Assembly (NCBI RefSeq): GCF_900114655.1
Contig: NZ_FOTT01000020.1
Span: 1-55,657, forward strand
DNA length: 55,657 nt
DNA from: Candidatus Frackibacter sp. WG13
GTDB lineage: Bacteria > Bacillota > Halanaerobiia > Halobacteroidales > Acetohalobiaceae
Direction: 5' to 3'
In this document: positions 1-55,657 of the stretch, piece after piece
How positions within the stretch are numbered: position 1 is the first letter of the stretch
How the letters are laid out: each line of letters starts with the position of its first letter
Translations under genes and position numbers: made by a program
Notes under the pieces: model-generated
Databases searched by the model: none
What the model was told of the DNA's origin: nothing
What the model saw: the letters and a program-made list of their open reading frames with translations, nothing else

Positions 1-635
1 AAGAGAATGTAGAAGCAATAGAAGCAGGGTTTGAAAACTTAGCAAAGCATATCGAAAACATTACTGAGAACTTCAACTTACCTGCAGTAGTAGCTATTAA
101 TAGATTCCCTACTGATACAGAAGCAGAGCTTGACAAGATTAGAGAGCTTTGCGAAGCAAAAGGTGTTAACGTAGCATTATCTGAAATCTGGGCAAAAGGT
201 GGCGAAGGTGGTCAAGAATTAGCTGAGAAAGTACTAGCAGCTATGGAAGAAGGAAACGATGACTTCGATCAGTTATATCCACTAGATATGCCTATCGATG
301 AAAAGATCGAAACTATCGCTACAAAGATCTATGGTGCTGACGGCGTAGTATTCACTGACGAAGCTAAGAAGGATATCGAGAAGTTAACTGCACAAGGCTT
401 CGATAATATGCCAATTTGTATGGCTAAGACTCAGTCTTCTATCTCTGACGATCCAACTAAGAAAGGTCGACCAACTGACTTTGAAGTTACAGTTAGAGAG
501 ATTAATGTTTCAGCGGGAGCAGGTTTCTTAGTAGCATTAACAGGTGCAGTAATGACAATGCCTGGTTTACCTAAGGTTCCATCAGCTGAAGAGATCGATG
601 TTGATGCAGATGGTAATATCAGCGGCTTATTCTAA
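1..635 (+). CDS. fhs: Formate--tetrahydrofolate ligase, C-terminal part
   Basis: The 5' end is cut by the window edge; the reading frame is open from base 3 to the TAA at 633-635. The protein makes 10-formyl-tetrahydrofolate from formate, THF and ATP in the cytosol, a step of one-carbon metabolism and of the methyl branch of the Wood-Ljungdahl pathway. The family is recognised from stretches such as PAVVAINRFPTDTEAE, the ISDDPTKKGRPTDF segment and the C-terminal GAGFLVALTGAVMTMPGLP block, which matches the normal end of this roughly 555-residue enzyme. About 210 residues are visible. A strong hairpin terminator follows directly, so it is the last gene of its transcript. Identification is very secure. 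Confidence 0.97.
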   Translation, partial: ENVEAIEAGFENLAKHIENITENFNLPAVVAINRFPTDTEAELDKIRELCEAKGVNVALSEIWAKGGEGGQELAEKVLAAMEEGNDDFDQLYPLDMPIDEKIETIATKIYGADGVVFTDEAKKDIEKLTAQGFDNMPICMAKTQSSISDDPTKKGRPTDFEVTVREINVSAGAGFLVALTGAVMTMPGLPKVPSAEEIDVDADGNISGLF

Positions 636-670
636 ATTATAAGCTAAAGTAAAAAACTTAGTTTAATTAT

Positions 671-715
671 AAAGCACCTAGAGTTTAGATATATAAGCTC
701 TAGGTGCTTTTTTTA
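671..715 (+). terminator. Rho-independent terminator after fhs
   Basis: AAAGCACCTAGAG and CTCTAGGTGCTTT form a perfect 13-bp stem around a loop of about 13 nt, followed by a run of T. It ends the fhs transcript. Confidence 0.93.
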
Positions 716-942
716 TCTAAAACACATCAAGAAAACTCCATCTGAATTGAGGTGTTTTTGTTCTTTGTCTCTTTGATATGAGCATAATTACATAAATTTA
801 CAAAAGGACTTTGGGTTAAAATCTAGAATTAAGTAATGTTAGACAACAGAAAGAATATAGTAATATTCTTGACGATTGAATTTTAGGTAGGCTTCAGAAG
901 GAATTAATGACTTAATAATTTATGGATGATAAAGGAGGCCTA

Positions 943-1761
943 ATGATGGGAATTAAGCAGTATTACCAAGAGATAGGACATGATATTCTTTCAAGAGAAG
1001 AAGAGGTTAAGCTGGCTCGAAGAGCTCAAAATGGAGATGAAGAGGCAAAGACACAACTTATCGAGCATAACTTACGATTAGTAGTTGATATAGCTAAGAA
1101 GTATCGAGGTAAAGGGATGGAATTACAGGATTTGATTCAAGAAGGTAATTTAGGACTTATGAAAGCAATTGATAAGTTCGATCCTGAGAAAGGTTATAAG
1201 TTTAGCACTTATGCCACTTGGTGGATAAGGCAGCGGATCACTAGGTCCTTACCAGAAGCGAAGACTATTAGAGTACCGGTGCATATTTGGGAGAAGACAA
1301 CTAAAGTCTTTAAGGTAAAAGAACGGCTTTATAATGAATTAAATAGAGAACCTACTATTGAAGAGATTGCAGAAGAATTAAGAATTGATGCAGAAAAAGT
1401 TGAAGAGATTATTAAGATATCATCAGAACAGAATTTGGCTTCACTAAATAATTTAGTAGGAGAAGACAAGAATACGGAATTAGGTGAGTTAATAGTTGAT
1501 GATAATGTTGAAGATCCAGTAAAAGGAGTTAGTAACCAGTTTTTAAAAGAAGATTTAGAGGAAGTTTTGGCTGAATTAACAGAAAGAGAAGCAGAAATAA
1601 TTAGATTACGGTTCGGATTAAAAGATAACTGGTCAAGAACATTACAAGAAGTTGCGGATAGATTTAAATTAAGTAGAGAACGAATTAGACAGATTCAGCA
1701 GAAAGCATTAAAGAGATTACAACATCCTTCTCGTAGTAAAGTATTAAGAGGATATATATAA
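943..1761 (+). CDS. Sigma-70 family RNA polymerase sigma factor (RpoD/SigA-like)
   Basis: This is a primary-like (group 2/3) sigma factor of about 272 residues. Region 2 carries the core-binding and -10 recognition signature (DLIQEGNLGLMKAIDKFDP, then STYATWWIRQRITRSLP). Region 3 follows, and region 4.2 has the helix-turn-helix LQEVADRFKLSRERIRQIQQ. The C-terminus HPSRSKVLRGYI resembles RpoD, but there is no long region 1.1, so this is an alternative or accessory factor rather than the housekeeping one. An in-frame ATG at 922 lies upstream of a perfect AAAGGAGG (931-938). The ATGs at 943 and 946 are correctly spaced behind that site, so the start is placed at 943. It overlaps the next gene by one base. 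Its target promoters cannot be told from the sequence. Confidence 0.93.
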   Translation: MMGIKQYYQEIGHDILSREEEVKLARRAQNGDEEAKTQLIEHNLRLVVDIAKKYRGKGMELQDLIQEGNLGLMKAIDKFDPEKGYKFSTYATWWIRQRITRSLPEAKTIRVPVHIWEKTTKVFKVKERLYNELNREPTIEEIAEELRIDAEKVEEIIKISSEQNLASLNNLVGEDKNTELGELIVDDNVEDPVKGVSNQFLKEDLEEVLAELTEREAEIIRLRFGLKDNWSRTLQEVADRFKLSRERIRQIQQKALKRLQHPSRSKVLRGYI

Positions 1762-2156
1762 TGCATATTGTTTCCAAAATAACAACTCCTGCGTTTCTTT
1801 TTTCTACTATTTCACTATTAATGTCTGCTTATGGTGCAAGATTTACAAAGATTTGTCAAGTAGCTAGGAATTTATCTTCAGAAATAAGAGATACTGATCT
1901 TCCTAAAAAGAAAAACTTTAAAAAGCAACTATTAATTTTTACCAAAAGACTAGGATATATTAGATATTTACAGTTGTTTGCAGTTGTTTCATTATTCTTT
2001 TCAACATTATCAATGTTTTTCTTATTATTTGGCAAAATTGATTTTGGTAATATTACTTTTATATTGGCAGTTCTTTTTTTCTTAGTTTCACTTGTAACAT
2101 CATTAATTGAAATTTACTATTCTATGAAAGCTCTAGATATAAACTTGGAGATATGA
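1761..2156 (+). CDS. DUF2721 family membrane protein
   Basis: A 131-residue protein with an N-terminal hydrophobic segment starting ITTPAFLFSTISLLMSAYGARF, the DUF2721 signature, then a basic cytoplasmic stretch and two further membrane helices (about residues 72-92 and 97-118). The ATG shares its A with the stop codon of the sigma factor gene, so the two are translationally coupled. The function of DUF2721 is unknown. It is a diverged tandem duplicate of the next gene: both have the TPA-FSTISLLL-AY opening and the paired C-terminal helices ending in an SxxIEI motif. Coupling to a sigma factor gene suggests a role in its control, but nothing in the protein shows that. Confidence 0.8.
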   Translation: MHIVSKITTPAFLFSTISLLMSAYGARFTKICQVARNLSSEIRDTDLPKKKNFKKQLLIFTKRLGYIRYLQLFAVVSLFFSTLSMFFLLFGKIDFGNITFILAVLFFLVSLVTSLIEIYYSMKALDINLEI

Positions 2157-2166
2157 GGTGATTCTA

Positions 2167-2610
2167 ATGGAGTTAAATCTTACTACCCCCGCTCTTATTT
2201 TTTCTACCATTTCATTATTACTATTAGCATATACTAATAGATTTTTAGGCTTGGCTGACCTGATAAGGACTCTTCATGATAAAGCAAAAGAAAAAGGAGA
2301 GAAGGATAGTATTATATCTCCACAGTTAGCTTCATTGAAAAAAAGAGTCAAGCTTATTAGAAATATGCAGTTTCTAGCTATTTTAGCATTGTTCTTTTGT
2401 GTTTTTTCGATGTTTCTGTTATTCTTTAATAAAAGTACAGCAGGAGAAGTTGTTTTTGCTATCGGGCTTGGACTTTTAATGCTTTCGTTAATTCTTTCAG
2501 CTATTGAAATAAATATATCGGTTCATGCCTTAAATATTCAGCTTAGTGAAAGTGTTGATGGTGAGCCTTTAATTGATGATAATATAAAAGAAAAAGAAGT
2601 AGTAAGTTAA
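2167..2610 (+). CDS. DUF2721 family membrane protein (tandem paralogue)
   Basis: About 147 residues, starting MELNLTTPALIFSTISLLLLAYTNRF, the typical DUF2721 N-terminus. It has three hydrophobic segments and a charged loop after the first (residues about 32-62). A GTG at 2158 would lie inside the ribosome site GAGGTG (2155-2160); the ATG at 2167 is six bases behind it and gives the family-like N-terminus, so it is preferred. The gene follows its paralogue by 10 bases and belongs to the sigma-factor operon. Function is unknown. Confidence 0.8.
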   Translation: MELNLTTPALIFSTISLLLLAYTNRFLGLADLIRTLHDKAKEKGEKDSIISPQLASLKKRVKLIRNMQFLAILALFFCVFSMFLLFFNKSTAGEVVFAIGLGLLMLSLILSAIEINISVHALNIQLSESVDGEPLIDDNIKEKEVVS

Positions 2611-2639
2611 TCTTTATTAAATTTAGAAGGGAGACGATT

Positions 2640-3437
2640 ATGGGCTTGTTTGATTTTGTAAAGGGTTTAATTAAGAAACAAGAAGGGAATAGCTATAACG
2701 ATGAAAGCAAAGATAATAAATATGAAGGATTAAATATAAAAGAATTATATTTAAAAGGGAAAGGCCATTGGCTAGATGGTGAATTTGAAGAGGCTTTAGA
2801 GTATTTTAAATGGGGAATTAATGAGCAAGACCAACAGGACCCTTATAGTTATGCTTGTTTAGCTATGTATTATTATCAAATAGCTTCTGCAGGTAGTGAA
2901 CGTGGAGAAGCAGAGGAGTATAATAAAGTAGTTAGTTGGGCTGGATCTCATGTTAGAGAGAGTTCAAAATCTGATATGTTAGCATTATACTGTTTAGGAG
3001 ATGTAGCGGCCAAACTCGGTACAGCAGAAGAGTCAATTTCAGAAATTAATCCTCTTTATAAATCCTTGTATCGGTATTTAGGTTTACTACTTTATAATTA
3101 TATTAGTAGTTCTCAAAAAGAATTAACTGAAAAGATAGATGAATTTGAAGAGGTACCTATCTTTGAAAAGCAAATGTCTTTAATGAATAGTGAACAGCGT
3201 ATGGCTAAAAGTTTATCAGAATCGCAAAAAGAAGAGCTTATTCAGATTAAAAAAGGCAACTTAACAGAGGGTGGTTTAATCGAACATCTTGTATTAGATA
3301 TTCATAATTATCCTAAGAGTGAATTTAAACAATTACAAAAGAGTATTATGAATCAAAATAATGTTTTACTACCGATGGTTCTCTTCTGTAGTCTAGTTTC
3401 AGAGGCTAGATTAAAAGGAAGCAAAGGTCTGCAGTAA
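2640..3437 (+). CDS. TPR-like repeat protein of unknown function
   Basis: A 265-residue soluble protein. The N-terminal 30 residues are basic then acidic (MGLFDFVKGLIKKQEG). From about residue 35 there are tetratricopeptide-like helices: the segment LYLKGKGHWLDGEFEEALEY has the spacing of a TPR A helix and start of B, and alanine/tyrosine-rich helices follow. The last 80 residues are helical without a recognised domain. GGGAGACG lies six bases before the ATG. It is the last gene of the sigma-factor/DUF2721 operon and is followed by a terminator. A scaffold role is the usual inference for TPR proteins; the partner is unknown. Confidence 0.7.
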   Translation: MGLFDFVKGLIKKQEGNSYNDESKDNKYEGLNIKELYLKGKGHWLDGEFEEALEYFKWGINEQDQQDPYSYACLAMYYYQIASAGSERGEAEEYNKVVSWAGSHVRESSKSDMLALYCLGDVAAKLGTAEESISEINPLYKSLYRYLGLLLYNYISSSQKELTEKIDEFEEVPIFEKQMSLMNSEQRMAKSLSESQKEELIQIKKGNLTEGGLIEHLVLDIHNYPKSEFKQLQKSIMNQNNVLLPMVLFCSLVSEARLKGSKGLQ

Positions 3438-3464
3438 ACAGCTAATATAAATTTGATTTATAAG

Positions 3465-3493
3465 AACCCAGAGTGTTTTTACTCTGGGTTTTA
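3465..3493 (+). terminator. Terminator between convergent genes
   Basis: AACCCAGAGT and ACTCTGGGTT form a perfect 10-bp stem around a six-base loop, with T residues on the + side. It lies between the TPR gene (+) and the converging PAS-HD-GYP gene (-), so it may serve both. Confidence 0.88.
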
Positions 3494-3515
3494 ACTATTG
3501 GTAGTGATAAAAATA

Positions 3516-4532
3516 TTAATTTATAACTCCTTTGTCATGAAGCATCAAAAATATTTCTCCTAATTCCGGGTCAAACTGAGTTCCTAAATTAGAATTAATC
3601 TCTTTAAGTGCAGTCCTAGGAGTTAATGCGTTACGATAAGGACGGTCAGTAGTCATAGCATCATAACTGTCAGCAATGGCTAATATTCTAGCTCCTATAG
3701 GAATTTCATCTTCTTTTAGACCATCCGGATAACCTCGTCCATCGTACCTTTCGTGATGATGTCTTATTACTTTCTTCATAGGTTTAGGTTTTATAGATTT
3801 AGGTTTTAAGATAGGTGCTAATATATCTTCTCCTAGAATAGGGTGTTCTTTTATGTAATTAAACTCTTCTTCGTTTAACTTACCTGGTTTATTAAGAATA
3901 GATTCAGGAATGCCAACCTTTCCAATATCGTGAAATTGACTTGCTAATTCAATAGTATCTATTTGAGGTGATACATCACAACTGTATTGAGCAATCTTTC
4001 GACTGATATCTGCTACTCGGGTAGAATGGCCTTCGGTATATTTATCTTTTGCTTCTAGAGTCTTGATTAGACTATCTAATGAAGAAAAGAATAATTCTTG
4101 TAATTCAGCTCTTAATCGGTCAGCCTCTTCTTCAAAATGTTTTAAGTGTGATAATCTTTTTTCTTCAAGCTTCCTCTGTTCTGTAATATCTTTCGAGATT
4201 AGCATGGAACCTAAATAGGAGTCATTATTATTTTTGATAGGAATATAATTAGTTTCGTAGTATTTGTCATTTCGTTTATCGATTGTCATTCGGTTAGAAT
4301 TCTTTGGGTCTTCTTCTCTTAAGGCTTTTAAAGAACGGGCTACGACTTCTTTAATTTTTTGAGGATGACAGGAAAGCACATTATTACCTTGAATTATTTG
4401 AGCTGATCTTCCTCTAATCCCTTCTGCCATCTGATTCATAAATATGATTTCATTTCTTTGATTAAGTATAATTATTCCATAGGGCATCTGTTGATAAGCT
4501 AATTTTAGCATCCTAGTATCTTCATTTGGCAT
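3516..4532 (-). CDS. PAS domain plus HD-GYP phosphodiesterase
   Basis: A 338-residue cytoplasmic signalling protein. A PAS domain covers about residues 10-120 (QMPYGIIILNQRNEIIFMN; the segment NVLSCHPQKI suggests a ligand-binding pocket). A short coiled coil follows (about 118-150), then an HD-GYP domain (about 150-338). The metal-site HD lies in ASQFHDIGKVGIPESIL and the signature is RHHHERYDGRGYPDGL, both intact. HD-GYP enzymes of this type hydrolyse cyclic di-GMP to GMP or pGpG. The gene converges on the operon to its left. An internally deleted copy lies at 30677-30985, and both copies share an 18-bp palindrome upstream. The PAS ligand is unknown. Confidence 0.9.
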   Translation of the reverse strand: MPNEDTRMLKLAYQQMPYGIIILNQRNEIIFMNQMAEGIRGRSAQIIQGNNVLSCHPQKIKEVVARSLKALREEDPKNSNRMTIDKRNDKYYETNYIPIKNNNDSYLGSMLISKDITEQRKLEEKRLSHLKHFEEEADRLRAELQELFFSSLDSLIKTLEAKDKYTEGHSTRVADISRKIAQYSCDVSPQIDTIELASQFHDIGKVGIPESILNKPGKLNEEEFNYIKEHPILGEDILAPILKPKSIKPKPMKKVIRHHHERYDGRGYPDGLKEDEIPIGARILAIADSYDAMTTDRPYRNALTPRTALKEINSNLGTQFDPELGEIFLMLHDKGVIN

Positions 4533-4607
4533 GGATTTAACACCTCAAGTTTTGATTTTCTATAAAAATCATACTGTACCAATTATACGTTATGATTCAA
4601 TAAAATG

Positions 4608-4625
4608 ATATGATAGATATCATAT
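4608..4625. promoter_or_regulatory. Palindromic operator upstream of PAS-HD-GYP gene
   Basis: ATATGATA-GA-TATCATAT, perfect 8-bp half-sites around two bases, 76 bp upstream of the HD-GYP start. The same half-sites with a different central dinucleotide lie at 31061-31078, 76 bp upstream of the truncated paralogue. Conservation of the halves but not of the spacer suggests protein binding. Confidence 0.5.
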
Positions 4626-4804
4626 TTAAAAGGCGGAGTTATTGATGAGAATTAATTAATATATTAATGGGAAATTATTATTAGTGGTTAGTAGACAATT
4701 ACTTAGTGAACACTTTATAATATTTATAGAGAAAGGTAAGGTTGAGGTCAAGGCTAAGGCTAAGTGAAGTACTTATTAATAATTTTACATAGGAGATGAT
4801 CATA

Positions 4805-6022
4805 ATGAAAATTAAAGATAATTCTACAGAGATTAATTTAACGCCACATCTTGCTCAGACTATTGTGGATAGAACTATGCAAATTCTAGAGAGAAATATA
4901 AACATTATGGATGAGGAAGGGGTTATTATTGGTAGTGGTAATGAAGATAGAATTAATACTCTCCATGAGGGTGCTAGACAAGTAATAGTCGAAGGGCAGA
5001 AGTTAAATATTTCTAAACTGGAAGCAGAGGAGTTGAAAGGGGTTAAGCCAGGTATTAATCTACCTATTCATTTTAATGGTAATGTCATAGGAGTAGTGGG
5101 TATTACAGGGGTTCCGGCTGAGGTAGAGAAGTATGGTGGGTTAGTTAAGATGACAGCTGAATTAATGTTACAACAAGCTTTTTACTTACAAAGGTTACAA
5201 TTAGCGGAACAAGCTGAAGAGCATTTTATTAAGGAACTTCTGAATAGAGATTTAGATTCTAAAGATAACGTAATGTATTCTAGAGCAGAGGCATTAGGAT
5301 ATAATATTAATCAACAATTTTGGGTTTCGATTTTAGAAGTAACTAATCTATGGGATGAATTATTAAGAAGGTCTAATGGAAAAAATGAAACCGAGTTACA
5401 CCAGTATATAAAGAGGATCAAGGAAGAGATTGAAACTTTCTTCATTGCTAAGTTAACTAAAAGAGTCTTTCACTTAAGTGGAGAAAGATTTGTGATTATC
5501 AATTATGAGCAAGAGCAAATGGAGAGAGGGATAGAAGAGATATTAAAAAACAAAGTAGAATTGGTAGCTAGATTAAAGAATAAATTTAATTTTAATTGTA
5601 AGATTGGTGTTGGTGGGGTAAGAAAAGGATTGATTGGAATTAAAGAATCATTTGCAGAAGGTGTAGAAGCAGTGAATTTGGGTAAAAGATTCTATCCTTC
5701 TAAAGATATCTACCATATTGAAGATTTAAAGTTAGAAAGAATGGTTAAAGAGTTACCTAACCAGATAAGAGAATATTTTGCTAATATCCTGCCATTAGAT
5801 AATCAGTTTCGAGATAGTTTAGAAGCTTATTTTTCTAATAATCTCAATATAAGTGAGACTGCTAGAACTCTTCATTTGCATCGCAATTCAGTAATATATA
5901 GATTAGAGAAAATAAAAGAAAGTACTGGTTTAGATCCTAAAAAATTTGATGACGCTGTTTCCCTTAAATTGATGCTGTTATGTCAAATATTTAGAGGAAA
6001 AAAGAAAGATGAGTTTAATTAA
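4805..6022 (+). CDS. cdaR: CdaR family sugar-diacid/glycerate regulator
   Basis: About 405 residues. The N-terminal 135 residues form a diacid-recognition domain (HLAQTIVDRTMQILERNINIMD, then GSGNEDRINTLHEGA and LPIHFNGNVIGVVGITG). A middle GGDEF-like fold (about 155-295) follows, then a PucR-type C-terminal helix-turn-helix (NNLNISETARTLHLHRNSVIYRLEKI). CdaR proteins activate genes for uptake and phosphorylation of D-glycerate and sugar diacids. It lies 179 bases ahead of glycerate kinase and a GntP permease, which fits exactly. An in-frame ATG at 4796 touches the AGGAG site; the ATG at 4805, nine bases behind the site, is the better start. Confidence 0.9.
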   Translation: MKIKDNSTEINLTPHLAQTIVDRTMQILERNINIMDEEGVIIGSGNEDRINTLHEGARQVIVEGQKLNISKLEAEELKGVKPGINLPIHFNGNVIGVVGITGVPAEVEKYGGLVKMTAELMLQQAFYLQRLQLAEQAEEHFIKELLNRDLDSKDNVMYSRAEALGYNINQQFWVSILEVTNLWDELLRRSNGKNETELHQYIKRIKEEIETFFIAKLTKRVFHLSGERFVIINYEQEQMERGIEEILKNKVELVARLKNKFNFNCKIGVGGVRKGLIGIKESFAEGVEAVNLGKRFYPSKDIYHIEDLKLERMVKELPNQIREYFANILPLDNQFRDSLEAYFSNNLNISETARTLHLHRNSVIYRLEKIKESTGLDPKKFDDAVSLKLMLLCQIFRGKKKDEFN

Positions 6023-6201
6023 TGACTGTTTACACAAAATTTGTGCAAAGTGTTCAAATTATAATAAAGATATAACTAAAAAGCTGTATAGTTTGCTAAT
6101 TGAACTTGTTGATAATAAGAGTTACAATAATATTAAGAAAATAAAAACTATTGATAAGAAATAAATAATAGAAGATACTTATTCTAGAGGAGATGAAAAG
6201 G

Positions 6202-7335
6202 ATGAGGCTATTAATTGCACCAGATTCTTTTAAGGGAAGTTTAACAGCTTTAGAAGTGGCTGAAAGCTTAGGAAGAGGCTTACAACGGGCCGACACGGAG
6301 TTTGAAATAGAGAAATTACCAATGGCTGATGGCGGTGAAGGGACAGTTAGGTCTTTGGTAGATGCCACTGATGGGGAGTTGATTAGTAAGGAAGTAACCG
6401 GACCATTAGGAGATGGAGTTGAAGCTTTCTTTGGCATATTAGGAGATGGCAATACTGCAGTAATTGAGATGGCAGCAGCTTCTGGTCTACCTTTGGTGCC
6501 AGAGGGGAAGAGAAACCCAGCTAAAACTACTACCTATGGGACAGGCGAGTTGATTAAGGCTGCTTTAGATGAAGGGTGTACGAAGCTAATTATTGGAATT
6601 GGTGGTAGTGCTACTAACGATTGCGGGGTAGGCATGGCCCAAGCTTTGGGCGGCAAGTTTTTAGATAAGAATGGTAAAGATGTTGGTTTTGGCGGTGGTG
6701 AGCTAGAGGCTATTCAAAAGATTGATTTGAATGGACTAGATTCTCGGATTGAAGAAGTAGAGATTCAGGTGGCTTGTGATGTAGATAACCCTCTTTATGG
6801 TAAAAACGGTGCCGCCTATATTTATGGTCCTCAAAAAGGAGCGACACCTGAAGTAGTAAAAGAGTTGGATGAAGGTCTAAGAAGTATTGCTCAAGTAATT
6901 AAAGATGATTTAAGTAAAGATGTAAATAGTATACCTGGGGCTGGTGCTGCCGGAGGATTAGGAGCAGGCTTAACTGCTTTTTTAGGAGCAGATTTGAAAC
7001 CTGGGATTGATATTGTGATTGAGACTAGTAAGATTGAAGATAAGATTCGAGAAGTTGATATTGTTATTACTGGCGAAGGCATGATAGACTCGCAAACTAT
7101 ATTTGGCAAGACACCAATAGGTGTTGCTCGCGTGGCTAAGAAGTATGATTTACCAGTAATCGGAGTGGCTGGTAGTCTAGGAGATGGTGCTAATAAAGTT
7201 TATGAAGAGGGAATAGATACTTTATTCTCTATAGTTGATAAACCAATGGATTTAGAAGTAGCTATGGAACAAGCACAAAGGTTGTTAGAAAGACTAGGTG
7301 AAAATTTAGGGAGATTTTTGAATTTGTCCTATTAA
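6202..7335 (+). CDS. garK: Glycerate 2-kinase (GarK/GlxK family)
   Basis: About 377 residues, the usual length. It phosphorylates D-glycerate with ATP, typically to 2-phosphoglycerate, feeding lower glycolysis. The family is shown by LLIAPDSFKGSLTALEVAES at the N-terminus, MADGGEGTVRSL, the GIGGSATNDCGVGMAQALG loop and the C-terminal TGEGMIDSQTIFGKTPIGVA segment. An ATG at 6193 overlaps the ribosome site AGAGGAG; the ATG at 6202 gives MRLLIAPDSFKGS, which matches family N-termini, so it is chosen. The gene sits between cdaR and a GntP permease. Confidence 0.94.
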   Translation: MRLLIAPDSFKGSLTALEVAESLGRGLQRADTEFEIEKLPMADGGEGTVRSLVDATDGELISKEVTGPLGDGVEAFFGILGDGNTAVIEMAAASGLPLVPEGKRNPAKTTTYGTGELIKAALDEGCTKLIIGIGGSATNDCGVGMAQALGGKFLDKNGKDVGFGGGELEAIQKIDLNGLDSRIEEVEIQVACDVDNPLYGKNGAAYIYGPQKGATPEVVKELDEGLRSIAQVIKDDLSKDVNSIPGAGAAGGLGAGLTAFLGADLKPGIDIVIETSKIEDKIREVDIVITGEGMIDSQTIFGKTPIGVARVAKKYDLPVIGVAGSLGDGANKVYEEGIDTLFSIVDKPMDLEVAMEQAQRLLERLGENLGRFLNLSY

Positions 7336-7408
7336 TCAAGGAGGTGACTTAGCGAAAGAAAATGGGGTTTAATTAATTGAAAGATAATAAAAAAAGGAGG
7401 AGTTAATT

Positions 7409-8743
7409 ATGGTACAAGGACCATTATTATTAGTAATTTTGGCTGCAGCAATTGCATTTATAGTTCTTATGACTGCTAGGGTAAAGATGCATGCATTCTT
7501 AGTATTACTTTTATCAGCTTTTGGTGTAGGAATATTATCAGGAATGGATTCTTTAAAAGTAATTAAGACAGTGACCGATGGTTTTGGAGGAATATTAAGT
7601 TATATAGGAATAGTAATTATTGCTGGAACTATTATAGGAACTTTATTGGAAAAATCACGTGGGACTTTAACTATGGCTAATACTGTTTTGAAAATAGTAG
7701 GTAAGACAAAATCTGCTTTAGCTATGTCGATAACTGGAGCTATTGTCTCTATTCCGGTCTTTTGTGATAGTGGATTTGTAATTCTATCATCTTTGAATAA
7801 ATCATTAGCTAAGAAGACTAAAGTTTCGATGGCGACTATGGCTGTGGCTTTATCGGCTGGTTTATATGCAACTCATACTTTAATTCCACCAACGCCTGGT
7901 CCAATTGCAGCTGCTGGGACTTTAGGTGCTGACTTAGGATATGTAATCTTATTTGGATTAATTGTTGCTATACCAACAATTGGAGCTGGCTACTTATGGG
8001 CTACAAAGTTTGCTTCTAACTACTATATAGAAGCAGATATTGAGGTAGAAGAAGCTGGAGATGAAGGTGATTTACCAAGTACATTCGATGCATTTGCTCC
8101 AATTATGGTGCCTATTATTTTAATTACTTTGAAATCGATTGCTGACTTCCCGACTCATCCTTTTGGAACAGGTGGAGTTAAGACATTCTTCGATTTCTTT
8201 GGTGATCCAACAGTTGCCTTAATACTTGGTATCTTCTTAGGATTCCGATTATTACCTAATTTAAGTGAAGAATACATTAATGGTTGGGTTGGCGAAGGAT
8301 TAAAGAATGCAGCTTCTATCATTATGATTACAGGAGCTGGAGGAGCTTTTGGTGCAATCTTAAAGGCTACTCCAATCGGTGACTATTTAGGGACGACTCT
8401 ATCTGGATATCATTTAGGAATCTTCTTGCCGTTTATTATTGCAGCAGCTTTAAAGACAGCGCAAGGTTCTTCTACTGTAGCTTTAATTACTACTGCTTCT
8501 TTAGTAAGTCCTATCTTGGCACAGTTAGGATTGGATAGTGAGTTAGCTAAAGCATTAGTAGTATTAGCAACAGGGGCTGGAGCAATGACTATCTCTCACG
8601 CTAATGATAGTTATTTCTGGGTGGTAAGTCAGTTCTCTGATCTTGACACCTCTACTGCCTATAAGACTCATTCGATGGGAACTCTTGTCCAAGGAATAAC
8701 TGCGATTGTTACTGTATTTGTTCTGTCACTCATATTTATTTAA
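7409..8743 (+). CDS. GntP family permease (gluconate/glycerate:H+ symporter)
   Basis: A 444-residue inner-membrane transporter with about 12 hydrophobic segments. GntP features include the early IIAGTIIGTLLEKSRGTLTMA segment, ISIPVFCDSGFVIL and TLIPPTPGPIAAAGTLGADLG (shown here in part), and ALKTAQGSSTVALITTA near the C-terminus. Family substrates are gluconate and related sugar acids. Being next to glycerate kinase and CdaR, D-glycerate is the likely substrate. AAAAGGAGG stands nine bases before the ATG. It is the last gene of the operon and is followed by a terminator. Confidence 0.92.
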   Translation: MVQGPLLLVILAAAIAFIVLMTARVKMHAFLVLLLSAFGVGILSGMDSLKVIKTVTDGFGGILSYIGIVIIAGTIIGTLLEKSRGTLTMANTVLKIVGKTKSALAMSITGAIVSIPVFCDSGFVILSSLNKSLAKKTKVSMATMAVALSAGLYATHTLIPPTPGPIAAAGTLGADLGYVILFGLIVAIPTIGAGYLWATKFASNYYIEADIEVEEAGDEGDLPSTFDAFAPIMVPIILITLKSIADFPTHPFGTGGVKTFFDFFGDPTVALILGIFLGFRLLPNLSEEYINGWVGEGLKNAASIIMITGAGGAFGAILKATPIGDYLGTTLSGYHLGIFLPFIIAAALKTAQGSSTVALITTASLVSPILAQLGLDSELAKALVVLATGAGAMTISHANDSYFWVVSQFSDLDTSTAYKTHSMGTLVQGITAIVTVFVLSLIFI

Positions 8744-8761
8744 AGTTGAATAGAGGAGTAA

Positions 8762-8788
8762 GGGCCCAGGAAATCTGGGTCCTTTTTA
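8762..8788 (+). terminator. Terminator of the glycerate operon
   Basis: GGGCCCAG and CTGGGTCC make an 8-bp stem with one G-U pair and a five-base loop, followed by TTTTT. Confidence 0.88.
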
Positions 8789-8906
8789 TTTAAGCTTGGA
8801 TGGAGGAAATTTTAATTTTATGTAGAACGGAGTTAAGTAAGGCTAAAATAGATTAGTAAACATAAAATTATTTAACAAGCAAAATTAAGAGAGGAAGGTG
8901 TAAAGA

Positions 8907-9647
8907 TTGGGTTTGCACGATAAAAAAACTATTCTATTTGACTTAGATGGGACTTTGTTACCGGTCGATTTTGATAAGCTTTTAGAAGACTACTTTAAGG
9001 CTTTAACAAAGGAGTTTATTGATTTGGCTACTCCGAATAGATTTATTGATATATTGATGAAAGCTACTGATGACATGATTAATAATGATGGTAAACAGAC
9101 GAATCAAAAAATATTTATGGACTCTTTTTTTTCATTAATGGAAATAGAAGGTGAAAAAAGGGAAGAAATAATGAAGAGGTTTGATCTGTTCTATGAAGAG
9201 AAATTTCCTCTTCTAAGTAGGGGTTTATGTATAGATAAGACTTCGATTCGAATAGTTAAGTTACTAAAAGACGCAGAATATCAGTTAGTTATAGCTACTA
9301 ATCCTCTGTTTCCTCGCGCTGCTATCTTAGAAAGGATGGAGTGGGCAGGATTAGATCCTAATAATTTTGATCTAATAACTAGTTATGAGAATATGCATTA
9401 CTGTAAACCTAACGTGAAATATTATCAAGAGATACTAGATAAGTTAGACATTACTCCTGATGACTGTATAATGCTCGGTAATAATATGCAAGAAGATATG
9501 GTAGCTAGTGAATTAGGAATAGAAACTTTTTTAATAGAGGACTTTTTAATTGATGAAGAGAATAACAAGAGATTTGAGCCTAACTGGCGGGGAAGTCTAA
9601 ATGAATTTGTCCTATATTTAGAAGAGAAATTAAAAAATATCTCTTAA
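8907..9647 (+). CDS. HAD family hydrolase
   Basis: A 246-residue haloacid-dehalogenase-like phosphatase. Motif I is LFDLDGTLLP (nucleophile Asp and acid/base Asp), motif II is VIATNPLFP, motif III the Lys of YCKPNVKYY, and motif IV GNNMQEDMVA. A helical cap lies between motifs I and II (about residues 20-110). The start is TTG at 8907 behind GAGGAAGGTG; no ATG is nearby. It is a single-gene unit with a weak hairpin after it. The substrate cannot be read from the sequence. Confidence 0.87.
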   Translation: MGLHDKKTILFDLDGTLLPVDFDKLLEDYFKALTKEFIDLATPNRFIDILMKATDDMINNDGKQTNQKIFMDSFFSLMEIEGEKREEIMKRFDLFYEEKFPLLSRGLCIDKTSIRIVKLLKDAEYQLVIATNPLFPRAAILERMEWAGLDPNNFDLITSYENMHYCKPNVKYYQEILDKLDITPDDCIMLGNNMQEDMVASELGIETFLIEDFLIDEENNKRFEPNWRGSLNEFVLYLEEKLKNIS

Positions 9648-9693
9648 TTTAAAGTATGGATTAGTAAGAATAAGATATATTTTTAATCATTAT

Positions 9694-9720
9694 TAAAGAC
9701 CTGTGTAGAAGCAGGTCTTT
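9694..9720 (+). terminator. Probable terminator after HAD gene
   Basis: AAAGACCTG and CAGGTCTTT form a perfect 9-bp stem. The T run lies within the stem's 3' end only, so termination may be weak. From here to the helicase start at 9890 I see only AT-rich leader sequence. Confidence 0.65.
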
Positions 9721-9889
9721 AAAATTATGTAGCTTGATTTAAGTTTAATTTAATATTAATATACATATTATAAATATAAGCAATTCACACTAAGTTATAT
9801 AGTAAAGATATGAATTTATATTGGTAATTTTAAGCAAACTATGTTATAGTAAAGAAGGTTATTAATTAAAAAGGAAGTGGAAATTATAT

Positions 9890-11473
9890 ATGCAAAAGAA
9901 GAAATTTGAAGATTTAAATCTATCTAAAGAAATTAATAAAGCAGTCGAAGATATGGGATTTGAAGAAGCAACTCCCATTCAAGCACAAGCAATTCCTCAC
10001 ATATTAAAAGGGGAAGATGTAATAGGACAAGCACAGACCGGGACAGGAAAAACAGCTGCTTTTGGAATTCCAATTTTAGAGAAGGTAGATAGTGATAATA
10101 AAAGCGTACAGGCTTTAGTTTTATGTCCTACTAGAGAATTGGCTATTCAAGTATCTGAAGAGATAGGAAGGTTGGCAAAATATAAGAGAAAGATTAAAAC
10201 TTTACCAGTCTATGGTGGCCAATCAATTAGGCGTCAAATTAAGGCATTAAAAAAGGGAGTTCAGATTGTAATTGGGACTCCAGGCCGAACAATGGATCAT
10301 ATGAGGAGAGGAACTTTAAAGATTGATAATTTAAAGATGGCTATTTTGGATGAAGCCGATGAAATGTTAAATATGGGTTTTAGAGATGATATAGAGACAA
10401 TTTTAAGAGGAATTAAAGGCAAGAGACAGACTATTTTCTTCTCTGCTACTATGCCGCAGTCTATTTTAAAATTAAGAAAGAAGTATCAGAATAATCCAGA
10501 GATAGTTAAGGTAGTACATAAAAAACTGACAGTACCAAATATTGAACAGGCATACTTTGAGGTTAAAAGAAGAAACAAATTAGAAGTTCTATCGAGACTA
10601 ATTGATATCTATAACCCTAAATTATCAATTATCTTTTGTAATACAAGAAAACAAGTAGATGAACTTACTATTCAACTGCAAGCAAGAGGTTACTTCGTAG
10701 ATGGGATTCACGGTGGATTGAATCAGTCGCAGCGGGATAGAGTTATGAACAAATTTAAGAATGGTACTATTGAGACTCTAGTAGCAACTGATGTAGCAGC
10801 CAGAGGGATCGATGTTGATGATGTAGAAGCTGTCTTTAATTATGATATTCCTCAGGATTTAGAGTATTATGTACATAGAATTGGAAGAACAGGTCGTGTC
10901 GGAAGACAAGGCTATGCTTTTACTTTCGTAGTAGGCAAAGAGATCTATCAATTAAAGAAGATAGAAAAGTATGCTAAGACTAAAATAAAACGACGACAGG
11001 TACCTTCAGCTAGTGATGTAGAAGAGAGTAAGATGGAACTACTTTTAGATGAAGTGTCTGAAATTATAGAAAGTGATAATTTATCTAAGGAGAATAAGTT
11101 AATTGAAGGACTGATAGAAGAGGATTATGTCTCTGTTGATATTGCTGCAGCATTATTGAAATTAGTAATGGAAAGAGAGAATAGAGAAGGTTCGGAAGAA
11201 ATAGAGAACTTTGGAGATACAGGAGCAGAACCAGGAATGGTTAGATTATTTATAAATATAGGAAAGAAACAGAAAATCAGTCCAGGAGATGTTGTAGGAG
11301 CAATTGCTGGAGAAACTAGTATTCCTGGTGACCTAGTTGGTCTTATTGATATTTATAATAAATTTACTTTTGTAGAAGTTCCTCGAGAGTATGCTAAAGA
11401 AGTACTACAGATTATGAAGGATAATAGAATTAAAGGGAAAAATATTGATATTGAATTAGCTAATCCCAAATAG
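9890..11473 (+). CDS. deaD: DEAD-box RNA helicase with DbpA-like RNA-binding tail
   Basis: A 527-residue ATP-dependent RNA helicase acting on rRNA or mRNA structure in the cytosol. Motifs in order: Q motif (FEEATPIQAQAIP), I (AQTGTGKT), Ia (PTRELAIQ), II (DEADEML), III (SATMP), IV (IIFCNTRK), V (ATDVAARGIDV), VI (HRIGRTGR). A charged linker follows, then a C-terminal DbpA/CsdA-type domain (about 448-525, MVRLFINIGKKQKISPGDVV). Ribosome-assembly or cold-shock work is typical. A cold-shock protein gene follows 180 bases downstream with its own promoter, supporting a low-temperature role. DeaD and CshA cannot be separated without a tree. Confidence 0.95.
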   Translation: MQKKKFEDLNLSKEINKAVEDMGFEEATPIQAQAIPHILKGEDVIGQAQTGTGKTAAFGIPILEKVDSDNKSVQALVLCPTRELAIQVSEEIGRLAKYKRKIKTLPVYGGQSIRRQIKALKKGVQIVIGTPGRTMDHMRRGTLKIDNLKMAILDEADEMLNMGFRDDIETILRGIKGKRQTIFFSATMPQSILKLRKKYQNNPEIVKVVHKKLTVPNIEQAYFEVKRRNKLEVLSRLIDIYNPKLSIIFCNTRKQVDELTIQLQARGYFVDGIHGGLNQSQRDRVMNKFKNGTIETLVATDVAARGIDVDDVEAVFNYDIPQDLEYYVHRIGRTGRVGRQGYAFTFVVGKEIYQLKKIEKYAKTKIKRRQVPSASDVEESKMELLLDEVSEIIESDNLSKENKLIEGLIEEDYVSVDIAAALLKLVMERENREGSEEIENFGDTGAEPGMVRLFINIGKKQKISPGDVVGAIAGETSIPGDLVGLIDIYNKFTFVEVPREYAKEVLQIMKDNRIKGKNIDIELANPK

Positions 11474-11561
11474 ATAGGAGACAATACTACCTGTTTAGAG
11501 TTTAATATTAAGTAAAATTCAAGTAAAAAAGCAAATAATTTAGATAAAAAGGATAAAACCA

Positions 11562-11590
11562 TTGACAAATATAAGTTTATGTGTTATTCT
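11562..11590 (+). promoter_or_regulatory. Promoter of the cold-shock gene
   Basis: TTGACA (11562-11567), a 17-bp spacer, then TATTCT (11585-11590), giving a leader of about 55 nt before the ATG at 11653. This looks like a vegetative sigma-A promoter. Confidence 0.75.
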
Positions 11591-11652
11591 TTAGAAGGCT
11601 GATAAAAAATTAGTTGTCAGTTGATTTTTAAATTATTAGGAGGAATTATTTA

Positions 11653-11856
11653 ATGAAAAAACAAGGTAATGTTAAGTGGTTTGACGGACAAAAAGGCTAT
11701 GGATTTATTGAGCAAGCAGAAGGAGACGACGTATTTGTACACTTCTCTGCAATTCAAGAAGAAGGATTTAAGAATTTAGAAGAGGGTGAAGCGGTAGAAT
11801 TTGAAGTTGTTGAAGGAGACCGTGGACCTCAAGCTGAAAATGTCGTTAAACTATAA
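11653..11856 (+). CDS. cspA: CspA family cold-shock protein
   Basis: A 67-residue single-stranded nucleic-acid chaperone of the cold-shock domain family, full length. The RNP1 motif KGYGFIEQ and RNP2 DVFVHFSAI are present with the aromatic residues that stack on bases, after the [12 protein letters not shown] opening. TTAGGAGGAATT precedes the ATG. It has its own promoter and a strong terminator, so it is monocistronic, and it lies just after a DEAD-box helicase gene, a common cold-response pairing. Confidence 0.97.
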
Positions 11857-11878
11857 TTAACATAGATTTCGATATTTT

Positions 11879-11912
11879 AGCCTCGGATTTTTCCGAGGCT
11901 TTTTATTTTTTT
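11879..11912 (+). terminator. Terminator after cspA
   Basis: AGCCTCGG and CCGAGGCT form a perfect 8-bp stem with a six-base loop, followed by a long T-rich run. Confidence 0.93.
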
Positions 11913-12299
11913 ATTGTAAAAAAGATTGATATTACTAAAGATGAAACCTTTGTAGTTTATTGTAAAACTGTGGGCGTGCTTCTTTTTTGAGGGCATGCTC
12001 ATTTGTTTTTTGGTATTAAAATGTTTAAAAAAAGGTAATAGATTAAAAAATAATAATAACATTATAGATAGAATGGAGATAAAGTTTACAAATGCAGTTG
12101 TTGAAGGTAATGGGGCTAGAGTAGGCATTCTTCAAAATGCATTTAAAATTATTAGTGGTGCACTATTTGACAATAATAAAGAAATATATTAAAATTAAGT
12201 TAAATGTCAGACGACTAACGAATTATGTAGATTAATATGATGTTTTATAATATTATTCAAAAAATTAGGAAGGATAAAAAGTAAAAGGAGGAATTGATA
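11913..12299. other. Intergenic region cspA-deoD, no convincing gene
   Basis: An open frame from 11995 to 12192 (65 codons; an internal ATG at 12073 would give 39) has no ribosome binding site and no recognisable family, so it is not called as a gene. The rest is AT-rich. The deoD ribosome site AAAGGAGG closes the region. Confidence 0.4.
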
Positions 12300-13019
12300 A
12301 TGCCGATTCATATTGAAGCAGAAGCAGATCAAGTAGCAGATATTGTATTGTTACCTGGAAATCCAGAAAGAGCTACATATATGGCTGAAAAGTTTTTAGA
12401 TGAGCCTAAGGTATATACAGATTATCGAAAGATGTATGGCTATACAGGAACTTTTAATGGAGTAGAAGTATCAATTCAGACTACTGGTATGGGGGTTCCA
12501 TCCACGGCGATTATTTTAGAGGAATTACACATGTTAGGGGCTAAAACATTAATCCGAGTAGGAACTTGTGGTGCTTTAAATGAAGGTTTAGAAGCAGCAG
12601 ATCTATTAATTGGTCAATCAGCTGCTAGTGTGGGTACTACAATTAATAACTTAGCTGATGATATTACTTTATCGCCACCAGCTGATTTTGAATTAATTAA
12701 TAACTTATACCAAAGTGCGGTTGAATTAGAGATGCCGGTCCATGTAGGCCAGATTGTAACTTCTGATTATTTTTATGGTAAGGATGATACCTATACGGAA
12801 GGATTAAAGAAATTAGCTGAATATGGTGTCTTAGGAGTGGAGATGGAGACAGCAGCTTTATATAATATTGCTGCTAAATATGGCTTGAGAGCTGCAACAG
12901 TACTCACTGTTTCGGATCATGTTTTTAGTCAAGTACGAGCTGATAAAGATAAGATTAAGCAAGGTGTAGACAGAATGACTGAGATGGTATTAGATACAGT
13001 AACTAAGTTATATAGTTAG
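12300..13019 (+). CDS. deoD: Purine-nucleoside phosphorylase, DeoD type
   Basis: About 239 residues, full length for the hexameric class. It splits purine (deoxy)nucleosides with phosphate to base plus (deoxy)ribose-1-phosphate for salvage. DeoD features: MPIHIEAEADQVADIVLLPG with the phosphate-site Gly and Arg of PGNPERA, the RVGTCGAL loop, GVEMETAALY (ribose-binding Glu/Met-Glu) and the catalytic Asp in TVSDHVF. A TTG at 12294 is in frame but the ATG at 12300 is eight bases behind AGGAGG and gives the family N-terminus. It is followed 21 bases later by a small XapX gene. Confidence 0.95.
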   Translation: MPIHIEAEADQVADIVLLPGNPERATYMAEKFLDEPKVYTDYRKMYGYTGTFNGVEVSIQTTGMGVPSTAIILEELHMLGAKTLIRVGTCGALNEGLEAADLLIGQSAASVGTTINNLADDITLSPPADFELINNLYQSAVELEMPVHVGQIVTSDYFYGKDDTYTEGLKKLAEYGVLGVEMETAALYNIAAKYGLRAATVLTVSDHVFSQVRADKDKIKQGVDRMTEMVLDTVTKLYS

Positions 13020-13040
13020 AATACAAAGGAGGCTTGAATA

Positions 13041-13196
13041 GTGCGTTTAGTACTCTTATCAGGATTATCAGGATTTATTTTGGGAAGTATCTTTTCTTTT
13101 CTTAATTTGCCAATCCCAGCCCCACCAAATTTAGCGGGGATTATAGGGATTGTAGGTATTTATTTAGGTTATCTAGCTGTTAATAGTTTTATGTAA
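13041..13196 (+). CDS. XapX domain small membrane protein
   Basis: A 51-residue hydrophobic protein with two membrane segments joined by LNLPIPAPPNLAGIIG. The proline-rich turn and GIIGIVGIYLGY helix are the hallmark of the XapX (DUF1427) family. The start is GTG at 13041, eight bases behind AAAGGAGG (13025-13032). It follows deoD by 21 bases and so is probably cotranscribed; XapX domains take their name from a xanthosine-phosphorylase context, so purine salvage is a plausible link, but no function is proven. A terminator follows. Confidence 0.8.
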   Translation: MRLVLLSGLSGFILGSIFSFLNLPIPAPPNLAGIIGIVGIYLGYLAVNSFM

Positions 13197-13289
13197 GTTA
13201 TATGTGCTATGAATAAAGAATCCTCATGGAGCGTCAATATACTATTGAGATTTAAATTAATGATGAAAAATATATGTATCCTTAATAGG

Positions 13290-13321
13290 AGACCAGAGAG
13301 TTCATAGCTCTGGTCTTTTTT
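13290..13321 (+). terminator. Terminator of the deoD operon
   Basis: AGACCAGAG and CTCTGGTCT form a perfect 9-bp stem with a nine-base loop, followed by six T. Confidence 0.92.
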
Positions 13322-13365
13322 GTATTGATATAAGAGTTTGTTAGTATAGACTAATTCATTAAAAT

Positions 13366-13399
13366 AATAGTTGATATATCAACTATTTTATATTATAAT
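13366..13399 (+). promoter_or_regulatory. MarR-type operator overlapping the marR-MATE promoter
   Basis: A perfect 22-bp palindrome at 13366-13387, with core TTGATATATCAA, overlaps a near-consensus promoter: -35 TTGATA (13371-13376), 17-bp spacer, -10 TATAAT (13394-13399). Palindromes of this TTG-N6-CAA kind are typical MarR targets, so the adjacent regulator probably represses itself and the efflux gene here. Confidence 0.8.
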
Positions 13400-13462
13400 T
13401 ATAATCGACTTCAAACTAAAGGAAGTTGTATTAGTTAAAATTCAAATTAAAGGAGTTAATTT

Positions 13463-13909
13463 ATGGATGGATTAGATACTATAGCAAAATATTTATCTAT
13501 TGCTTATAGAGCACAGGCATCATTACTAAATAAAAAGTTAGCCGATTATGATATTGGCAGAGGTCAATATCCTTTCTTAATTGCTCTTTATCATCAAGAT
13601 GGTATTTGTCAGCAAGATTTGTGTAAAATTTATGATATTGACAAGGCTGCTGCTGGTAGAGCGGTGAAGAAACTAGAAGAGAAGGGATTTATTAAACGTG
13701 AAAGAGACCCCAAGGATAAGCGGTGTTATCTTTTGTATTTAACAGAGAAAAGCAGGAACTTCAAACCGGTATTTTTAAATATCTTACAGTCAATTGAAGA
13801 AGAAATTAAGAGTGATTTAACGCAAGAGGAAGTTGAAATTTTTATGAAGATAATCAAAAAAATATGTAAAAATCTAGGTTTTAAATCTGGTCTTGATGGG
13901 GAGGAGTAA
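13463..13909 (+). CDS. MarR family transcriptional regulator
   Basis: A 148-residue winged-helix dimer of the MarR/SlyA type. The recognition helix is CQQDLCKIYDIDKAAAGRAV and the wing is RERDPKDKRCYLLYLTEK, with the conserved DxRxxxxxLT pattern in slightly altered form (DKRCYLLYLT). Helices at both ends form the dimer interface. It ends three bases before a MATE transporter, and a 22-bp palindrome overlaps the shared promoter, so it is likely the local repressor of efflux, released by a drug or metabolite that cannot be named. Confidence 0.92.
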   Translation: MDGLDTIAKYLSIAYRAQASLLNKKLADYDIGRGQYPFLIALYHQDGICQQDLCKIYDIDKAAAGRAVKKLEEKGFIKRERDPKDKRCYLLYLTEKSRNFKPVFLNILQSIEEEIKSDLTQEEVEIFMKIIKKICKNLGFKSGLDGEE

Positions 13910-13912
13910 GAT

Positions 13913-15277
13913 ATGGCATTAACTAAAAAATCTGATAGATTAGGGACTGAACCTATCATTCCATTATTAATTAAGCTTTCAGTTCCTGGAATTATAGGGA
14001 TGCTTATTCAGTCTTTTTATAACATAATTGATAGTATTTATATTGGACGACTTAGTAAGGAAGCATTATCAGCGGTTTCACTATCATTTCCTATTCAATT
14101 ACTCTTAATTGCATTGGCAGTAGGTACTGGGGTAGGGACAACTTCTTTAATCTCTAGGTTATTAGGTAAAGGAGAAAATCATCGAGCTAATAACGCAGCA
14201 GAACATGCATTTGTTATTGGAATTTTTTATGCAATATTAGTAGCTATAAGTGGTATTTACTTTACAGAAGATTTAATTAGTTTATTTACGGATAATCTGT
14301 TATTAATTAAGTTAGCAACTCGATATACTAAGATTATTTTAGTAGGTTCTATTGCGCTATTTATTCCGATGATTGCCAATAATGTTTTGCGTGGTGAAGG
14401 GAATACTTTTGTTCCAATGTTGACGATGCTGATTGGTGCTGTTTTAAATATTATTTTGGACCCGTTTATGATATTTGGTCTTTGGGTTTTTCCTGAATTA
14501 GGTATTGAAGGGGCAGCTTATGCAACTATTATTTCTAGATTTATCAGCGGAATATTTATTGCATTTGTGTTATTTAGTGATAAGAATCAGCTTAAATTAA
14601 ATTTAAAAGACTTTAAATTCGAACCTCAGATTATAATTGACATATATAAGGTAGGATTACCAGCCATGGCTTTACAACTGTCTGCTAGTGCTATGGTTGC
14701 TGGAGTTAATAAGATTGTAGAGCCATATAGTCCTTTAGCTATTGCTGTATTTGGAATCTATTTTAGATTACAGTCCTTTATTTTTCTTCCGATCATTGGT
14801 TTAAGTCAGGGTTACATGCCGATAGTTGGGTATAATTATGGGCATGGTAAACCGGATAGAATGAAGAAGACTATTAAAGCAGGTTTAATCTTTAGTAGTA
14901 TTGTTACTATTATAGGATTTGTTATCTTTCAAGTCTTTCCTAGAGAATTAATTATTCTGTTTAATGATGATCCTAAATTAATTAAAATAGGAGTAACAGC
15001 TTTAAAAAGAATTACCCTTGCTTATCCTATAATGGGAGCGGCTCTTATAGCATCAACTACTTTTCAAGCAATTGGAAAAGGAATACCAAGCTTAATACAT
15101 TCTACATTTAGGCAGGTAGTACTACTATTTCCAATCATGTATTTAATAGGAGAATATTATGGGTTAGCAACTTTATGGTTTGCAATTCCTATTGCGGAGC
15201 TGTTAGCAGCTATTATAGTAATAACATGGTTAGTATTAGAGTTGCGTAGAGTTTTCAATAGAATGAAGGAAAAGTAA
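13913..15277 (+). CDS. MATE family multidrug efflux transporter
   Basis: A 454-residue protein with 12 hydrophobic segments in two homologous halves. MatE domains span about residues 18-178 and 240-405. Typical sequences include KLSVPGIIGMLIQSFYNIID in helix 1 and LSQGYMPIVGYNYGHGKPDR after helix 8. It is a Na+ or H+ coupled exporter of cationic compounds in the cytoplasmic membrane. It starts three bases after the MarR gene with its site GGGGAGGAG within that gene's 3' end, so the two are cotranscribed. The stop lies two bases from the converging gerC. Confidence 0.93.
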   Translation: MALTKKSDRLGTEPIIPLLIKLSVPGIIGMLIQSFYNIIDSIYIGRLSKEALSAVSLSFPIQLLLIALAVGTGVGTTSLISRLLGKGENHRANNAAEHAFVIGIFYAILVAISGIYFTEDLISLFTDNLLLIKLATRYTKIILVGSIALFIPMIANNVLRGEGNTFVPMLTMLIGAVLNIILDPFMIFGLWVFPELGIEGAAYATIISRFISGIFIAFVLFSDKNQLKLNLKDFKFEPQIIIDIYKVGLPAMALQLSASAMVAGVNKIVEPYSPLAIAVFGIYFRLQSFIFLPIIGLSQGYMPIVGYNYGHGKPDRMKKTIKAGLIFSSIVTIIGFVIFQVFPRELIILFNDDPKLIKIGVTALKRITLAYPIMGAALIASTTFQAIGKGIPSLIHSTFRQVVLLFPIMYLIGEYYGLATLWFAIPIAELLAAIIVITWLVLELRRVFNRMKEK

Positions 15278-15279
15278 GT

Positions 15280-16377
15280 TCACACTGCAATTCCCAATCG
15301 TACAATATTTACTTTAACCTTAATTTTGGTACTAGCTTTTCTAAAATCCTGGTTCCATTCATTTGGATTAAATAAGTTAGGGTGTTTTGCTTTAACTATT
15401 CTACCAATACCGATTATGTCGCTTCTAGATTTTTGTAATTTATTCATTAAGATTCTAATCTCTTTTTCTATGGCAGTTGCTAAGTGGCGTTGCATATTTT
15501 TTAAGGTTGTCTTATTGCCAATAATTCGTTTAGGTGAAGTATTTTCAATGACATCTACAGTTAAATTTATACTAATATCGAATAGAAATTCGCCATCTTT
15601 ATAGATTGGTTTGATATTTGATCTTACTTGTCTTACAAAATAAGACACAATATAATTATCGACTTTAAAAGAAATCTTGCCTTGGGTGAACTTTTCTCTA
15701 AGTAATAATAGAGCTCTTAATTCTTCTTTTTCAATCTTACCTATCATTTTATCTTCATTAAAGATTGCAGCTCCTATAATCTTTATATCATTAGCACCAT
15801 ATTTAATTATGGGAAGAAAAGGTTCGACGCCTTTAGTTTTTAAGTTTACAAAAAAATTATTTAAGCTTTTTATAGGTAAGAGTGCGTTATTAGAAGTTGT
15901 TTGAAATAAAGAATCTAAATATTGCCCAGAAATTTCAGTTGATGATATATCGATATTGTAAAGTTTGTTTGCTTTGCTAGAAGTAATAGCCAAAGTGATT
16001 GAACCAGCAACAAGGGGGTTTCGCCATAAAGCATCAATATGAGGGCTAAGTCCACTTTTAGCTATTTTTTCATTAAATACTACTGTTCTTAGCATACCTA
16101 ATGATATGGTCCCGCGTGTACGTGAATTTAATTCATTTATGGCGTTTTCTAGTGAATAAGCTACAGTCGAAAGATTATTCGTTTTTTTAGGAGCATTAGG
16201 ATCTAAAATAGGAAATTGCAATGAATAAATAAAGGTCGAAGAATCTGATGACTTTTGATTTGGATCAATAGTAATACTTATAGGAAATTGAGTTTTGTCA
16301 ATTTCACTAACGTCCCAGCAGCCCTGTAGTAGAGTCATGGTTAGAATTAAAATAGTAATTAGTATATACTTTTTCAA
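15280..16377 (-). CDS. gerC: Spore germination lipoprotein, Ger(x)C family
   Basis: A 365-residue lipoprotein. The signal peptide ends in LLQGCWD, giving lipidation at Cys20 after cleavage. The family signature WDVSEIDKTQFPISITID follows, then the elongated GerAC body ending in KVNIVRLGIAV. GerC proteins sit on the outer face of the inner spore membrane as part of a nutrient germinant receptor. It is the third gene of the ger operon, starting one base after gerB ends. The nutrient sensed cannot be predicted. Confidence 0.93.
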   Translation of the reverse strand: MKKYILITILILTMTLLQGCWDVSEIDKTQFPISITIDPNQKSSDSSTFIYSLQFPILDPNAPKKTNNLSTVAYSLENAINELNSRTRGTISLGMLRTVVFNEKIAKSGLSPHIDALWRNPLVAGSITLAITSSKANKLYNIDISSTEISGQYLDSLFQTTSNNALLPIKSLNNFFVNLKTKGVEPFLPIIKYGANDIKIIGAAIFNEDKMIGKIEKEELRALLLLREKFTQGKISFKVDNYIVSYFVRQVRSNIKPIYKDGEFLFDISINLTVDVIENTSPKRIIGNKTTLKNMQRHLATAIEKEIRILMNKLQKSRSDIIGIGRIVKAKHPNLFNPNEWNQDFRKASTKIKVKVNIVRLGIAV

Positions 16378-16378
16378 T

Positions 16379-17473
16379 TTATCTCTCTCCTTTAATTCCT
16401 CTTAATTTAGCAATAATTAGTAATAATAGGGGAGTGGTGAAGAAAAGTAATACCCCTATAGTAGCAATTAAACTTGTATAATCAAAGACTTGTAAAATAT
16501 TTTTGGGAATTATGGCTACCTCAGCAATAAATGGTAGTAGGATGAAAGCAGCATACCTTTGGTCTTCCCAATGCAATAGCTGGGTCAATCCATAACTACT
16601 CATAAAAAAATAACTAGAAATGGTTGTAAAAGCGATAGCAATCCAGATAAACATAAACACAAATTCTAATCGACCAAAAAATGGAATTCTTACTGCTTTA
16701 AGAAGATTTATTGTAGGCCAGGATATAAATTGTAAGGTTTCAACTCCATAAAAACCAATAGAAGCAGTTACGATAAAGAGATAAGTTAAAGTTACAACTC
16801 CTAAACCAAGAGTAGATGATTTTAAAGCTTTGTTCTTTTCCTTAATAAAAGGAAAGATTAATAGTATAATTTCAGGGCCTATATAACTAAACATAGTAAT
16901 ATAACTACCTTCAATAATATTCATAAAACCTGTTCCTAAAAAGGGTTGAAAGTTAAGTAGCTCAGCACGAGTAAAGATTGGTAATATAAGGAGAAAGGCA
17001 GGGCTTAATATAAAGAAAAGGAATTCATAGAGACGAGCTAATGTCTTTAAACCATGGCTAACTAAATTATAGGATGTTAAAAGAAGTATAGCTGTTGTTA
17101 TCCAGATAGGAGTCTTAGGTAGAACAAAGGTAGTCAATACTGTAATGAAAAGCCTTGTAATGATAGCAGTTGTTAAAACGCCATATATTATAAATATTAA
17201 ACTAAGAATTTTTCCTAAATAAGAGCCTAAGATTTTATCATTATATTGGATTATAGTATCGTTAGGAAAACGTTTAGCTAATTTGTACATAATAAAGATC
17301 GCAATCATCCATAGAAAGCCACCTATAATAATGGATAACCAGCTATCTTGTCTACTTACTTTAGAAATAGTTCGAGGTAAAGATAGAATTCCAGTACCTA
17401 CACAGATATTAATAATGATGAAGAATAGTTGTCTATTAGAAATTTGATACTTTTTGATTTCATCAATTCTCAT
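16379..17473 (-). CDS. gerB: Spore germination protein, GerB (GerAB/KB) family permease-like subunit
   Basis: A 364-residue integral membrane protein with about ten helices of the APC/LeuT-like fold. It shows the family opening KYQISNRQLFFIIINICVGT, then GILSLPRTISKV and the C-terminal LLLLIIAKLRGIKGER. In germinant receptors this subunit binds the small nutrient. Its ATG overlaps the end of gerA by 11 bases and its stop precedes gerC by one base, so the three subunits are translationally coupled. Confidence 0.93.
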   Translation of the reverse strand: MRIDEIKKYQISNRQLFFIIINICVGTGILSLPRTISKVSRQDSWLSIIIGGFLWMIAIFIMYKLAKRFPNDTIIQYNDKILGSYLGKILSLIFIIYGVLTTAIITRLFITVLTTFVLPKTPIWITTAILLLTSYNLVSHGLKTLARLYEFLFFILSPAFLLILPIFTRAELLNFQPFLGTGFMNIIEGSYITMFSYIGPEIILLIFPFIKEKNKALKSSTLGLGVVTLTYLFIVTASIGFYGVETLQFISWPTINLLKAVRIPFFGRLEFVFMFIWIAIAFTTISSYFFMSSYGLTQLLHWEDQRYAAFILLPFIAEVAIIPKNILQVFDYTSLIATIGVLLFFTTPLLLLIIAKLRGIKGER

Positions 17474-19043
17474 TTGGATCTTCCCCTCTATCTTGGCGGT
17501 CTTCTTGTTGATTAAGAATTGAAGTAGGTCGTTTTCCCATCAGTCGAAGTGGAATTCTTATAAAGCTATCTTTTAAATCTGTTACTTTTATTGGTGCAAA
17601 AGGTGCAAAATAAGGTTGACCAAAGCTTTCTAGACTACAAAGATGAATTAAGATTAACAGCCAGCCAACCATCAGACCATAAACACTAAACATAGAGGCT
17701 AAAAGCATCATAGGGAATCTAAGTAATCTTAAAGGGATTGCAGCTTCAAAACTAGGAATTATAAAAGAAGAAATCGCTGTTAAAGAGACTACAATTACCA
17801 TTGGTGGACTTACTAAACCAGCATCAACAGCTGCTTGTCCGAGAATTAGCCCTCCAACAATACCTACCGTCTGTCCAATTGCTCCTGGCAGCCTAATACC
17901 TGATTCTCTTAGTAACTCTAAGCTTATTTCCATGATAAGAGCTTCTAGATAAGAAGGAAAAGGAACACCTTGTCTAGTTTTGCTAATCGTAGCTGCTAGT
18001 TCCCAGGGTATAAGTTCATGATGAAAAGAGACTAATGAAATATAAATACTTGGAAGACTAATAGTAAGGAAAGCTGCAACCAAACGTAACGTTCTTAGAG
18101 CCGAGCCAATATAAAATTGGTCATAATAATCTTCAGGTGCTTGGAAAAATTGAATAAATGTTATTGGTGCGATACCTACGAAGGGAGTACCATCTAAAAC
18201 TAATACAGCTTTTCCTTCTAATAAGTTAGCTACTGTTCTATCTGGTCTTTCTGTAGTGCGTAATTGAGGAAAAGGGGATAACCAGTTATCTGCTAACAAT
18301 TGATTAATATATCCGATATCGAATACACCATCAATTTCTATTTTGTTTAACCTTTGTTTAATTCTTTTTATAACTTCCTTATCTGCTATATCGTTAATAT
18401 AAATTAAGGATAAATCTGTATTAGTTCGTTCACCAATCTTTAGTGTTTCTACTTTTAAATTATTATCTTTTAGTCTTCTTCTAATCATAGTAATAGTAGT
18501 CTGCATAGATTCGTTAAAGGCAACTTGAGGGCCACGAGTTGACGCTTCGTTACTTGGTCTTTCGACTGAACGACCACTCCAAGCTGTAATATTTAAGATA
18601 AAAGCTTGAGGAAGTTTGTCAATTAACAAAATAGCATTACCATCTAGAATACCTTCAATACATTTTTCTGGTTTTTTTGTAGGTTGGATTTTTCCTAGTG
18701 GAATCGATAGGTTAATTAATTTATTATTTATTTGTTCTTTAATATCTGTATTTTCATCATTGAGTTCTATATCAAACATTAAGGGTTCTAATATTTTACT
18801 TTGCAAAACATCAGTTTTAATCATACCGTTAAAATAGACAACTTCAGCTTTGAATTCTTTATGGCCTCCAATATAAAATTTTCTGAAATTAAGATCAGAA
18901 CTTTGTGCAAGGTTGGTTCTTAAGAAATTGATATTATTTTCAATATTGCTTTCAATTTTATCATCTTGTTTTTGACTGATATTAAATCTTTCCACAGTTT
19001 TTTTCTTCTTATTTCTAAAGAATTGTTTAATTTTATCCCACAT
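17463..19043 (-). CDS. gerA: Spore germination protein, GerA family
   Basis: A 526-residue subunit A of a germinant receptor. The N-terminal half (to about residue 290) is the hydrophilic tandem domain, with the conserved VERPSNEASTRGPQVAFNES segment. About five membrane helices follow (LVSFHHELIPWELAATI, GQTVGIVGGLILGQAAVDAG, SFIIPSFEAAIPLRLLRFP). A proline-rich C-terminal tail ends in a basic then acidic segment. Length and order A-B-C match standard receptor operons. It is the first gene of the operon, with no divergent partner close by. It is strong evidence that the organism forms endospores. Confidence 0.95.
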   Translation of the reverse strand: MWDKIKQFFRNKKKKTVERFNISQKQDDKIESNIENNINFLRTNLAQSSDLNFRKFYIGGHKEFKAEVVYFNGMIKTDVLQSKILEPLMFDIELNDENTDIKEQINNKLINLSIPLGKIQPTKKPEKCIEGILDGNAILLIDKLPQAFILNITAWSGRSVERPSNEASTRGPQVAFNESMQTTITMIRRRLKDNNLKVETLKIGERTNTDLSLIYINDIADKEVIKRIKQRLNKIEIDGVFDIGYINQLLADNWLSPFPQLRTTERPDRTVANLLEGKAVLVLDGTPFVGIAPITFIQFFQAPEDYYDQFYIGSALRTLRLVAAFLTISLPSIYISLVSFHHELIPWELAATISKTRQGVPFPSYLEALIMEISLELLRESGIRLPGAIGQTVGIVGGLILGQAAVDAGLVSPPMVIVVSLTAISSFIIPSFEAAIPLRLLRFPMMLLASMFSVYGLMVGWLLILIHLCSLESFGQPYFAPFAPIKVTDLKDSFIRIPLRLMGKRPTSILNQQEDRQDRGEDPNEN

Positions 19044-19303
19044 TATTTTGCCTCCAAGTATGTAGTGTATATACTCAATAGTATGAGAATAAAAACTGTT
19101 TTTTAATCATTTAGGTTATATAGATATATTATTAAGAATGTTATATGAGAATAATTCTAATTATTTTCATAAACTGATTAAAAAATAAAAGAGTTATACT
19201 ATGTAATAGCAAATGAGTTTCAAAATAAAGGTTGAATTACAATTAATGAAGAAATTAAGCAAAAATCATAATAATATATAATATTAAAGAGGGAGGATTT
19301 AAA

Positions 19304-20227
19304 ATGAAAGTTATAAATTTAATGGAAGAGTATTTACAGTGGATTAAAGCAGAAAAGGGTTATGCACAAACAACAGTTAAAGCTTATGAATATGATATAC
19401 TATTATTTTTAAAATGGTATAAGGAGCAAATTGATCAGTCAACAAATGAATTAGAACTACAAGAGGTTAAATTAGGGAAAATACAATTAGATGATTTAAG
19501 AGGATTTGTAGTTTATTTATCTCAAGAACGTAAAAATTCTAATTCAACAAGGTGCCGTAAAATTGCTTGTTTAAAATCATTTTGGAATTACTTATCAAAA
19601 GTAAGAAAGTTGACTAAAAATATAGCCTCTGATTTATCTTTACCTAAAAAAGAACAGACAACTCAAATCTATTTAAAGCAAAGAGAAATCAATAAATTAT
19701 TTAAAACCATTGAGCTAGACTCAAGAAACATTATTAGGGATAAGTGTATTTTAGCTACTTTATTATATACAGGAATAAGAGTTAGTGAATGTGTTGGGCT
19801 AGACTTATCAGATGTTGATTTGGAGAATAAAACATTAAGAATTATGAATGGAAAAGGGGGAAATGCACGTATGATCGGGATGAATGAAGAGTTAGTACCT
19901 TTTCTAACCTCTTATTTAAAGAATAGAACGAAAAATTCAATTAATAATAATCCATTATTTATAAGTGAAAGAAAAAAGAGGATTAGTAAAAGAACATTGC
20001 AGTATCATTTTAAACAGTGGGTTGAATCAGCAGGATTGTCTGATGAAGTAACAATCCATAAATGCAGGCATACTTTTTTAAGCCACTTATGTCAAAATGG
20101 TGCTTCTTTATCTGAAATAAAACAAATTTCAGGACATAAACATTTAGCTAGTTTACAAAGATATTTACATAATGATCAAAAACGATTAAACGAAATAGTA
20201 AATAAAGTTTCTTATAATGGAAAATAA
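19304..20227 (+). CDS. Tyrosine recombinase of XerC/XerD type
   Basis: A 307-residue site-specific recombinase. The N-terminal SAM-like core-binding domain spans about residues 1-105 (LQWIKAEKGYAQTTVKAYEY) and the catalytic domain about 120-300. The active-site residues are visible: Arg in TGIRVSECVGLDL, Lys in GKGGNARM, HxxR in IHKCRHTFLSH, His in ISGHKHLAS and the nucleophile Tyr in LQRYLHND. The length fits XerC/D but such proteins also move integrons and islands. It stands alone with long AT-rich flanks. It is immediately upstream of the riboswitch-Spo0E region, though separated by 247 non-coding bases, so its role (dimer resolution or local rearrangement) is open. Confidence 0.88.
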   Translation: MKVINLMEEYLQWIKAEKGYAQTTVKAYEYDILLFLKWYKEQIDQSTNELELQEVKLGKIQLDDLRGFVVYLSQERKNSNSTRCRKIACLKSFWNYLSKVRKLTKNIASDLSLPKKEQTTQIYLKQREINKLFKTIELDSRNIIRDKCILATLLYTGIRVSECVGLDLSDVDLENKTLRIMNGKGGNARMIGMNEELVPFLTSYLKNRTKNSINNNPLFISERKKRISKRTLQYHFKQWVESAGLSDEVTIHKCRHTFLSHLCQNGASLSEIKQISGHKHLASLQRYLHNDQKRLNEIVNKVSYNGK

Positions 20228-20474
20228 TATAACATTGCGTAGAAATTAAATTTAACGTTAATAAAATCAATTTTTGTTAGAATAAATTAATTATTAATCA
20301 TATAATTTACATAAATGTAATAAAAAATAGTAACTTTAGTATAATTATTTAGATACTAAAACATAAATTCCTCTTTTTTTATATAAAAAATTACAATTTA
20401 GCAGAAAATCAACAAATAAATATCACTAAATTTAATTTTCATGCAATGTTTTTAAAATATAATATTTTTGAGAT

Positions 20475-20567
20475 TTCTCTTGATAAAGGCACTCTTTCTG
20501 AAAAGTAAGTTCGCAAAGCTTTGAGTCTAAGGTATTATACTAAGGTTGTCAAAGCTGCCAAAGGGAA
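20475..20567 (+). ncRNA. Cyclic di-GMP-I (GEMM-I) riboswitch aptamer, divergent
   Basis: P1 is TTCTCTT (20475-20481) paired with AAGGGAA (20561-20567). Inside lie the GEMM landmarks GATAAAGGCA, a P2 hairpin with a CTGAAAAG tetraloop-like element, TCGCAAAGC, a TCTAAGG turn and the closing AAAGCTGCCAAA. These match the known class I c-di-GMP aptamer order; the P2 loop and the TTCGCAAAG junction differ from the textbook form. A terminator hairpin and a Spo0E-like gene follow, giving a standard transcription-control layout. The better copy is at 43257-43348. A GEMM-Ib specificity (cyclic GMP-AMP) is not excluded. Confidence 0.82.
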
Positions 20568-20588
20568 CATGTAAGGTTATTTTATGAT

Positions 20589-20640
20589 AAAGCCTTATTC
20601 CTTTTTGGTTTGATATAAATAGGAATAAGGCTTTATTAAT
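20589..20640 (+). terminator. Riboswitch expression-platform terminator
   Basis: AAAGCCTTATTCCT (20589-20602) and AGGAATAAGGCTTT (20621-20634) form a perfect 14-bp stem between the aptamer and the Spo0E-like start. T residues follow only sparsely. Presumably this is the on/off hairpin of the riboswitch. Confidence 0.8.
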
Positions 20641-20680
20641 TGTTATCAACTTTAATATATTATAAATTGGAGATGTTAGT

Positions 20681-20839
20681 ATGTTAAAAGAAAAGGATCT
20701 AAATAAAAAAATTGAAAGGTTAAAACGAGAACTTTTAATGATTGCTAGCACAGAAAATAAAAGAACTAATGAGAATGTTATTAAAAAAAGTAAACAACTA
20801 GATAATTTAATAGTTAATTTTATGAAGTCAAAAGAATGA
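20681..20839 (+). CDS. Spo0E-like aspartyl-phosphate phosphatase
   Basis: A 52-residue two-helix protein. The first helix is amphipathic and charged (KIERLKRELLM); the second carries the family signature SKQLDNLIVNFM, where the S-x-x-L-D core corresponds to the catalytic Spo0E motif. Spo0E proteins dephosphorylate Spo0A~P and so hold back sporulation. ATG at 20681 is eight bases behind GGAG. It lies downstream of a c-di-GMP-I riboswitch and its terminator, so its synthesis should depend on c-di-GMP. Two further homologues are at 31901 and 43448. Confidence 0.83.
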   Translation: MLKEKDLNKKIERLKRELLMIASTENKRTNENVIKKSKQLDNLIVNFMKSKE

Positions 20840-20858
20840 ATTTGCTTTATAACTTTAG

Positions 20859-20955
20859 AAAAACAGAGTTAAATTATTATTTTATATTATGTGGGTCGTG
20901 GCAAGCATCACAAGTGATTATATATTTTAAAAATAATTTTTAAAGCTCTGTTTTT
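20859..20955 (+). ncRNA. Conserved structured RNA of unknown type (copy 1)
   Basis: Outer stem AAAAACAGAG (20859-20868) with CTCTGTTTTT (20946-20955), then AAATTATT (20871-20878) with AATAATTT (20932-20939). The loop contains a 27-nt block at 20886-20912 (core GGGTCGTGGCAAG then ATCACA) that recurs with one change at 43773-43799. The stems of the two copies differ in sequence but keep pairing. It lies between a Spo0E-like gene and the PP2C gene, 48 bases before the latter. I do not recognise an RNA family; it could be a riboswitch or a terminator with a conserved loop. Confidence 0.6.
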
Positions 20956-21002
20956 CTTATTTTAATTTTATAGATATTTTGTTTAGCTGAAGGGGTGAGC
21001 GA

Positions 21003-23063
21003 ATGCTAACATTTTTAAAAGATAAAACGTTTGAGGACTTAGAAGAATTTAAAGAATATATTTTTACAAAAGCAGAACAATTTCGATTGATTTTAGAAAG
21101 TATAAAAGCAGGAATAGTTGTTATAGATGAAAATGAAGAATATGTTTACTTTAACAATGAAGCTAAGAAACAAATGAGAATAGATGGTTTTATGGAAGGG
21201 AAATACTTAGAAAGCTGTCATTCTTCATCAAAATATCAAAAAGCCAAAAAAATAATTAATAGTTTTAAAAATGGAAGACGAACTAGTTTTACAAGAGAAG
21301 CCAATTTTTTTGGTAAGAAATATGCAATATATGTTAATCCCTTAATAAATGGAATAGGAGACTATTTAGGAGCAGTACGTTTGAGTGTAGATATTTCTAA
21401 AAGAAAAGAATTTGAAGAAAAATTATTAAATGCAAAACAGAAATATGAACAGTTATTTGAAAACTCAGGAGAAGCTATTTTAGTAGTTAATACAGACTCA
21501 AAAAGAATAGTAGATCTTAATCAAAGAGCCATAGAGTTATATAAATATAATTTAAAAGTAGAATTATTAGGAAAAGATGTTAGAGAATTGGTTGCTAGAG
21601 ACTTAAAAGAAGTTGATGATGATATGGGGAAAGTAATAGACAATAAAGTTTATACTTTTGCAAGTAAACACAAATGCAAAACAGGAGATATCTTAGATGT
21701 AGAATTAAATGCTCGATTAATAGATTACGATGGGGAAGAATGTTTTTTATATAATATTAGAGATATAACAGAAAAAGTTAAGATTCAAAGACAAAAATAT
21801 AAGGCACAAAGATTAAAACATAGGAACCAATTATTTAAAAAAATTAATAACCTATATAAGCAATTTACAAAAATAGAAGATAAGGTTCAGTTTAATAAAT
21901 TTTTAGAAAGAGTGTTAAATGAATTAATAAAGTTCTCTCATTCTAAAGAAGGAATTATTTTAGTAAAAGATATTTTTCAAGGAGAAGGATACTTAGTAAA
22001 GTCAACTATAAACACAGCTAATCAACATATTGTATCTTTATTTAATGATATTAAAAACAATTATACAATTGATGAAATAGATACAAGAATTTTGATTAAA
22101 AATGAAATTAATGAAAATAACATTTTAAATGAAAAACTGAGTACAAATTCTTTCCGGAGTTTGATCAGCAAATTAATAACATATGATGAAGAATTAGTCG
22201 GTGGAATAGCTTTACTCAATAAAGAAAAAGATTATATAGATGGAGATAAAGAAGTTATTAGGACATTTGTTAGTTATTTAAAAAATGGGATAGAAAAGAT
22301 AGAAAATTTACAAAGACAAATTAAGGAAGAAAAAATAAAAAAAGAAATTGATATAGCTGCACAAATCCAAGCTTCATTTTTGCCTGAGAAGAATCCACAA
22401 CGAGAAGAGTTAGAATTAGCAACTTACTCTAAAGCAGCGCAAGAAGTCGGTGGGGATTACTTTGGGTTTAATGAAAATGAGAACCAAATAGGAATATTAA
22501 TATCAGATGTAATGGGGAAGGGGATTCCATCAGCGATTATGGTTGCTACTATACATAGTGCTTTTAATATTCTAAGTAAGTTTAATCAAAAGCCTTCTGA
22601 AATATTAACTAATTTAAATAATAATTTATATAATGATTTGAAAGATTCACCAATCTTTGTTTCAGCATTTTATGGGGCTTTTAACTTTGAAACTAAAATA
22701 TTGAAATACAGCAATGCTGGACATAACCCCCCCATTGTATGGTCAGCTAAGGAACGTAAAATCCAATTGTTAAGGAACACAGGAATTTTATGTGGTATTG
22801 AACCACATTACAGTTATTCATGCAATAAAATCAAGTTGAATAAAGGAGATATCATTATTTTTTATACTGATGGTTTAACAGATGTACGTAATTGTGATAA
22901 AAAAAGATTTAAACTTGATGGTATTAAAAATTTACTTATAAAGAATAATCATTTACCAGCTCATAGATTAAAAATAAAATTAGTTAAAAAGATTAAAGAG
23001 TTTTCATTAAAACAAACACAGCCAGATGATATTAGTTTTATAATTTGTAAATTCAAAGGTTAG
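21003..23063 (+). CDS. PAS-PAS-GAF SpoIIE/RsbU-type PP2C serine phosphatase
   Basis: A 686-residue soluble sensor phosphatase. PAS 1 spans about residues 23-135 (AGIVVIDENEEYVYFNNEA), PAS 2 about 140-265, a GAF-like domain about 280-430, a coiled coil 435-460, and a PP2C-SpoIIE domain about 465-686. Metal-binding acidic motifs are present: EVGGDYFGF, DVMGKGIPSA, SNAGHNPP, YTDGLTD and QPDDISF. Such enzymes dephosphorylate a STAS anti-anti-sigma protein. A STAS gene (26376) and an RsbW-like kinase (23076) follow in the same operon, completing a partner switch. The signal sensed by PAS/GAF is unknown. The conserved RNA at 20859-20955 lies in its leader. Confidence 0.9.
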   Translation: MLTFLKDKTFEDLEEFKEYIFTKAEQFRLILESIKAGIVVIDENEEYVYFNNEAKKQMRIDGFMEGKYLESCHSSSKYQKAKKIINSFKNGRRTSFTREANFFGKKYAIYVNPLINGIGDYLGAVRLSVDISKRKEFEEKLLNAKQKYEQLFENSGEAILVVNTDSKRIVDLNQRAIELYKYNLKVELLGKDVRELVARDLKEVDDDMGKVIDNKVYTFASKHKCKTGDILDVELNARLIDYDGEECFLYNIRDITEKVKIQRQKYKAQRLKHRNQLFKKINNLYKQFTKIEDKVQFNKFLERVLNELIKFSHSKEGIILVKDIFQGEGYLVKSTINTANQHIVSLFNDIKNNYTIDEIDTRILIKNEINENNILNEKLSTNSFRSLISKLITYDEELVGGIALLNKEKDYIDGDKEVIRTFVSYLKNGIEKIENLQRQIKEEKIKKEIDIAAQIQASFLPEKNPQREELELATYSKAAQEVGGDYFGFNENENQIGILISDVMGKGIPSAIMVATIHSAFNILSKFNQKPSEILTNLNNNLYNDLKDSPIFVSAFYGAFNFETKILKYSNAGHNPPIVWSAKERKIQLLRNTGILCGIEPHYSYSCNKIKLNKGDIIIFYTDGLTDVRNCDKKRFKLDGIKNLLIKNNHLPAHRLKIKLVKKIKEFSLKQTQPDDISFIICKFKG

Positions 23064-23075
23064 GGGGGGGAGACA

Positions 23076-24311
23076 ATGGATTGTATAGAATGTAGAAAAG
23101 CAAAAATAAAAAAAGACTGTATTGAATGTAAACAATTAATTGATGGAAACTATTTGGCAGAGAAGCCTAGAAAAAAGCTTGAGATTAGATTAGAAGAAAT
23201 TAATGGAGAAGATTTTTTTAAAGGCCAAATAGAATTAATAAGTCCAATTGGTTTAGCTTTAAAAAGTAATGTTGACCCTGGAGAATATAAAGTGAAGTTA
23301 TTGGATGATTTAGAATTAGTAATTTCATTGGTTAAATCAAATGGTAAACCCCCATACCAAGGCTTTGATATAATTTCAGTTTTTAGAGGCGGAAAAGAAA
23401 GTAATAGACTAAATAAAGAAGATTTTGAGATATTAAGTCAATCATCAGAAGATATAATAGATCAGTTAACCGAAGATTTGCCATCAACAACTAAAAATAT
23501 TATTCGAGAAAGACTAAAAGAAGAGGTGGAAAAGTCTAAATTACTTGACGCATTTGAAGTAGGTGATGTTTTAAAATATGAAAGAGGAAGGTTAAAAAGT
23601 TTATCAAAAAATGAGATATCGTTGCCTGAAGAATATTTAGTAGAGTTTATGGATAATGCATTTAGAGATAATCAATATAAAAGAGATACTATTGTAGATG
23701 AAAAAGGGGAAAAAGCATATGATTTACATGCTTTGCCTTTGGGCTATAAATCAGGTGGAATGATTGCTGTAGATGTGACTGATGTTATTAAAGCTGAAAA
23801 AGAAAACCGAGAACGAGAGTTACAAATATATCGAGATGTTATTGAGGCAGTTACTGGTGGAAAGTTAATCTTAATTAATGAAAAAGAATTAGAGGAAGAG
23901 TTAGAAAGAGAAGGTAATATAATCAGAAGAACTGTGGAAGAACCTAAAGACATAGGAAAATTTAGAGAAGTAATTAGAGCTGTATTAAAGAAGTTAAATT
24001 TTAATAACCAAGAAGAGAGTCATATTGTTCTCTGTGTTTCTGAAGCTATAACTAATGCTTTAAAACATGCTGGAGGGGGAGAAGTTTTAATTAAAATAGT
24101 AGAAAATGAATTAAACATAATAGTTAAAGATTATGGTAATGGGATTGATTTTAGTGATTTGCCCAAAGCCACTTTAATGAAAGATTATTCAGGTTCTTCT
24201 TCTTTTTCACTGGGAAATGGTTTTACATTAATGTTACGTTTTATTGATCGCTTACTATTGAAGACAGACCATAAAGGGACTACTTTAATTTTAGAAAAAG
24301 AAATTAGTTAG
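23076..24311 (+). CDS. RsbW-like serine kinase/anti-sigma protein with Cys-rich N-terminus
   Basis: A 411-residue multi-domain protein. The N-terminus has two CxxC pairs (CIECRKAKIKKDCIEC), a possible metal or redox site. The middle (about 30-250) looks like a beta-rich region plus a PAS-like segment. The C-terminal 130 residues are a HATPase_c_2 kinase: N box SEAITNALKHAGG, G1 DYGNGIDF, G2 SLGNGFTLM. RsbW/SpoIIAB-type kinases bind a sigma factor and phosphorylate a STAS antagonist. It starts 12 bases after the PP2C gene and is 17 bases before fapA. Which sigma factor it binds, if any, is not shown here. Confidence 0.82.
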   Translation: MDCIECRKAKIKKDCIECKQLIDGNYLAEKPRKKLEIRLEEINGEDFFKGQIELISPIGLALKSNVDPGEYKVKLLDDLELVISLVKSNGKPPYQGFDIISVFRGGKESNRLNKEDFEILSQSSEDIIDQLTEDLPSTTKNIIRERLKEEVEKSKLLDAFEVGDVLKYERGRLKSLSKNEISLPEEYLVEFMDNAFRDNQYKRDTIVDEKGEKAYDLHALPLGYKSGGMIAVDVTDVIKAEKENRERELQIYRDVIEAVTGGKLILINEKELEEELEREGNIIRRTVEEPKDIGKFREVIRAVLKKLNFNNQEESHIVLCVSEAITNALKHAGGGEVLIKIVENELNIIVKDYGNGIDFSDLPKATLMKDYSGSSSFSLGNGFTLMLRFIDRLLLKTDHKGTTLILEKEIS

Positions 24312-24328
24312 GAAAGGGGTGAAGAACT

Positions 24329-26359
24329 TTGGGGCAAACACAAGAAGTTATTATTAAAGATGTTAATATAGAATCAGCAATTAATGAAGGGTTACAAATA
24401 TTAGATGTCAATAGAGATCAAGTTAGTATAGAGGTTATAGAGAAGAGTAAGAAAGGCTTTTTAGGATTTGGCAAAAAACTAGCTAAAGTGAAATTAACTG
24501 TAGCGGAAGATAAAGATACTCCTGATCAAAACCAAACTAACGACCAACCATTATTAAATAACAATTATAAAGATGAGAATTTAAATTCTAAAGAAAGATT
24601 TGAGGAATTAGTTTTTATTGAAGAAGATAAAATTAGATTAAAAAAGACAAATGAAAATAGTTATCCTGTAATTCAAAGTGGTACGAATATTAACTTATAT
24701 GTAAATAATAATTTAGTTAAAGATTCTATTCTAGTATCAGGAAATGACGATATAAGAGTTGAAACTGAAGATAAAGAACCTAATAATGAGATAAATATTG
24801 ATAATACTCAAGATAAAATGATGGCCTTTTTAAAAATTACACAACAAAAAGGAATAAAATATAAAGCTGAAATTATTCAAAATACAGATAATGATGAAAT
24901 ACTAATTATTGCAAAAGAAATTAGAGAAATTGAGCCACCAAAAGTTGACCTTGAAGAAGTATATAAAAAACTTAAAGAATTAAATATTACTTATGGGATT
25001 AAAGAAGGCTTTATTAAAAAAGCAATAGAAAGTCCAGGAGAAGAGTTTTTAATAGCTGAAGGAAGACCAGCGACTGGAAGTGTTGATGAAAAAATAGAGT
25101 ATTTATTTAATAAAGAAGATTCTAATAAGAATATTTCACAGCAACCTGCTCAAAAAATAGATTATTTTTCAATAAATAGCATTAACTCTGTAAAAAAAGG
25201 AGAAGTCCTTGCTATTAAATATGCTTCAAAGTATGGAAAAGTAGGATACAATATATTTGGTGAAAAGCTTGGTGTGAAACCACCACAGAATATTGATTGG
25301 CAAATAGGAGATGGTGTTGAAATAATAGGTGATAAAGCAGTGGCTACTAAAGATGGAAGGCCGGCAATTCAAAATGGTGAATTAACTATTTTTGAAATTT
25401 ATGTTGTTAAAGGTGACGTGAACTTATCAGAGGGAAATATTGATTTTAACGGGGATGTTATTGTTATGGGTGATGTATGTGAGAACTTTCAAGTAAAGGC
25501 TACTGGAATGATAAAAGTTAACGGGAATGTAGCTCAAGCCTTCTTAGAGGCTGGTGGTGATATTTTAGTAAAGAATAATATTATAGGTAGTGAAGTAGTT
25601 GCTGGAGGATTAGCAACTTACTATCAAAAATGTTATTTTTATTTAAATAAATTAGTTGAATTGTTTGAAGAATTAGAAAAGGCAATTCTTCAATTAAAGT
25701 CTCATAAGTCATTTAAAACAAAGGATTTAGAAAAAAATGGTGAGAAGCAAATTATACAACTGTTATTGGATACAAAATATACTGAAATTAGCAAAATATT
25801 AAAGGAGTTTTATACATTAATAGATGATTTAGAACAAAAAACAATAATGAAAGATTTAAATTACGTAGTAAAAAATTTAAAGGGTAAAATTAGTGAAAAT
25901 GGTTTTTGTAAAATACAAGAATTAACTGAGTTAATCATTTTAAGACGCCGTATTAATGATGTCTGTCAAGTTTTAAAGAAATTTGATTTTAATGTATCTA
26001 AGGTTCAAGCGGGATATCTTCAAAATAGTTATGTAAATGCTAGTGGTGATATTATAATAAATAGAAATGGAGCATATAATTCGAATTTAAATGCAGGAGG
26101 AAAAATTGAATTTAAAGGAATAAAAGGGGTATTTAGGGGAGGTAATATAAATTCACAAGGAGATATAATGATCAAAGAATTAGGGAGTCCAGGAGGTAGT
26201 AAAGTTCAAGTACAAGTTCCAGAAGGAAAAAAGGTATATGCTAAAAAAGCATATATTAATGTGGTAGTTAAAATTGGAAATCAGACCTATAAATTTGATT
26301 ATGAACAGAATAATATAACAGTTACACTTGATGATGATGGTTATATTAGAGTTGTTTAA
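24329..26359 (+). CDS. fapA: FapA family (DUF342) polymer-forming protein with Jag N-terminal domain
   Basis: A 676-residue soluble protein. Residues 1-60 form a Jag_N domain (IESAINEGLQILDVNRDQVS, then KKGFLGFGKKLAKV). A variable acidic linker follows. The FapA N-terminal part (about 200-330) contains PATGSVDEKIEYLFNKE and ASKYGKVGYNIFGEKLGVKP. Right-handed beta-helix repeats come next (DVNLSEGNIDFNGDVIVMGD, VKATGMIKVNGNVAQAFLEA), then a coiled coil (about 440-555) and more beta repeats. FapA-like proteins act in flagellar or polar assembly in some bacteria. It starts with TTG at 24329. Its place between partner-switch genes is unusual and suggests it is the output or scaffold of that switch. 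Confidence 0.85.
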   Translation: MGQTQEVIIKDVNIESAINEGLQILDVNRDQVSIEVIEKSKKGFLGFGKKLAKVKLTVAEDKDTPDQNQTNDQPLLNNNYKDENLNSKERFEELVFIEEDKIRLKKTNENSYPVIQSGTNINLYVNNNLVKDSILVSGNDDIRVETEDKEPNNEINIDNTQDKMMAFLKITQQKGIKYKAEIIQNTDNDEILIIAKEIREIEPPKVDLEEVYKKLKELNITYGIKEGFIKKAIESPGEEFLIAEGRPATGSVDEKIEYLFNKEDSNKNISQQPAQKIDYFSINSINSVKKGEVLAIKYASKYGKVGYNIFGEKLGVKPPQNIDWQIGDGVEIIGDKAVATKDGRPAIQNGELTIFEIYVVKGDVNLSEGNIDFNGDVIVMGDVCENFQVKATGMIKVNGNVAQAFLEAGGDILVKNNIIGSEVVAGGLATYYQKCYFYLNKLVELFEELEKAILQLKSHKSFKTKDLEKNGEKQIIQLLLDTKYTEISKILKEFYTLIDDLEQKTIMKDLNYVVKNLKGKISENGFCKIQELTELIILRRRINDVCQVLKKFDFNVSKVQAGYLQNSYVNASGDIIINRNGAYNSNLNAGGKIEFKGIKGVFRGGNINSQGDIMIKELGSPGGSKVQVQVPEGKKVYAKKAYINVVVKIGNQTYKFDYEQNNITVTLDDDGYIRVV

Positions 26360-26375
26360 TGAAAGGGTGATTACA

Positions 26376-26714
26376 TTGGAAATAAAATGTAAATATAAAA
26401 ATGAGATTGCGATTTTAAGATTAACTGGAGAATTGGATATGGCAACAGTAGATTCTTTAGTGGAGAAGGTTTTAGATATAAAAGAAAATTATTTAAAAAT
26501 CATATTTGATTTTAGTGGAATTAAATTTGTTGATTCAACTGGAGTAGGAAAGATGATTAAGCTTTTTCAAGACCATGATGAAATAAATTATGTGATAAGC
26601 AACTTGCAACCAGATGTTAAAGATATATTTGATATTTTAAATTTAAAAGAGATTTTAGGAGAAAGTATGTTTAAAGAATGTAACGAAGACGCTTTAAGCT
26701 ATTTATTAAGCTAA
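26376..26714 (+). CDS. STAS domain anti-sigma factor antagonist
   Basis: A 112-residue SpoIIAA/RsbV-type protein. The opening IKCKYKNEIAILRLTGELDM and the phospho-acceptor loop VDSTGVGKMIKLF are clear; Ser in DSTG is the expected target of the RsbW-like kinase (23076) and the PP2C phosphatase (21003). Reading from an ATG at 26328 would overlap fapA and add 16 unlikely residues. The TTG at 26376 lies behind AAAGGGTGA and begins the domain correctly. It is the final partner-switch component. Confidence 0.88.
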   Translation: MEIKCKYKNEIAILRLTGELDMATVDSLVEKVLDIKENYLKIIFDFSGIKFVDSTGVGKMIKLFQDHDEINYVISNLQPDVKDIFDILNLKEILGESMFKECNEDALSYLLS

Positions 26715-26779
26715 AATTATAGGAATCAAATTCTTAATAATTGAAAGTTATACTATTAAAGAGAGTTTTCAGTTTTTAA

Positions 26780-26858
26780 AATCATGACAAGACCTGATGA
26801 AGTGAAGGTTATGGAAACAAGTGGTCTGCTAAGACAGAATATTAGATGCGTAATGATT
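26780..26858 (+). ncRNA. Possible structured leader RNA before HD-GYP gene
   Basis: AATCAT (26780-26785) pairs with ATGATT (26853-26858); inside, AGACC pairs with GGTCT and CTAA with TTAG, making a three-way junction. The loop has TGATGAAGTGAAGG and GGAAACAAG. The 234 bases between the STAS gene and the HD-GYP gene are otherwise AT-rich; the last 60 resemble the leader of the paralogue at 43903. No known family is recognised and folding by eye is weak evidence. Confidence 0.3.
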
Positions 26859-26948
26859 AAATAATATTTATAAAATAAATTCGCTTTTCCTTTTTATAAA
26901 TTTTATTAATGATAGATTAATTATTGTAATTTAAAAGGAGGGGACGAA

Positions 26949-27515
26949 GTGGATAACAGACTGGCTAAAGCATTTGTAGGAATTATTGAATTGAGAGATG
27001 AATATACTTCTACCCATAGTAAAAATGTTGCTAAATACTCATTACAATTAGGTAAAAAGCTTTATTTAAATGAGACAACTTTAAACAATTTGAGGTTTGC
27101 TGCTTTATTACATGATATTGGAAAAGTTGCTGTTCCTGATGCAATATTACATAAAAAAACAAATTTAACAGAAGATGAATTTATAAAGATAAAGAATCAT
27201 TCAATAATTGGTGCTAACATTGTAAAAGAAGCAAATTTTAATAGAACAATAATAGTAGGTATTCGTCATCATCATGAGTTTTTTAATGGAGAGGGTTATC
27301 CTGATGGCCTAAGAGGGAAATGTATTCCTTTGATTTCCAGAATAATTGCTGCGGCAGATGCTTTTGATGCTATGATCTCAAAAAGACCTTATAGAGAGGC
27401 TTTTTCATCTAAAAGAGCCATTAAAGAATTAAAAAACTGTGCAGGGAGTCAGTTTGATCCTAAAATTATAGATGCCTTCATTAAGTTATTTAAAGATAAT
27501 AAATTAGAAATATGA
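26949..27515 (+). CDS. Stand-alone HD-GYP domain phosphodiesterase
   Basis: A 188-residue protein made only of an HD-GYP domain. The metal-site segment is LLHDIGKVAVPDAIL and the signature RHHHEFFNGEGYPDGL, followed by ADAFDAMISKRPYREAFS. This predicts hydrolysis of cyclic di-GMP. The start is GTG at 26949 behind GGAGGGGACGAA. No sensor domain is attached, so its activity is likely set by partners or by expression. The near-identical paralogue at 43903 has the same first 36 residues. It follows the partner-switch operon and precedes a small unknown gene. Confidence 0.9.
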   Translation: MDNRLAKAFVGIIELRDEYTSTHSKNVAKYSLQLGKKLYLNETTLNNLRFAALLHDIGKVAVPDAILHKKTNLTEDEFIKIKNHSIIGANIVKEANFNRTIIVGIRHHHEFFNGEGYPDGLRGKCIPLISRIIAAADAFDAMISKRPYREAFSSKRAIKELKNCAGSQFDPKIIDAFIKLFKDNKLEI

Positions 27516-27578
27516 AGATAATTAAAAAATGAGATATTAATAATAGGGAATAAAATACATATTAAAAGGGTGTTTAAA

Positions 27579-27752
27579 ATGACTGGTAAAGAATATAACG
27601 TTATTTTTGCAAAGGCAATAAGTGTTGAAGCTGATAGTGAACAGGAGGCTAAGATAAAAGCACTTTCTGAACTAATGGATCAAGGGAATATTGGTATTAG
27701 TGATATAATAAGAATTGATAAAAATTTCAAGTGTGATAATCAAGATAATTGA
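27579..27752 (+). CDS. Small protein of unknown function
   Basis: A 57-residue acidic protein, MTGKEYNVIFAKAISVEADS at the start, with a predicted beta-strand then two helices. AAAAGGG stands eight bases before the ATG at 27579. It lies 63 bases after the HD-GYP gene and may be cotranscribed with it. No family is recognised. Codon use and the ribosome site make it a likely real gene. Confidence 0.6.
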   Translation: MTGKEYNVIFAKAISVEADSEQEAKIKALSELMDQGNIGISDIIRIDKNFKCDNQDN

Positions 27753-27876
27753 TATTGAAGAACACATTATAACGGAATTGTTTATTTTAGTCATTGACTT
27801 ACTTAGCGTAAAAAGGTTGTTATGCAATTTAGTGAAGCGGCCTTAAAATTATAGGGGGAGGAGGGGTTGAAGAAAT

Positions 27877-28473
27877 ATGCAAGGGATTAAATCAGTAAGT
27901 GATAAAATAATCGAATATTTATTTGAAAGCCATTCTCAAGAAGAGAAAGAAACATTTAAATATGGATTAACTATTTTATTATCTACTTTAGGTGGCTATT
28001 TATTAATAATGATTTTTTATTCACTATTTAATGTTACTTGGTTAGCATTAACAGCCGCAGTTAGTGCTTCTTTAATTAGAATTTTTTCAGGAGGAGTTCA
28101 TGCATCTTGTTTTAGAAATTGTGCATTGACATGGACAGCTGTTTTTACAATGCTAGCTTTGATTGCTCATAATTTTGCTAATCAAATAGAATATATGTAT
28201 ATATTAATTTGGACAATTTTGTTAATTGGTTGTGTAATTATTTATTTTTATTCCCCAGCGGATATTGAGGAGAAACCAATTACTTCTATAGAAAAACGTT
28301 TTAAGTTAAAAAAATTGTCTTTTATTATCTTTTTCATATTAATTTTGTTTTATTATATTTTAAACTTAATAGGAAGTAGGAAACAATTCATCTTAGCAGG
28401 TTCATTAGGAATGTTATGGCAGTTGTTTACAATTACACCTTTGGCTTACAAGTTGTTCAATAGAAAATATTAG
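27877..28473 (+). CDS. agrB: AgrB-like autoinducer-peptide processing protease
   Basis: A 198-residue membrane cysteine endopeptidase. The signature RIFSGGVHASCFRNC gives the catalytic His and Cys, and GGxH-x3-C spacing is as in AgrB. Five or six membrane helices surround it (YGLTILLSTLGGYLLIMIFY to the C-terminus). AgrB trims AgrD and forms the peptide ring. It starts at ATG 27877 behind GGGGGAGGAGGGG-type purines. The peptide precursor follows 19 bases later with its own AAAGGAGG. It begins the agr-type locus. Confidence 0.92.
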   Translation: MQGIKSVSDKIIEYLFESHSQEEKETFKYGLTILLSTLGGYLLIMIFYSLFNVTWLALTAAVSASLIRIFSGGVHASCFRNCALTWTAVFTMLALIAHNFANQIEYMYILIWTILLIGCVIIYFYSPADIEEKPITSIEKRFKLKKLSFIIFFILILFYYILNLIGSRKQFILAGSLGMLWQLFTITPLAYKLFNRKY

Positions 28474-28492
28474 AAAGGAGGTGTCAATAAGA

Positions 28493-28609
28493 ATGAAAAA
28501 ATTAATTGTTAGGGCCTTAAAGAAAGTAGCTAAAAGTAATGTATCATCTGCAAGTGGTGCACTTGGTTGTCAACCAAAAGTTCCAAAGGTTTTAAAGAAA
28601 AATCAATAA
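28493..28609 (+). CDS. agrD: AgrD-like cyclic autoinducer peptide precursor
   Basis: A 38-residue peptide, too short for most gene finders. The N-terminus is basic and amphipathic (MKKLIVRALKKVAKS), as in AgrD leaders. The core is VSSASGALGC and the C-terminal recognition tail QPKVPKVLKK matches the QPxxPKxL tail of clostridial AgrD. AGAAAGGAGG lies upstream, directly after agrB. The ring Cys of usual AgrD is five residues before the cleavage site; here Cys26 is the last residue before QPKVP. A Ser-based lactone ring ending in Cys, or a shifted cleavage, is therefore likely. A terminator follows. Confidence 0.78.
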   Translation: MKKLIVRALKKVAKSNVSSASGALGCQPKVPKVLKKNQ

Positions 28610-28624
28610 AGTATGTTCTATTAG

Positions 28625-28668
28625 CTGACCGGGCAAATTAATTTTTGTCCGGTTAGTTTTATTTGAAA
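28625..28668 (+). terminator. Terminator after the agrBD genes
   Basis: CTGACCGGGCAAA and TTTGTCCGGTTAG pair over 13 bases with G-U pairs, followed by TTTTATTT. It separates agrBD from the sensor genes, which therefore need read-through or their own promoter. From 28669 to 28827 I see no gene. Confidence 0.85.
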
Positions 28669-28827
28669 CATTATATATAAGTAATAATTTGTCCTTAATA
28701 GTAATTTTAAATAATAATTTACATAAATGGTAAAGGGAAAATGGAACAAGTATCTAAATATAACTATATAGGATATAATCATTAAAGATAGAATTAATTA
28801 GAATAATAAATGTAGGAGGAGTTAATA

Positions 28828-29298
28828 TTGTCACTATCAATTTTGCAGGTTTTTCTAGGGACTTTTCCAGAAAGTATTTTAATGACTTATGTAGGTTTAG
28901 GTATTCTTGGTATTAAAAGCACATTAAAGAACTATTTGAAAATTGGTATTTGCTATAATATTATTTTAGTACTTGCTAGAAATCTATATGGGTTGCATTC
29001 GATAATATTATGTATGGTTTTGAGTATACTGATTAAAATTATTATTAATATAGATTGGAAACTATCTATAATGTCAGCTATAATAGGTTTTATTATAATG
29101 TTTATGGGTGAAGCCTTAGTTTTGCCAGTAGCTTTTCAGTATCTTAATGTTAATATTCAAGAAGTACATAAAAGTCTAAGTTTATATTTTGGATTATTTT
29201 ATTTAAGTAAGGTTCCCTTATTAATTAGTGCTTTAAGTATTTATTTTTTAGAATTTAATATAAAGGGAATGTTAAATGATGAAGAGATCAACATCTAA
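28828..29298 (+). CDS. Multi-spanning membrane protein, possible split receptor subunit
   Basis: A 156-residue protein with about five hydrophobic segments (LGTFPESILMTYVGLGILGI first, FGLFYLSKVPLLISALSIYF last). The start is TTG at 28828, eight bases behind AGGAGG. The layout resembles the N-terminal sensor half of GHKL kinases such as AgrC, but no kinase is attached. The kinase is the next gene, overlapping by 23 bases. A paralogue follows that kinase at 30151 with the same pattern VYVGLG-N-SIK / TYVGLGILGIK and FPLLISA / VPLLISA. No named family is recognised. Confidence 0.7.
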   Translation: MSLSILQVFLGTFPESILMTYVGLGILGIKSTLKNYLKIGICYNIILVLARNLYGLHSIILCMVLSILIKIIINIDWKLSIMSAIIGFIIMFMGEALVLPVAFQYLNVNIQEVHKSLSLYFGLFYLSKVPLLISALSIYFLEFNIKGMLNDEEINI

Positions 29299-30151
29299 AT
29301 TAAAATATGTGGTATTTCTTTTACTTATTCAATCATTTTGGTTGTTAATGACTGGTGTATGGAGAGGTTTAGATATAATAAATTTAGGTCCTAAGTTTTT
29401 ATTAGATATTATTTTATTTATAGCTGTTGGGTTATCTGTTTTTTCAATTATTATGATTAAGGAGATATTTAAAGTAATTAACAAAGAAATGCAGTTTAAA
29501 ATACAAAAAATTGAGTTAAAAGAGAAAGAGAAATTGAATAAGAATTTAAGAATTCAAAAACATGACTTTGCAAATCATTTGCAAACAATTTATGGAATGA
29601 TTCAACTTGAAAAAGAGGATGAGGTTAAAGCATATATTCAAGATTTAAATCATGAATTAGCTAATACTAAGTTATATCAAAATGAATTATCAAATTCAGT
29701 ATTAGATTCTATCTTAATCCCTAAGAAATTAAAGGCTATGCAAGCAGGAATTCAATTTAATTGTCAAATTGAAGATGAAATCACAGGAGTTCAAATGTCA
29801 TTAAAAAAGATTTTCCGAATTGTTTCTAATTTAATAGATAATGCTATTGATGCAACAAAAGATTTTAATAGTAAAGATAAGCTTATAAAGGTTTTAGGTA
29901 AATATAAAGGGAATGAATATGTGCTATCTGTATATAATAGTGGGCCTATTATTGAGAAAAATTTATTAACTGAAATTTTAAAACCAGGTTTTTCAACTAA
30001 GGGGGAAGATAGAGGTTTTGGATTATATATTATTAAGTCATTAATTGAAGAGAATGATGGAAGATTAGAAATAAAAAGTGAAAAAAGGTATGGAACAGAA
30101 TTCATCTGTTATTTGCCTAGGGAAAGAAAGTCAGAAAGGAAGGCAAATTAA
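29276..30151 (+). CDS. GHKL sensor histidine kinase with Spo0B-type H box
   Basis: A 291-residue kinase with only two membrane helices (about residues 10-30 and 42-64). After a coiled coil comes a Spo0B-alpha H box, RIQKHDFANHLQTIYGMIQL, with the phospho-acceptor His. The GHKL ATPase follows: N box NLIDNAIDATKD, G1 VYNSGP, G2 DRGFGLYIIKSL. It could start at 29276 or 29279. AgrC normally carries six or seven helices itself; here the flanking genes supply them separately. No response regulator gene is present nearby. Its position after agrBD suggests it senses the peptide, but this is inferred. Confidence 0.87.
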   Translation: MMKRSTSKLKYVVFLLLIQSFWLLMTGVWRGLDIINLGPKFLLDIILFIAVGLSVFSIIMIKEIFKVINKEMQFKIQKIELKEKEKLNKNLRIQKHDFANHLQTIYGMIQLEKEDEVKAYIQDLNHELANTKLYQNELSNSVLDSILIPKKLKAMQAGIQFNCQIEDEITGVQMSLKKIFRIVSNLIDNAIDATKDFNSKDKLIKVLGKYKGNEYVLSVYNSGPIIEKNLLTEILKPGFSTKGEDRGFGLYIIKSLIEENDGRLEIKSEKRYGTEFICYLPRERKSERKAN

Positions 30152-30651
30152 TGCAAATATCTATTATGAAAAGTTTATTTTTTATTTATGTTAAAGATTT
30201 ATTATTAGTTTATGTAGGGCTAGGAATCAATAGTATCAAGTTATCAAAAATGAACTATTTCAAAATTTTATTATATTTTACTGCTGGTGAAATTATTGTA
30301 ACCATTCTGTTGGGGAAGTATATTACAAATATTCATGTTTTAAAGAGTTATATTTTATGTTTATTATTAATTTTATTGTATAAAAGATTTGCTAATATAG
30401 ACTGGTTATCAGCTGTTATTTCATCATTATCAGGGTATGTCATATATCTTTTAGGGGGATTTATAAATTTACAAATATTAAGTTATTTTTTCAGTCTCAA
30501 AACTGATGTTATTTTAAAAAGTGATTATATATATAGTATCATTTTTTACTTATTTAACTTCCCTTTATTAATTAGTGCTTGGTTAATTTACCGTTTCAAT
30601 TTTATTCTCTTTGATTTAGATGATGAAGAATTTAAGTTTGGTCATAAGTAA
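30151..30651 (+). CDS. Multi-spanning membrane protein, paralogue of the 28828 gene
   Basis: A 166-residue protein with about five membrane segments, starting at an ATG that shares one base with the kinase stop, so translation is coupled. Sequence features in common with the product at 28828 are DLLLVYVGLGINSIK near the N-terminus, NIDWLSAVISS in the middle and FNFPLLISAWLIY near the end. The pair probably arose by duplication around the kinase. No function is known; a sensor or partner role is inferred from position. Confidence 0.68.
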   Translation: MQISIMKSLFFIYVKDLLLVYVGLGINSIKLSKMNYFKILLYFTAGEIIVTILLGKYITNIHVLKSYILCLLLILLYKRFANIDWLSAVISSLSGYVIYLLGGFINLQILSYFFSLKTDVILKSDYIYSIIFYLFNFPLLISAWLIYRFNFILFDLDDEEFKFGHK

Positions 30652-30676
30652 ATAAAATAAAGTGCATAATTTAAAT

Positions 30677-30985
30677 TTAATCTATAATTCCATTATTACA
30701 AAGCTTTAAAAATATTTCTTCTAATTCTGGATCAAATTGAGATCCTAAATTAGAATTAATATCTTTAAGCGCAGTCCTAGGAGTTAATGCATTACGATAA
30801 GGACGGTCAGTGGTCATAGCGTCATAGCTGTCTGCAATTGCTATTATTCTAGCTTCTAGAGGAATTTGATTTGCTTTTAGACCATCTGGATAACCTTTTC
30901 CATCATATCTTTCATTAAGAATAATTATTCCGTAGGGCATCTGTTGGCAGGTAGATTTAAAAATGATGTTATTTGTATTTGACAT
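30677..30985 (-). pseudogene. Internally deleted PAS-HD-GYP copy
   Basis: A 102-residue reading frame whose first 24 residues (ending CQQMPYGIIILN) match the PAS start of the 3516-4532 gene, then jump straight to ERYDGKGYPDGL and the rest of the HD-GYP end. About 230 residues, including most of the PAS domain and the HD metal site, are missing, and the frame is kept by chance or selection. The upstream sequence, including the 18-bp palindrome at 31061-31078, is also duplicated. It cannot be an active phosphodiesterase. It could still be expressed as a regulatory fragment. Confidence 0.85.
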
Positions 30986-31060
30986 AAATCAACACCTCGA
31001 ATTATAATTTGCTATAAAAAATTATGTTATTCCAATTATAAGATATAATTCAATAAAATA

Positions 31061-31078
31061 ATATGATACATATCATAT
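31061..31078. promoter_or_regulatory. Palindromic operator, second copy
   Basis: ATATGATA-CA-TATCATAT, 76 bp upstream of the deleted HD-GYP copy. Half-sites are identical to those at 4608-4625 but the central dinucleotide differs. Confidence 0.5.
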
Positions 31079-31184
31079 TTATTGATTATTCACCAATTTC
31101 TTCTATAATAATAAGATTTATTATCTTTAGTTGATTATAAGAAACATAAATTAAGGAAAAGTTATAATATAGAAGGTGATAATC

Positions 31185-31784
31185 ATGAACTTAAACTTTA
31201 ATATTGAAACGTACGTATCAGTTGCAGGAATAATTATAACAGCATTAGGTTCCATTTATGTCATTTGGCTTAATAAGAAGACATATGGTTCATTATTTTT
31301 AATAAGCGCAATAGTAGGAGAAATATTATGTTATATTTTTATTAGTATTGGTTTTTATTCATTTCCTTATAGACTATTTCCAAGTATTTCATCGATGCCT
31401 TTCTTTATTATTTTAACTGTTTTTCCATTTTTAGTTTTATTAGGTGTAAGATATAGCCCGACTTCATGGGCATATAAGATTCCTTTTTATTGGGTGATAG
31501 TTCATTTAGGAATGTTTGCTGAAACTTGGGCGCAGACTAATACTAAACTTATTGAATACGAATTATTTTGGGATGTATGGGACTCATATACCTGGTGGTG
31601 GATATATCTATTAATATTTGAATGGGTTGGAGGGTTAATTGTGTCAAAAAAGGATAGAAACCCAGTTGATGAAAAACTATTAGAATATGGTAAAATAGGA
31701 TGGTTCATTATTCATTTTATTCTAATAACTACAATATTCTTAGCAGGTTTTTATATGGGGAAAATAATAAGTTTATATAATTGA
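31185..31784 (+). CDS. CBO0543 family membrane protein
   Basis: About 199 residues with six hydrophobic segments and tryptophan-rich boundaries. The C-terminal DSYTWWWIYLLIFEWVGGLI block is typical of the CBO0543 family, found in spore-forming Firmicutes and of unknown function. A GTG at 31176 is in frame but lies in the ribosome site AGAAGGTGAT; the ATG at 31185 is preferred. Another family member lies at 53178. The sequence just downstream (31788-31838) is duplicated at 45427-45479. Confidence 0.75.
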   Translation: MNLNFNIETYVSVAGIIITALGSIYVIWLNKKTYGSLFLISAIVGEILCYIFISIGFYSFPYRLFPSISSMPFFIILTVFPFLVLLGVRYSPTSWAYKIPFYWVIVHLGMFAETWAQTNTKLIEYELFWDVWDSYTWWWIYLLIFEWVGGLIVSKKDRNPVDEKLLEYGKIGWFIIHFILITTIFLAGFYMGKIISLYN

Positions 31785-31830
31785 ACTATTAAATCAATTG
31801 TTAAATTAATGTAAACTTATTCATTTTAAC

Positions 31831-31859
31831 TTGAAATGAATTGTATAATTCTGTATAAT
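31831..31859 (+). promoter_or_regulatory. Promoter of the second Spo0E-like gene
   Basis: TTGAAA (31831-31836), a 17-bp spacer, then TATAAT (31854-31859), giving a short leader of about 36 nt. Unlike the other two Spo0E-like genes, no riboswitch lies in between. Confidence 0.72.
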
Positions 31860-31900
31860 TAGTGATGTTATGAAATTGGAAGAAGGGCAGGTATTTTCAT

Positions 31901-32068
31901 ATGTGTAGTATTATACATTTAGAAGATAGAATAATTAAATTAAAATTAGAGTTGATAAAATTAGCTGAAGAAAAAAATAAAATTAATAATGCAAAAGTGC
32001 TCAAAAAAAGTCAAGAATTAGATGAACTAATCGTCTTATATATGGAGAAGAAAAAGTTAATAGGTTGA
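31901..32068 (+). CDS. Spo0E-like aspartyl-phosphate phosphatase (second copy)
   Basis: A 55-residue two-helix protein. The second helix has the Spo0E core KSQELDELIVLYM; the first is LEDRIIKLKLELIKLAEEKN. The ATG at 31901 follows GAAGGGCAGG at a loose distance. It has a near-consensus promoter but no riboswitch, so it would be made independently of c-di-GMP. It probably dephosphorylates Spo0A~P like its family. Confidence 0.8.
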   Translation: MCSIIHLEDRIIKLKLELIKLAEEKNKINNAKVLKKSQELDELIVLYMEKKKLIG

Positions 32069-32191
32069 TAATATAAAGACTGTTTTTGAGTACTTAAGTG
32101 GTTATATTATTAATTTAATTAATATTTCTTGTAAATTAGTATTTAAAGTATTTTAGTTATTAGTCTTCAAGAATCAGTTTGCTAATTAGTT

Positions 32192-32638
32192 TCAATTCTT
32201 TTTTAAGTCATCAATTTTACTATAAAACCATGCTTTATGTAAATCTTCATCTATTAAATTAGACCATAAAAGTTCAGATAAATCTTCATTCTTTTCTACA
32301 CTCGAGATAAATTGTTTATAATCTTGCATAGCTTTTTCTTCTAGCTTTATATTTAATTTTAACAAGTTAGTCATATCTGTTTTGCCAGTAAGTTTACCAG
32401 TTATTCTTCCACTTAATGATCCAATTACATTTCCTAACAATGTAGGTGTTCCACCAAGTTCTTTTATTTTGTCAGCAATCATATTGACATGTTTTTGTTC
32501 AATAAGAGATATTCTAGCAAAAGTTTTTTTGATATATAAATTATCGGTATTTTTACTTTGGGTTGTATAAAGGTCGACTTGGTTATGCTCTAAAGAATAG
32601 AACCAATTTAATCTTTTGATAATTTCTTCTTTTTGCAC
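32192..32638 (-). CDS. Ferritin-like domain protein
   Basis: A 148-residue four-helix-bundle protein. Candidate di-metal ligands are the Glu/His pairs in SLEHNQVDLY, LIEQKHVNMI, KLEEKAMQDY and DEDLHKAWF, spaced as in rubrerythrin/ferritin-like proteins. The longer frame up to 32707 includes 23 residues with no ribosome site; GTG at 32638 has GGAGGG seven bases upstream on the minus strand and is taken as the start. Roles of relatives include iron/oxygen handling and spore-associated functions. A disrupted N-terminal copy lies at 45484-45582. Confidence 0.78.
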   Translation of the reverse strand: MQKEEIIKRLNWFYSLEHNQVDLYTTQSKNTDNLYIKKTFARISLIEQKHVNMIADKIKELGGTPTLLGNVIGSLSGRITGKLTGKTDMTNLLKLNIKLEEKAMQDYKQFISSVEKNEDLSELLWSNLIDEDLHKAWFYSKIDDLKKN

Positions 32639-32917
32639 TTTAATTCCCTCCAGATGATTATTATTAAATTTACAATAACTCATGAAATAACTTCCATTTC
32701 CTAACATCTATCTTCAAATATTGATTTGAAATGTTCAATGATTAGAATACATCTAATATAGTTTATGGATAGGCCAAAGAAATATACGTTTTGTATCATT
32801 ATATATTTTTGAAATTTAAGTATTATAATAAAAAGAAAGAGTATATAATACTAGATTTCTGTAGCTCATTTTAGAAAAATTATTAATAACTTAATCCCTA
32901 AAGTGCAAAATGGAGGT

Positions 32918-33049
32918 TCATATAAGTGGCTTTTGAATGAGGATAAATACAGTTTTAGTCTTGCGCTTACGTTTACCAGTAGCAGGATTACGTCCAAGTT
33001 CAATTACTATTTTATACTTTTTTTGTCCAAGTTTCCTTAAATGAGCCAT
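32918..33049 (-). pseudogene. Tyrosine integrase N-terminal fragment
   Basis: The first 33 or so codons match the integrase at 51623-52774 (MAHLRKLGQKKYKI, then GRNPATGKRKRKTKTV). The match then ends at 32948 and the frame runs into unrelated sequence with a stop at 32918. The N-terminal Arm-type DNA-binding part remains but no catalytic residue does. It is the left end of the 432-bp repeat. Confidence 0.88.
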
Positions 33050-33379
33050 AAATGTTACCTCCTCTTCACAATAATAAATTAAATAGTGACAAATTAGCAC
33101 ATATGTTCGATAAGAGGCTAAAAAAATACTAAAACATACTTACTATACATGATTATTTCTAGATAAATTGTTAATAATCCTTTTAAAGTTTATATTTTTG
33201 TTCTTTGAAAGGGAATTAATGGATCGTTGGTGAATTAATATTATAGTAATGATTGTGGAGTTTATCAGGATAAGAATTATATATGAACTATACAAGAGAA
33301 AAAATATGATTAGAGGAGTAAAGAGGAGTTGAATTTTAATGAAAACAAATAAGCTTAAGAATCAAATCAGTTATTACCA
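32948..33379 (+). repeat. 432-bp direct repeat, copy A
   Basis: Matches 52673-53104 over 432 bp with no gaps and about 14-16 mismatches seen by eye. It includes the integrase start and its ribosome site, a shared non-coding stretch, and the first 14 codons of the gene at 33339. Here the left partner is truncated and the right gene intact; in copy B it is the reverse. Confidence 0.88.
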
Positions 33380-33806
33380 AAGGAAGGCTAATTTTGAACT
33401 CAATCAGTCAAAAGAATCCAAAGCTAATTTTAATGTTGAAGAGAAACATGAAGACAATAGAATAGCTGATCCATCTGTTTGGGAAGATTTGTCTCAGGAA
33501 TATGATATTACAAATGCTACTTATGATGAACTTCAAAATATTTCGAAAAAATTATATGATGCGAAGCAAATATCTTTACTTGAACATGGAATTTTAACTT
33601 TTAATCCAACTAAATCACCTCAATGGGACACAATAACTAAAGGTTTTTCTAATCCAAAATGGTTTTTAACTGATTCAGATAGTTCAGGTAAACGCAATTG
33701 GATTGAAGAGTATGGCGCAAGAATAAAAAGAGATAAGAAGATTGGTAATTTTGTAGGATTAAAACACAAACAGAAAGTTTTAAAGGTTTTAAAACGTCTT
33801 GCTTAA
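33339..33806 (+). CDS. Conserved protein of unknown function
   Basis: A 155-residue soluble, charged protein. The N-terminal 35 residues are Asn/Gln/Lys rich. The middle segment YDITNATYDELQNISKKLYD then AKQISLLEHGILTFNP resembles short proteins of uncertain role seen in motile Firmicutes. The C-terminus is basic (LKHKQKVLKVLKRLA). The gene starts inside the 432-bp repeat behind AAGAGGAG. A copy truncated after 14 shared codons lies at 53064. No function can be assigned. Confidence 0.6.
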   Translation: MKTNKLKNQISYYQRKANFELNQSKESKANFNVEEKHEDNRIADPSVWEDLSQEYDITNATYDELQNISKKLYDAKQISLLEHGILTFNPTKSPQWDTITKGFSNPKWFLTDSDSSGKRNWIEEYGARIKRDKKIGNFVGLKHKQKVLKVLKRLA

Positions 33807-33853
33807 CAATGCATATAAAGCAGTAATTAGAGTATATTTAAGAGGTGAGGATT

Positions 33854-34555
33854 ATGCATGAAAAAAATAGTATAGATGAATATATAGAAAATATAACTAA
33901 AATTTATCTAGAAGAAGCTAATTCGGAGTATGCGCCAAAGATGGAGCAGTATATGAGAAATAAGTTTGAATTTTTCGGTATTAAGGCTCAGCCAAGAAGA
34001 AAGGCTACTCGTAAATTCATGAGAAAAAATAATCGACCAAGTTATGACGAAGTTGATATTGTTATAAAGAAATTATGGAATTTATCTGAAAGAGAGTACC
34101 AATACTTTGCTATGGAACTACTGGAGAGGTATAGAAACGAATTTACTAAAGATATTATTAAACTATTTGAATATATGATAACAGATAAATCTTGGTGGGA
34201 TACAATAGATAGAATTTCTAAGAAACTTGTAGGCGAATATTTTAAGTTTTTTCCCGGTGAAAGGGATTATTACATAGAAAGTTGGGTAGACTCAGGGAAC
34301 ATATGGCTTCAAAGAACAACATTATTATTTCAATTAGCTTATAAAGAAGATACAGATGTTCAGTTATTATTTAATTTGATAAAGCGATTAAAAGATATAG
34401 ATGAATTCTTTATCCAGAAGGCTATCGGTTGGTCATTAAGAGAATATTCTAAGATAGATCCAGAGATAGTTAAAAGATTTATTAATGAACATGAGTTATC
34501 TTCATTGAGTAGAAGAGAAGGGCTGAAAGTGATTAAAGGGACAAATAAGATATGA
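33854..34555 (+). CDS. AlkD-like DNA alkylation repair protein
   Basis: About 233 residues of alpha-helical HEAT-like repeats. Family landmarks are FFGIKAQPRRKATRKFM, LWNLSEREYQYFAMELL, MITDKSWWDTIDRIS and FFIQKAIGWSLREYSKIDP. AlkD glycosylases remove cationic alkylated bases (3-methyladenine, 7-methylguanine) without base flipping; the Trp and Asp in KSWWDTID are those used at the lesion. A GTG at 33845 is in frame but lies in the ribosome site; the ATG at 33854 is preferred. It stands alone. Confidence 0.9.
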   Translation: MHEKNSIDEYIENITKIYLEEANSEYAPKMEQYMRNKFEFFGIKAQPRRKATRKFMRKNNRPSYDEVDIVIKKLWNLSEREYQYFAMELLERYRNEFTKDIIKLFEYMITDKSWWDTIDRISKKLVGEYFKFFPGERDYYIESWVDSGNIWLQRTTLLFQLAYKEDTDVQLLFNLIKRLKDIDEFFIQKAIGWSLREYSKIDPEIVKRFINEHELSSLSRREGLKVIKGTNKI

Positions 34556-35022
34556 GGAAGATTAGACGATATAAATATTGAGTGTTTATTGATACAAATG
34601 ATATAATAACTATTTTAATTTTACTTGAGCCTTCTTTCTCTAGTTTTGATTAATTTAAACTCTATTTTAACCTTTTATCAATCCCTCTAATCATAACTAC
34701 TAATAATAAAAGCAAAGGAATACCAGCTTCCAAAAACAAATAATAAGGAGGCAGAACTTCAAAGAGTATTTCACCTAATTCAGCTTCATTGCTAAAAAGC
34801 ATTATGGAATGTAAGAAGCAACTTGAAGGAAAGTAATATTGAACACTTTAAAGATAGATTGTGAATTTAAGAACGTTCTCTTTTATTGTTTTGAAGGGAG
34901 AAAGAAATGATTATTAATTTAGAAGAAAATAAATAGGACCTTAGTAAAGAAATTGTAGATTAATTGACTAAAAACTTTAAGTGAATAGTAATTAAATAAT
35001 AAAAAAATTGAGGGTGGTTAAA
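34556..35022. other. Intergenic region with a possible gerB fragment
   Basis: 467 bases without a clear gene. On the minus strand, 34662-34802 encodes 46 residues ending GIPLLLLLVVMIRGIDKRLK, which looks like the C-terminal helix of a GerB-type protein (compare PLLLLIIAKLRGIKGER in the gerB at 16379). No ribosome site precedes its ATG, so it is more likely a decayed remnant than a gene. The + strand has a short open frame from 34907 without support. Confidence 0.35.
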
Positions 35023-35862
35023 ATGAACAGAATTATAGTATTAACTTTTTTAGTTTTAATTGTAATGAATCTGTCGGTTGAAGCTGGAACCATAAAGCAG
35101 ACTTTTATCTCAGAAGTAGAAAGCGAACTTGAAAATTATGAATATAATGAGGAAGTCTTTACAGAAGAGGAGATAGCAAAACTTCCTAAACCTGTTCAAA
35201 GATATTTTAGATATGCTGGTTATATAGGTAAGAAAAAGATGTTAAATGCTAAAATTGTATTTGAGAATGCCGAGTTTAAAAGGGGAATCGATGAAAAACC
35301 TTTAAATTTATATAGTGAACAGTATAATTTTGTTACAAAACCAACAAGGATAGTATATCTCAGGGCAAATGTTTTAGGAGTAATACCTTTCGAAGGTAGA
35401 GATAAATATCAAAATGGTAAGGGTGTTATGACTGGAAAATTACTAAAGTTTATTCCACTTTTTAATGTTGAAGGACCTGAAATGGATCAGTCTGCATTGG
35501 TGACTTTTCTTGCTGAAGTCTTAATTATGCCTAATGCTGCTTTGCAAGACTACATTAAATGGGAAGAGATTGATAAGAAGCGGGCTAAAGCAATTATTGA
35601 GTACGGAGGCATTAAAGTAGATGGGGTCTTCACCTTTAATGAAAAAGGTAAATGGGTTAAGTTTGAAACAAGAGATCGTTATATGGATAAGGGCGATGGA
35701 GTATTTGAGAAAGAGAAATGGACAATAGAAGTAAGTAATTATATTGAAGAGGATGGTATCAAAACTCCTCAAAGAATGCGAGCAATTTGGAACTTATCTA
35801 ATGGTGATTTTGTATATTTTGATGGTAAAGTTGCAGAGCTTATTTATGATGTTAAAGAATAA
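35023..35862 (+). CDS. DUF6920 family (DUF6544-like) secreted protein
   Basis: About 279 residues. A signal peptide covers residues 1-22 (IVLTFLVLIVMNLSVEAG). The body begins with KLPKPVQRYFRYAGYIGK, the mark of this family, and continues as a beta-rich fold with FEGRDKYQNGKGVMTGKLL and RMRAIWNLSNGDFVYFDG. An in-frame TTG at 35008 is upstream but the ATG at 35023 follows GAGGGTGG at the right distance. Members are of unknown function. It should be exported across the inner membrane. Confidence 0.75.
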   Translation: MNRIIVLTFLVLIVMNLSVEAGTIKQTFISEVESELENYEYNEEVFTEEEIAKLPKPVQRYFRYAGYIGKKKMLNAKIVFENAEFKRGIDEKPLNLYSEQYNFVTKPTRIVYLRANVLGVIPFEGRDKYQNGKGVMTGKLLKFIPLFNVEGPEMDQSALVTFLAEVLIMPNAALQDYIKWEEIDKKRAKAIIEYGGIKVDGVFTFNEKGKWVKFETRDRYMDKGDGVFEKEKWTIEVSNYIEEDGIKTPQRMRAIWNLSNGDFVYFDGKVAELIYDVKE

Positions 35863-36006
35863 GATTTTACAATGAAGTATGAGGTAGTGTTAGATTAAAA
35901 GATTTGCTTCATTTGTTTAGTGTTTAATTATGCTTAAAGATAGTAAGAATAATAATTGTGTATAAGAGTTAAGAATTAAATAAATTAAGAAGGTGAGGGG
36001 AATTTA

Positions 36007-36573
36007 ATGAAAGCTCATGAAATTGATTATGAAATAATTGGAGATGATATGCAGGCTGTAGAAATTGAGTTGGACCCAAAAGAAACAGTTATAGCAGAAG
36101 CAGGAGCAATGAATTGGATGGATGATGGAATTAACTTTGAAGTTAAGATGGGTGATGGATCCAATCCTGATCAAGGTTTAATGGGTAAAATATTTAATGC
36201 AGGAAAGAGAATGATTGGCGGTGAAAGTTTAAAAGAACCTATCGGATATATTAAGAAATTAAGAGGGTTTGGCATTGTAAAAAGAACTGAAGATGAAACA
36301 ATAATATATATAGGTTCTGGACAAAAGCCTACAGGAGGATATAATATAACAGTAGAGTCAGTAAGAAAGATAGAAGGAGTTACTAAAATTGAAGTTTTTG
36401 AAAAAGGCCCTGGCCCAGATGAGAGTGTTACACAAGCAATTACTTCTCCTTATGTAGTTATAAAAGTTTTCAAATCTGTTAGTAATATTGAAGCAATAAA
36501 TAATCAAGGAGATAAATTTAAAGATATCAATGATGAGTCATCAGAAGCTGATTATTTTGAGAGAAAGCAGTAA
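36007..36573 (+). CDS. AIM24 N-terminal half fused to PrcB-like domain
   Basis: A 188-residue protein. Residues 1-76 match the first half of AIM24/TIGR00266 proteins ([37 protein letters not shown]). Then, where AIM24 normally continues for over 100 residues, the sequence becomes a PrcB-type C-terminal domain ([17 protein letters not shown], then [20 protein letters not shown]). PrcB domains are protease-complex accessory or inhibitor-like modules. AAGGTGAGGGG precedes the ATG. The frame is open and well kept, so this looks like a real fusion, though a recent deletion joining two genes is possible. Confidence 0.75.
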
Positions 36574-36674
36574 CCTTGATGAATAGAAAGTACTATGATG
36601 AAATAATAGTAGGTAAAATACTTCTTTAATATTTTAAGTATCATTAAAATTAATAAAGGGAGGTGTTTTTACAT

Positions 36675-37121
36675 ATGAGAAAGTTATTTGTAGCTTTGAT
36701 TTTAGTACTTATGTTTACCTTTATAGTCGGTAGTGTGACTTTAGCACAAGAGAATATATCACAAGTAACAAAACCTAATAGTAATGATATGCCTACTGCA
36801 CCATTAGGTACTTTCAGTTACATGGTAAAGCCAGGAGATACTTTATCTGAGATTGCACAAAGATATAATACAACAGTGTTTAACATATTAGTTTTTAATC
36901 AGATCGCTAAGCCAAATCTTATTTATGTTAACCAAAAAATTATTATTCCTCAATCTCCTCCAGAAGCTATTATTTATACAGTGCATTTTGGTGATACTCT
37001 TTATTCTATAGCCCAAAAGCATGGGACCCAAATAGATACCATTGTAGATTTTAACTATCTTTCTAATCCTAATTTAATTAATTCTGGTCAAAAGTTAGTG
37101 GTTCCGGTCTCTTTACGTTAA
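36675..37121 (+). CDS. Secreted protein with two LysM domains
   Basis: A 148-residue exported protein. A signal peptide spans residues 1-25 (LFVALILVLMFTFIVGSVTLAQ). LysM 1 (about 48-93, YMVKPGDTLSEIAQRYNTTV) and LysM 2 (about 100-146, YTVHFGDTLYSIAQKHGTQI) bind peptidoglycan or spore-cortex glycan. No catalytic domain is attached. The ATG at 36675 is preferred to a GTG at 36663 that touches GGGAGG. Confidence 0.9.
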   Translation: MRKLFVALILVLMFTFIVGSVTLAQENISQVTKPNSNDMPTAPLGTFSYMVKPGDTLSEIAQRYNTTVFNILVFNQIAKPNLIYVNQKIIIPQSPPEAIIYTVHFGDTLYSIAQKHGTQIDTIVDFNYLSNPNLINSGQKLVVPVSLR

Positions 37122-37582
37122 ATAGTCTATGGTTACTGTTAAACTAAAAATTTAGTATGAATTCCTATATAAAATCTAACTAATCTAGGGGGGATGAGGG
37201 TTATATGGTTTTTTTCTTATAATATATAGTTTAAAATATGTAATAATATTTTTTCTTAGTAGAAGGCTGAGGTTAATTACCTTAGTCTTTTTTTTATTTT
37301 AAAGAAATTTAAATCCCTTTATATATTGTCACGAGAATGATTTGACTAAAGCTAATATAATTTGGAGAAAATTGAAGGAATATAAAGAAATATAATGAAA
37401 TATTTATAATAAAAGTGTGATTGAAATTAAAGGTAAATATGATTTTTCTTCTATGTCAGGAGGTGAGTTTATTAAAAATAAAATCATAGGCTTGTTGTTT
37501 AAGATAAAACATTGAAGAATAATTAGAAAAATTATTTAGTAGCTAACCATTCGAATCTTAATTGTAATGAAAGGGGAGAATT
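37122..37582. other. Intergenic region, terminator only
   Basis: 461 bases between lysM and cheW. A terminator lies at 37263-37296; the remainder is AT-rich with an isolated AGGAGGTGAG at about 37460 that is not followed by a convincing start codon. No gene is seen. Confidence 0.5.
37263..37296 (+). terminator. Terminator downstream of the LysM gene
   Basis: AAGGCTGAGG and CCTTAGTCTT pair over ten bases with two G-U pairs, followed by eight T. Confidence 0.8.
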
Positions 37583-38062
37583 ATGAATAATCAAATATAT
37601 CAATTAGTAATTTTTCAATTATCTAAAGAGGAATTTGGAATTGAAATTACTAAAATAAAAGAAATTATTCGTATGAAAGAAATTACTAAATTACCCAATA
37701 GTTCTGAAACTTTTTTAGGAATTATTAATTTGCGAGGCAATATTGTTCCTATTGTTGATTTAAGAAAGAAGTTTAACTTAGAAGAAAAATTAACAAATAA
37801 ATCTAGAATTATCATTATTGAAGTGGATGGTCAGAATATAGGAATAATTGTAGATTCAGTTTCCGAAGTTTTAAGAATTAAGTCTGATGAAATTGAGGAT
37901 GCTCCAGATAAAATTGTTGGGATTAGGAATGAGTATTTAAAAGGATTAGCTAAAGTAAAGGATAGAATTATTATCTTATGTGATTTAGAAAAATTATTAA
38001 CTGTAGAAGAAAAGATAAATTTGAAAGAGATTAGTGAGAATGTAAAAGAAGATACTGCTTAA
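37583..38062 (+). CDS. cheW: Chemotaxis coupling protein CheW
   Basis: A 159-residue cytoplasmic protein with the two-lobed SH3-like CheW fold: [39 protein letters not shown] and [13 protein letters not shown]. It links chemoreceptors to the kinase CheA. The gene ends 40 bases before a chemoreceptor gene and follows AAAGGGGAG. CheA and CheY are not in this window, so these three genes are a satellite chemotaxis set. Confidence 0.95.
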
Positions 38063-38102
38063 AACGCATGTATTAAATAAAGATTATAAGGAGAGGAATA
38101 AG

Positions 38103-39941
38103 ATGAATTTTAGAAATAGTCTTAAAGGAAAATTAGTTGTAATTTTCATATTAGTTTTGTTGGTACCTGTATTAACAGTTACTTATACTTTTATTAAGAC
38201 GAATACATCATATATTAGAGAGGTAGTATATGACCAAAATATGAATTTAGCTAAAAGCTTACATAAACAAATTAAACTTGCAGTTGATGATACTGAATCA
38301 GTAATGGACATGTTATCTACTTTAGAAGAAGTTGAAAGTATGAACCCTAGTAAGATGGATGGTATATTAAAAGGAATAGTTGCAGACTATGATGCGATTA
38401 CTCAGATCTATATTATGGACCCTAGTGGAATGCAGATTTATAAAACATCTGGTAGTTTAGGTGATAGATCAGATAGGGGTTATTTCCAAGCAGCAATTAA
38501 AGGTGAAACTCATTATTCAAAAGTGATTATTTCAAGAAGCCAGAAGAAACCAATTGTAGTTTTAGCAAAACCTATTAAAAGAGATGGAAATATAGTAGGT
38601 GTGATTGGGGCTAGTATTGAATTATCGTTTATAAGTGAGTTAGCTTCACAAGTTGATCCAGGAAAATCAGGATACGGATATGTAGTGGGACGAACTGGTA
38701 AGGTAATTGGTCATCCAGACGATAAATTAGTTAAAGAAATGATTGATGTATCAAATCTTGATCCGGTTAAAAAGGTGATAAATGGGAAGCATGGAACAGA
38801 AGAATACACCTATAAAGGAGTGAATAAGTTAGCAGCTTATATGCCCTTTGAAAAGACAGGGTGGGGAATTGTAGTTCAATTGCCTGCTAAAGAGGCGTTT
38901 AAAGAAATAAGCAAGCAGAAAAGATTATCTATTATTATTATAGTTGTCGCTGTTTTACTAGCAATTGGAATATCTTTAGGAGTTTCTAATTATATAACTA
39001 AACCAATAGTAGCAGCTATGGAGTTTGCTGATAAGATTGCTAATGGAAATTTAAATATAGACTCTTTACAAGTAAAAACCCAAGATGAAATTGGAGATTT
39101 AACTCATGCTTTAAATGAAATGCGTATCAATTTGAAGGATATAGTCGTTAATTTATTGGATGCTGTTGAAGACTTATCTGCTTACAGTGAGGAACTATCA
39201 GCTTCTGCTGAGGAAGGAAATGCAACTATAGAGACAACTAGTCAGCTTATAGACGATATGTCGTCTAGTATTCAACAAATATCAGCTAGTAGTCAGGAAG
39301 TAACTGGTTTAGCTCAAGAAGCTAATTCCCAGACCCAAATTGGTGGTCAAAAGATTGAAAGCACTGTTGAGAGTATAGAAGAGATTAATCAAGCGGTTGG
39401 CAGTACAGTAGATACTATTGAAGAGTTAGATAATAATTCACAGGAAATAGGTCAAATTGTAGAACTAATTACTGATATAGCAGACCAGACTAATCTATTA
39501 GCTTTAAATGCAGCTATTGAGGCAGCTAGAGCTGGAGAACATGGTCAAGGATTTGCAGTAGTAGCTGAAGAAATTAGGGAATTAGCAGAAGAAACGGCTA
39601 AGGCAACTAATGAGATTAGTGGTTTAATTAAAGATACTCAGAAAAAATCAAAAGCAGGTTTAGGAGCTGTGCAGCAAGTAGAAAATAAAGCACAAAGAGG
39701 TAAAACTATTGTGCAGGAGACAGGTGAAGTATTCTCAAAAATCAAACATGCTATTGAAGAGACTTCAGCTCATATTCAACAGACAGCAGCTTCTACTCAG
39801 AATCTAGCTGAAAATAGTGATCAAGTAGCTGAAGCATCCGATGGAGTTAGAAATATGTCTGACGAAGTAACTAAGTCCTCTCAAGAATTAGCTAGTATGG
39901 CTCAGCAATTACAAGAATTAGTTGATACTTTTGATGTTTAA
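38103..39941 (+). CDS. Methyl-accepting chemotaxis protein with dCache sensor
   Basis: A 612-residue receptor. Membrane helix 1 covers residues about 10-30 and helix 2 about 280-300. Between them is a double-Cache ligand domain ([48 protein letters not shown]). A HAMP domain (about 300-352) and the signalling rod follow, with the hairpin tip [20 protein letters not shown]. It detects small molecules outside and signals through CheW/CheA. It is in an operon with cheW. The ligand is unknown. Confidence 0.95.
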
Positions 39942-40331
39942 ATAAAATGAAATAAACTAGGAGAATTAAAGAGTTAATTAAAAAATATAAGGTTATTAGT
40001 AATTAGAAGAAGATTAAAAGTATAAAATTTAAAATTAATCTCTATAAGAGGTCAGGGCAATTTAAAGCCCTGACCTTAAATTATTTATAGTTAAATTTAT
40101 GTTGGTATATGTAATATTTTTATAAATCTTAAGGAAATTTATGATTATTTAAATAAAATACGGAAAAAATGAAGGAGTTTGATATAATTTATTTAATTAA
40201 TAAACATAGTTATTTTATAATCATGTTTATCAAAATATAGAAGGGGGTTTAGATTTGAATTGAAAGGTAACTAATTATAATGTCTATGTAAAAATATAAT
40301 TACGTATTTTAAAGGAAAGGGGAAATGATTT
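39942..40331. other. Intergenic region between chemoreceptor genes
   Basis: 390 bases. A terminator occupies 40049-40085. The rest is AT-rich with a ribosome site AAAGGAAAGGGG before 40332. No gene is seen. Confidence 0.5.
40049..40085 (+). terminator. Terminator after the first chemoreceptor gene
   Basis: AGGTCAGGGC and GCCCTGACCT form a perfect 10-bp stem with an eight-base loop; the T tract is weak (TAAATTATTT). Confidence 0.82.
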
Positions 40332-42281
40332 ATGAATAAATTAAGTAACTTATTCAATAATAACCTTCGAAGTAAATTAATTATATTATTTTTATTAATA
40401 GCATTAGTTCCTATGTTGATTTTGGGCTATTTAGGAGTAGAAAAAGTAAAGGGAGTATTAAAACAAAATTTTATTCAATCTACCACTAAAGAGGTTAAAC
40501 AAGTGGATAATGCTATTAATCTATACTTTGAGACTATTAAGAAAAATACTAAGATGTTAGCGACTAATCCTACTGTTAAGAAGGCTGATCAAACTATTAC
40601 TACTTATATGAATAAGACTGAAGAAGAGGATTTAAAGTTAACTCCATTAAAGAATGGCGGGATTGAAGCAAAAATTTATAATGTATATTCACATTTTGCT
40701 GAAACACATCCTGACTCTGCATATGTTTATATGGCAACTAAAGAAGGTGGATATATTCAATGGCCGGCTAATTCTGTTCCAAAAAATTATACTCCAACTC
40801 AAAGACCTTACTATAAGACTGCTATGAAGAATAGAGGTAAAGTAGTTAGGACAAGTCCTTATTATTGGGCAGCTGATGATAAAGTAATTGTAAGTACAGT
40901 TACAACAATTGAAAATAATAAAGGAGAATTCATAGGAGTACAGGGTCTTGATGTTAGCTTAGATGGATTGACGCAGATGGTAAAAGATATAAGTATTGGA
41001 GATACAGGTTATGTAATCATGACTACTAATGATGGAACTATTTTAGCCCATCCTAGAAAACCTGAGTTCAATTTTCAAAATATTAAGAAGCTTGAAGTTG
41101 CTAAATTAAATAAGATATCTAAAATAAAGAATGATAGCTTTGAGGCAATGATGAATGGCAATAATTATTTGATGAATGTATATACCTCTCCTAGTACAGG
41201 TTGGAAGTTTATAGCTGTAATTAAAAAATCAGAGTTGACAAAGCAGTTAGGTTATATATATAAATTAGTGTTAGGAGTAATAATTGTAGCTGCAATATTA
41301 ATTACAATTTTAGCAATATTCTTTTCTAATAAAGTTTCAGAGCCGATAATTAATGCTACTAATTTTGCTCAAAAGATAGCTGAAGGAGATTTAAGTACTA
41401 ATTTATTAAAGGTTAAGAATAAGGATGAAATTGGTGACTTAAGTCAAGCACTTAATAAGATGCATAATAGTTTAAAGAGAATGATTACTGATTTAATAAG
41501 TACTATTGAGGACTTATCAGCCTATAGTGAAGAGCTTTCAGCTTCTGCTGAGGAAGGCAATGCAGTAATAGAGACTAGTAATCAAGGTATTGAAGAGATA
41601 ACTGCAAGTATAGAAGAAATATCAGCTAGTAACCAAGAAGTAACTAGTTTTGCTCAGGAAGCTAATTCACAAACACAGTTAGGTAGTCAAAAGATTGATA
41701 AAACAATAAACAGCATAGAAGAAATTAATCAAACAGTACAAGAGACAGTAGATACTATTAAAGAATTAGATACTAATTCACAAGAGATAGGTCAGATTGT
41801 AGAGTTAATTACTGATATAGCAGACCAGACAAACTTGTTAGCTTTAAATGCTGCAATTGAAGCAGCAAGAGCTGGAGAACATGGACGAGGATTTGCAGTA
41901 GTAGCTGAAGAAATTAGAGAGCTAGCTGAAGAAACAGCCAAAGCAACTAGAGAGATAGATGATTTGATTAAAGAGACACAAGGTATATCTGAGGCTGGTT
42001 TGAAATCTATAGAAGAGGTTCAAATTAAAGCCCAAGAAGGAAAAGAGGTTGTAAAAGAAACGGATGAAGTCTTTTCGGGAATTGAGACGGCTATAGAAGA
42101 AACTTCTTCTTATATGCAACAGACTGCTGCTTCTACAGAGGCTTTAGTTGAAAGTAGTGATGAAGTTAGTAATGCCTCTCAAGAGATGACTAATATGTCT
42201 GAAGAAGTAACCAATTCTTCACAAGAGTTAGCAACTATGGCTCAAAAGTTACGGGAAATGGTTGAGAAATTTAATGTTTAA
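40332..42281 (+). CDS. Methyl-accepting chemotaxis protein with dCache sensor
   Basis: A 649-residue receptor similar to its neighbour in the rod (the same [20 protein letters not shown] tip) but different outside. Membrane helices lie near residues 15-35 and 315-337. The dCache domain includes [18 protein letters not shown], the [15 protein letters not shown] segment and [12 protein letters not shown], with an Asp typical of amino-acid-binding Cache domains ([11 protein letters not shown]). A HAMP domain follows helix 2. It has its own long leader and lies downstream of a terminator, so it is a separate unit. Confidence 0.94.
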
Positions 42282-42347
42282 AGAATAAGCTGAAAAATGA
42301 TGATACTAATTTTAGCAAACACAAATTGTGTTTATAGTAAAAATTAC

Positions 42348-42547
42348 TTGACAATATGTGATTAGGTTGATATAATTTCAAATGTGAATCTTGTTCTACA
42401 AATTTAGACTAAAAACAGCATAATTTTATTTAGTTTTAAAAAGATAGTCATTAAGAGCAAGATAGCTTTATAGAGTTATCATAAGAGAGAACGGTTAAGG
42501 ATTTTAAAGCCCTATTTCATTTATAATATTCATAGGGAATAGGGCTT
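42348..42547 (+). ncRNA. Orphan small RNA candidate with promoter and terminator
   Basis: A consensus promoter (TTGACA 42348-42353, 17-bp spacer, TATAAT 42371-42376) is followed by about 130 nt without an open frame, including a hairpin GATAGCTT-TATA-GAGTTATC. A terminator-like stem ends it: AAGCCCTATT (42507-42516) and AATAGGGCTT (42538-42547). No gene follows on this strand before the converging XRE gene. The -10 region and terminator resemble those of the riboswitch unit at 43180-43424, so it may be a diverged relative. The transcript end and any ligand are unknown. Confidence 0.5.
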
Positions 42548-42606
42548 AATTATTCTTGTAAGAATAAAGGGTTCAAAATTATATTTACTACATATAGTTG
42601 CAAAAG

Positions 42607-42987
42607 CTAAGGTATTGCATTAATAATTGTATTAATAATCTTTGATAAATCTTCAACTTTGATTTGCTTATTTTTAGCCAAATAAATATTTTCAAGCAAT
42701 TGATTTAGAACTTTAGGTTCACTACTTAATTCATCAATTAATGAATCAGGTAGTTGCTTTAGATAGTTAACAGTTTCATAGTTATGAATATGAATTCTTC
42801 CAAATAAATAATCTAGACTTACATCAAAGTAGTCGGCGATTTTAATTAATGTTTTATAGTCTGGTGTTCTTTCGCCAACTTCATAGAAAGATATTGTGGA
42901 AGGAGCTAAATTCAAATGTTGGGCTAATTCTTTTTGAGTTAAATTATTTCGTTTTCTTAGTTTCTTAAAGCGTTTTTTAAATAACAT
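42607..42987 (-). CDS. XRE family transcriptional regulator
   Basis: A 126-residue protein. Residues 1-65 form a Cro/C1-type helix-turn-helix: LRKRNNLTQKELAQHLNLAP, then STISFYEVGERTPDYKTLIK and the FDVSLDYLFG tail. The C-terminal 60 residues are helical and probably dimerise. The ATG has GAGGTGATT upstream on the minus strand. Its targets are unknown; the nearest candidates are the intergenic RNA and riboswitch regions on either side. Confidence 0.9.
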   Translation of the reverse strand: MLFKKRFKKLRKRNNLTQKELAQHLNLAPSTISFYEVGERTPDYKTLIKIADYFDVSLDYLFGRIHIHNYETVNYLKQLPDSLIDELSSEPKVLNQLLENIYLAKNKQIKVEDLSKIINTIINAIP

Positions 42988-43179
42988 ATTTAATCACCTC
43001 GCATTTTATTGTTATAGTATTTACTGTGTAACTTAGTTAAATTACTATTCTTCTTTCTATTATAATAATATATTGTGAAAATATAATGAATTTATTAAGG
43101 TGGAATAGTTAACAAAGGCTAATTAAGGGATTGTGACTAATTAACATATATTATATAATGTGCATGTGAATTGTTTATA

Positions 43180-43208
43180 TTTACAAGATAATGATAAATT
43201 GATATAAT
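43180..43208 (+). promoter_or_regulatory. Promoter of the second riboswitch transcript
   Basis: TTTACA (43180-43185), a 17-bp spacer, then TATAAT (43203-43208) in the context TTGATATAATTT, which is shared with the orphan RNA promoter at 42348. Confidence 0.7.
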
Positions 43209-43256
43209 TTTAATTGTGATATTATAACAAAATACTTTAAATGATATTTTCTATTA

Positions 43257-43348
43257 ATTCCTCGATAAAGGCAAACTTATCGAAAGATAAGGACGCAAAG
43301 CTCGGAGCCTAAAGCTTATGCTATGGTCGTCAAGCTACCGAAAGGGAA
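43257..43348 (+). ncRNA. Cyclic di-GMP-I (GEMM-I) riboswitch aptamer
   Basis: A close match to the class I consensus: GATAAAGGCAAAC, then a P2 hairpin CTTATCGAAAGATAAGG with the GAAA tetraloop, GACGCAAAGCTC, GGAGCCTAAAGC, and GTCGTCAAGCTACCGAAAG on the 3' side. The tetraloop and its receptor, the GACGCAAAGC joint and the GCCTAAAGC turn are all present. A terminator hairpin follows at 43378 and then a Spo0E-like gene. The ligand should be cyclic di-GMP. Confidence 0.93.
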
Positions 43349-43377
43349 GATAGGCTTTATGTTGTATTTAAAAAATA

Positions 43378-43424
43378 AAGTCCTATTCCTCTTTTATATT
43401 TTATTGAGGAATAGGACTTATTTA
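43378..43424 (+). terminator. Riboswitch expression-platform terminator
   Basis: AAGTCCTATTCCTC (43378-43391) and GAGGAATAGGACTT (43406-43419) form a perfect 14-bp stem. The stem core CCTATTCC resembles the terminator of the first riboswitch (CTTATTCC), as expected for a duplicated unit. Confidence 0.85.
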
Positions 43425-43447
43425 ATTTTATAATAAATTTAGAAAGA

Positions 43448-43612
43448 GTGATTACAATTAATATTCAAAGCAGAAGTGAAATTAAAAAGTTAAAGGTGGA
43501 GCTTGCTAAGATAGTTAAGGATAAAGAGAATTTGAATCATAAGAAGGTAATTAATAAAAGCCAGGAATTAGATAAGAAGATTGTTTCTTTCATGAAATGG
43601 ATAGCAAAATAA
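43448..43612 (+). CDS. Spo0E-like aspartyl-phosphate phosphatase (third copy)
   Basis: A 54-residue two-helix protein. The C-terminal helix carries INKSQELDKKIVSFM, the Spo0E core S-Q-E-L-D. The start is unclear: GTG at 43448 is the only standard start, but its ribosome site is poor, whereas AGAAAGAGTGA would suit a start a few codons further on, where only ATT or AAT occurs. It lies downstream of the better c-di-GMP-I riboswitch and terminator, so Spo0A~P dephosphorylation should respond to c-di-GMP. Confidence 0.75.
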   Translation: MITINIQSRSEIKKLKVELAKIVKDKENLNHKKVINKSQELDKKIVSFMKWIAK

Positions 43613-43742
43613 AAAGTATATTTAATGTTAATGATAATTAGGATTTTTAATTGAATTTTTGATATTAATACATTTGTTTTAGCTAAATCTTTATGAGTTA
43701 AGGATAGCTTTAAATTATAGATAGTGATCATATGTTGATAGG

Positions 43743-43842
43743 GGAAAAAGGTTAAGAGATTATATTAATTTTATTATGTGGGTCGTGGCAAGAATCACAG
43801 GTATATAATATAGTTAATTTATAAAATTAATCTCCTTTTTCC
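43743..43842 (+). ncRNA. Conserved structured RNA of unknown type (copy 2)
   Basis: Outer stem GGAAAAAG (43743-43750) with CTTTTTCC (43835-43842); then GAGATTA (43756-43762) with TAATCTC (43828-43834). The loop carries the same 27-nt block as copy 1 at 43773-43799, with one base changed. The stem sequences differ from copy 1 but pair, which is covariation-like evidence. It lies between a Spo0E-like gene and an HD-GYP gene, 60 bases before the latter. Confidence 0.6.
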
Positions 43843-43902
43843 TTCTTTATAAATTTATATTATTGGAAAATTCATTATCGAAATTAAAGAGGAGGGACTT
43901 AA

Positions 43903-44472
43903 GTGGATAACAGATTGGCTAAAGCATTTGTAGGAATTATTGAATTGAGAGATGAATATACTTCTACCCATAGTAAGAATGTTGCTAAATATTCATTACA
44001 ATTAGGTAAAGGACTTCAATTAGATAAAACGACTTTAAATAATCTAAGGTTTGCTGCTTTATTACATGATATTGGGAAAATTGCTGTTCCAGATGCTATA
44101 TTACATAAAACAACTACTTTAACAGAGGACGAATTTATAGAAGTAAAACGTCATTCAATAGTTGGTGCTAGAGCTGTAAAACAAGCAAATTTTAATGATG
44201 CAATAATACTAGGTATTCGTTATCACCATGAGTTTTTTAATGGCAATGGTTATCCTGAGGGATTAAAAGGTGAAGGGATTCCTTTAATTTCTAGGATAAT
44301 TGCTGTGGCAGATGCCTTTGATGCTATGACCTCAAAAAGACCTTATCGAGAAGCGTTTTCTCATAAGAAAGCAATTAAAGAATTAGAGAACTGTGCAGGA
44401 AGTCAGTTTGATCCAAAGATTGTTGATGTTTTTGTTGAATTGTTTGTAGACAGTCAGATGAGTTTGAATTAG
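43903..44472 (+). CDS. Stand-alone HD-GYP domain phosphodiesterase (paralogue)
   Basis: A 189-residue HD-GYP domain protein, nearly identical to that at 26949 over its first 36 residues and similar throughout. LLHDIGKIAVPDAIL carries the HD metal ligands. The signature is RYHHEFFNGNGYPEGL: one His of the RHHHE run is Tyr here, and GYPDG is GYPEG, so activity could differ. The start is GTG at 43903 behind GAGGAGGGACTT. It completes the duplicated cassette of riboswitch, Spo0E-like gene, conserved RNA and HD-GYP gene. Confidence 0.88.
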   Translation: MDNRLAKAFVGIIELRDEYTSTHSKNVAKYSLQLGKGLQLDKTTLNNLRFAALLHDIGKIAVPDAILHKTTTLTEDEFIEVKRHSIVGARAVKQANFNDAIILGIRYHHEFFNGNGYPEGLKGEGIPLISRIIAVADAFDAMTSKRPYREAFSHKKAIKELENCAGSQFDPKIVDVFVELFVDSQMSLN

Positions 44473-44566
44473 TAGTAGATAGAATCTAGTATTAAACGGC
44501 GTTTGTCAAGTAAGTTGTCGCATTTAATTAAAAATTTCTTTGAATACTCTTCATTTAGAGTTCCAA

Positions 44567-45079
44567 TTAGGAACTCTGCTGGTTGAGATATTTTTCTACT
44601 TCGTCTTCTTCCATTGGATTTAATGTTACATAGTCAGGAAGTGACCAGTCTCTAATTTCCCCTGACCATCTCTCTGGATGAGTTTCCTTAGCCTTTTTAT
44701 ATGTTGCAATACGCTTTTGTATTATATCTATATCAAGCCCGTAATGTCTTTGATAGGGCGTTATAAAATTAATTCCACTATGTAAATGTTCATGATTGTA
44801 CCAGTGAACAAACTTAGAAACCCATTCTCTGGCTTCTGTCAGGTTCTTAAAGCCTTTGTTAGGATAAACAGGTCTATACTTCATTGTTTTAAATAGTGAT
44901 TCAGAATAGGGATTATCGTTACTTACTCTTGGTCTTGAAAATGAACTTTGAACTCCTAGTTTTTCGAGTGTTGCCATAAATGTTGCTGCTTTCATAGGGC
45001 TACCATTATCAGAATGTAATACTAATGGTTTATCTTTTTTAGTTGCTATACCTTGGGAAAGAGTAGCTTTTTTAATCAA
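44567..45079 (-). pseudogene. IS3 transposase OrfB, C-terminal part
   Basis: 170 residues of the DDE integrase-core domain: LVLHSDNGSPMKAATFM (second catalytic Asp), PRVSNDNPYSESLFKTMKYR (catalytic Glu), FVHWYNHEHLHSGI near the end. The first catalytic Asp and the N-terminal third of OrfB are absent, so the enzyme cannot be active. It starts four bases before orfA ends, where a long stretch has been deleted. Confidence 0.85.
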
Positions 45080-45345
45080 CCTCTTTCTCGGCAGTATTTA
45101 GAAGTTTCCAATTCAGAAAGACTGGCAGTTTCTAAGACAGCTTGAAACTTATCTTTAGAAGTCCATTTGCTCGCTCTTTTACTAGTAGCAGGACTTTCTT
45201 TAAGAGCTTTACTTCGCCAAGAATAAAGAGTATTTCTAGGTATGTCTAATTCTTTTGCTAAATCAGGTACTTTTTCAGCATTTGGTGGAGCAAGTCTTTT
45301 AAAAACAGATTCTTTTAATTCTTTGGGATAAACTTTTTTTGGCAT
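45076..45345 (-). CDS. IS3 transposase OrfA-like protein
   Basis: An 89-residue protein with a helix-turn-helix, KVPDLAKELDIPRNTLYSWR, preceded by YPKELKESVFKRL, as in IS3-type OrfA. It binds the inverted repeats and normally joins OrfB by a programmed frameshift. Its C-terminus SELETSKYCRERG looks cut short by the deletion that also removed the start of OrfB. AAGGAGAATTAAT precedes the ATG on the minus strand. Confidence 0.75.
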   Translation of the reverse strand: MPKKVYPKELKESVFKRLAPPNAEKVPDLAKELDIPRNTLYSWRSKALKESPATSKRASKWTSKDKFQAVLETASLSELETSKYCRERG

Positions 45346-45483
45346 ATTAATTCTCCTTAGGATTTATTGTCGTTACTTTATTATACACAAATTTTACTCC
45401 TTACGACAACTATCCTAACACATAGGGCTATTAAATCAATTGTTAAATGAATGTAAATATATTTGTTTTGACTTGAAAAGAGT

Positions 45484-45582
45484 TTCCTTAACATATAAAT
45501 CATTATTGTTTTTACCTTGGGTTGTATAAAGGTCAACTTGGTTATGTTCTAAAGTATAGAACCTATTTAATTTTTTGATATT
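45484..45582 (-). pseudogene. Ferritin-like gene, N-terminal remnant
   Basis: About 33 codons (KLNRFYTLEHNQVDLYTTQG and on to DLYVKET) closely match residues near the start of the ferritin-like protein at 32192-32638. The match then stops at 45484, where sequence matching the region after the CBO0543 gene (31788-31838) begins at 45479 and runs leftwards to 45427. So this is a deleted copy of the 31.8-32.6 kb locus next to the IS3 remnant. Confidence 0.78.
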
Positions 45583-45636
45583 TTCTATACAGATGATATA
45601 ATGAAAGACAAATAACTGATAAAAAGGAGGCAAATT

Positions 45637-46155
45637 ATGGATTTTTTACAATTAGCTAAAGAGAGGTATTCAGTTAGAGAATATGAATCAAAAAAAGTTG
45701 AAGAAGAAAAATTACTTAAAATATTAGAAGCAGGGAGAGTTGCGCCTACAGCTACAAATAGTCAACCCCAGCGTCTTATTGTAGTACAAAAGGAAGAAGG
45801 ATTAAATAAGATCAAGAAAGGAGCCAAAATATATGATGCTCCATTAGCAATTATAGTATGTTCTGATCATGGTCATACTTGGAAAAGGCCTTTTGATGGT
45901 ATGAACACGGCACATATTGATGCTAGTATAGTTACTGATCATATGATGCTTCAAGCTACACAACTTGGATTGGGGACAGTATGGATTTGTTATTTTGAGC
46001 CAGAGGTTATAAAAGAAGAATTTAATATTCCAGAGAATATTGAGCCGGTCAATATTCTAGCTATAGGATATGCAGCAGGAGAAGCAGCATCACCGGATAG
46101 ACATAATACGGATAGAAAACCTTTAGAAGAGACAGTATATTATGAGTCATTTTAA
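45637..46155 (+). CDS. Nitroreductase family protein
   Basis: A 172-residue FMN-dependent oxidoreductase fold. The N-terminal RYSVREYESKKVEEEKLLKI, the cofactor-contact segment APTATNSQPQRLIVVQ, and the C-terminal NILAIGYAAGEAA are typical. The short length is that of the small single-domain class. GGAGGCAAATT precedes the ATG. It heads the redox gene cluster that runs to 49.4 kb. The substrate is unknown. Confidence 0.9.
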   Translation: MDFLQLAKERYSVREYESKKVEEEKLLKILEAGRVAPTATNSQPQRLIVVQKEEGLNKIKKGAKIYDAPLAIIVCSDHGHTWKRPFDGMNTAHIDASIVTDHMMLQATQLGLGTVWICYFEPEVIKEEFNIPENIEPVNILAIGYAAGEAASPDRHNTDRKPLEETVYYESF

Positions 46156-46182
46156 ATAAAGTGTTATTTAAATATTGAAAAT

Positions 46183-46215
46183 TGACGACTGTCGGCACGT
46201 CGCTGGCAGTCGTCA
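46183..46215. terminator. Hairpin after the nitroreductase gene
   Basis: TGACGACTGTCGGC and GCTGGCAGTCGTCA pair over 14 bases (two G-U). There is no T run, so it could act in either direction or be an inverted repeat. A second stem follows at 46251-46283 (AATTATACTC with GGAGTATAATT, then TTT). Confidence 0.55.
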
Positions 46216-46340
46216 GCTATTTAACAGTAAAATCTAATATACGAAACTAGAATTATACTCTAAAATGGAGTATAATTTTTAATTAATCATTGTTATTTAA
46301 ATTTTAGTAAAATCAATTAAATATGGTAATTAAAATTAGT

Positions 46341-46370
46341 TTGACTCTAACGTTAGAGTTATGATATAAT
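46341..46370 (+). promoter_or_regulatory. Promoter with MerR-like operator before the GrdB-family gene
   Basis: TTGACT (46341-46346), an 18-bp spacer, then TATAAT (46365-46370). A perfect 16-bp palindrome ACTCTAACGTTAGAGT (46344-46359) fills the spacer, as in promoters controlled by MerR-type activators, although those usually have 19-bp spacers. The promoter at 47230 has a related layout. Confidence 0.6.
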
Positions 46371-46397
46371 TTTAAAAAATAAAGAAGGGAGATAGAA

Positions 46398-47162
46398 ATG
46401 GATATCAAAAGTATTGAAGAAATGCTTCAAAGTAATGTTGATCCTAATTTTAAATTTATTGACAATCGAGAAAAAGAGGTGCCATTTGTTAAGCTAGGGA
46501 AACCGATTTCTGAAGCAAAAGTTGCTTTAATTTCTTCAGGTGGACTTCATTTAAAAGATGATCCAAAGTTTGATACTGAAGATTCAATGGGAGATGCTAG
46601 TTATCGAGAAATTCCGAGTAGAGTGAAATTTAAAGATTTAGAAATTAGTCATGGTCATTATGATTATAAGTATATAAAAGAAGATATAAATACAGTATTT
46701 CCTGTTGAATTGTTGCAAAGACTTGAAGAGAGAGGAGTAATTGGTGCTTTGGCTAGGAGAAATTATAGTTTTATGGGGTATTGTTTAAAGGTTGATGAAC
46801 TTATTAATCAAACCGGGATGAAAATTGCTAATTCCTTAAAGGAAGACCAAGTAGATATAGCTATTTTGGCACCTGCTTGACCAATATGCAATCAATCCGT
46901 GGGATTGTTAGCAAGAAAATTAGAAGAAAACGATATAATTACTGTAACATTAAATATGTTTTTAGAAGTTGCTAATTTAGTACAAGCACCACGAACACTC
47001 AGCACTAATTTTGTCTTTGGTGCTCCGTTTGGAGATCCAGGAAATACAGAGTTGCAACTAAAAGTGATTAAAGAATGTTTAATGTCAATAAAAGAAATTG
47101 ATGGTCCAGGTACTATAATAGAGTTACCTTATAAATGGCGACAAAAATTGAAATCAGACTAG
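46398..47162 (+). CDS. Selenoprotein, glycine/sarcosine/betaine reductase B (GrdB) family
   Basis: A 254-residue protein if the TGA at 46878-46880 (residue 161) is read as selenocysteine. The reading frame continues without break: before the TGA is VDIAILAPA, after it PICNQSVGLLARKLEE, giving the U-x-x-C motif of GrdB-family proteins. The C-terminal part includes LVQAPRTLSTNFVFGAPFGD and IIELPYKWRQKL. A hairpin at 46887-46913 follows the TGA. Read as stop, both halves would be truncated. Family members include the reductase subunits of glycine and betaine reductase and shorter stand-alone paralogues like this one, probably redox enzymes. A promoter with a palindrome lies 28 bases upstream. 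Confidence 0.88.
46887..46913 (+). promoter_or_regulatory. Candidate bacterial SECIS hairpin (GrdB-family gene)
   Basis: TGC-AAT-CAATCC, loop GTG, GGATTG-TTA-GCA. The apical loop lies about 19 nt after the UGA, with G in the loop, as expected for SelB binding. Confidence 0.7.
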
Positions 47163-47229
47163 ATATAAAAAATTAAATTAAAAAGTCCATATATTTAGAA
47201 AAATAATAGGAAAAGAGCCTACTATTAAC

Positions 47230-47259
47230 TTGACGTTTACGTTAAGGTGATGATATAAT
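47230..47259 (+). promoter_or_regulatory. Promoter with imperfect palindrome before the PPOX-like gene
   Basis: TTGACG (47230-47235), an 18-bp spacer, TATAAT (47254-47259). CTTGACG-TTTA-CGTTAAG is a near palindrome with one mismatch within it. The TGATATAAT context matches the promoter at 46341. Confidence 0.5.
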
Positions 47260-47300
47260 CATTTATAGTTAAGCTAAAATCTTAAATAGGAGGTATAAAA

Positions 47301-47609
47301 ATGGTTTTAAATGATGAAATTAAGAATTTGGCTGAAGAGGCTCCATTTGTGCCGATTAGTACAGTGTCTTCTCGAGGAGAACAACATTTAATTGTTGTTG
47401 GTGAGGTAAAGGAGATAAATGATGATGTACTTACTTTTGGAATTTACAAGATGGAGAATACCCAAGAGAACTTGAATGATAATGGTGATATGCAGGTGGT
47501 TTTAGCATCTACTAAAGATGAGCCTAAGGGATATCGTTTGATAGGAACAGCACATGCTGAAGATGATAAAGTCTTATTTAAAGCTGAACAAGCAGAATCA
47601 TTATTATAA
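47301..47609 (+). CDS. Pyridoxamine 5'-phosphate oxidase-like (split-barrel) protein
   Basis: A 102-residue flavin-binding split-barrel fold of the PPOX-like superfamily: FVPISTVSSRGEQHLIVVGE near the start and MQVVLASTKDEPKGYRLIGT towards the end. Such small proteins usually bind FMN, F420 or haem, but no ligand can be chosen. GGAGGTATAAAA precedes the ATG. It is between two selenoprotein genes and has its own promoter and a terminator. Confidence 0.82.
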   Translation: MVLNDEIKNLAEEAPFVPISTVSSRGEQHLIVVGEVKEINDDVLTFGIYKMENTQENLNDNGDMQVVLASTKDEPKGYRLIGTAHAEDDKVLFKAEQAESLL

Positions 47610-47630
47610 TTTTTACTTATATGCTAATTT

Positions 47631-47656
47631 AAAGCCCTTCGCATTAGAAGGGCTTT
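47631..47656 (+). terminator. Terminator after the PPOX-like gene
   Basis: AAAGCCCTTC and GAAGGGCTTT form a perfect 10-bp stem with a six-base loop; only a short T run follows. Confidence 0.85.
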
Positions 47657-47808
47657 AAATTGTTAATGATTAATTAAAGGTTCAAGTGTTTTAAGTTAAT
47701 ATATTAGTGAATTTGAATCATAATAATATTGGAAATGTAAATACTAAAAATTATATATAGATAGATTAAAATATTGAACTAATAATTCTTTGGAAGGAGG
47801 ATTAAATT

Positions 47809-48276
47809 ATGACGGTTGATCCAATTGAAACTACTAAAATCACGATCATACAAGATGAGAGACCTAATCGACGGGCTTATATCGAGGGTTTTGAAGAGCC
47901 ATTGTATTTTGGAGTGCATGGTGGGGTAAAGGAATTTTATGGGGTTGAACCAGAGATAGAGTATCCATTAACACTTGATCATATTGTTTCTGCTGCAGGT
48001 GGATGACTAACTGGTACTCTTGCAGGTGCGCTGGAAGCGCGCGAAATTTCTACTTTTCCTGATAAGTTGAAAGGACATTTTGAAGGGATAATTGAAGAAG
48101 AGAAGGGAATATTAAAGATTAATCGAATTCGTTGCCACTATGAGCTAAAGATACCAATTGATAAAATTAAGGAAGCCAAACGGGCATTAGATGTATTTGA
48201 ACAAGGATGTCCAGTTGCTCAGACACTTAAAGGCTGTATAGAATTTGAACATAGTTGGGAGATTGAAAAAACATAA
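47809..48276 (+). CDS. OsmC-family selenoprotein
   Basis: A 155-residue OsmC/Ohr-type protein if the TGA at 48004-48006 is read as selenocysteine (residue 66). The sequence before it is LTLDHIVSAAGG and after it LTGTLAGALEAREIST. In ordinary OsmC proteins a Cys stands at this place. The second redox residue, Cys in FEQGCPVAQTLKG, is intact. OsmC proteins reduce organic peroxides. A GC-rich hairpin follows the TGA. GGAAGGAGG precedes the ATG. Reading the TGA as stop would leave a protein lacking both active residues. Confidence 0.88.
48021..48045 (+). promoter_or_regulatory. Candidate bacterial SECIS hairpin (OsmC-family gene)
   Basis: A stem around GCGC-TGGAA-GCGC (48028-48040), unusually GC-rich for this AT-rich window, with the loop about 26 nt after the UGA at 48004-48006. 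Confidence 0.65.
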
Positions 48277-48338
48277 TCATATTATTGATATTCACATAAA
48301 ATTACAGGTGTAATTGAGATATTTAGGAGGTGGGTAAT

Positions 48339-48941
48339 ATGATTAAGATGAAAATTTATTCTGATTATATCTGACCTTTTTGTTATATCGGCAAGGCTAT
48401 TGTCGATCGGTTAAAGCAAGAATTTGATATCGAAGAAGAGTGGTATGGGTTAGAAATTCATCCAGAAACACCGCTAGGAGGTGAAGATATAACTAAGAAA
48501 TTTGATTCTAAATCGATAGAGAGGTTATATGATCGGTTGAATCAACGGGGAAAAGAATATGGAATCAAATTTAATCAATCTAAGAAATTATCTAATACTC
48601 ACTTGGCATTGATATTAAGTGAATATGCCAAAGAAACTGGTTGCTTTGAGGCCTTCCATCATAGGTTATTTGAAGCTTACTTTGAGGATGAAAAGGACAT
48701 TGGAGATAAAGAGGTGCTTCTTCAGATTGCTAATGAGGTTGGCTTATCTAAAGATGAAGTAAAAGAAGCTTGGCAGGATTCTAAGTGGGAAGAGAAGTTA
48801 AAGGCAATTACTCAAAAGTCAGTTGTGCATGGAGCTACAGGTGTTCCTACTTTTATTATTAATGATGAATATCGTATTGTAGGAGCTCAACCTTATGAAA
48901 AGTTTGAAGAAATATTAAAAAAAATTAAAAGATCAGATTGA
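48339..48941 (+). CDS. DsbA/FrnE-family selenoprotein, UPFC motif
   Basis: A 200-residue thioredoxin-fold protein if the TGA at 48372-48374 is read as selenocysteine (residue 12). The active site then reads SDYI-U-PFC-YIGKAIVDRL, where DsbA-family FrnE proteins have CPFC. The rest fits: WYGLEIHPETPLGG, ALILSEYAKETGCFEAFH and GATGVPTFIINDEYRIVGAQ with the cis-Pro loop. AGGAGG lies eight bases before the ATG. The first 11 codons and the TGA would be lost if a downstream TTG start (48537) were used. No signal peptide, so it is cytosolic. Confidence 0.9.
48387..48407 (+). promoter_or_regulatory. Candidate bacterial SECIS hairpin (DsbA-family gene)
   Basis: ATCGGCAA and TTGTCGAT pair over eight bases (one G-U) with loop GGCTA, about 21 nt after the UGA at 48372-48374. 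Confidence 0.7.
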
Positions 48942-49034
48942 TCTTATCTTATAAATTTTTAATGAATTAATAAAGAATATAATATAGATAAGTAATCAAA
49001 GAGTAATATTAAATTATGAAGTAGGAGGTTTAAA

Positions 49035-49415
49035 ATGTTTAAAAGAATTGATCATGTTGAAATCATACCGTCAGATATCGAAGTATCAATTACATTTTAT
49101 ACTGAAATATTGGGATTTAAGATTAAACAAAGAGAAGAAGTTGATGCACCATCAATAAAGGAAGTTGTCTTTTTAGAATTAAATGATTCAATGCTTGAAC
49201 TGTTATCTATGAAAGAACCTCAACCTATTAACAAACAGGACCGTCAAGTAGGTTATAGGATGTTAGCTTTAGAAGTAGAAGATATGGATGAAGTAATAAC
49301 ATATTTAGAAGATAAAGGAGTAGAAGTCAGTTGGGGTCCAGTAGATTTAGGGCCTTCTAAAAGAGCTGAAATAAGGGATCCCGATGGATTACCAATTGAA
49401 TTGCGGCAATGGTAA
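49035..49415 (+). CDS. VOC (glyoxalase/dioxygenase) family protein
   Basis: A 126-residue protein of two beta-alpha-beta-beta-beta modules. The first starts FKRIDHVEIIPSDIEVSITF, with His7 as a metal-ligand candidate; the second ends EIRDPDGLPIELRQW, where Glu is the other candidate. Enzymes of this class include glyoxalase I and methylmalonyl-CoA epimerase; the sequence alone does not tell which. AGTAGGAGG precedes the ATG. It closes the redox cluster. Confidence 0.85.
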   Translation: MFKRIDHVEIIPSDIEVSITFYTEILGFKIKQREEVDAPSIKEVVFLELNDSMLELLSMKEPQPINKQDRQVGYRMLALEVEDMDEVITYLEDKGVEVSWGPVDLGPSKRAEIRDPDGLPIELRQW

Positions 49416-49537
49416 AATAGTTTTCTCGTCGCAAGAGGAAATGTAGAAAAACTATCAATTTTGCCTTTTATCTGCTTGGATTAGATGATATAATCATTGT
49501 CATAACTAATTTAAATATAATATATGGAGTGAGGAAA

Positions 49538-50469
49538 GTGGATAACAATGAATCTAAATTGATAGGTCTTTTTTATGGTATAACTGCTTATATTCTGTGG
49601 GGTATTTTGCCTCTTTATTGGAAGGCATTAGATAAAATTACCCCTATGGAAATACTTGCCCATCGTATTCTTTGGTCTCTGGTTTTTGTCCTGGTAATTT
49701 TATGTTTTCAGAAAAAACTACATCAGTTTAAGGAAATCTTTAAATCCAAATCTGATTTAATTCGTCTCATCTTTGCAACTATATTCATCTCTATCAATTG
49801 GGGAGTATATATATATGGGCGGTAAATACTAGCCATATTGTCGAAACAAGCATGGGCTATTATATGAATCCTTTAATTGTTATTTTGTTAGGTGTAGTAG
49901 TTTTAAAAGAGAAGTTAAATTCTTGGCAGATAGTATCTATAATTATGGCTACAATTGGTGTTGGTATTATGACTTTTAAATATGGAGAAGTACCCTGGAT
50001 TTCTTTGACTTTGGCCTTATCTTTTGCATTATATGGACTTATGAAAAAGACCGTTTCAGTTGGTTCAACGGTAGGGTTAGCTATGGAGACCGCTATTTTA
50101 ACACCAATTGCGTTGGGTTATATTATCTTTAGACAGGTTAACGGTGTGGGTGCTTTAGGTCATGTTTCTAGTATTACAACTATAATTCTTATATGTTCTG
50201 GAATAGTAACAGCTCTACCCTTATTATTCTTTACTAGAGGAACTCAGAGATTACCTCTGTCCAGTATGGGTTATTTACAGTATATTGCCCCGACCATAAG
50301 TCTTATATTAGGGATATTTGTGTTTAAAGAAGAATTTACAACTACTCATTTTATAAGTTTTGGTTTTATTTGGATTGGTTTAGCTATTTTTACTACTTTT
50401 CAGATAAGAGATGTACAGATAAAGAGGCAAAGGCAAGAGATAGAGACATCAAAGAGTATATTGAGATAG
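49538..50469 (+). pseudogene. rarD: RarD-type EamA transporter gene, frameshifted
   Basis: Two reading frames together make one RarD-like drug/metabolite transporter of ten helices. The first (49538-49825) covers ITAYILWGILPLYWKAL to SINWGVYIY; the second, continuing from about 49810 to 50469, has IWAVNTSHIVETSMGYYMNP onward. The shift lies at 49806-49816, a TA dinucleotide tract, where two extra bases break the frame. RarD proteins often start with GIxYxxWGxxPLYWK as here. The start is GTG at 49538 behind GGAG. It could be a pseudogene, a phase-variable gene or a sequencing error. Confidence 0.85.
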
Positions 50470-50536
50470 CTAGAAATTACTCCATACTTGCTGACTTATC
50501 GGTATAATAAAGATAAAATAACATATGAATCTTTTT

Positions 50537-50590
50537 AAACTGTCCTACGGATTTTTGAATGAATTTGTAATAGTCCAATGGACAGTTTTT
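50537..50590 (+). terminator. Terminator after rarD
   Basis: AAACTGTCC (50537-50545) and GGACAGTTT (50580-50588) form a 9-bp stem with a long loop, followed by TT. Confidence 0.75.
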
Positions 50591-50757
50591 ATTATTCTAG
50601 GAAGAATTAAATTGAAACTTAAAATGAATAGAAGATGGATTAATTGTGTACTAAATATTGAGGGTGGTTAGATGATTTGAAGCAAAATTTTATTTGTAGA
50701 ATTAATTTATGGTGGATTGTCAACCTTTTTAAGGATTTTTATTTGTACATTACCTAA

Positions 50758-51411
50758 AAATCAGGTTGGGCTATCTGTTCCAATTGTAGAACTTATTTTG
50801 GAGACTGGGGGTCTAGCGTATTGACTTTCCCATTAGTCAACAAGGCAGTAACTTTGGAGTATGGTCAAGATGTTTTTGGGATTAGAACAAACTTCAAAGG
50901 AAGCAAAATTTTAAATGAAAAAGCAACAGATGATAGAATGACGGACTTAGACTATAACTCAGATGGGACAATTGACACTATTGGGGATGCCACGAATGAA
51001 GCCAAAGGGCAAAGTTTTGATTTAAATATGCAAAGCGAATGGTATAAAGCTGGAGCAACAAAAGTATCTTTCCTTGGAGGATACAGATACGATGAATACG
51101 ATTTCGTTGCCTATGACCCACGAACTTTATTCTGGGATGAAGCTATAGATACTAGTCAATATCCACTATTGTACGACGGGGTAGGTATAACTTACAACAC
51201 AAAATACTCTATGCCGTACATAGGCGGAGTTATGAAGTATGAGAAAGGGAAATTTGAGTTAGGATTAACTGCTAAATATTCCCCAATCGCAAGCGTGGAA
51301 GATGAAGACGACCACAAAATGCGTTATAAGTTAAATACTTCGGAAGCAGACGGGAGCATGGTGATTGCTAGTTTAAAAGCTAATACAAATAAAAAAATCA
51401 ACCTTCCATAA
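50758..51411 (+). pseudogene. Omptin-family outer-membrane protease remnant
   Basis: About 215 codons open without a start codon upstream. Omptin features are recognisable: SSVLTFPLVNKAVTLEYG, RMTDLDYNSDG (the D-x-D catalytic pair), WYKAGATKVSFLGGYRYDEY, YNTKYSMPYIGGVMKYEKGK and VEDEDDHKMR (the D-x-H pair). The N-terminal signal peptide and about the last 60-70 residues of the barrel are missing; the frame stops at 51411. Omptins are outer-membrane aspartyl-type proteases of Gram-negative bacteria, so an ancestor with an outer membrane is implied. The stretch looks less AT-rich than its surroundings, suggesting transfer. Confidence 0.72.
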
Positions 51412-51473
51412 CCCCTGTCATACCGGTGATTATAAGGAAAAGTTGATAAATTCTAATATCATATAAAAAGTAA

Positions 51474-51493
51474 TGGTGCCGAAGGTGGGATTC
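51474..51493 (-). other. tRNA-Leu 3'-end fragment, probable att site
   Basis: On the minus strand, AATCCCACCTTCGGCACCA is the end of the T arm, the acceptor 3' strand CTTCGGC, the discriminator A and CCA of a tRNA-Leu (5' strand GCCGAAG). No complete tRNA is seen. It lies 130 bases from the stop of a tyrosine integrase, the usual place of an attachment site. Confidence 0.72.
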
Positions 51494-51521
51494 TGTGCTA
51501 TATTTAAAATGTTAAAAATAA

Positions 51522-51565
51522 CAACCTGCTGTAATCACTGTCATATCAAGGCTTAAAGCAGGTTG
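51522..51565. terminator. Inverted repeat near the integrase end
   Basis: CAACCTGCT and AGCAGGTTG form a perfect 9-bp stem with a 26-base loop. No T run follows on either strand; it lies 58 bases beyond the integrase stop and may terminate that transcript. Confidence 0.45.
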
Positions 51566-51622
51566 GATAATAACAAGTAAATCTGATAACTGTTTCAAAA
51601 GTGCCATTTAAGTGCCATAGGT

Positions 51623-52774
51623 TTAATTTTCTTCGATTAACCCCTCTAATTTATCAGCTGCTTCCTGTTGTAAGCTGGGAATAACATGTGAATAAGTGTC
51701 TAAAGTTTGAGTTATGCTTGAGTGGCCAAGACGTTCTTGAACTACCTTTGGATGTACTCCTTCTTGTAATAGAAGAGTAGCGTGTGTATGGCGTAAGTCA
51801 TGCAGTCTTATATCTTTGAATCCAGCTCTTTTAGCAACTCGTTTAAACCGTCTAGTAACTCCTTGAGGATTTGCAGGTGATCCGTCTTCATTACAGAAGA
51901 CAAGGTTTTGTTTAGTATAATAATTAGGTCCTAGGAGTAGTTTATTTTCAGATTGCTCTCTTTTTATTTTTTTGATAGCTTTAACAACATTATTTGAAAT
52001 GCTTATTAATCTCTCGCTAGATTTAGTTTTAGGTTTTTTAAATATAATACCTTCATTTCTAATTCTTTGCGATATTTGTCTGACTTGAATAGTCTTTTTA
52101 TTTAAGTCTATATCTTTCCATCTTAAACCTAACATTTCTCCTCTTCGCATACCCGTATTAACACTTATGTAAATGAAATTATAAATCCATTTATCTTTTG
52201 TTTCTTTTAAAACCTTATTGACTTGTTCTTTATTCAAATATTTAATTTCAGGCTCTTCTGGTGAAGGAGCTTTGATTGGGTCAGCTGGATTGCTTTTAAT
52301 TATCTGTAACTTAACAGCATATTTTAAAGCTTGACTTAATATCCGATTATGCTTTTCTACGGTAGTCTTAGATAAACCGCCAGGTTTACCATCCTGTCTA
52401 CCGGTCGTTAATTTTTTGCTTTGGTAAGACTGAATATGCATTGGTTTTAAATTTTTCAACTGTATGCTGCCAAGTTCAGGGATAAAATGTCTTTCAATTA
52501 TTTCTCGGTAATTAGCATAGCTACTAGGAGCTAGGTTAGGTTTACAATATTCTTTAAGCCATTTTTGCAATAGTTCTGCTGTGGTCATTTTTGAAGGCTC
52601 TACATAAGTACCAGTTTCCATTTCATGAATTAGCTTAGCCATAATTTTTTGGGCTTCTTTTTTAGTACCATTTACAGTTTTAGTCTTGCGCTTACGTTTA
52701 CCAGTAGCAGGGTTACGTCCAAGTTCAATTATTATTTTATACTTTTTTTGTCCAAGTTTTCTTAAATGAGCCAT
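51623..52774 (-). CDS. Phage/ICE-type tyrosine integrase
   Basis: A 383-residue recombinase. An N-terminal Arm-type DNA-binding domain (about 1-60, MAHLRKLGQKKYKI) is followed by the core-binding domain (about 65-160) and the catalytic domain. Active-site residues: Arg in GMRRGEMLGLRWKDID, Lys in FKKPKTKSSERLI, HxxR in LHDLRHTHATLL, His in RLGHSSITQ and the nucleophile Tyr in TLDTYSHVIP. A longer frame starts at 52864 but the ATG at 52774 is behind GAGGAGGT on the minus strand. A tRNA-Leu att-like site lies next to its stop, so it probably integrates at that tRNA. Confidence 0.93.
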   Translation of the reverse strand: MAHLRKLGQKKYKIIIELGRNPATGKRKRKTKTVNGTKKEAQKIMAKLIHEMETGTYVEPSKMTTAELLQKWLKEYCKPNLAPSSYANYREIIERHFIPELGSIQLKNLKPMHIQSYQSKKLTTGRQDGKPGGLSKTTVEKHNRILSQALKYAVKLQIIKSNPADPIKAPSPEEPEIKYLNKEQVNKVLKETKDKWIYNFIYISVNTGMRRGEMLGLRWKDIDLNKKTIQVRQISQRIRNEGIIFKKPKTKSSERLISISNNVVKAIKKIKREQSENKLLLGPNYYTKQNLVFCNEDGSPANPQGVTRRFKRVAKRAGFKDIRLHDLRHTHATLLLQEGVHPKVVQERLGHSSITQTLDTYSHVIPSLQQEAADKLEGLIEEN

Positions 52775-53104
52775 AAATGTTACCTCCTCTTCACAATAAT
52801 AAATTAAATAGTGACAAATTAGCACATATGTTCGATAAGGGGCTAAAAAAATACTAAAACACACTTACTATATATGATTATTTCTAGATAAATTGTTAAT
52901 AATCCTTTTAAAGTTTATATTTTTGTTCTTTGAAAGGGAATTAATGGATTGTTGGTGAATTAATATTATAGTAATGATTGTGGAGTTTAGCAGGATAAGA
53001 ATTATATATGAACTATACAAGAGAAAAAATATGATTAAAAGAGTAAAGAGGAGTTGAATTTTAATGAGAACAAGTAGGATTAAGAATCAAATCAGTTATT
53101 ACCA
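52673..53104 (+). repeat. 432-bp direct repeat, copy B
   Basis: Same 432 bp as 32948-33379, no gaps seen. Here the integrase is complete and the right-hand gene breaks off after 14 codons. The spacing between the copies is about 19.7 kb, and they are in direct orientation. Confidence 0.88.
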
Positions 53105-53129
53105 GTGGTATGAAAATATAGAATATTAG
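53064..53129 (+). pseudogene. Truncated copy of the 33339 gene
   Basis: 21 codons; the first 14 (MRTSRIKNQISYYQ) match the gene at 33339, the rest (WYENIEY) do not, and a stop follows. The ribosome site is retained. It is broken at the right end of the 432-bp repeat. Confidence 0.8.
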
Positions 53130-53177
53130 ATACTTGATTATTAAATACTATCCATAAAGACTGGGTGTGAGAAAACA

Positions 53178-53729
53178 ATGGATAGTATGTTAAAAGAAAA
53201 ATTATTAAAAATCCAAAATCAAGTTAATATCATGCAAACAAAATATTATGATTTATGGTATGATGAGATTCTGTTTTCATGGAGGTGGTGGTTAACATTA
53301 ATATTAGCCACCATCCCTTGGATAATTTGGATTAAGTTTAGGAAAAAGGAGAGTACTGATAGGTTATTATATGTTGCTTTATTTGTCATTGGTATTTCTT
53401 CTTGGCTTGACTTTTTAGGGTTGCAGTTAGGGCTTTGGTTTTATCCAGTAGATTTAGTTCCATCTATTCCTGCATATATCTCTTATGATTTTTGTATTTT
53501 ACCAGTTACCTATATGGGTTTTATTCAAATAAGGCCTAAAGTCTCACCTTTACTTAAAGGGATTACTATCGGGGTCATAAATGCATTTATTGCCGAACCT
53601 ATATTAATAGCACTAGATATGTATGTAGAGTCTAATAATTGGAGTAAAGGGTATTCATTTATTATATATGTGTTAATTTATTTAGTAGCACATAAAATTA
53701 GCAGAAGGTCTAAGTTTAAAAGTATTTAA
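53178..53729 (+). CDS. CBO0543 family membrane protein
   Basis: A 183-residue protein with about five membrane segments. An N-terminal coiled segment (LLKIQNQVNIMQTKYYDLWY) is followed by WWLTLILATIPWIIWIKF, GISSWLDFLGLQLGLWFYP and IPAYISYDFCILPVTYMGF, typical of this family from spore formers. Function is unknown. The ATG at 53178 follows GTGTGAGAAAAC without a good ribosome site; an alternative is the ATG at 53187. Confidence 0.72.
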   Translation: MDSMLKEKLLKIQNQVNIMQTKYYDLWYDEILFSWRWWLTLILATIPWIIWIKFRKKESTDRLLYVALFVIGISSWLDFLGLQLGLWFYPVDLVPSIPAYISYDFCILPVTYMGFIQIRPKVSPLLKGITIGVINAFIAEPILIALDMYVESNNWSKGYSFIIYVLIYLVAHKISRRSKFKSI

Positions 53730-53851
53730 GTAGGTTGTGGGAATAGTTAATATAAAATATTTAGTAGATAAGACTCATTCTAATATGGAAGCTTTAAATA
53801 AATTTAAGAATTATTTAAAAAATTAAATCAGTCTATGTCCTAAAAAGCAGT

Positions 53852-53875
53852 ATTACCGACGTTAGTGTCGGTAAT
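53852..53875. terminator. Hairpin next to the group II intron
   Basis: ATTACCGAC and GTCGGTAAT form a perfect 9-bp stem with a six-base loop, about 12 bases before the intron's probable 5' end. Some group II introns insert beside such hairpins. Between 53730 and 53851 a 29-codon frame (53737-53826) has no ribosome site and is not called. Confidence 0.5.
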
Positions 53876-53887
53876 AATTAAAGTTAG

Positions 53888-55657
53888 TACGCCAAGCAAG
53901 TTTGATATTTCTGGCAAGGTGAAGCCGTCTACTAGAGTAGACTTAGGATAATATCGATTATGAGAGATTACAACAGAACCAACGTAAATAGCTCAATGGT
54001 AAGAGCTTAAAAGATCGCCGACAGAAGGTCCACCTTTCACTACCTCACTGTCTTTGGTAAAGTGAAGGTCGTTCAATGGTTTGAGTAATATTTTAATTAG
54101 TCAATATATCTGATAACAGTCTTTGCTAGGTAAGGACTAACCATCCACCTATATCGAGTGTTGCGCTTTGAATTGGTAACAATTCAGGTGAAGTGTACAC
54201 AGAGAACTTTTTAGGCCAGAGGGAAGACCGTAATTCCTGAAGCATATTGAGCCCCGTTAGTATCGGGTCCTGGAAACAGGAGAAGAGCAGATGACGACGT
54301 AGTTAACGTTGCGGAAGTCAATACGAAGGAATTGTAAAAGGTGAGATTCCGGAGGGTCTGTCGGGGTCAGAGAACCTGGCATGAAGAGAAAGAAATATCA
54401 GGAATTTGGGAGGTCCTACAGGTTCCAATGATTATTGGAAGGTCTATCCAATCGAAAAAGAGGACGACCTGCGACTTGTAGGAAGTCGGATTAACTCATA
54501 GTACTCTGAGACCAGGAGAGCTGGTTACATGGGGAAGGGGTGACAGAAATATGTACTCATCAAAGGAAACACTAACCGGACGCGCAAGGCCGGAGCAATT
54601 AGTGCAAACCTCACTGAAGGGAATAGCAAAGAAAGCAAAACGACTCAAAAAGTATAGATTTCGTGACCTATATAGGCAGATAAACCATAGTGCTTTAAGT
54701 AAAGCTTGGGATAACATAAATAAGAAAGCAGCCGCAGGAGTAGATAAAATAACTGCCAAAGAATTTGCTAAAAACTTAAAAGATAATATTGAAAGTATAT
54801 TAGATAGCTTAATAGGTAAGCGATATCATGCAAAGATGGTACGTAGAGTGAATATAGAAAAGGACAATGGGAAACTTCGTCCACTGGGGATTCCAGTAGT
54901 TGCCGATAAAATAGTACAAAGAGCAACAGCCGATATATTAGAAGCAATTTATGAACAAGATTTTATAGATAATAGCTATGGATATAGACCAAACCGTGAT
55001 TCAAAAGTAGCAATAAAATCTTTAACAAAAGAATTACAGTTTGGCAAATACAGTTACATAGTTGAAGCAGATATCAAAGGATTTTTCGATAACATAGACC
55101 ATGATTGGTTAATAGAAATGTTAAAACAAAGAGTTAATGATAAAGAATTTATAAGGCTAATCAAGAAATGGTTAAAAGCTGGGATATTAAAAGAAGATGG
55201 ACAAGTCATTCATCCAGTTACAGGAACTCCTCAAGGTGGCATAATAAGTCCCATTCTAGCAAATATCTATCTACACTACGTATTAGATATCTGGTTTATA
55301 GGAAAAGTTAAGAAAGAATGTGCAGGTGAAGCCCATCTATGTCGTTACGCTGATGACTTTGTTTGTGCTTTTAGGTACAAAAGAGATGCAGAACGATTTT
55401 ATCACATGTTACAAAAGAGACTAAATAAATTTGGTCTAGCACTTTCATTGGAAAAGACAAATATAATCAGTTTCTCTAGATTCCGTAAATATGAAAATAA
55501 TAGCTTTGAATTTCTAGGGTTCGAGATGCGTTGGGGAACTTCAAGGAAAGGTAAGGACATAATTAAAAGGAGAACTTCACGCAAGAAACTAAGAAAATCA
55601 CTTAAGAATTTTACTAAGTGGTGCAAAGAAAATAGGAATAAGCGACTCAGAAGTTTG
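53888..55657 (+). mobile_element. Group II intron (3' end beyond the window)
   Basis: The RNA part runs from a GTACGCC-type 5' end near 53888 through about 660 bases rich in GAAA-like and GC hairpins (for example GGGGAAGGGGTGACAG just before the maturase start). The intron-encoded reverse transcriptase begins at 54551. Domain 5 and 6 and the 3' boundary are outside. The 5' boundary is estimated from the GUxCG-like consensus only. Confidence 0.85.
54551..55657 (+). CDS. ltrA: Group II intron reverse transcriptase/maturase, N-terminal 369 codons
   Basis: The frame is open from the ATG at 54551 to the window end, so the protein is partial. Reverse-transcriptase blocks: DNGKLRPLGIPVVADKIVQR (RT2), YGYRPNRDSKVAIKSL, YIVEADIKGFFDNIDHDWLI (RT3), GTPQGGIISPILANIYLHYV (RT4) and HLCRYADDFVCAF (RT5, with the catalytic YADD). 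It splices its host intron and copies it into DNA targets. Start of the maturase X domain is visible (RRTSRKKLRKSLKNF). The endonuclease part, if any, is not in the window. Confidence 0.94.
   Translation, partial: MYSSKETLTGRARPEQLVQTSLKGIAKKAKRLKKYRFRDLYRQINHSALSKAWDNINKKAAAGVDKITAKEFAKNLKDNIESILDSLIGKRYHAKMVRRVNIEKDNGKLRPLGIPVVADKIVQRATADILEAIYEQDFIDNSYGYRPNRDSKVAIKSLTKELQFGKYSYIVEADIKGFFDNIDHDWLIEMLKQRVNDKEFIRLIKKWLKAGILKEDGQVIHPVTGTPQGGIISPILANIYLHYVLDIWFIGKVKKECAGEAHLCRYADDFVCAFRYKRDAERFYHMLQKRLNKFGLALSLEKTNIISFSRFRKYENNSFEFLGFEMRWGTSRKGKDIIKRRTSRKKLRKSLKNFTKWCKENRNKRLRSL

Follow-up and report, generated by a model that had tools for sequence, protein, structure and literature searches.

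The window, that is, the whole 55,657-nt stretch of DNA analysed here, contains two units in which a c-di-GMP-I riboswitch aptamer is followed by a terminator-like long inverted repeat, a Spo0E-like gene, an intergenic hairpin, and a gene for a phosphatase or phosphohydrolase. In the first unit, the aptamer lies at 20478–20562 on the plus strand (Rfam RF01051, 59.1 bits), the inverted repeat at about 20590–20636, the Spo0E-like gene at 20681–20839 (+, PF09388), and the PAS-SpoIIE (PP2C-type) phosphatase gene at 21003–23063 (+, PF07228), with hairpin copy 1 between the two genes. In the second unit, the aptamer lies at 43260–43342 (+, RF01051, 77 bits), the inverted repeat, which has a T-rich tail, at about 43378–43431, the Spo0E-like gene at 43448–43612 (+, PF09388), and an HD_5 (HD-GYP-like) phosphohydrolase gene at 43903–44472 (+, PF13487), with hairpin copy 2 between the two genes. 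An earlier, sequence-only reading of this DNA had correctly named the Spo0E-like and PP2C-type neighbours of copy 1; the riboswitches upstream of copies 1 and 2 went unmentioned in its finding. Elsewhere in the window, a group II intron end is present at 54116–54376 (+, RF02005, 126.8 bits).

The two hairpins carry a common sequence block. The sequence-only reading had described a 27-nt block at 20886–20912 that recurs with one change at 43773–43799, and the two segments indeed agree at 26 of 27 bases, a pair for which the chance expectation is ~0.0004 in a sequence of the window's length with 30% GC. The recurrence holds; the length of 27 nt and the number of two copies do not. Specifically, the conserved block extends to 29 nt, at 20887–20915 (+) in copy 1 (TTATGTGGGTCGTGGCAAGCATCACAAGT) and at 43774–43802 (+) in copy 2 (TTATGTGGGTCGTGGCAAGAATCACAGGT), and a search of the organism's own assembly (G000; 2.77 Mb, 48 contigs) reveals four copies in the whole genome, two of them outside the window: copy 3 at G000:C24:1456-1484 and copy 4 at G000:C8:106086-106114, both on the minus strand. 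Column by column, the four aligned copies are conserved across positions 1–29 with a sharp stop at both ends, and their flanks are unrelated (p > 0.05 in 11 of 12 flank comparisons and p 0.007 in one). Recent duplication, or a repeat of the MITE type, was rejected because the flanks are mostly at background level and the outer arms of the hairpins differ.

Every copy sits between two genes that are co-directional with the hairpin (4/4). In particular, a chemoreceptor-haemerythrin gene ends ~100 nt upstream of copy 3, which is followed by a terminator-like repeat. Copy 4 is flanked by a 135-codon open reading frame and a gene for a PKD-domain lipoprotein; the surrounding stretch, on inspection of its open reading frames, contains conjugation-type and replication-type genes (VirB4-like, SSB-like). 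With its additional phage/plasmid-type regulator genes, the wider region around copy 4 (G000:C8:98001-115000) resembles an integrative conjugative element; close by is a group II intron end.

The genome contains ten c-di-GMP-I aptamers in total, and the block is absent from the other riboswitch–Spo0E units, on contig C18. There, at G000:C18:283847-284519 (−), two tandem c-di-GMP-I aptamers lie ~590 bases apart, each followed by its own Spo0E-like gene. Beyond the end of one gene, at G000:C17:12207-12290 (−), lies a further c-di-GMP-I aptamer, with a strong terminator-like repeat behind it. This aptamer faces the 3′ end of a small, convergent cytochrome-like gene that contains CxxCH motifs, and no downstream gene obviously belongs to it.

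Folding places the block of copies 1 and 2 within long hairpins. The outer stem of copy 1 is formed by AGAAAAACAGAG (20857–20868, +) and CTCTGTTTTTCT (20946–20957, +), and that of copy 2 by GGGGAAAAAGG (43741–43751, +) and CCTTTTTCCTT (43834–43844, +), in agreement with the earlier description of stems that differ in sequence and still pair. Both sequences fold better than their dinucleotide shuffles, with z-scores of −4.5 to −5.6 (copy 1) and −3.3 (copy 2). Inside the block, a GUGG/YCAY hairpin of 4 bp with a 6-nt loop is 100% paired in all four copies. The earlier description of the stem as covarying is not supported: the outer stems are locus-specific, with arms that differ in sequence among loci and cannot be aligned as covarying columns, and the inner hairpin, the sole alignable pairing, has one-sided GC/GU changes only among the four sequences, with no two-sided change and therefore no covariation proof of structure.

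These hairpins could in principle constitute a self-contained structured RNA, either a riboswitch or a protein-binding element, for which the complementarity to a cytochrome gene would be irrelevant. The strong hairpins at copies 1 and 2 and the consistent inner hairpin, with its 6-nt loop in 4/4 copies, fit such an RNA. A scan of all 4227 Rfam families at the gathering threshold gave no match at the hairpins (window and loci L003 and L005), and a permissive Rfam scan of 20600–21010 gave only a chance match (E 4.1), which fits the earlier reading, in which no named family was recognized, and, together with the missing two-sided covariation, speaks against this possibility. None of the known aptamers fits on inspection by eye, and the identification of the hairpin as a ligand-binding riboswitch finds no support. 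The complementarity described below makes a self-contained RNA very unlikely. The designation as an unassigned RNA element thus stands insofar as the element is non-coding, recurrent, hairpin-borne, and without an Rfam match, and is not supported insofar as it implied a riboswitch, or another self-contained structured RNA, that shows covariation.

The opposite strand of the block, on which the sequence-only reading was silent, has a recognizable content. The reverse complement, ACY-TRT-GRT-KYT-TGC-CAC-GAC-CCA-CAT-AA, encodes TCxxCHDPH(N/K), the motif with which multihaem c-type cytochromes bind haem; in copy 4 the first Cys codon of the motif is lost. The copies are not a gene, since the frame of the motif runs for merely 20–28 codons from stop to stop in all four. 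That the opposite strand carries a coding gene or a pseudogene of a cytochrome was accordingly rejected, there being no reading frame of useful length and the synonymous positions being fixed among the copies, and short peptides on either strand were rejected because the open reading frames are too short and unconserved. Real CxxCHDPH sites number five in the genome, all in two multihaem cytochrome clusters (contigs C10 and C11). The codons TGC CAC GAC CCA CAT are the same in 4/4 copies, and that set occurs in 0/5 real sites. Because the copies are non-coding and share synonymous-site bases absent from the real sites, the constraint on the block looks nucleic rather than protein, as judged from these bases.

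The two cytochrome clusters (G000:C10:3001-20000 and G000:C11:30001-50000) are large, with as many as 15 CxxCH motifs in a single protein, and include OmcE-like tetrahaem proteins; within the class, similar cytochromes occur in just one other genome, of the same family. No riboswitch was found at the cytochrome genes of these two clusters.

A G-U-aware search for the complement of the block, allowing ≤3 mismatches and spanning 13 whole genomes of the order, gave five matches, none of them outside this genome: the four copies plus a single further site, G000:C11:38527-38555, with 0 mismatches. Reversed-pattern controls gave 0 matches in this genome and 1 across all 13, and a perfect match is estimated to arise by chance ~5e-6 times per genome. 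The site, the nearest to the block among the five real ones, belongs to a tetrahaem cytochrome of 204 residues, in which it comprises codons 174–183, the third haem site (TCGSCHDPHN); the block pairs with it over 29/29 uninterrupted positions (25 Watson-Crick and 4 G-U pairs). The best PDB match of this cytochrome is 7tfs, which we take to be the OmcE nanowire filament of Geobacter sulfurreducens, with E 7e-17 over almost the full length (database row 'Cytochrome c'). Exact complementarity to cytochrome haem-motif coding sequence is characteristic of an antisense (seed) element rather than a ligand pocket. Two features expected of a trans-acting antisense RNA are found here: specific mRNA complementarity beyond chance, unique besides the copies themselves, and column conservation confined to the pairing region. 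A perfect, G-U-tolerant 29-nt complement, otherwise unmatched at ≤3 mismatches in 13 genomes, is not chance, contrary to what a self-contained RNA would require.

Calculated energies agree with this pairing. Duplexes with the target have energies of −48.1 kcal/mol for copies 2 and 3, −43.9 for copy 1, and −42.7 for copy 4, those at other CxxCHDPH cytochrome sites range from −25 to −37 kcal/mol, and the background, from the window and four stretches of this genome on both strands, has a mean of −11.6 and an sd of 3.7 kcal/mol. When a whole hairpin and the target are co-folded, the gain is −18 to −35 kcal/mol; shuffled targets average 0 to −6. Copies 2 and 3 differ from the exact complement at four positions, each leaving a G-U pair, and an Hfq gene present in the genome also counts in favour of antisense action. 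Several features count against it: the two shared G-U positions of the block have not been improved to A-U (the G residues there also pair inside the hairpin, in GUGG/YCAY); copies 1 and 4 have one mismatch each; the stem of copy 3 is weak (z −1.4) and that of copy 4 modest (z −1.95); about half of the block is internally paired in the hairpin model; and the target site lies late in the coding region, away from the ribosome-binding site.

The range of the element counts against antisense action as well, none having been established beyond this species in searches of the order (13 genomes), the class (59 genomes), and the phylum. A four-copy profile run against the 59 genomes of the class finds, after the copies, the antisense strand of the same tetrahaem cytochrome (E 1.4e-6) and then two cytochromes of the one sister genome with such proteins (E 0.01 and 0.06); beyond the copies, the class-wide search returns cytochrome antisense strands and weak matches, nothing else. 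With a relaxed G-U pattern in five genomes of the family, all non-copy matches are antisense to cytochrome or ABC-transporter genes, the latter at the motif RHAPHKLSGGQ, which the pattern hits in the relatives and, a single time, in this genome. In the phylum, one additional match turned up, with two mismatches (locus L118). Candidate homologues outside the genome, comprising three viral-contig matches (one sequence) and two genome-contig matches, were rejected as open reading frames or unrelated sequence. The sequence-only reading would have given up its proposal had no further homologues appeared; outside the genome that is indeed the outcome, and inside it two more copies exist.

The single-species range would suit a relic, in which part of a multihaem cytochrome gene has spread in inverted orientation into a number of intergenic sites, through recombination, a mobile element, or the like, and is now decaying, its complementarity owed to descent and serving no present function. 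The opposite strand of three copies still reads TC-D-A/S-CHDPH-N/K, and the position of copy 4 among conjugation- and replication-type genes (VirB4-like, SSB-like) makes a mobile route possible. However, the copies are near-identical over 29 nt, synonymous positions included, while their flanks are unrelated, whereas relics should drift over their whole length and recent copies should share flanks; the hairpin context and the co-directional placement are also left unexplained. We regard a relic as unlikely, though not negligibly so. A site acting at the level of DNA, for protein binding, recombination, or integration, and present also in the cytochrome gene, would account for the copy in the conjugation-like region and for the inverted repeats that flank the block. 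However, 29 nt exceeds the usual length of a binding site, the match in the cytochrome gene is antisense and fits its codons, and DNA sites have no need to share, in 4/4 copies, the sense of both neighbours; such a site is highly improbable.

The pairing could also operate in the reverse direction, with the cytochrome mRNA, or a fragment of it, as the regulator and the four hairpins as its binding sites, so that pairing would alter the expression or processing of the adjacent genes for the PAS-SpoIIE phosphatase, the HD-GYP-like enzyme, the chemoreceptor-haemerythrin protein, and the PKD lipoprotein. Four sites with one best partner, in four unrelated transcripts with unrelated flanks, are what the targets of one regulator would look like, and 3/4 sites lie shortly upstream of a start codon. 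Against this, the copies are closer to each other (shared G12 and G15) than to the exact cytochrome complement, a mutual likeness that implies a common history or a second constraint; 29-nt matches are rare at target sites; and a terminator-like repeat follows copy 3. Regulation in this direction appears quite unlikely.

On a fine balance, we judge the best explanation to be a family of intergenic or 3′UTR hairpins that present an antisense block to the mRNA of an OmcE-like, nanowire-type cytochrome, and the four hairpins together suggest a previously undescribed antisense RNA control of extracellular electron transfer. In the proposed mechanism, each copy would be transcribed together with its upstream gene as part of a short non-coding hairpin RNA, in which the 29-nt antisense block is displayed atop a locus-specific stem. 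In the cell, the block would pair with codons 174–183 of the OmcE-like tetrahaem cytochrome mRNA; mRNAs of other multihaem cytochromes would be bound less strongly, at their related CxxCHDPH sites. The duplex is predicted to block elongation, recruit RNase, or both, and thereby to reduce translation or stability and yield less cytochrome, the sign and the size of this effect being themselves predictions. For copies 1 and 2, the c-di-GMP-I riboswitch may set the dose of the hairpin RNA, which would tie c-di-GMP to extracellular electron transfer. More tentatively, and rather doubtfully, hairpin modules may have been inserted into c-di-GMP riboswitch units and other signalling transcripts, with one antisense block directed against haem-motif codons common to nanowire-type multihaem cytochromes. 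The block has G at most pyrimidine-facing positions, so that one RNA would tolerate codon variants and could tune a protein family through its cofactor-binding motif.

If the antisense mechanism is correct, a base-pairing RNA would connect extracellular electron transfer with signalling by a second messenger, in a bacterium distant from Geobacter, and antisense targeting would extend to cofactor-motif coding sequence, possibly that shared by an entire protein family. Since all 29 bp are specified, the prediction is a precise one and lends itself to simple compensatory tests. A conserved loop in a changing stem can, by this example, be an antisense block instead of a ligand pocket.

Antisense RNAs are a known kind of regulator. 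Their direction at cytochrome haem-motif codons is apparently new, pending proof of transcription, and no record of it was found in the open-access literature. Trans-encoded base-pairing sRNAs and 3′UTR-derived sRNAs of the Hfq type present, on a hairpin, a short conserved block complementary to an mRNA. The present hairpins resemble them in having such a block, in a genome with an Hfq gene, and, at copy 3, in following a coding gene and preceding a terminator-like repeat. They differ in that the complement spans 29 nt and covers a haem motif far into the coding region, and in that one block is common to four copies of a predicted RNA, two of them inside riboswitch-controlled units. The plasmid antisense RNAs CopA and RNAI, and RNA-OUT of IS10, have loop-presented recognition and are encoded opposite their own targets; the hairpins share with them a stem bearing an antisense recognition stretch, whereas the putative target here lies on another contig of the assembly. 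The likeness to the OmcE-type tetrahaem nanowire (7tfs) belongs to the putative target protein, not to the hairpin, and filament formation by that protein is at most a prediction. Cyclic dinucleotide riboswitches, among them GEMM-I cGAMP riboswitches, have been tied to extracellular electron transfer in Geobacter (e.g. PMC6456294, PMC8835794). The present case is similar in that copies 1 and 2 lie downstream of RF01051 aptamers and in its proposed link to extracellular electron transfer, and is different in that the hairpin is not an aptamer of the c-di-GMP-I/GEMM-I family and the link to cytochromes would run through an antisense RNA rather than through a riboswitch on a cytochrome gene.

Follow-up and report, generated by a model that had tools for sequence, protein, structure and literature searches.

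The repeated element that precedes the HD-GYP gene in Candidatus Frackibacter sp. WG13 is best explained as one of four sibling antisense RNA segments, which lie in the 3' regions of unrelated mRNAs and would pair in trans with the message of a multiheme cytochrome, an explanation that we consider, from the sequence, just about probable. According to pattern searches, the genome holds four non-coding copies of the element, two of them in the window (the whole stretch of 55,657 nucleotides that was analysed), one on contig C8 and one on contig C24, and no further non-coding copies were found in the genome by these searches. The copies are as follows:

20889..20914, + strand, antisense core of copy 1
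20857..20957, + strand, hairpin with 12-bp perfect arms around the copy 1 core
43776..43801, + strand, antisense core of copy 2 (26 nt), reverse complement of CDSCHDPH heme-motif codons
43743..43842, + strand, hairpin bearing the copy 2 core, with a T-rich tract after its 3' arm
C8:106087-106112, - strand, C8 copy, between the genes of a 135-aa protein and a PKD-domain lipoprotein
C24:1457-1482, - strand, C24 copy, between the genes of an MCP-hemerythrin and a 4Fe-4S protein

The core AUGUGGGUCGUGGCAAGAAUCACAGG (26 nt), which reads ATGTGGGTCGTGGCAAGAATCACAGG in copy 2 (43776-43801), is the reverse complement of the codons of a c-type heme motif, (T)CxSCHDPHN, a relation that was overlooked in the initial annotation. 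The opposite strand of the core, TGT GAT TCT TGC CAC GAC CCA CAT, spells CDSCHDPH, a motif of the doubled-CxxCH type. There are 2 mismatches between the cores of copies 1 and 2, where no match would be expected by chance. When the whole genome was searched with a strict pattern, the only match besides the copies was C11:38528-38553, which is the CGSCHDPHN site of a 204-aa multiheme cytochrome (Paired_CXXCH_1; gene C11:38008-38619). A relaxed pattern found a single outside match in genome_contigs (one genome per species, 84,980 species), and this match, from Chromatiales, reads CGTCHDPHN and is a heme site as well. To judge from these matches, the conserved block is antisense heme-motif sequence, and the element, rather than a new sensor RNA, is probably a near-perfect antisense of the heme-site code of a multiheme cytochrome.

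The gene of the 204-aa cytochrome is the best partner common to all four copies, each of which shows specific complementarity to this mRNA encoded elsewhere. The cores of copy 2 and the C24 copy pair with it at 26/26 positions and those of copy 1 and the C8 copy at 25/26, and pairing lengths counted by hand from the alignment output reach 32 contiguous bases including G.U in copy 2, 35 with one mismatch in copy 1, 41/42 in the C8 copy and ~29 in the C24 copy. The core duplex energies are -44.6 kcal/mol for copy 2 and the C24 copy, -40.4 for copy 1 and -39.2 for the C8 copy, compared with -34.2 kcal/mol at the next-best cytochrome site, -31.9 at the best site in G004 (a relative that has such cytochromes and no element) and, with the copy 2 core as query, a best value of -25.7 kcal/mol among 9,576 background windows, which were sampled from six 20-kb stretches. 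With short flanks included, shuffled cores never went past -33.3, whereas the observed values range from -47.8 to -52.3, and the cytochrome was also the top partner of the C8 copy among the regions scanned, its own complement aside. Where the copies depart from the reverse complement of the cytochrome site, differences that are compatible with pairing through G.U occur at core columns 10, 13, 20, 23 and 25 and at six columns just outside, and pairing-breaking differences occur at columns 17 (C8) and 18 (copy 1); this bias, which involves few columns and edges outside the core picked by eye, fits RNA pairing. A point against the antisense explanation is that the pairing site lies ~70 nt before the cytochrome stop codon, far from the ribosome-binding site.

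All four copies are intercistronic: each comes after the stop codon of a gene on its own strand and is in turn followed by a gene read in the same direction, and all are oriented so that read-through transcription would yield the antisense strand. If transcribed and processed, the core would pair with the cytochrome coding sequence at the CGSCHDPHN codons and form an RNA duplex of ~29-42 bp, which would likely lead to RNase III cleavage or translation arrest and, subsequently, to lower cytochrome expression. As the targeted codons specify a conserved protein motif, the core may also pair, more weakly, with a few other CxxCHDPH sites. Hfq is present in the genome, in keeping with this reading.

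The target gene belongs to a cluster that encodes multiheme cytochromes, NHL-repeat proteins and a 550-aa protein without a Pfam match, which we read as barrel-like. In our reading, some cluster proteins look like cytochrome c biogenesis factors, and the layout of the cluster is reminiscent of envelope-spanning electron conduits. Paired_CXXCH cytochromes are present in 2/13 genomes of the order, and the element only in this one; it is absent from the 12 other genomes of the order and so shows no cross-species conservation, which counts against the antisense explanation, and no real match was found in the other 58 genomes of the class that were searched. The exact core pattern was found neither in genome_contigs nor in the viral collections, and blastn against plasmids returned only weak matches (E 0.08) outside the core. 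Literature searches for an sRNA directed against cytochrome or CxxCH codons gave nothing relevant. A wider RNA family suggested by matches to ATATGGGTCGTGGAAC... in G030, G040 and G043 was rejected, as this sequence is part of a protein-coding gene that belongs to a recurrent pair of genes, which was read fully in L090 and L092 and to which the other loci align. This pair, whose products measure 257-258 and 273 aa in L090 and L092, and which has HTH-like repeats and occurs in genomes of the same class at L090, L095, L097 and L098 (G030), L091 (G040) and L092 (G043), is probably a mobile element.

Copies 1 and 2 belong to paralogous cassettes of the same order, namely aptamer, terminator-like hairpin, spo0E-like gene, element and signalling gene, with the following components:

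43180..43208, + strand, promoter-like site TTTACA-17-TATAAT with TG, upstream of the riboswitch (consensus match only)
43260..43342, + strand, c-di-GMP-I riboswitch aptamer (RF01051, 77 bits)
43378..43419, + strand, riboswitch hairpin resembling a terminator (identified by eye)
43448..43612, + strand, spo0E-like gene (SpoOE-like, 6.7e-11)
43903..44472, + strand, HD-GYP phosphodiesterase gene downstream of copy 2 (Pfam HD_5)
20478..20562, + strand, c-di-GMP-I aptamer of the paralogous cassette (RF01051, 59.1 bits)
20681..20839, + strand, spo0E-like gene of the paralogous cassette
21003..23063, + strand, PAS-SpoIIE phosphatase gene downstream of copy 1

The initial annotation had described copy 2 as a second, repeated RNA element in a cassette with a c-di-GMP riboswitch, followed 60 bases on by an HD-GYP gene, and both descriptions hold, with the RF01051 match and the gene start at 43903. 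Transcription of copies 1 and 2 would begin at the c-di-GMP-I riboswitch, and since both copies lie downstream of this riboswitch and a spo0E-like gene, the cyclic-dinucleotide level may gate the amount of antisense RNA from these two copies, together with that of the Spo0E-like protein. Neither a c-di-GMP-I riboswitch near the C8 and C24 copies nor a spo0E-like gene adjoining them was found in the sequence read.

A third spo0E-like gene (63 aa) occurs in the locus G000:C18:283847-284519 (L119, L122) with two c-di-GMP-I riboswitches ~590 bases apart, which makes the riboswitch and spo0E-like gene a recurring cassette, and G004 seems to hold such a cassette too (L118). A c-di-GMP-I riboswitch of G004 (G004:C16:26313-26396, L121) is located upstream of an HD-GYP gene, with the gene of an XRE-type regulator on the opposite strand between them, and the antisense element is absent from this locus. 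As well, a c-di-GMP-I riboswitch on the - strand at G000:C17:12207-12290 (L117) is positioned just past the 3' end of a + strand cytochrome gene (L117:899-1405), so that transcripts reading through it would run antisense to the cytochrome gene. In the window, a transposase remnant with an rve integrase core (170 aa), apparently broken, lies beside the HD-GYP gene on the - strand at 44567-45350, and a Group II intron D1-D4-6 match (126.8 bits) was detected at 54116-54376.

The hairpin and the shared block of copy 2 are real, and their sequence is as first described. The base of the hairpin is formed by GGAAAAAGG (43743-43751) and CCTTTTTCC (43834-43842), and the proposed inner stem by GAGATTA (43756-43762) and TAATCTC (43828-43834); both proposed stems are present as sequence, but both use C43834 and cannot both form fully. 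Folding with RNAfold gave a single long hairpin for copy 2 (-27.0 kcal/mol, z -3.4), which was equalled by 0/200 shuffles. The core is predicted to be in part paired inside the hairpin, another point against the antisense explanation. When only the flanks were shuffled, the z values were -3.2 for copy 1, -2.0 for copy 2, -0.6 for C8 and -0.5 for C24. Perfect arms reach at most 12 bp in copy 1 and 11 bp in both copy 2 and C8, and arms that long appeared in 5/1000, 12/1000 and 0/1000 shuffles, respectively, yet the total folding energy of C8 is ordinary. In C24, the shuffle test showed no perfect arms beyond chance, and its hairpin is not significant, which likewise counts against the antisense explanation. 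The arm sequences differ among the copies, although long perfect stems are kept in three of the four; since the arms have no common sequence between copies, a mobile repeat bounded by terminal inverted repeats was rejected. No core fold common to all four copies was found, and the outer arms form in three. A canonical terminator scan, whose loop limit of 8 leaves out hairpins as long as these, detected no terminator.

These features bear on the view, taken in the initial annotation, that the element is a second aptamer or another ligand-binding structured RNA of an unassigned class. A repeated conserved block within a hairpin beside signalling genes, twice accompanied by a c-di-GMP-I riboswitch, might well suggest such an RNA; however, we consider it very unlikely, because the core is accounted for by its complementarity to the heme-motif codons of a specific partner gene instead of by a conserved fold, the C24 copy lacks a significant hairpin, C8 and C24 lack the adjoining riboswitch and spo0E-like gene in the sequence read, and the element is absent from the other class genomes searched. 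Moreover, Rfam at gathering and relaxed thresholds gave no family for the element, with chance-level matches beside the known aptamer. It is harder still to credit that the reverse strand encodes a small heme peptide, even though three of the copies spell CxxCHDPHN or CxxCHDPHK in the reverse frame, since no ATG, GTG or TTG precedes the motif in any copy, the frames are limited to 20-28 codons, and C8 reads YGFCH, in which the first heme-binding Cys is lost.

The four segments might also be functionless relics, left by the insertion of short cytochrome-gene copies, in inverted orientation, between other genes, which would agree with their shortness and their occurrence in one genome only. We regard this as unlikely, because the cores of copies 1 and 2 are 92% identical, above the identity of the riboswitches (~75%), the adjacent 40-base flanks (~67%, gaps excluded) and the spo0E-like genes (~64%), and because all four segments are oriented alike relative to the adjoining genes and lie within arms whose sequences are unrelated, with differences that are mostly pairing-compatible. 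The main functional rival reverses the direction of control: the regulator would be the mRNA of the cytochrome, or else an RNA derived from the 3' end of this mRNA, and the four intergenic hairpins would be its targets. Opened by the pairing, the hairpins would alter the genes that follow them (HD-GYP, SpoIIE-phosphatase, iron-sulfur protein and lipoprotein) in read-through or stability. The star topology of one cytochrome site facing four scattered intergenic sites, the position of each element upstream of a co-directional gene, the terminator-like character and T-rich tails of three elements and the proximity of the cytochrome site to the 3' end of its own mRNA all speak for this reversal. 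On the other hand, a distinct terminator-like hairpin follows the element in C24, the downstream genes have no obvious common theme, and a complementarity of 29-42 nt exceeds that of target sites, which is usually shorter; regulation in this direction is likewise unlikely in our estimation.

The antisense interpretation has partial precedents. Trans-acting 3'UTR-derived sRNAs are known in bacteria, as reviewed previously (PMC9438474, PMC7821165). Similar to them, the element lies in the stretch from a stop codon to a terminator-like hairpin and is predicted to base-pair with another mRNA; unlike them, it is one of four siblings, in unrelated 3' regions, with a common core of at least 26 nt antisense to protein-motif codons within a coding sequence, whereas the 3'UTR-derived sRNAs known so far mostly use short seeds. 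In Listeria, as described in one of these reviews, the hly 3'UTR pairs in trans with the prsA2 5'UTR, an mRNA-mRNA interaction that protects from RNase J1 (PMC7821165). A 3' region would likewise pair with another mRNA here, but at a site within the coding sequence instead of the 5'UTR. The terminated riboswitch RNA SreA of Listeria reportedly pairs itself in trans with prfA; a riboswitch-controlled transcript with predicted pairing in trans is shared with that case, whereas the antisense segment here lies past the gene that follows the riboswitch, and a riboswitch accompanies only two of the four copies. In Geobacter, cGAMP-responsive GEMM-Ib riboswitches are located upstream of cytochrome genes (PMC6456294). 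Cyclic-dinucleotide riboswitches would be tied to multiheme cytochromes in both cases, but the link here would be a trans antisense RNA and not a riboswitch upstream of the cytochrome gene itself.

In a wider sense, it is possible, though we propose it only tentatively, that sibling antisense RNAs, some of them gated by c-di-GMP, recognise CxxCHDPHN codons and control multiheme cytochromes, and thereby tie cyclic-dinucleotide and sporulation signalling to respiration. In genome annotation, calls of conserved structured RNA should be tested for antisense matches within the coding sequences of the same genome. If true, the proposal would mean that regulatory RNAs can target the code of a conserved protein motif instead of a ribosome-binding site, and that c-di-GMP sensing may be joined to multiheme cytochromes by RNA-RNA pairing, not by a riboswitch on the cytochrome gene.
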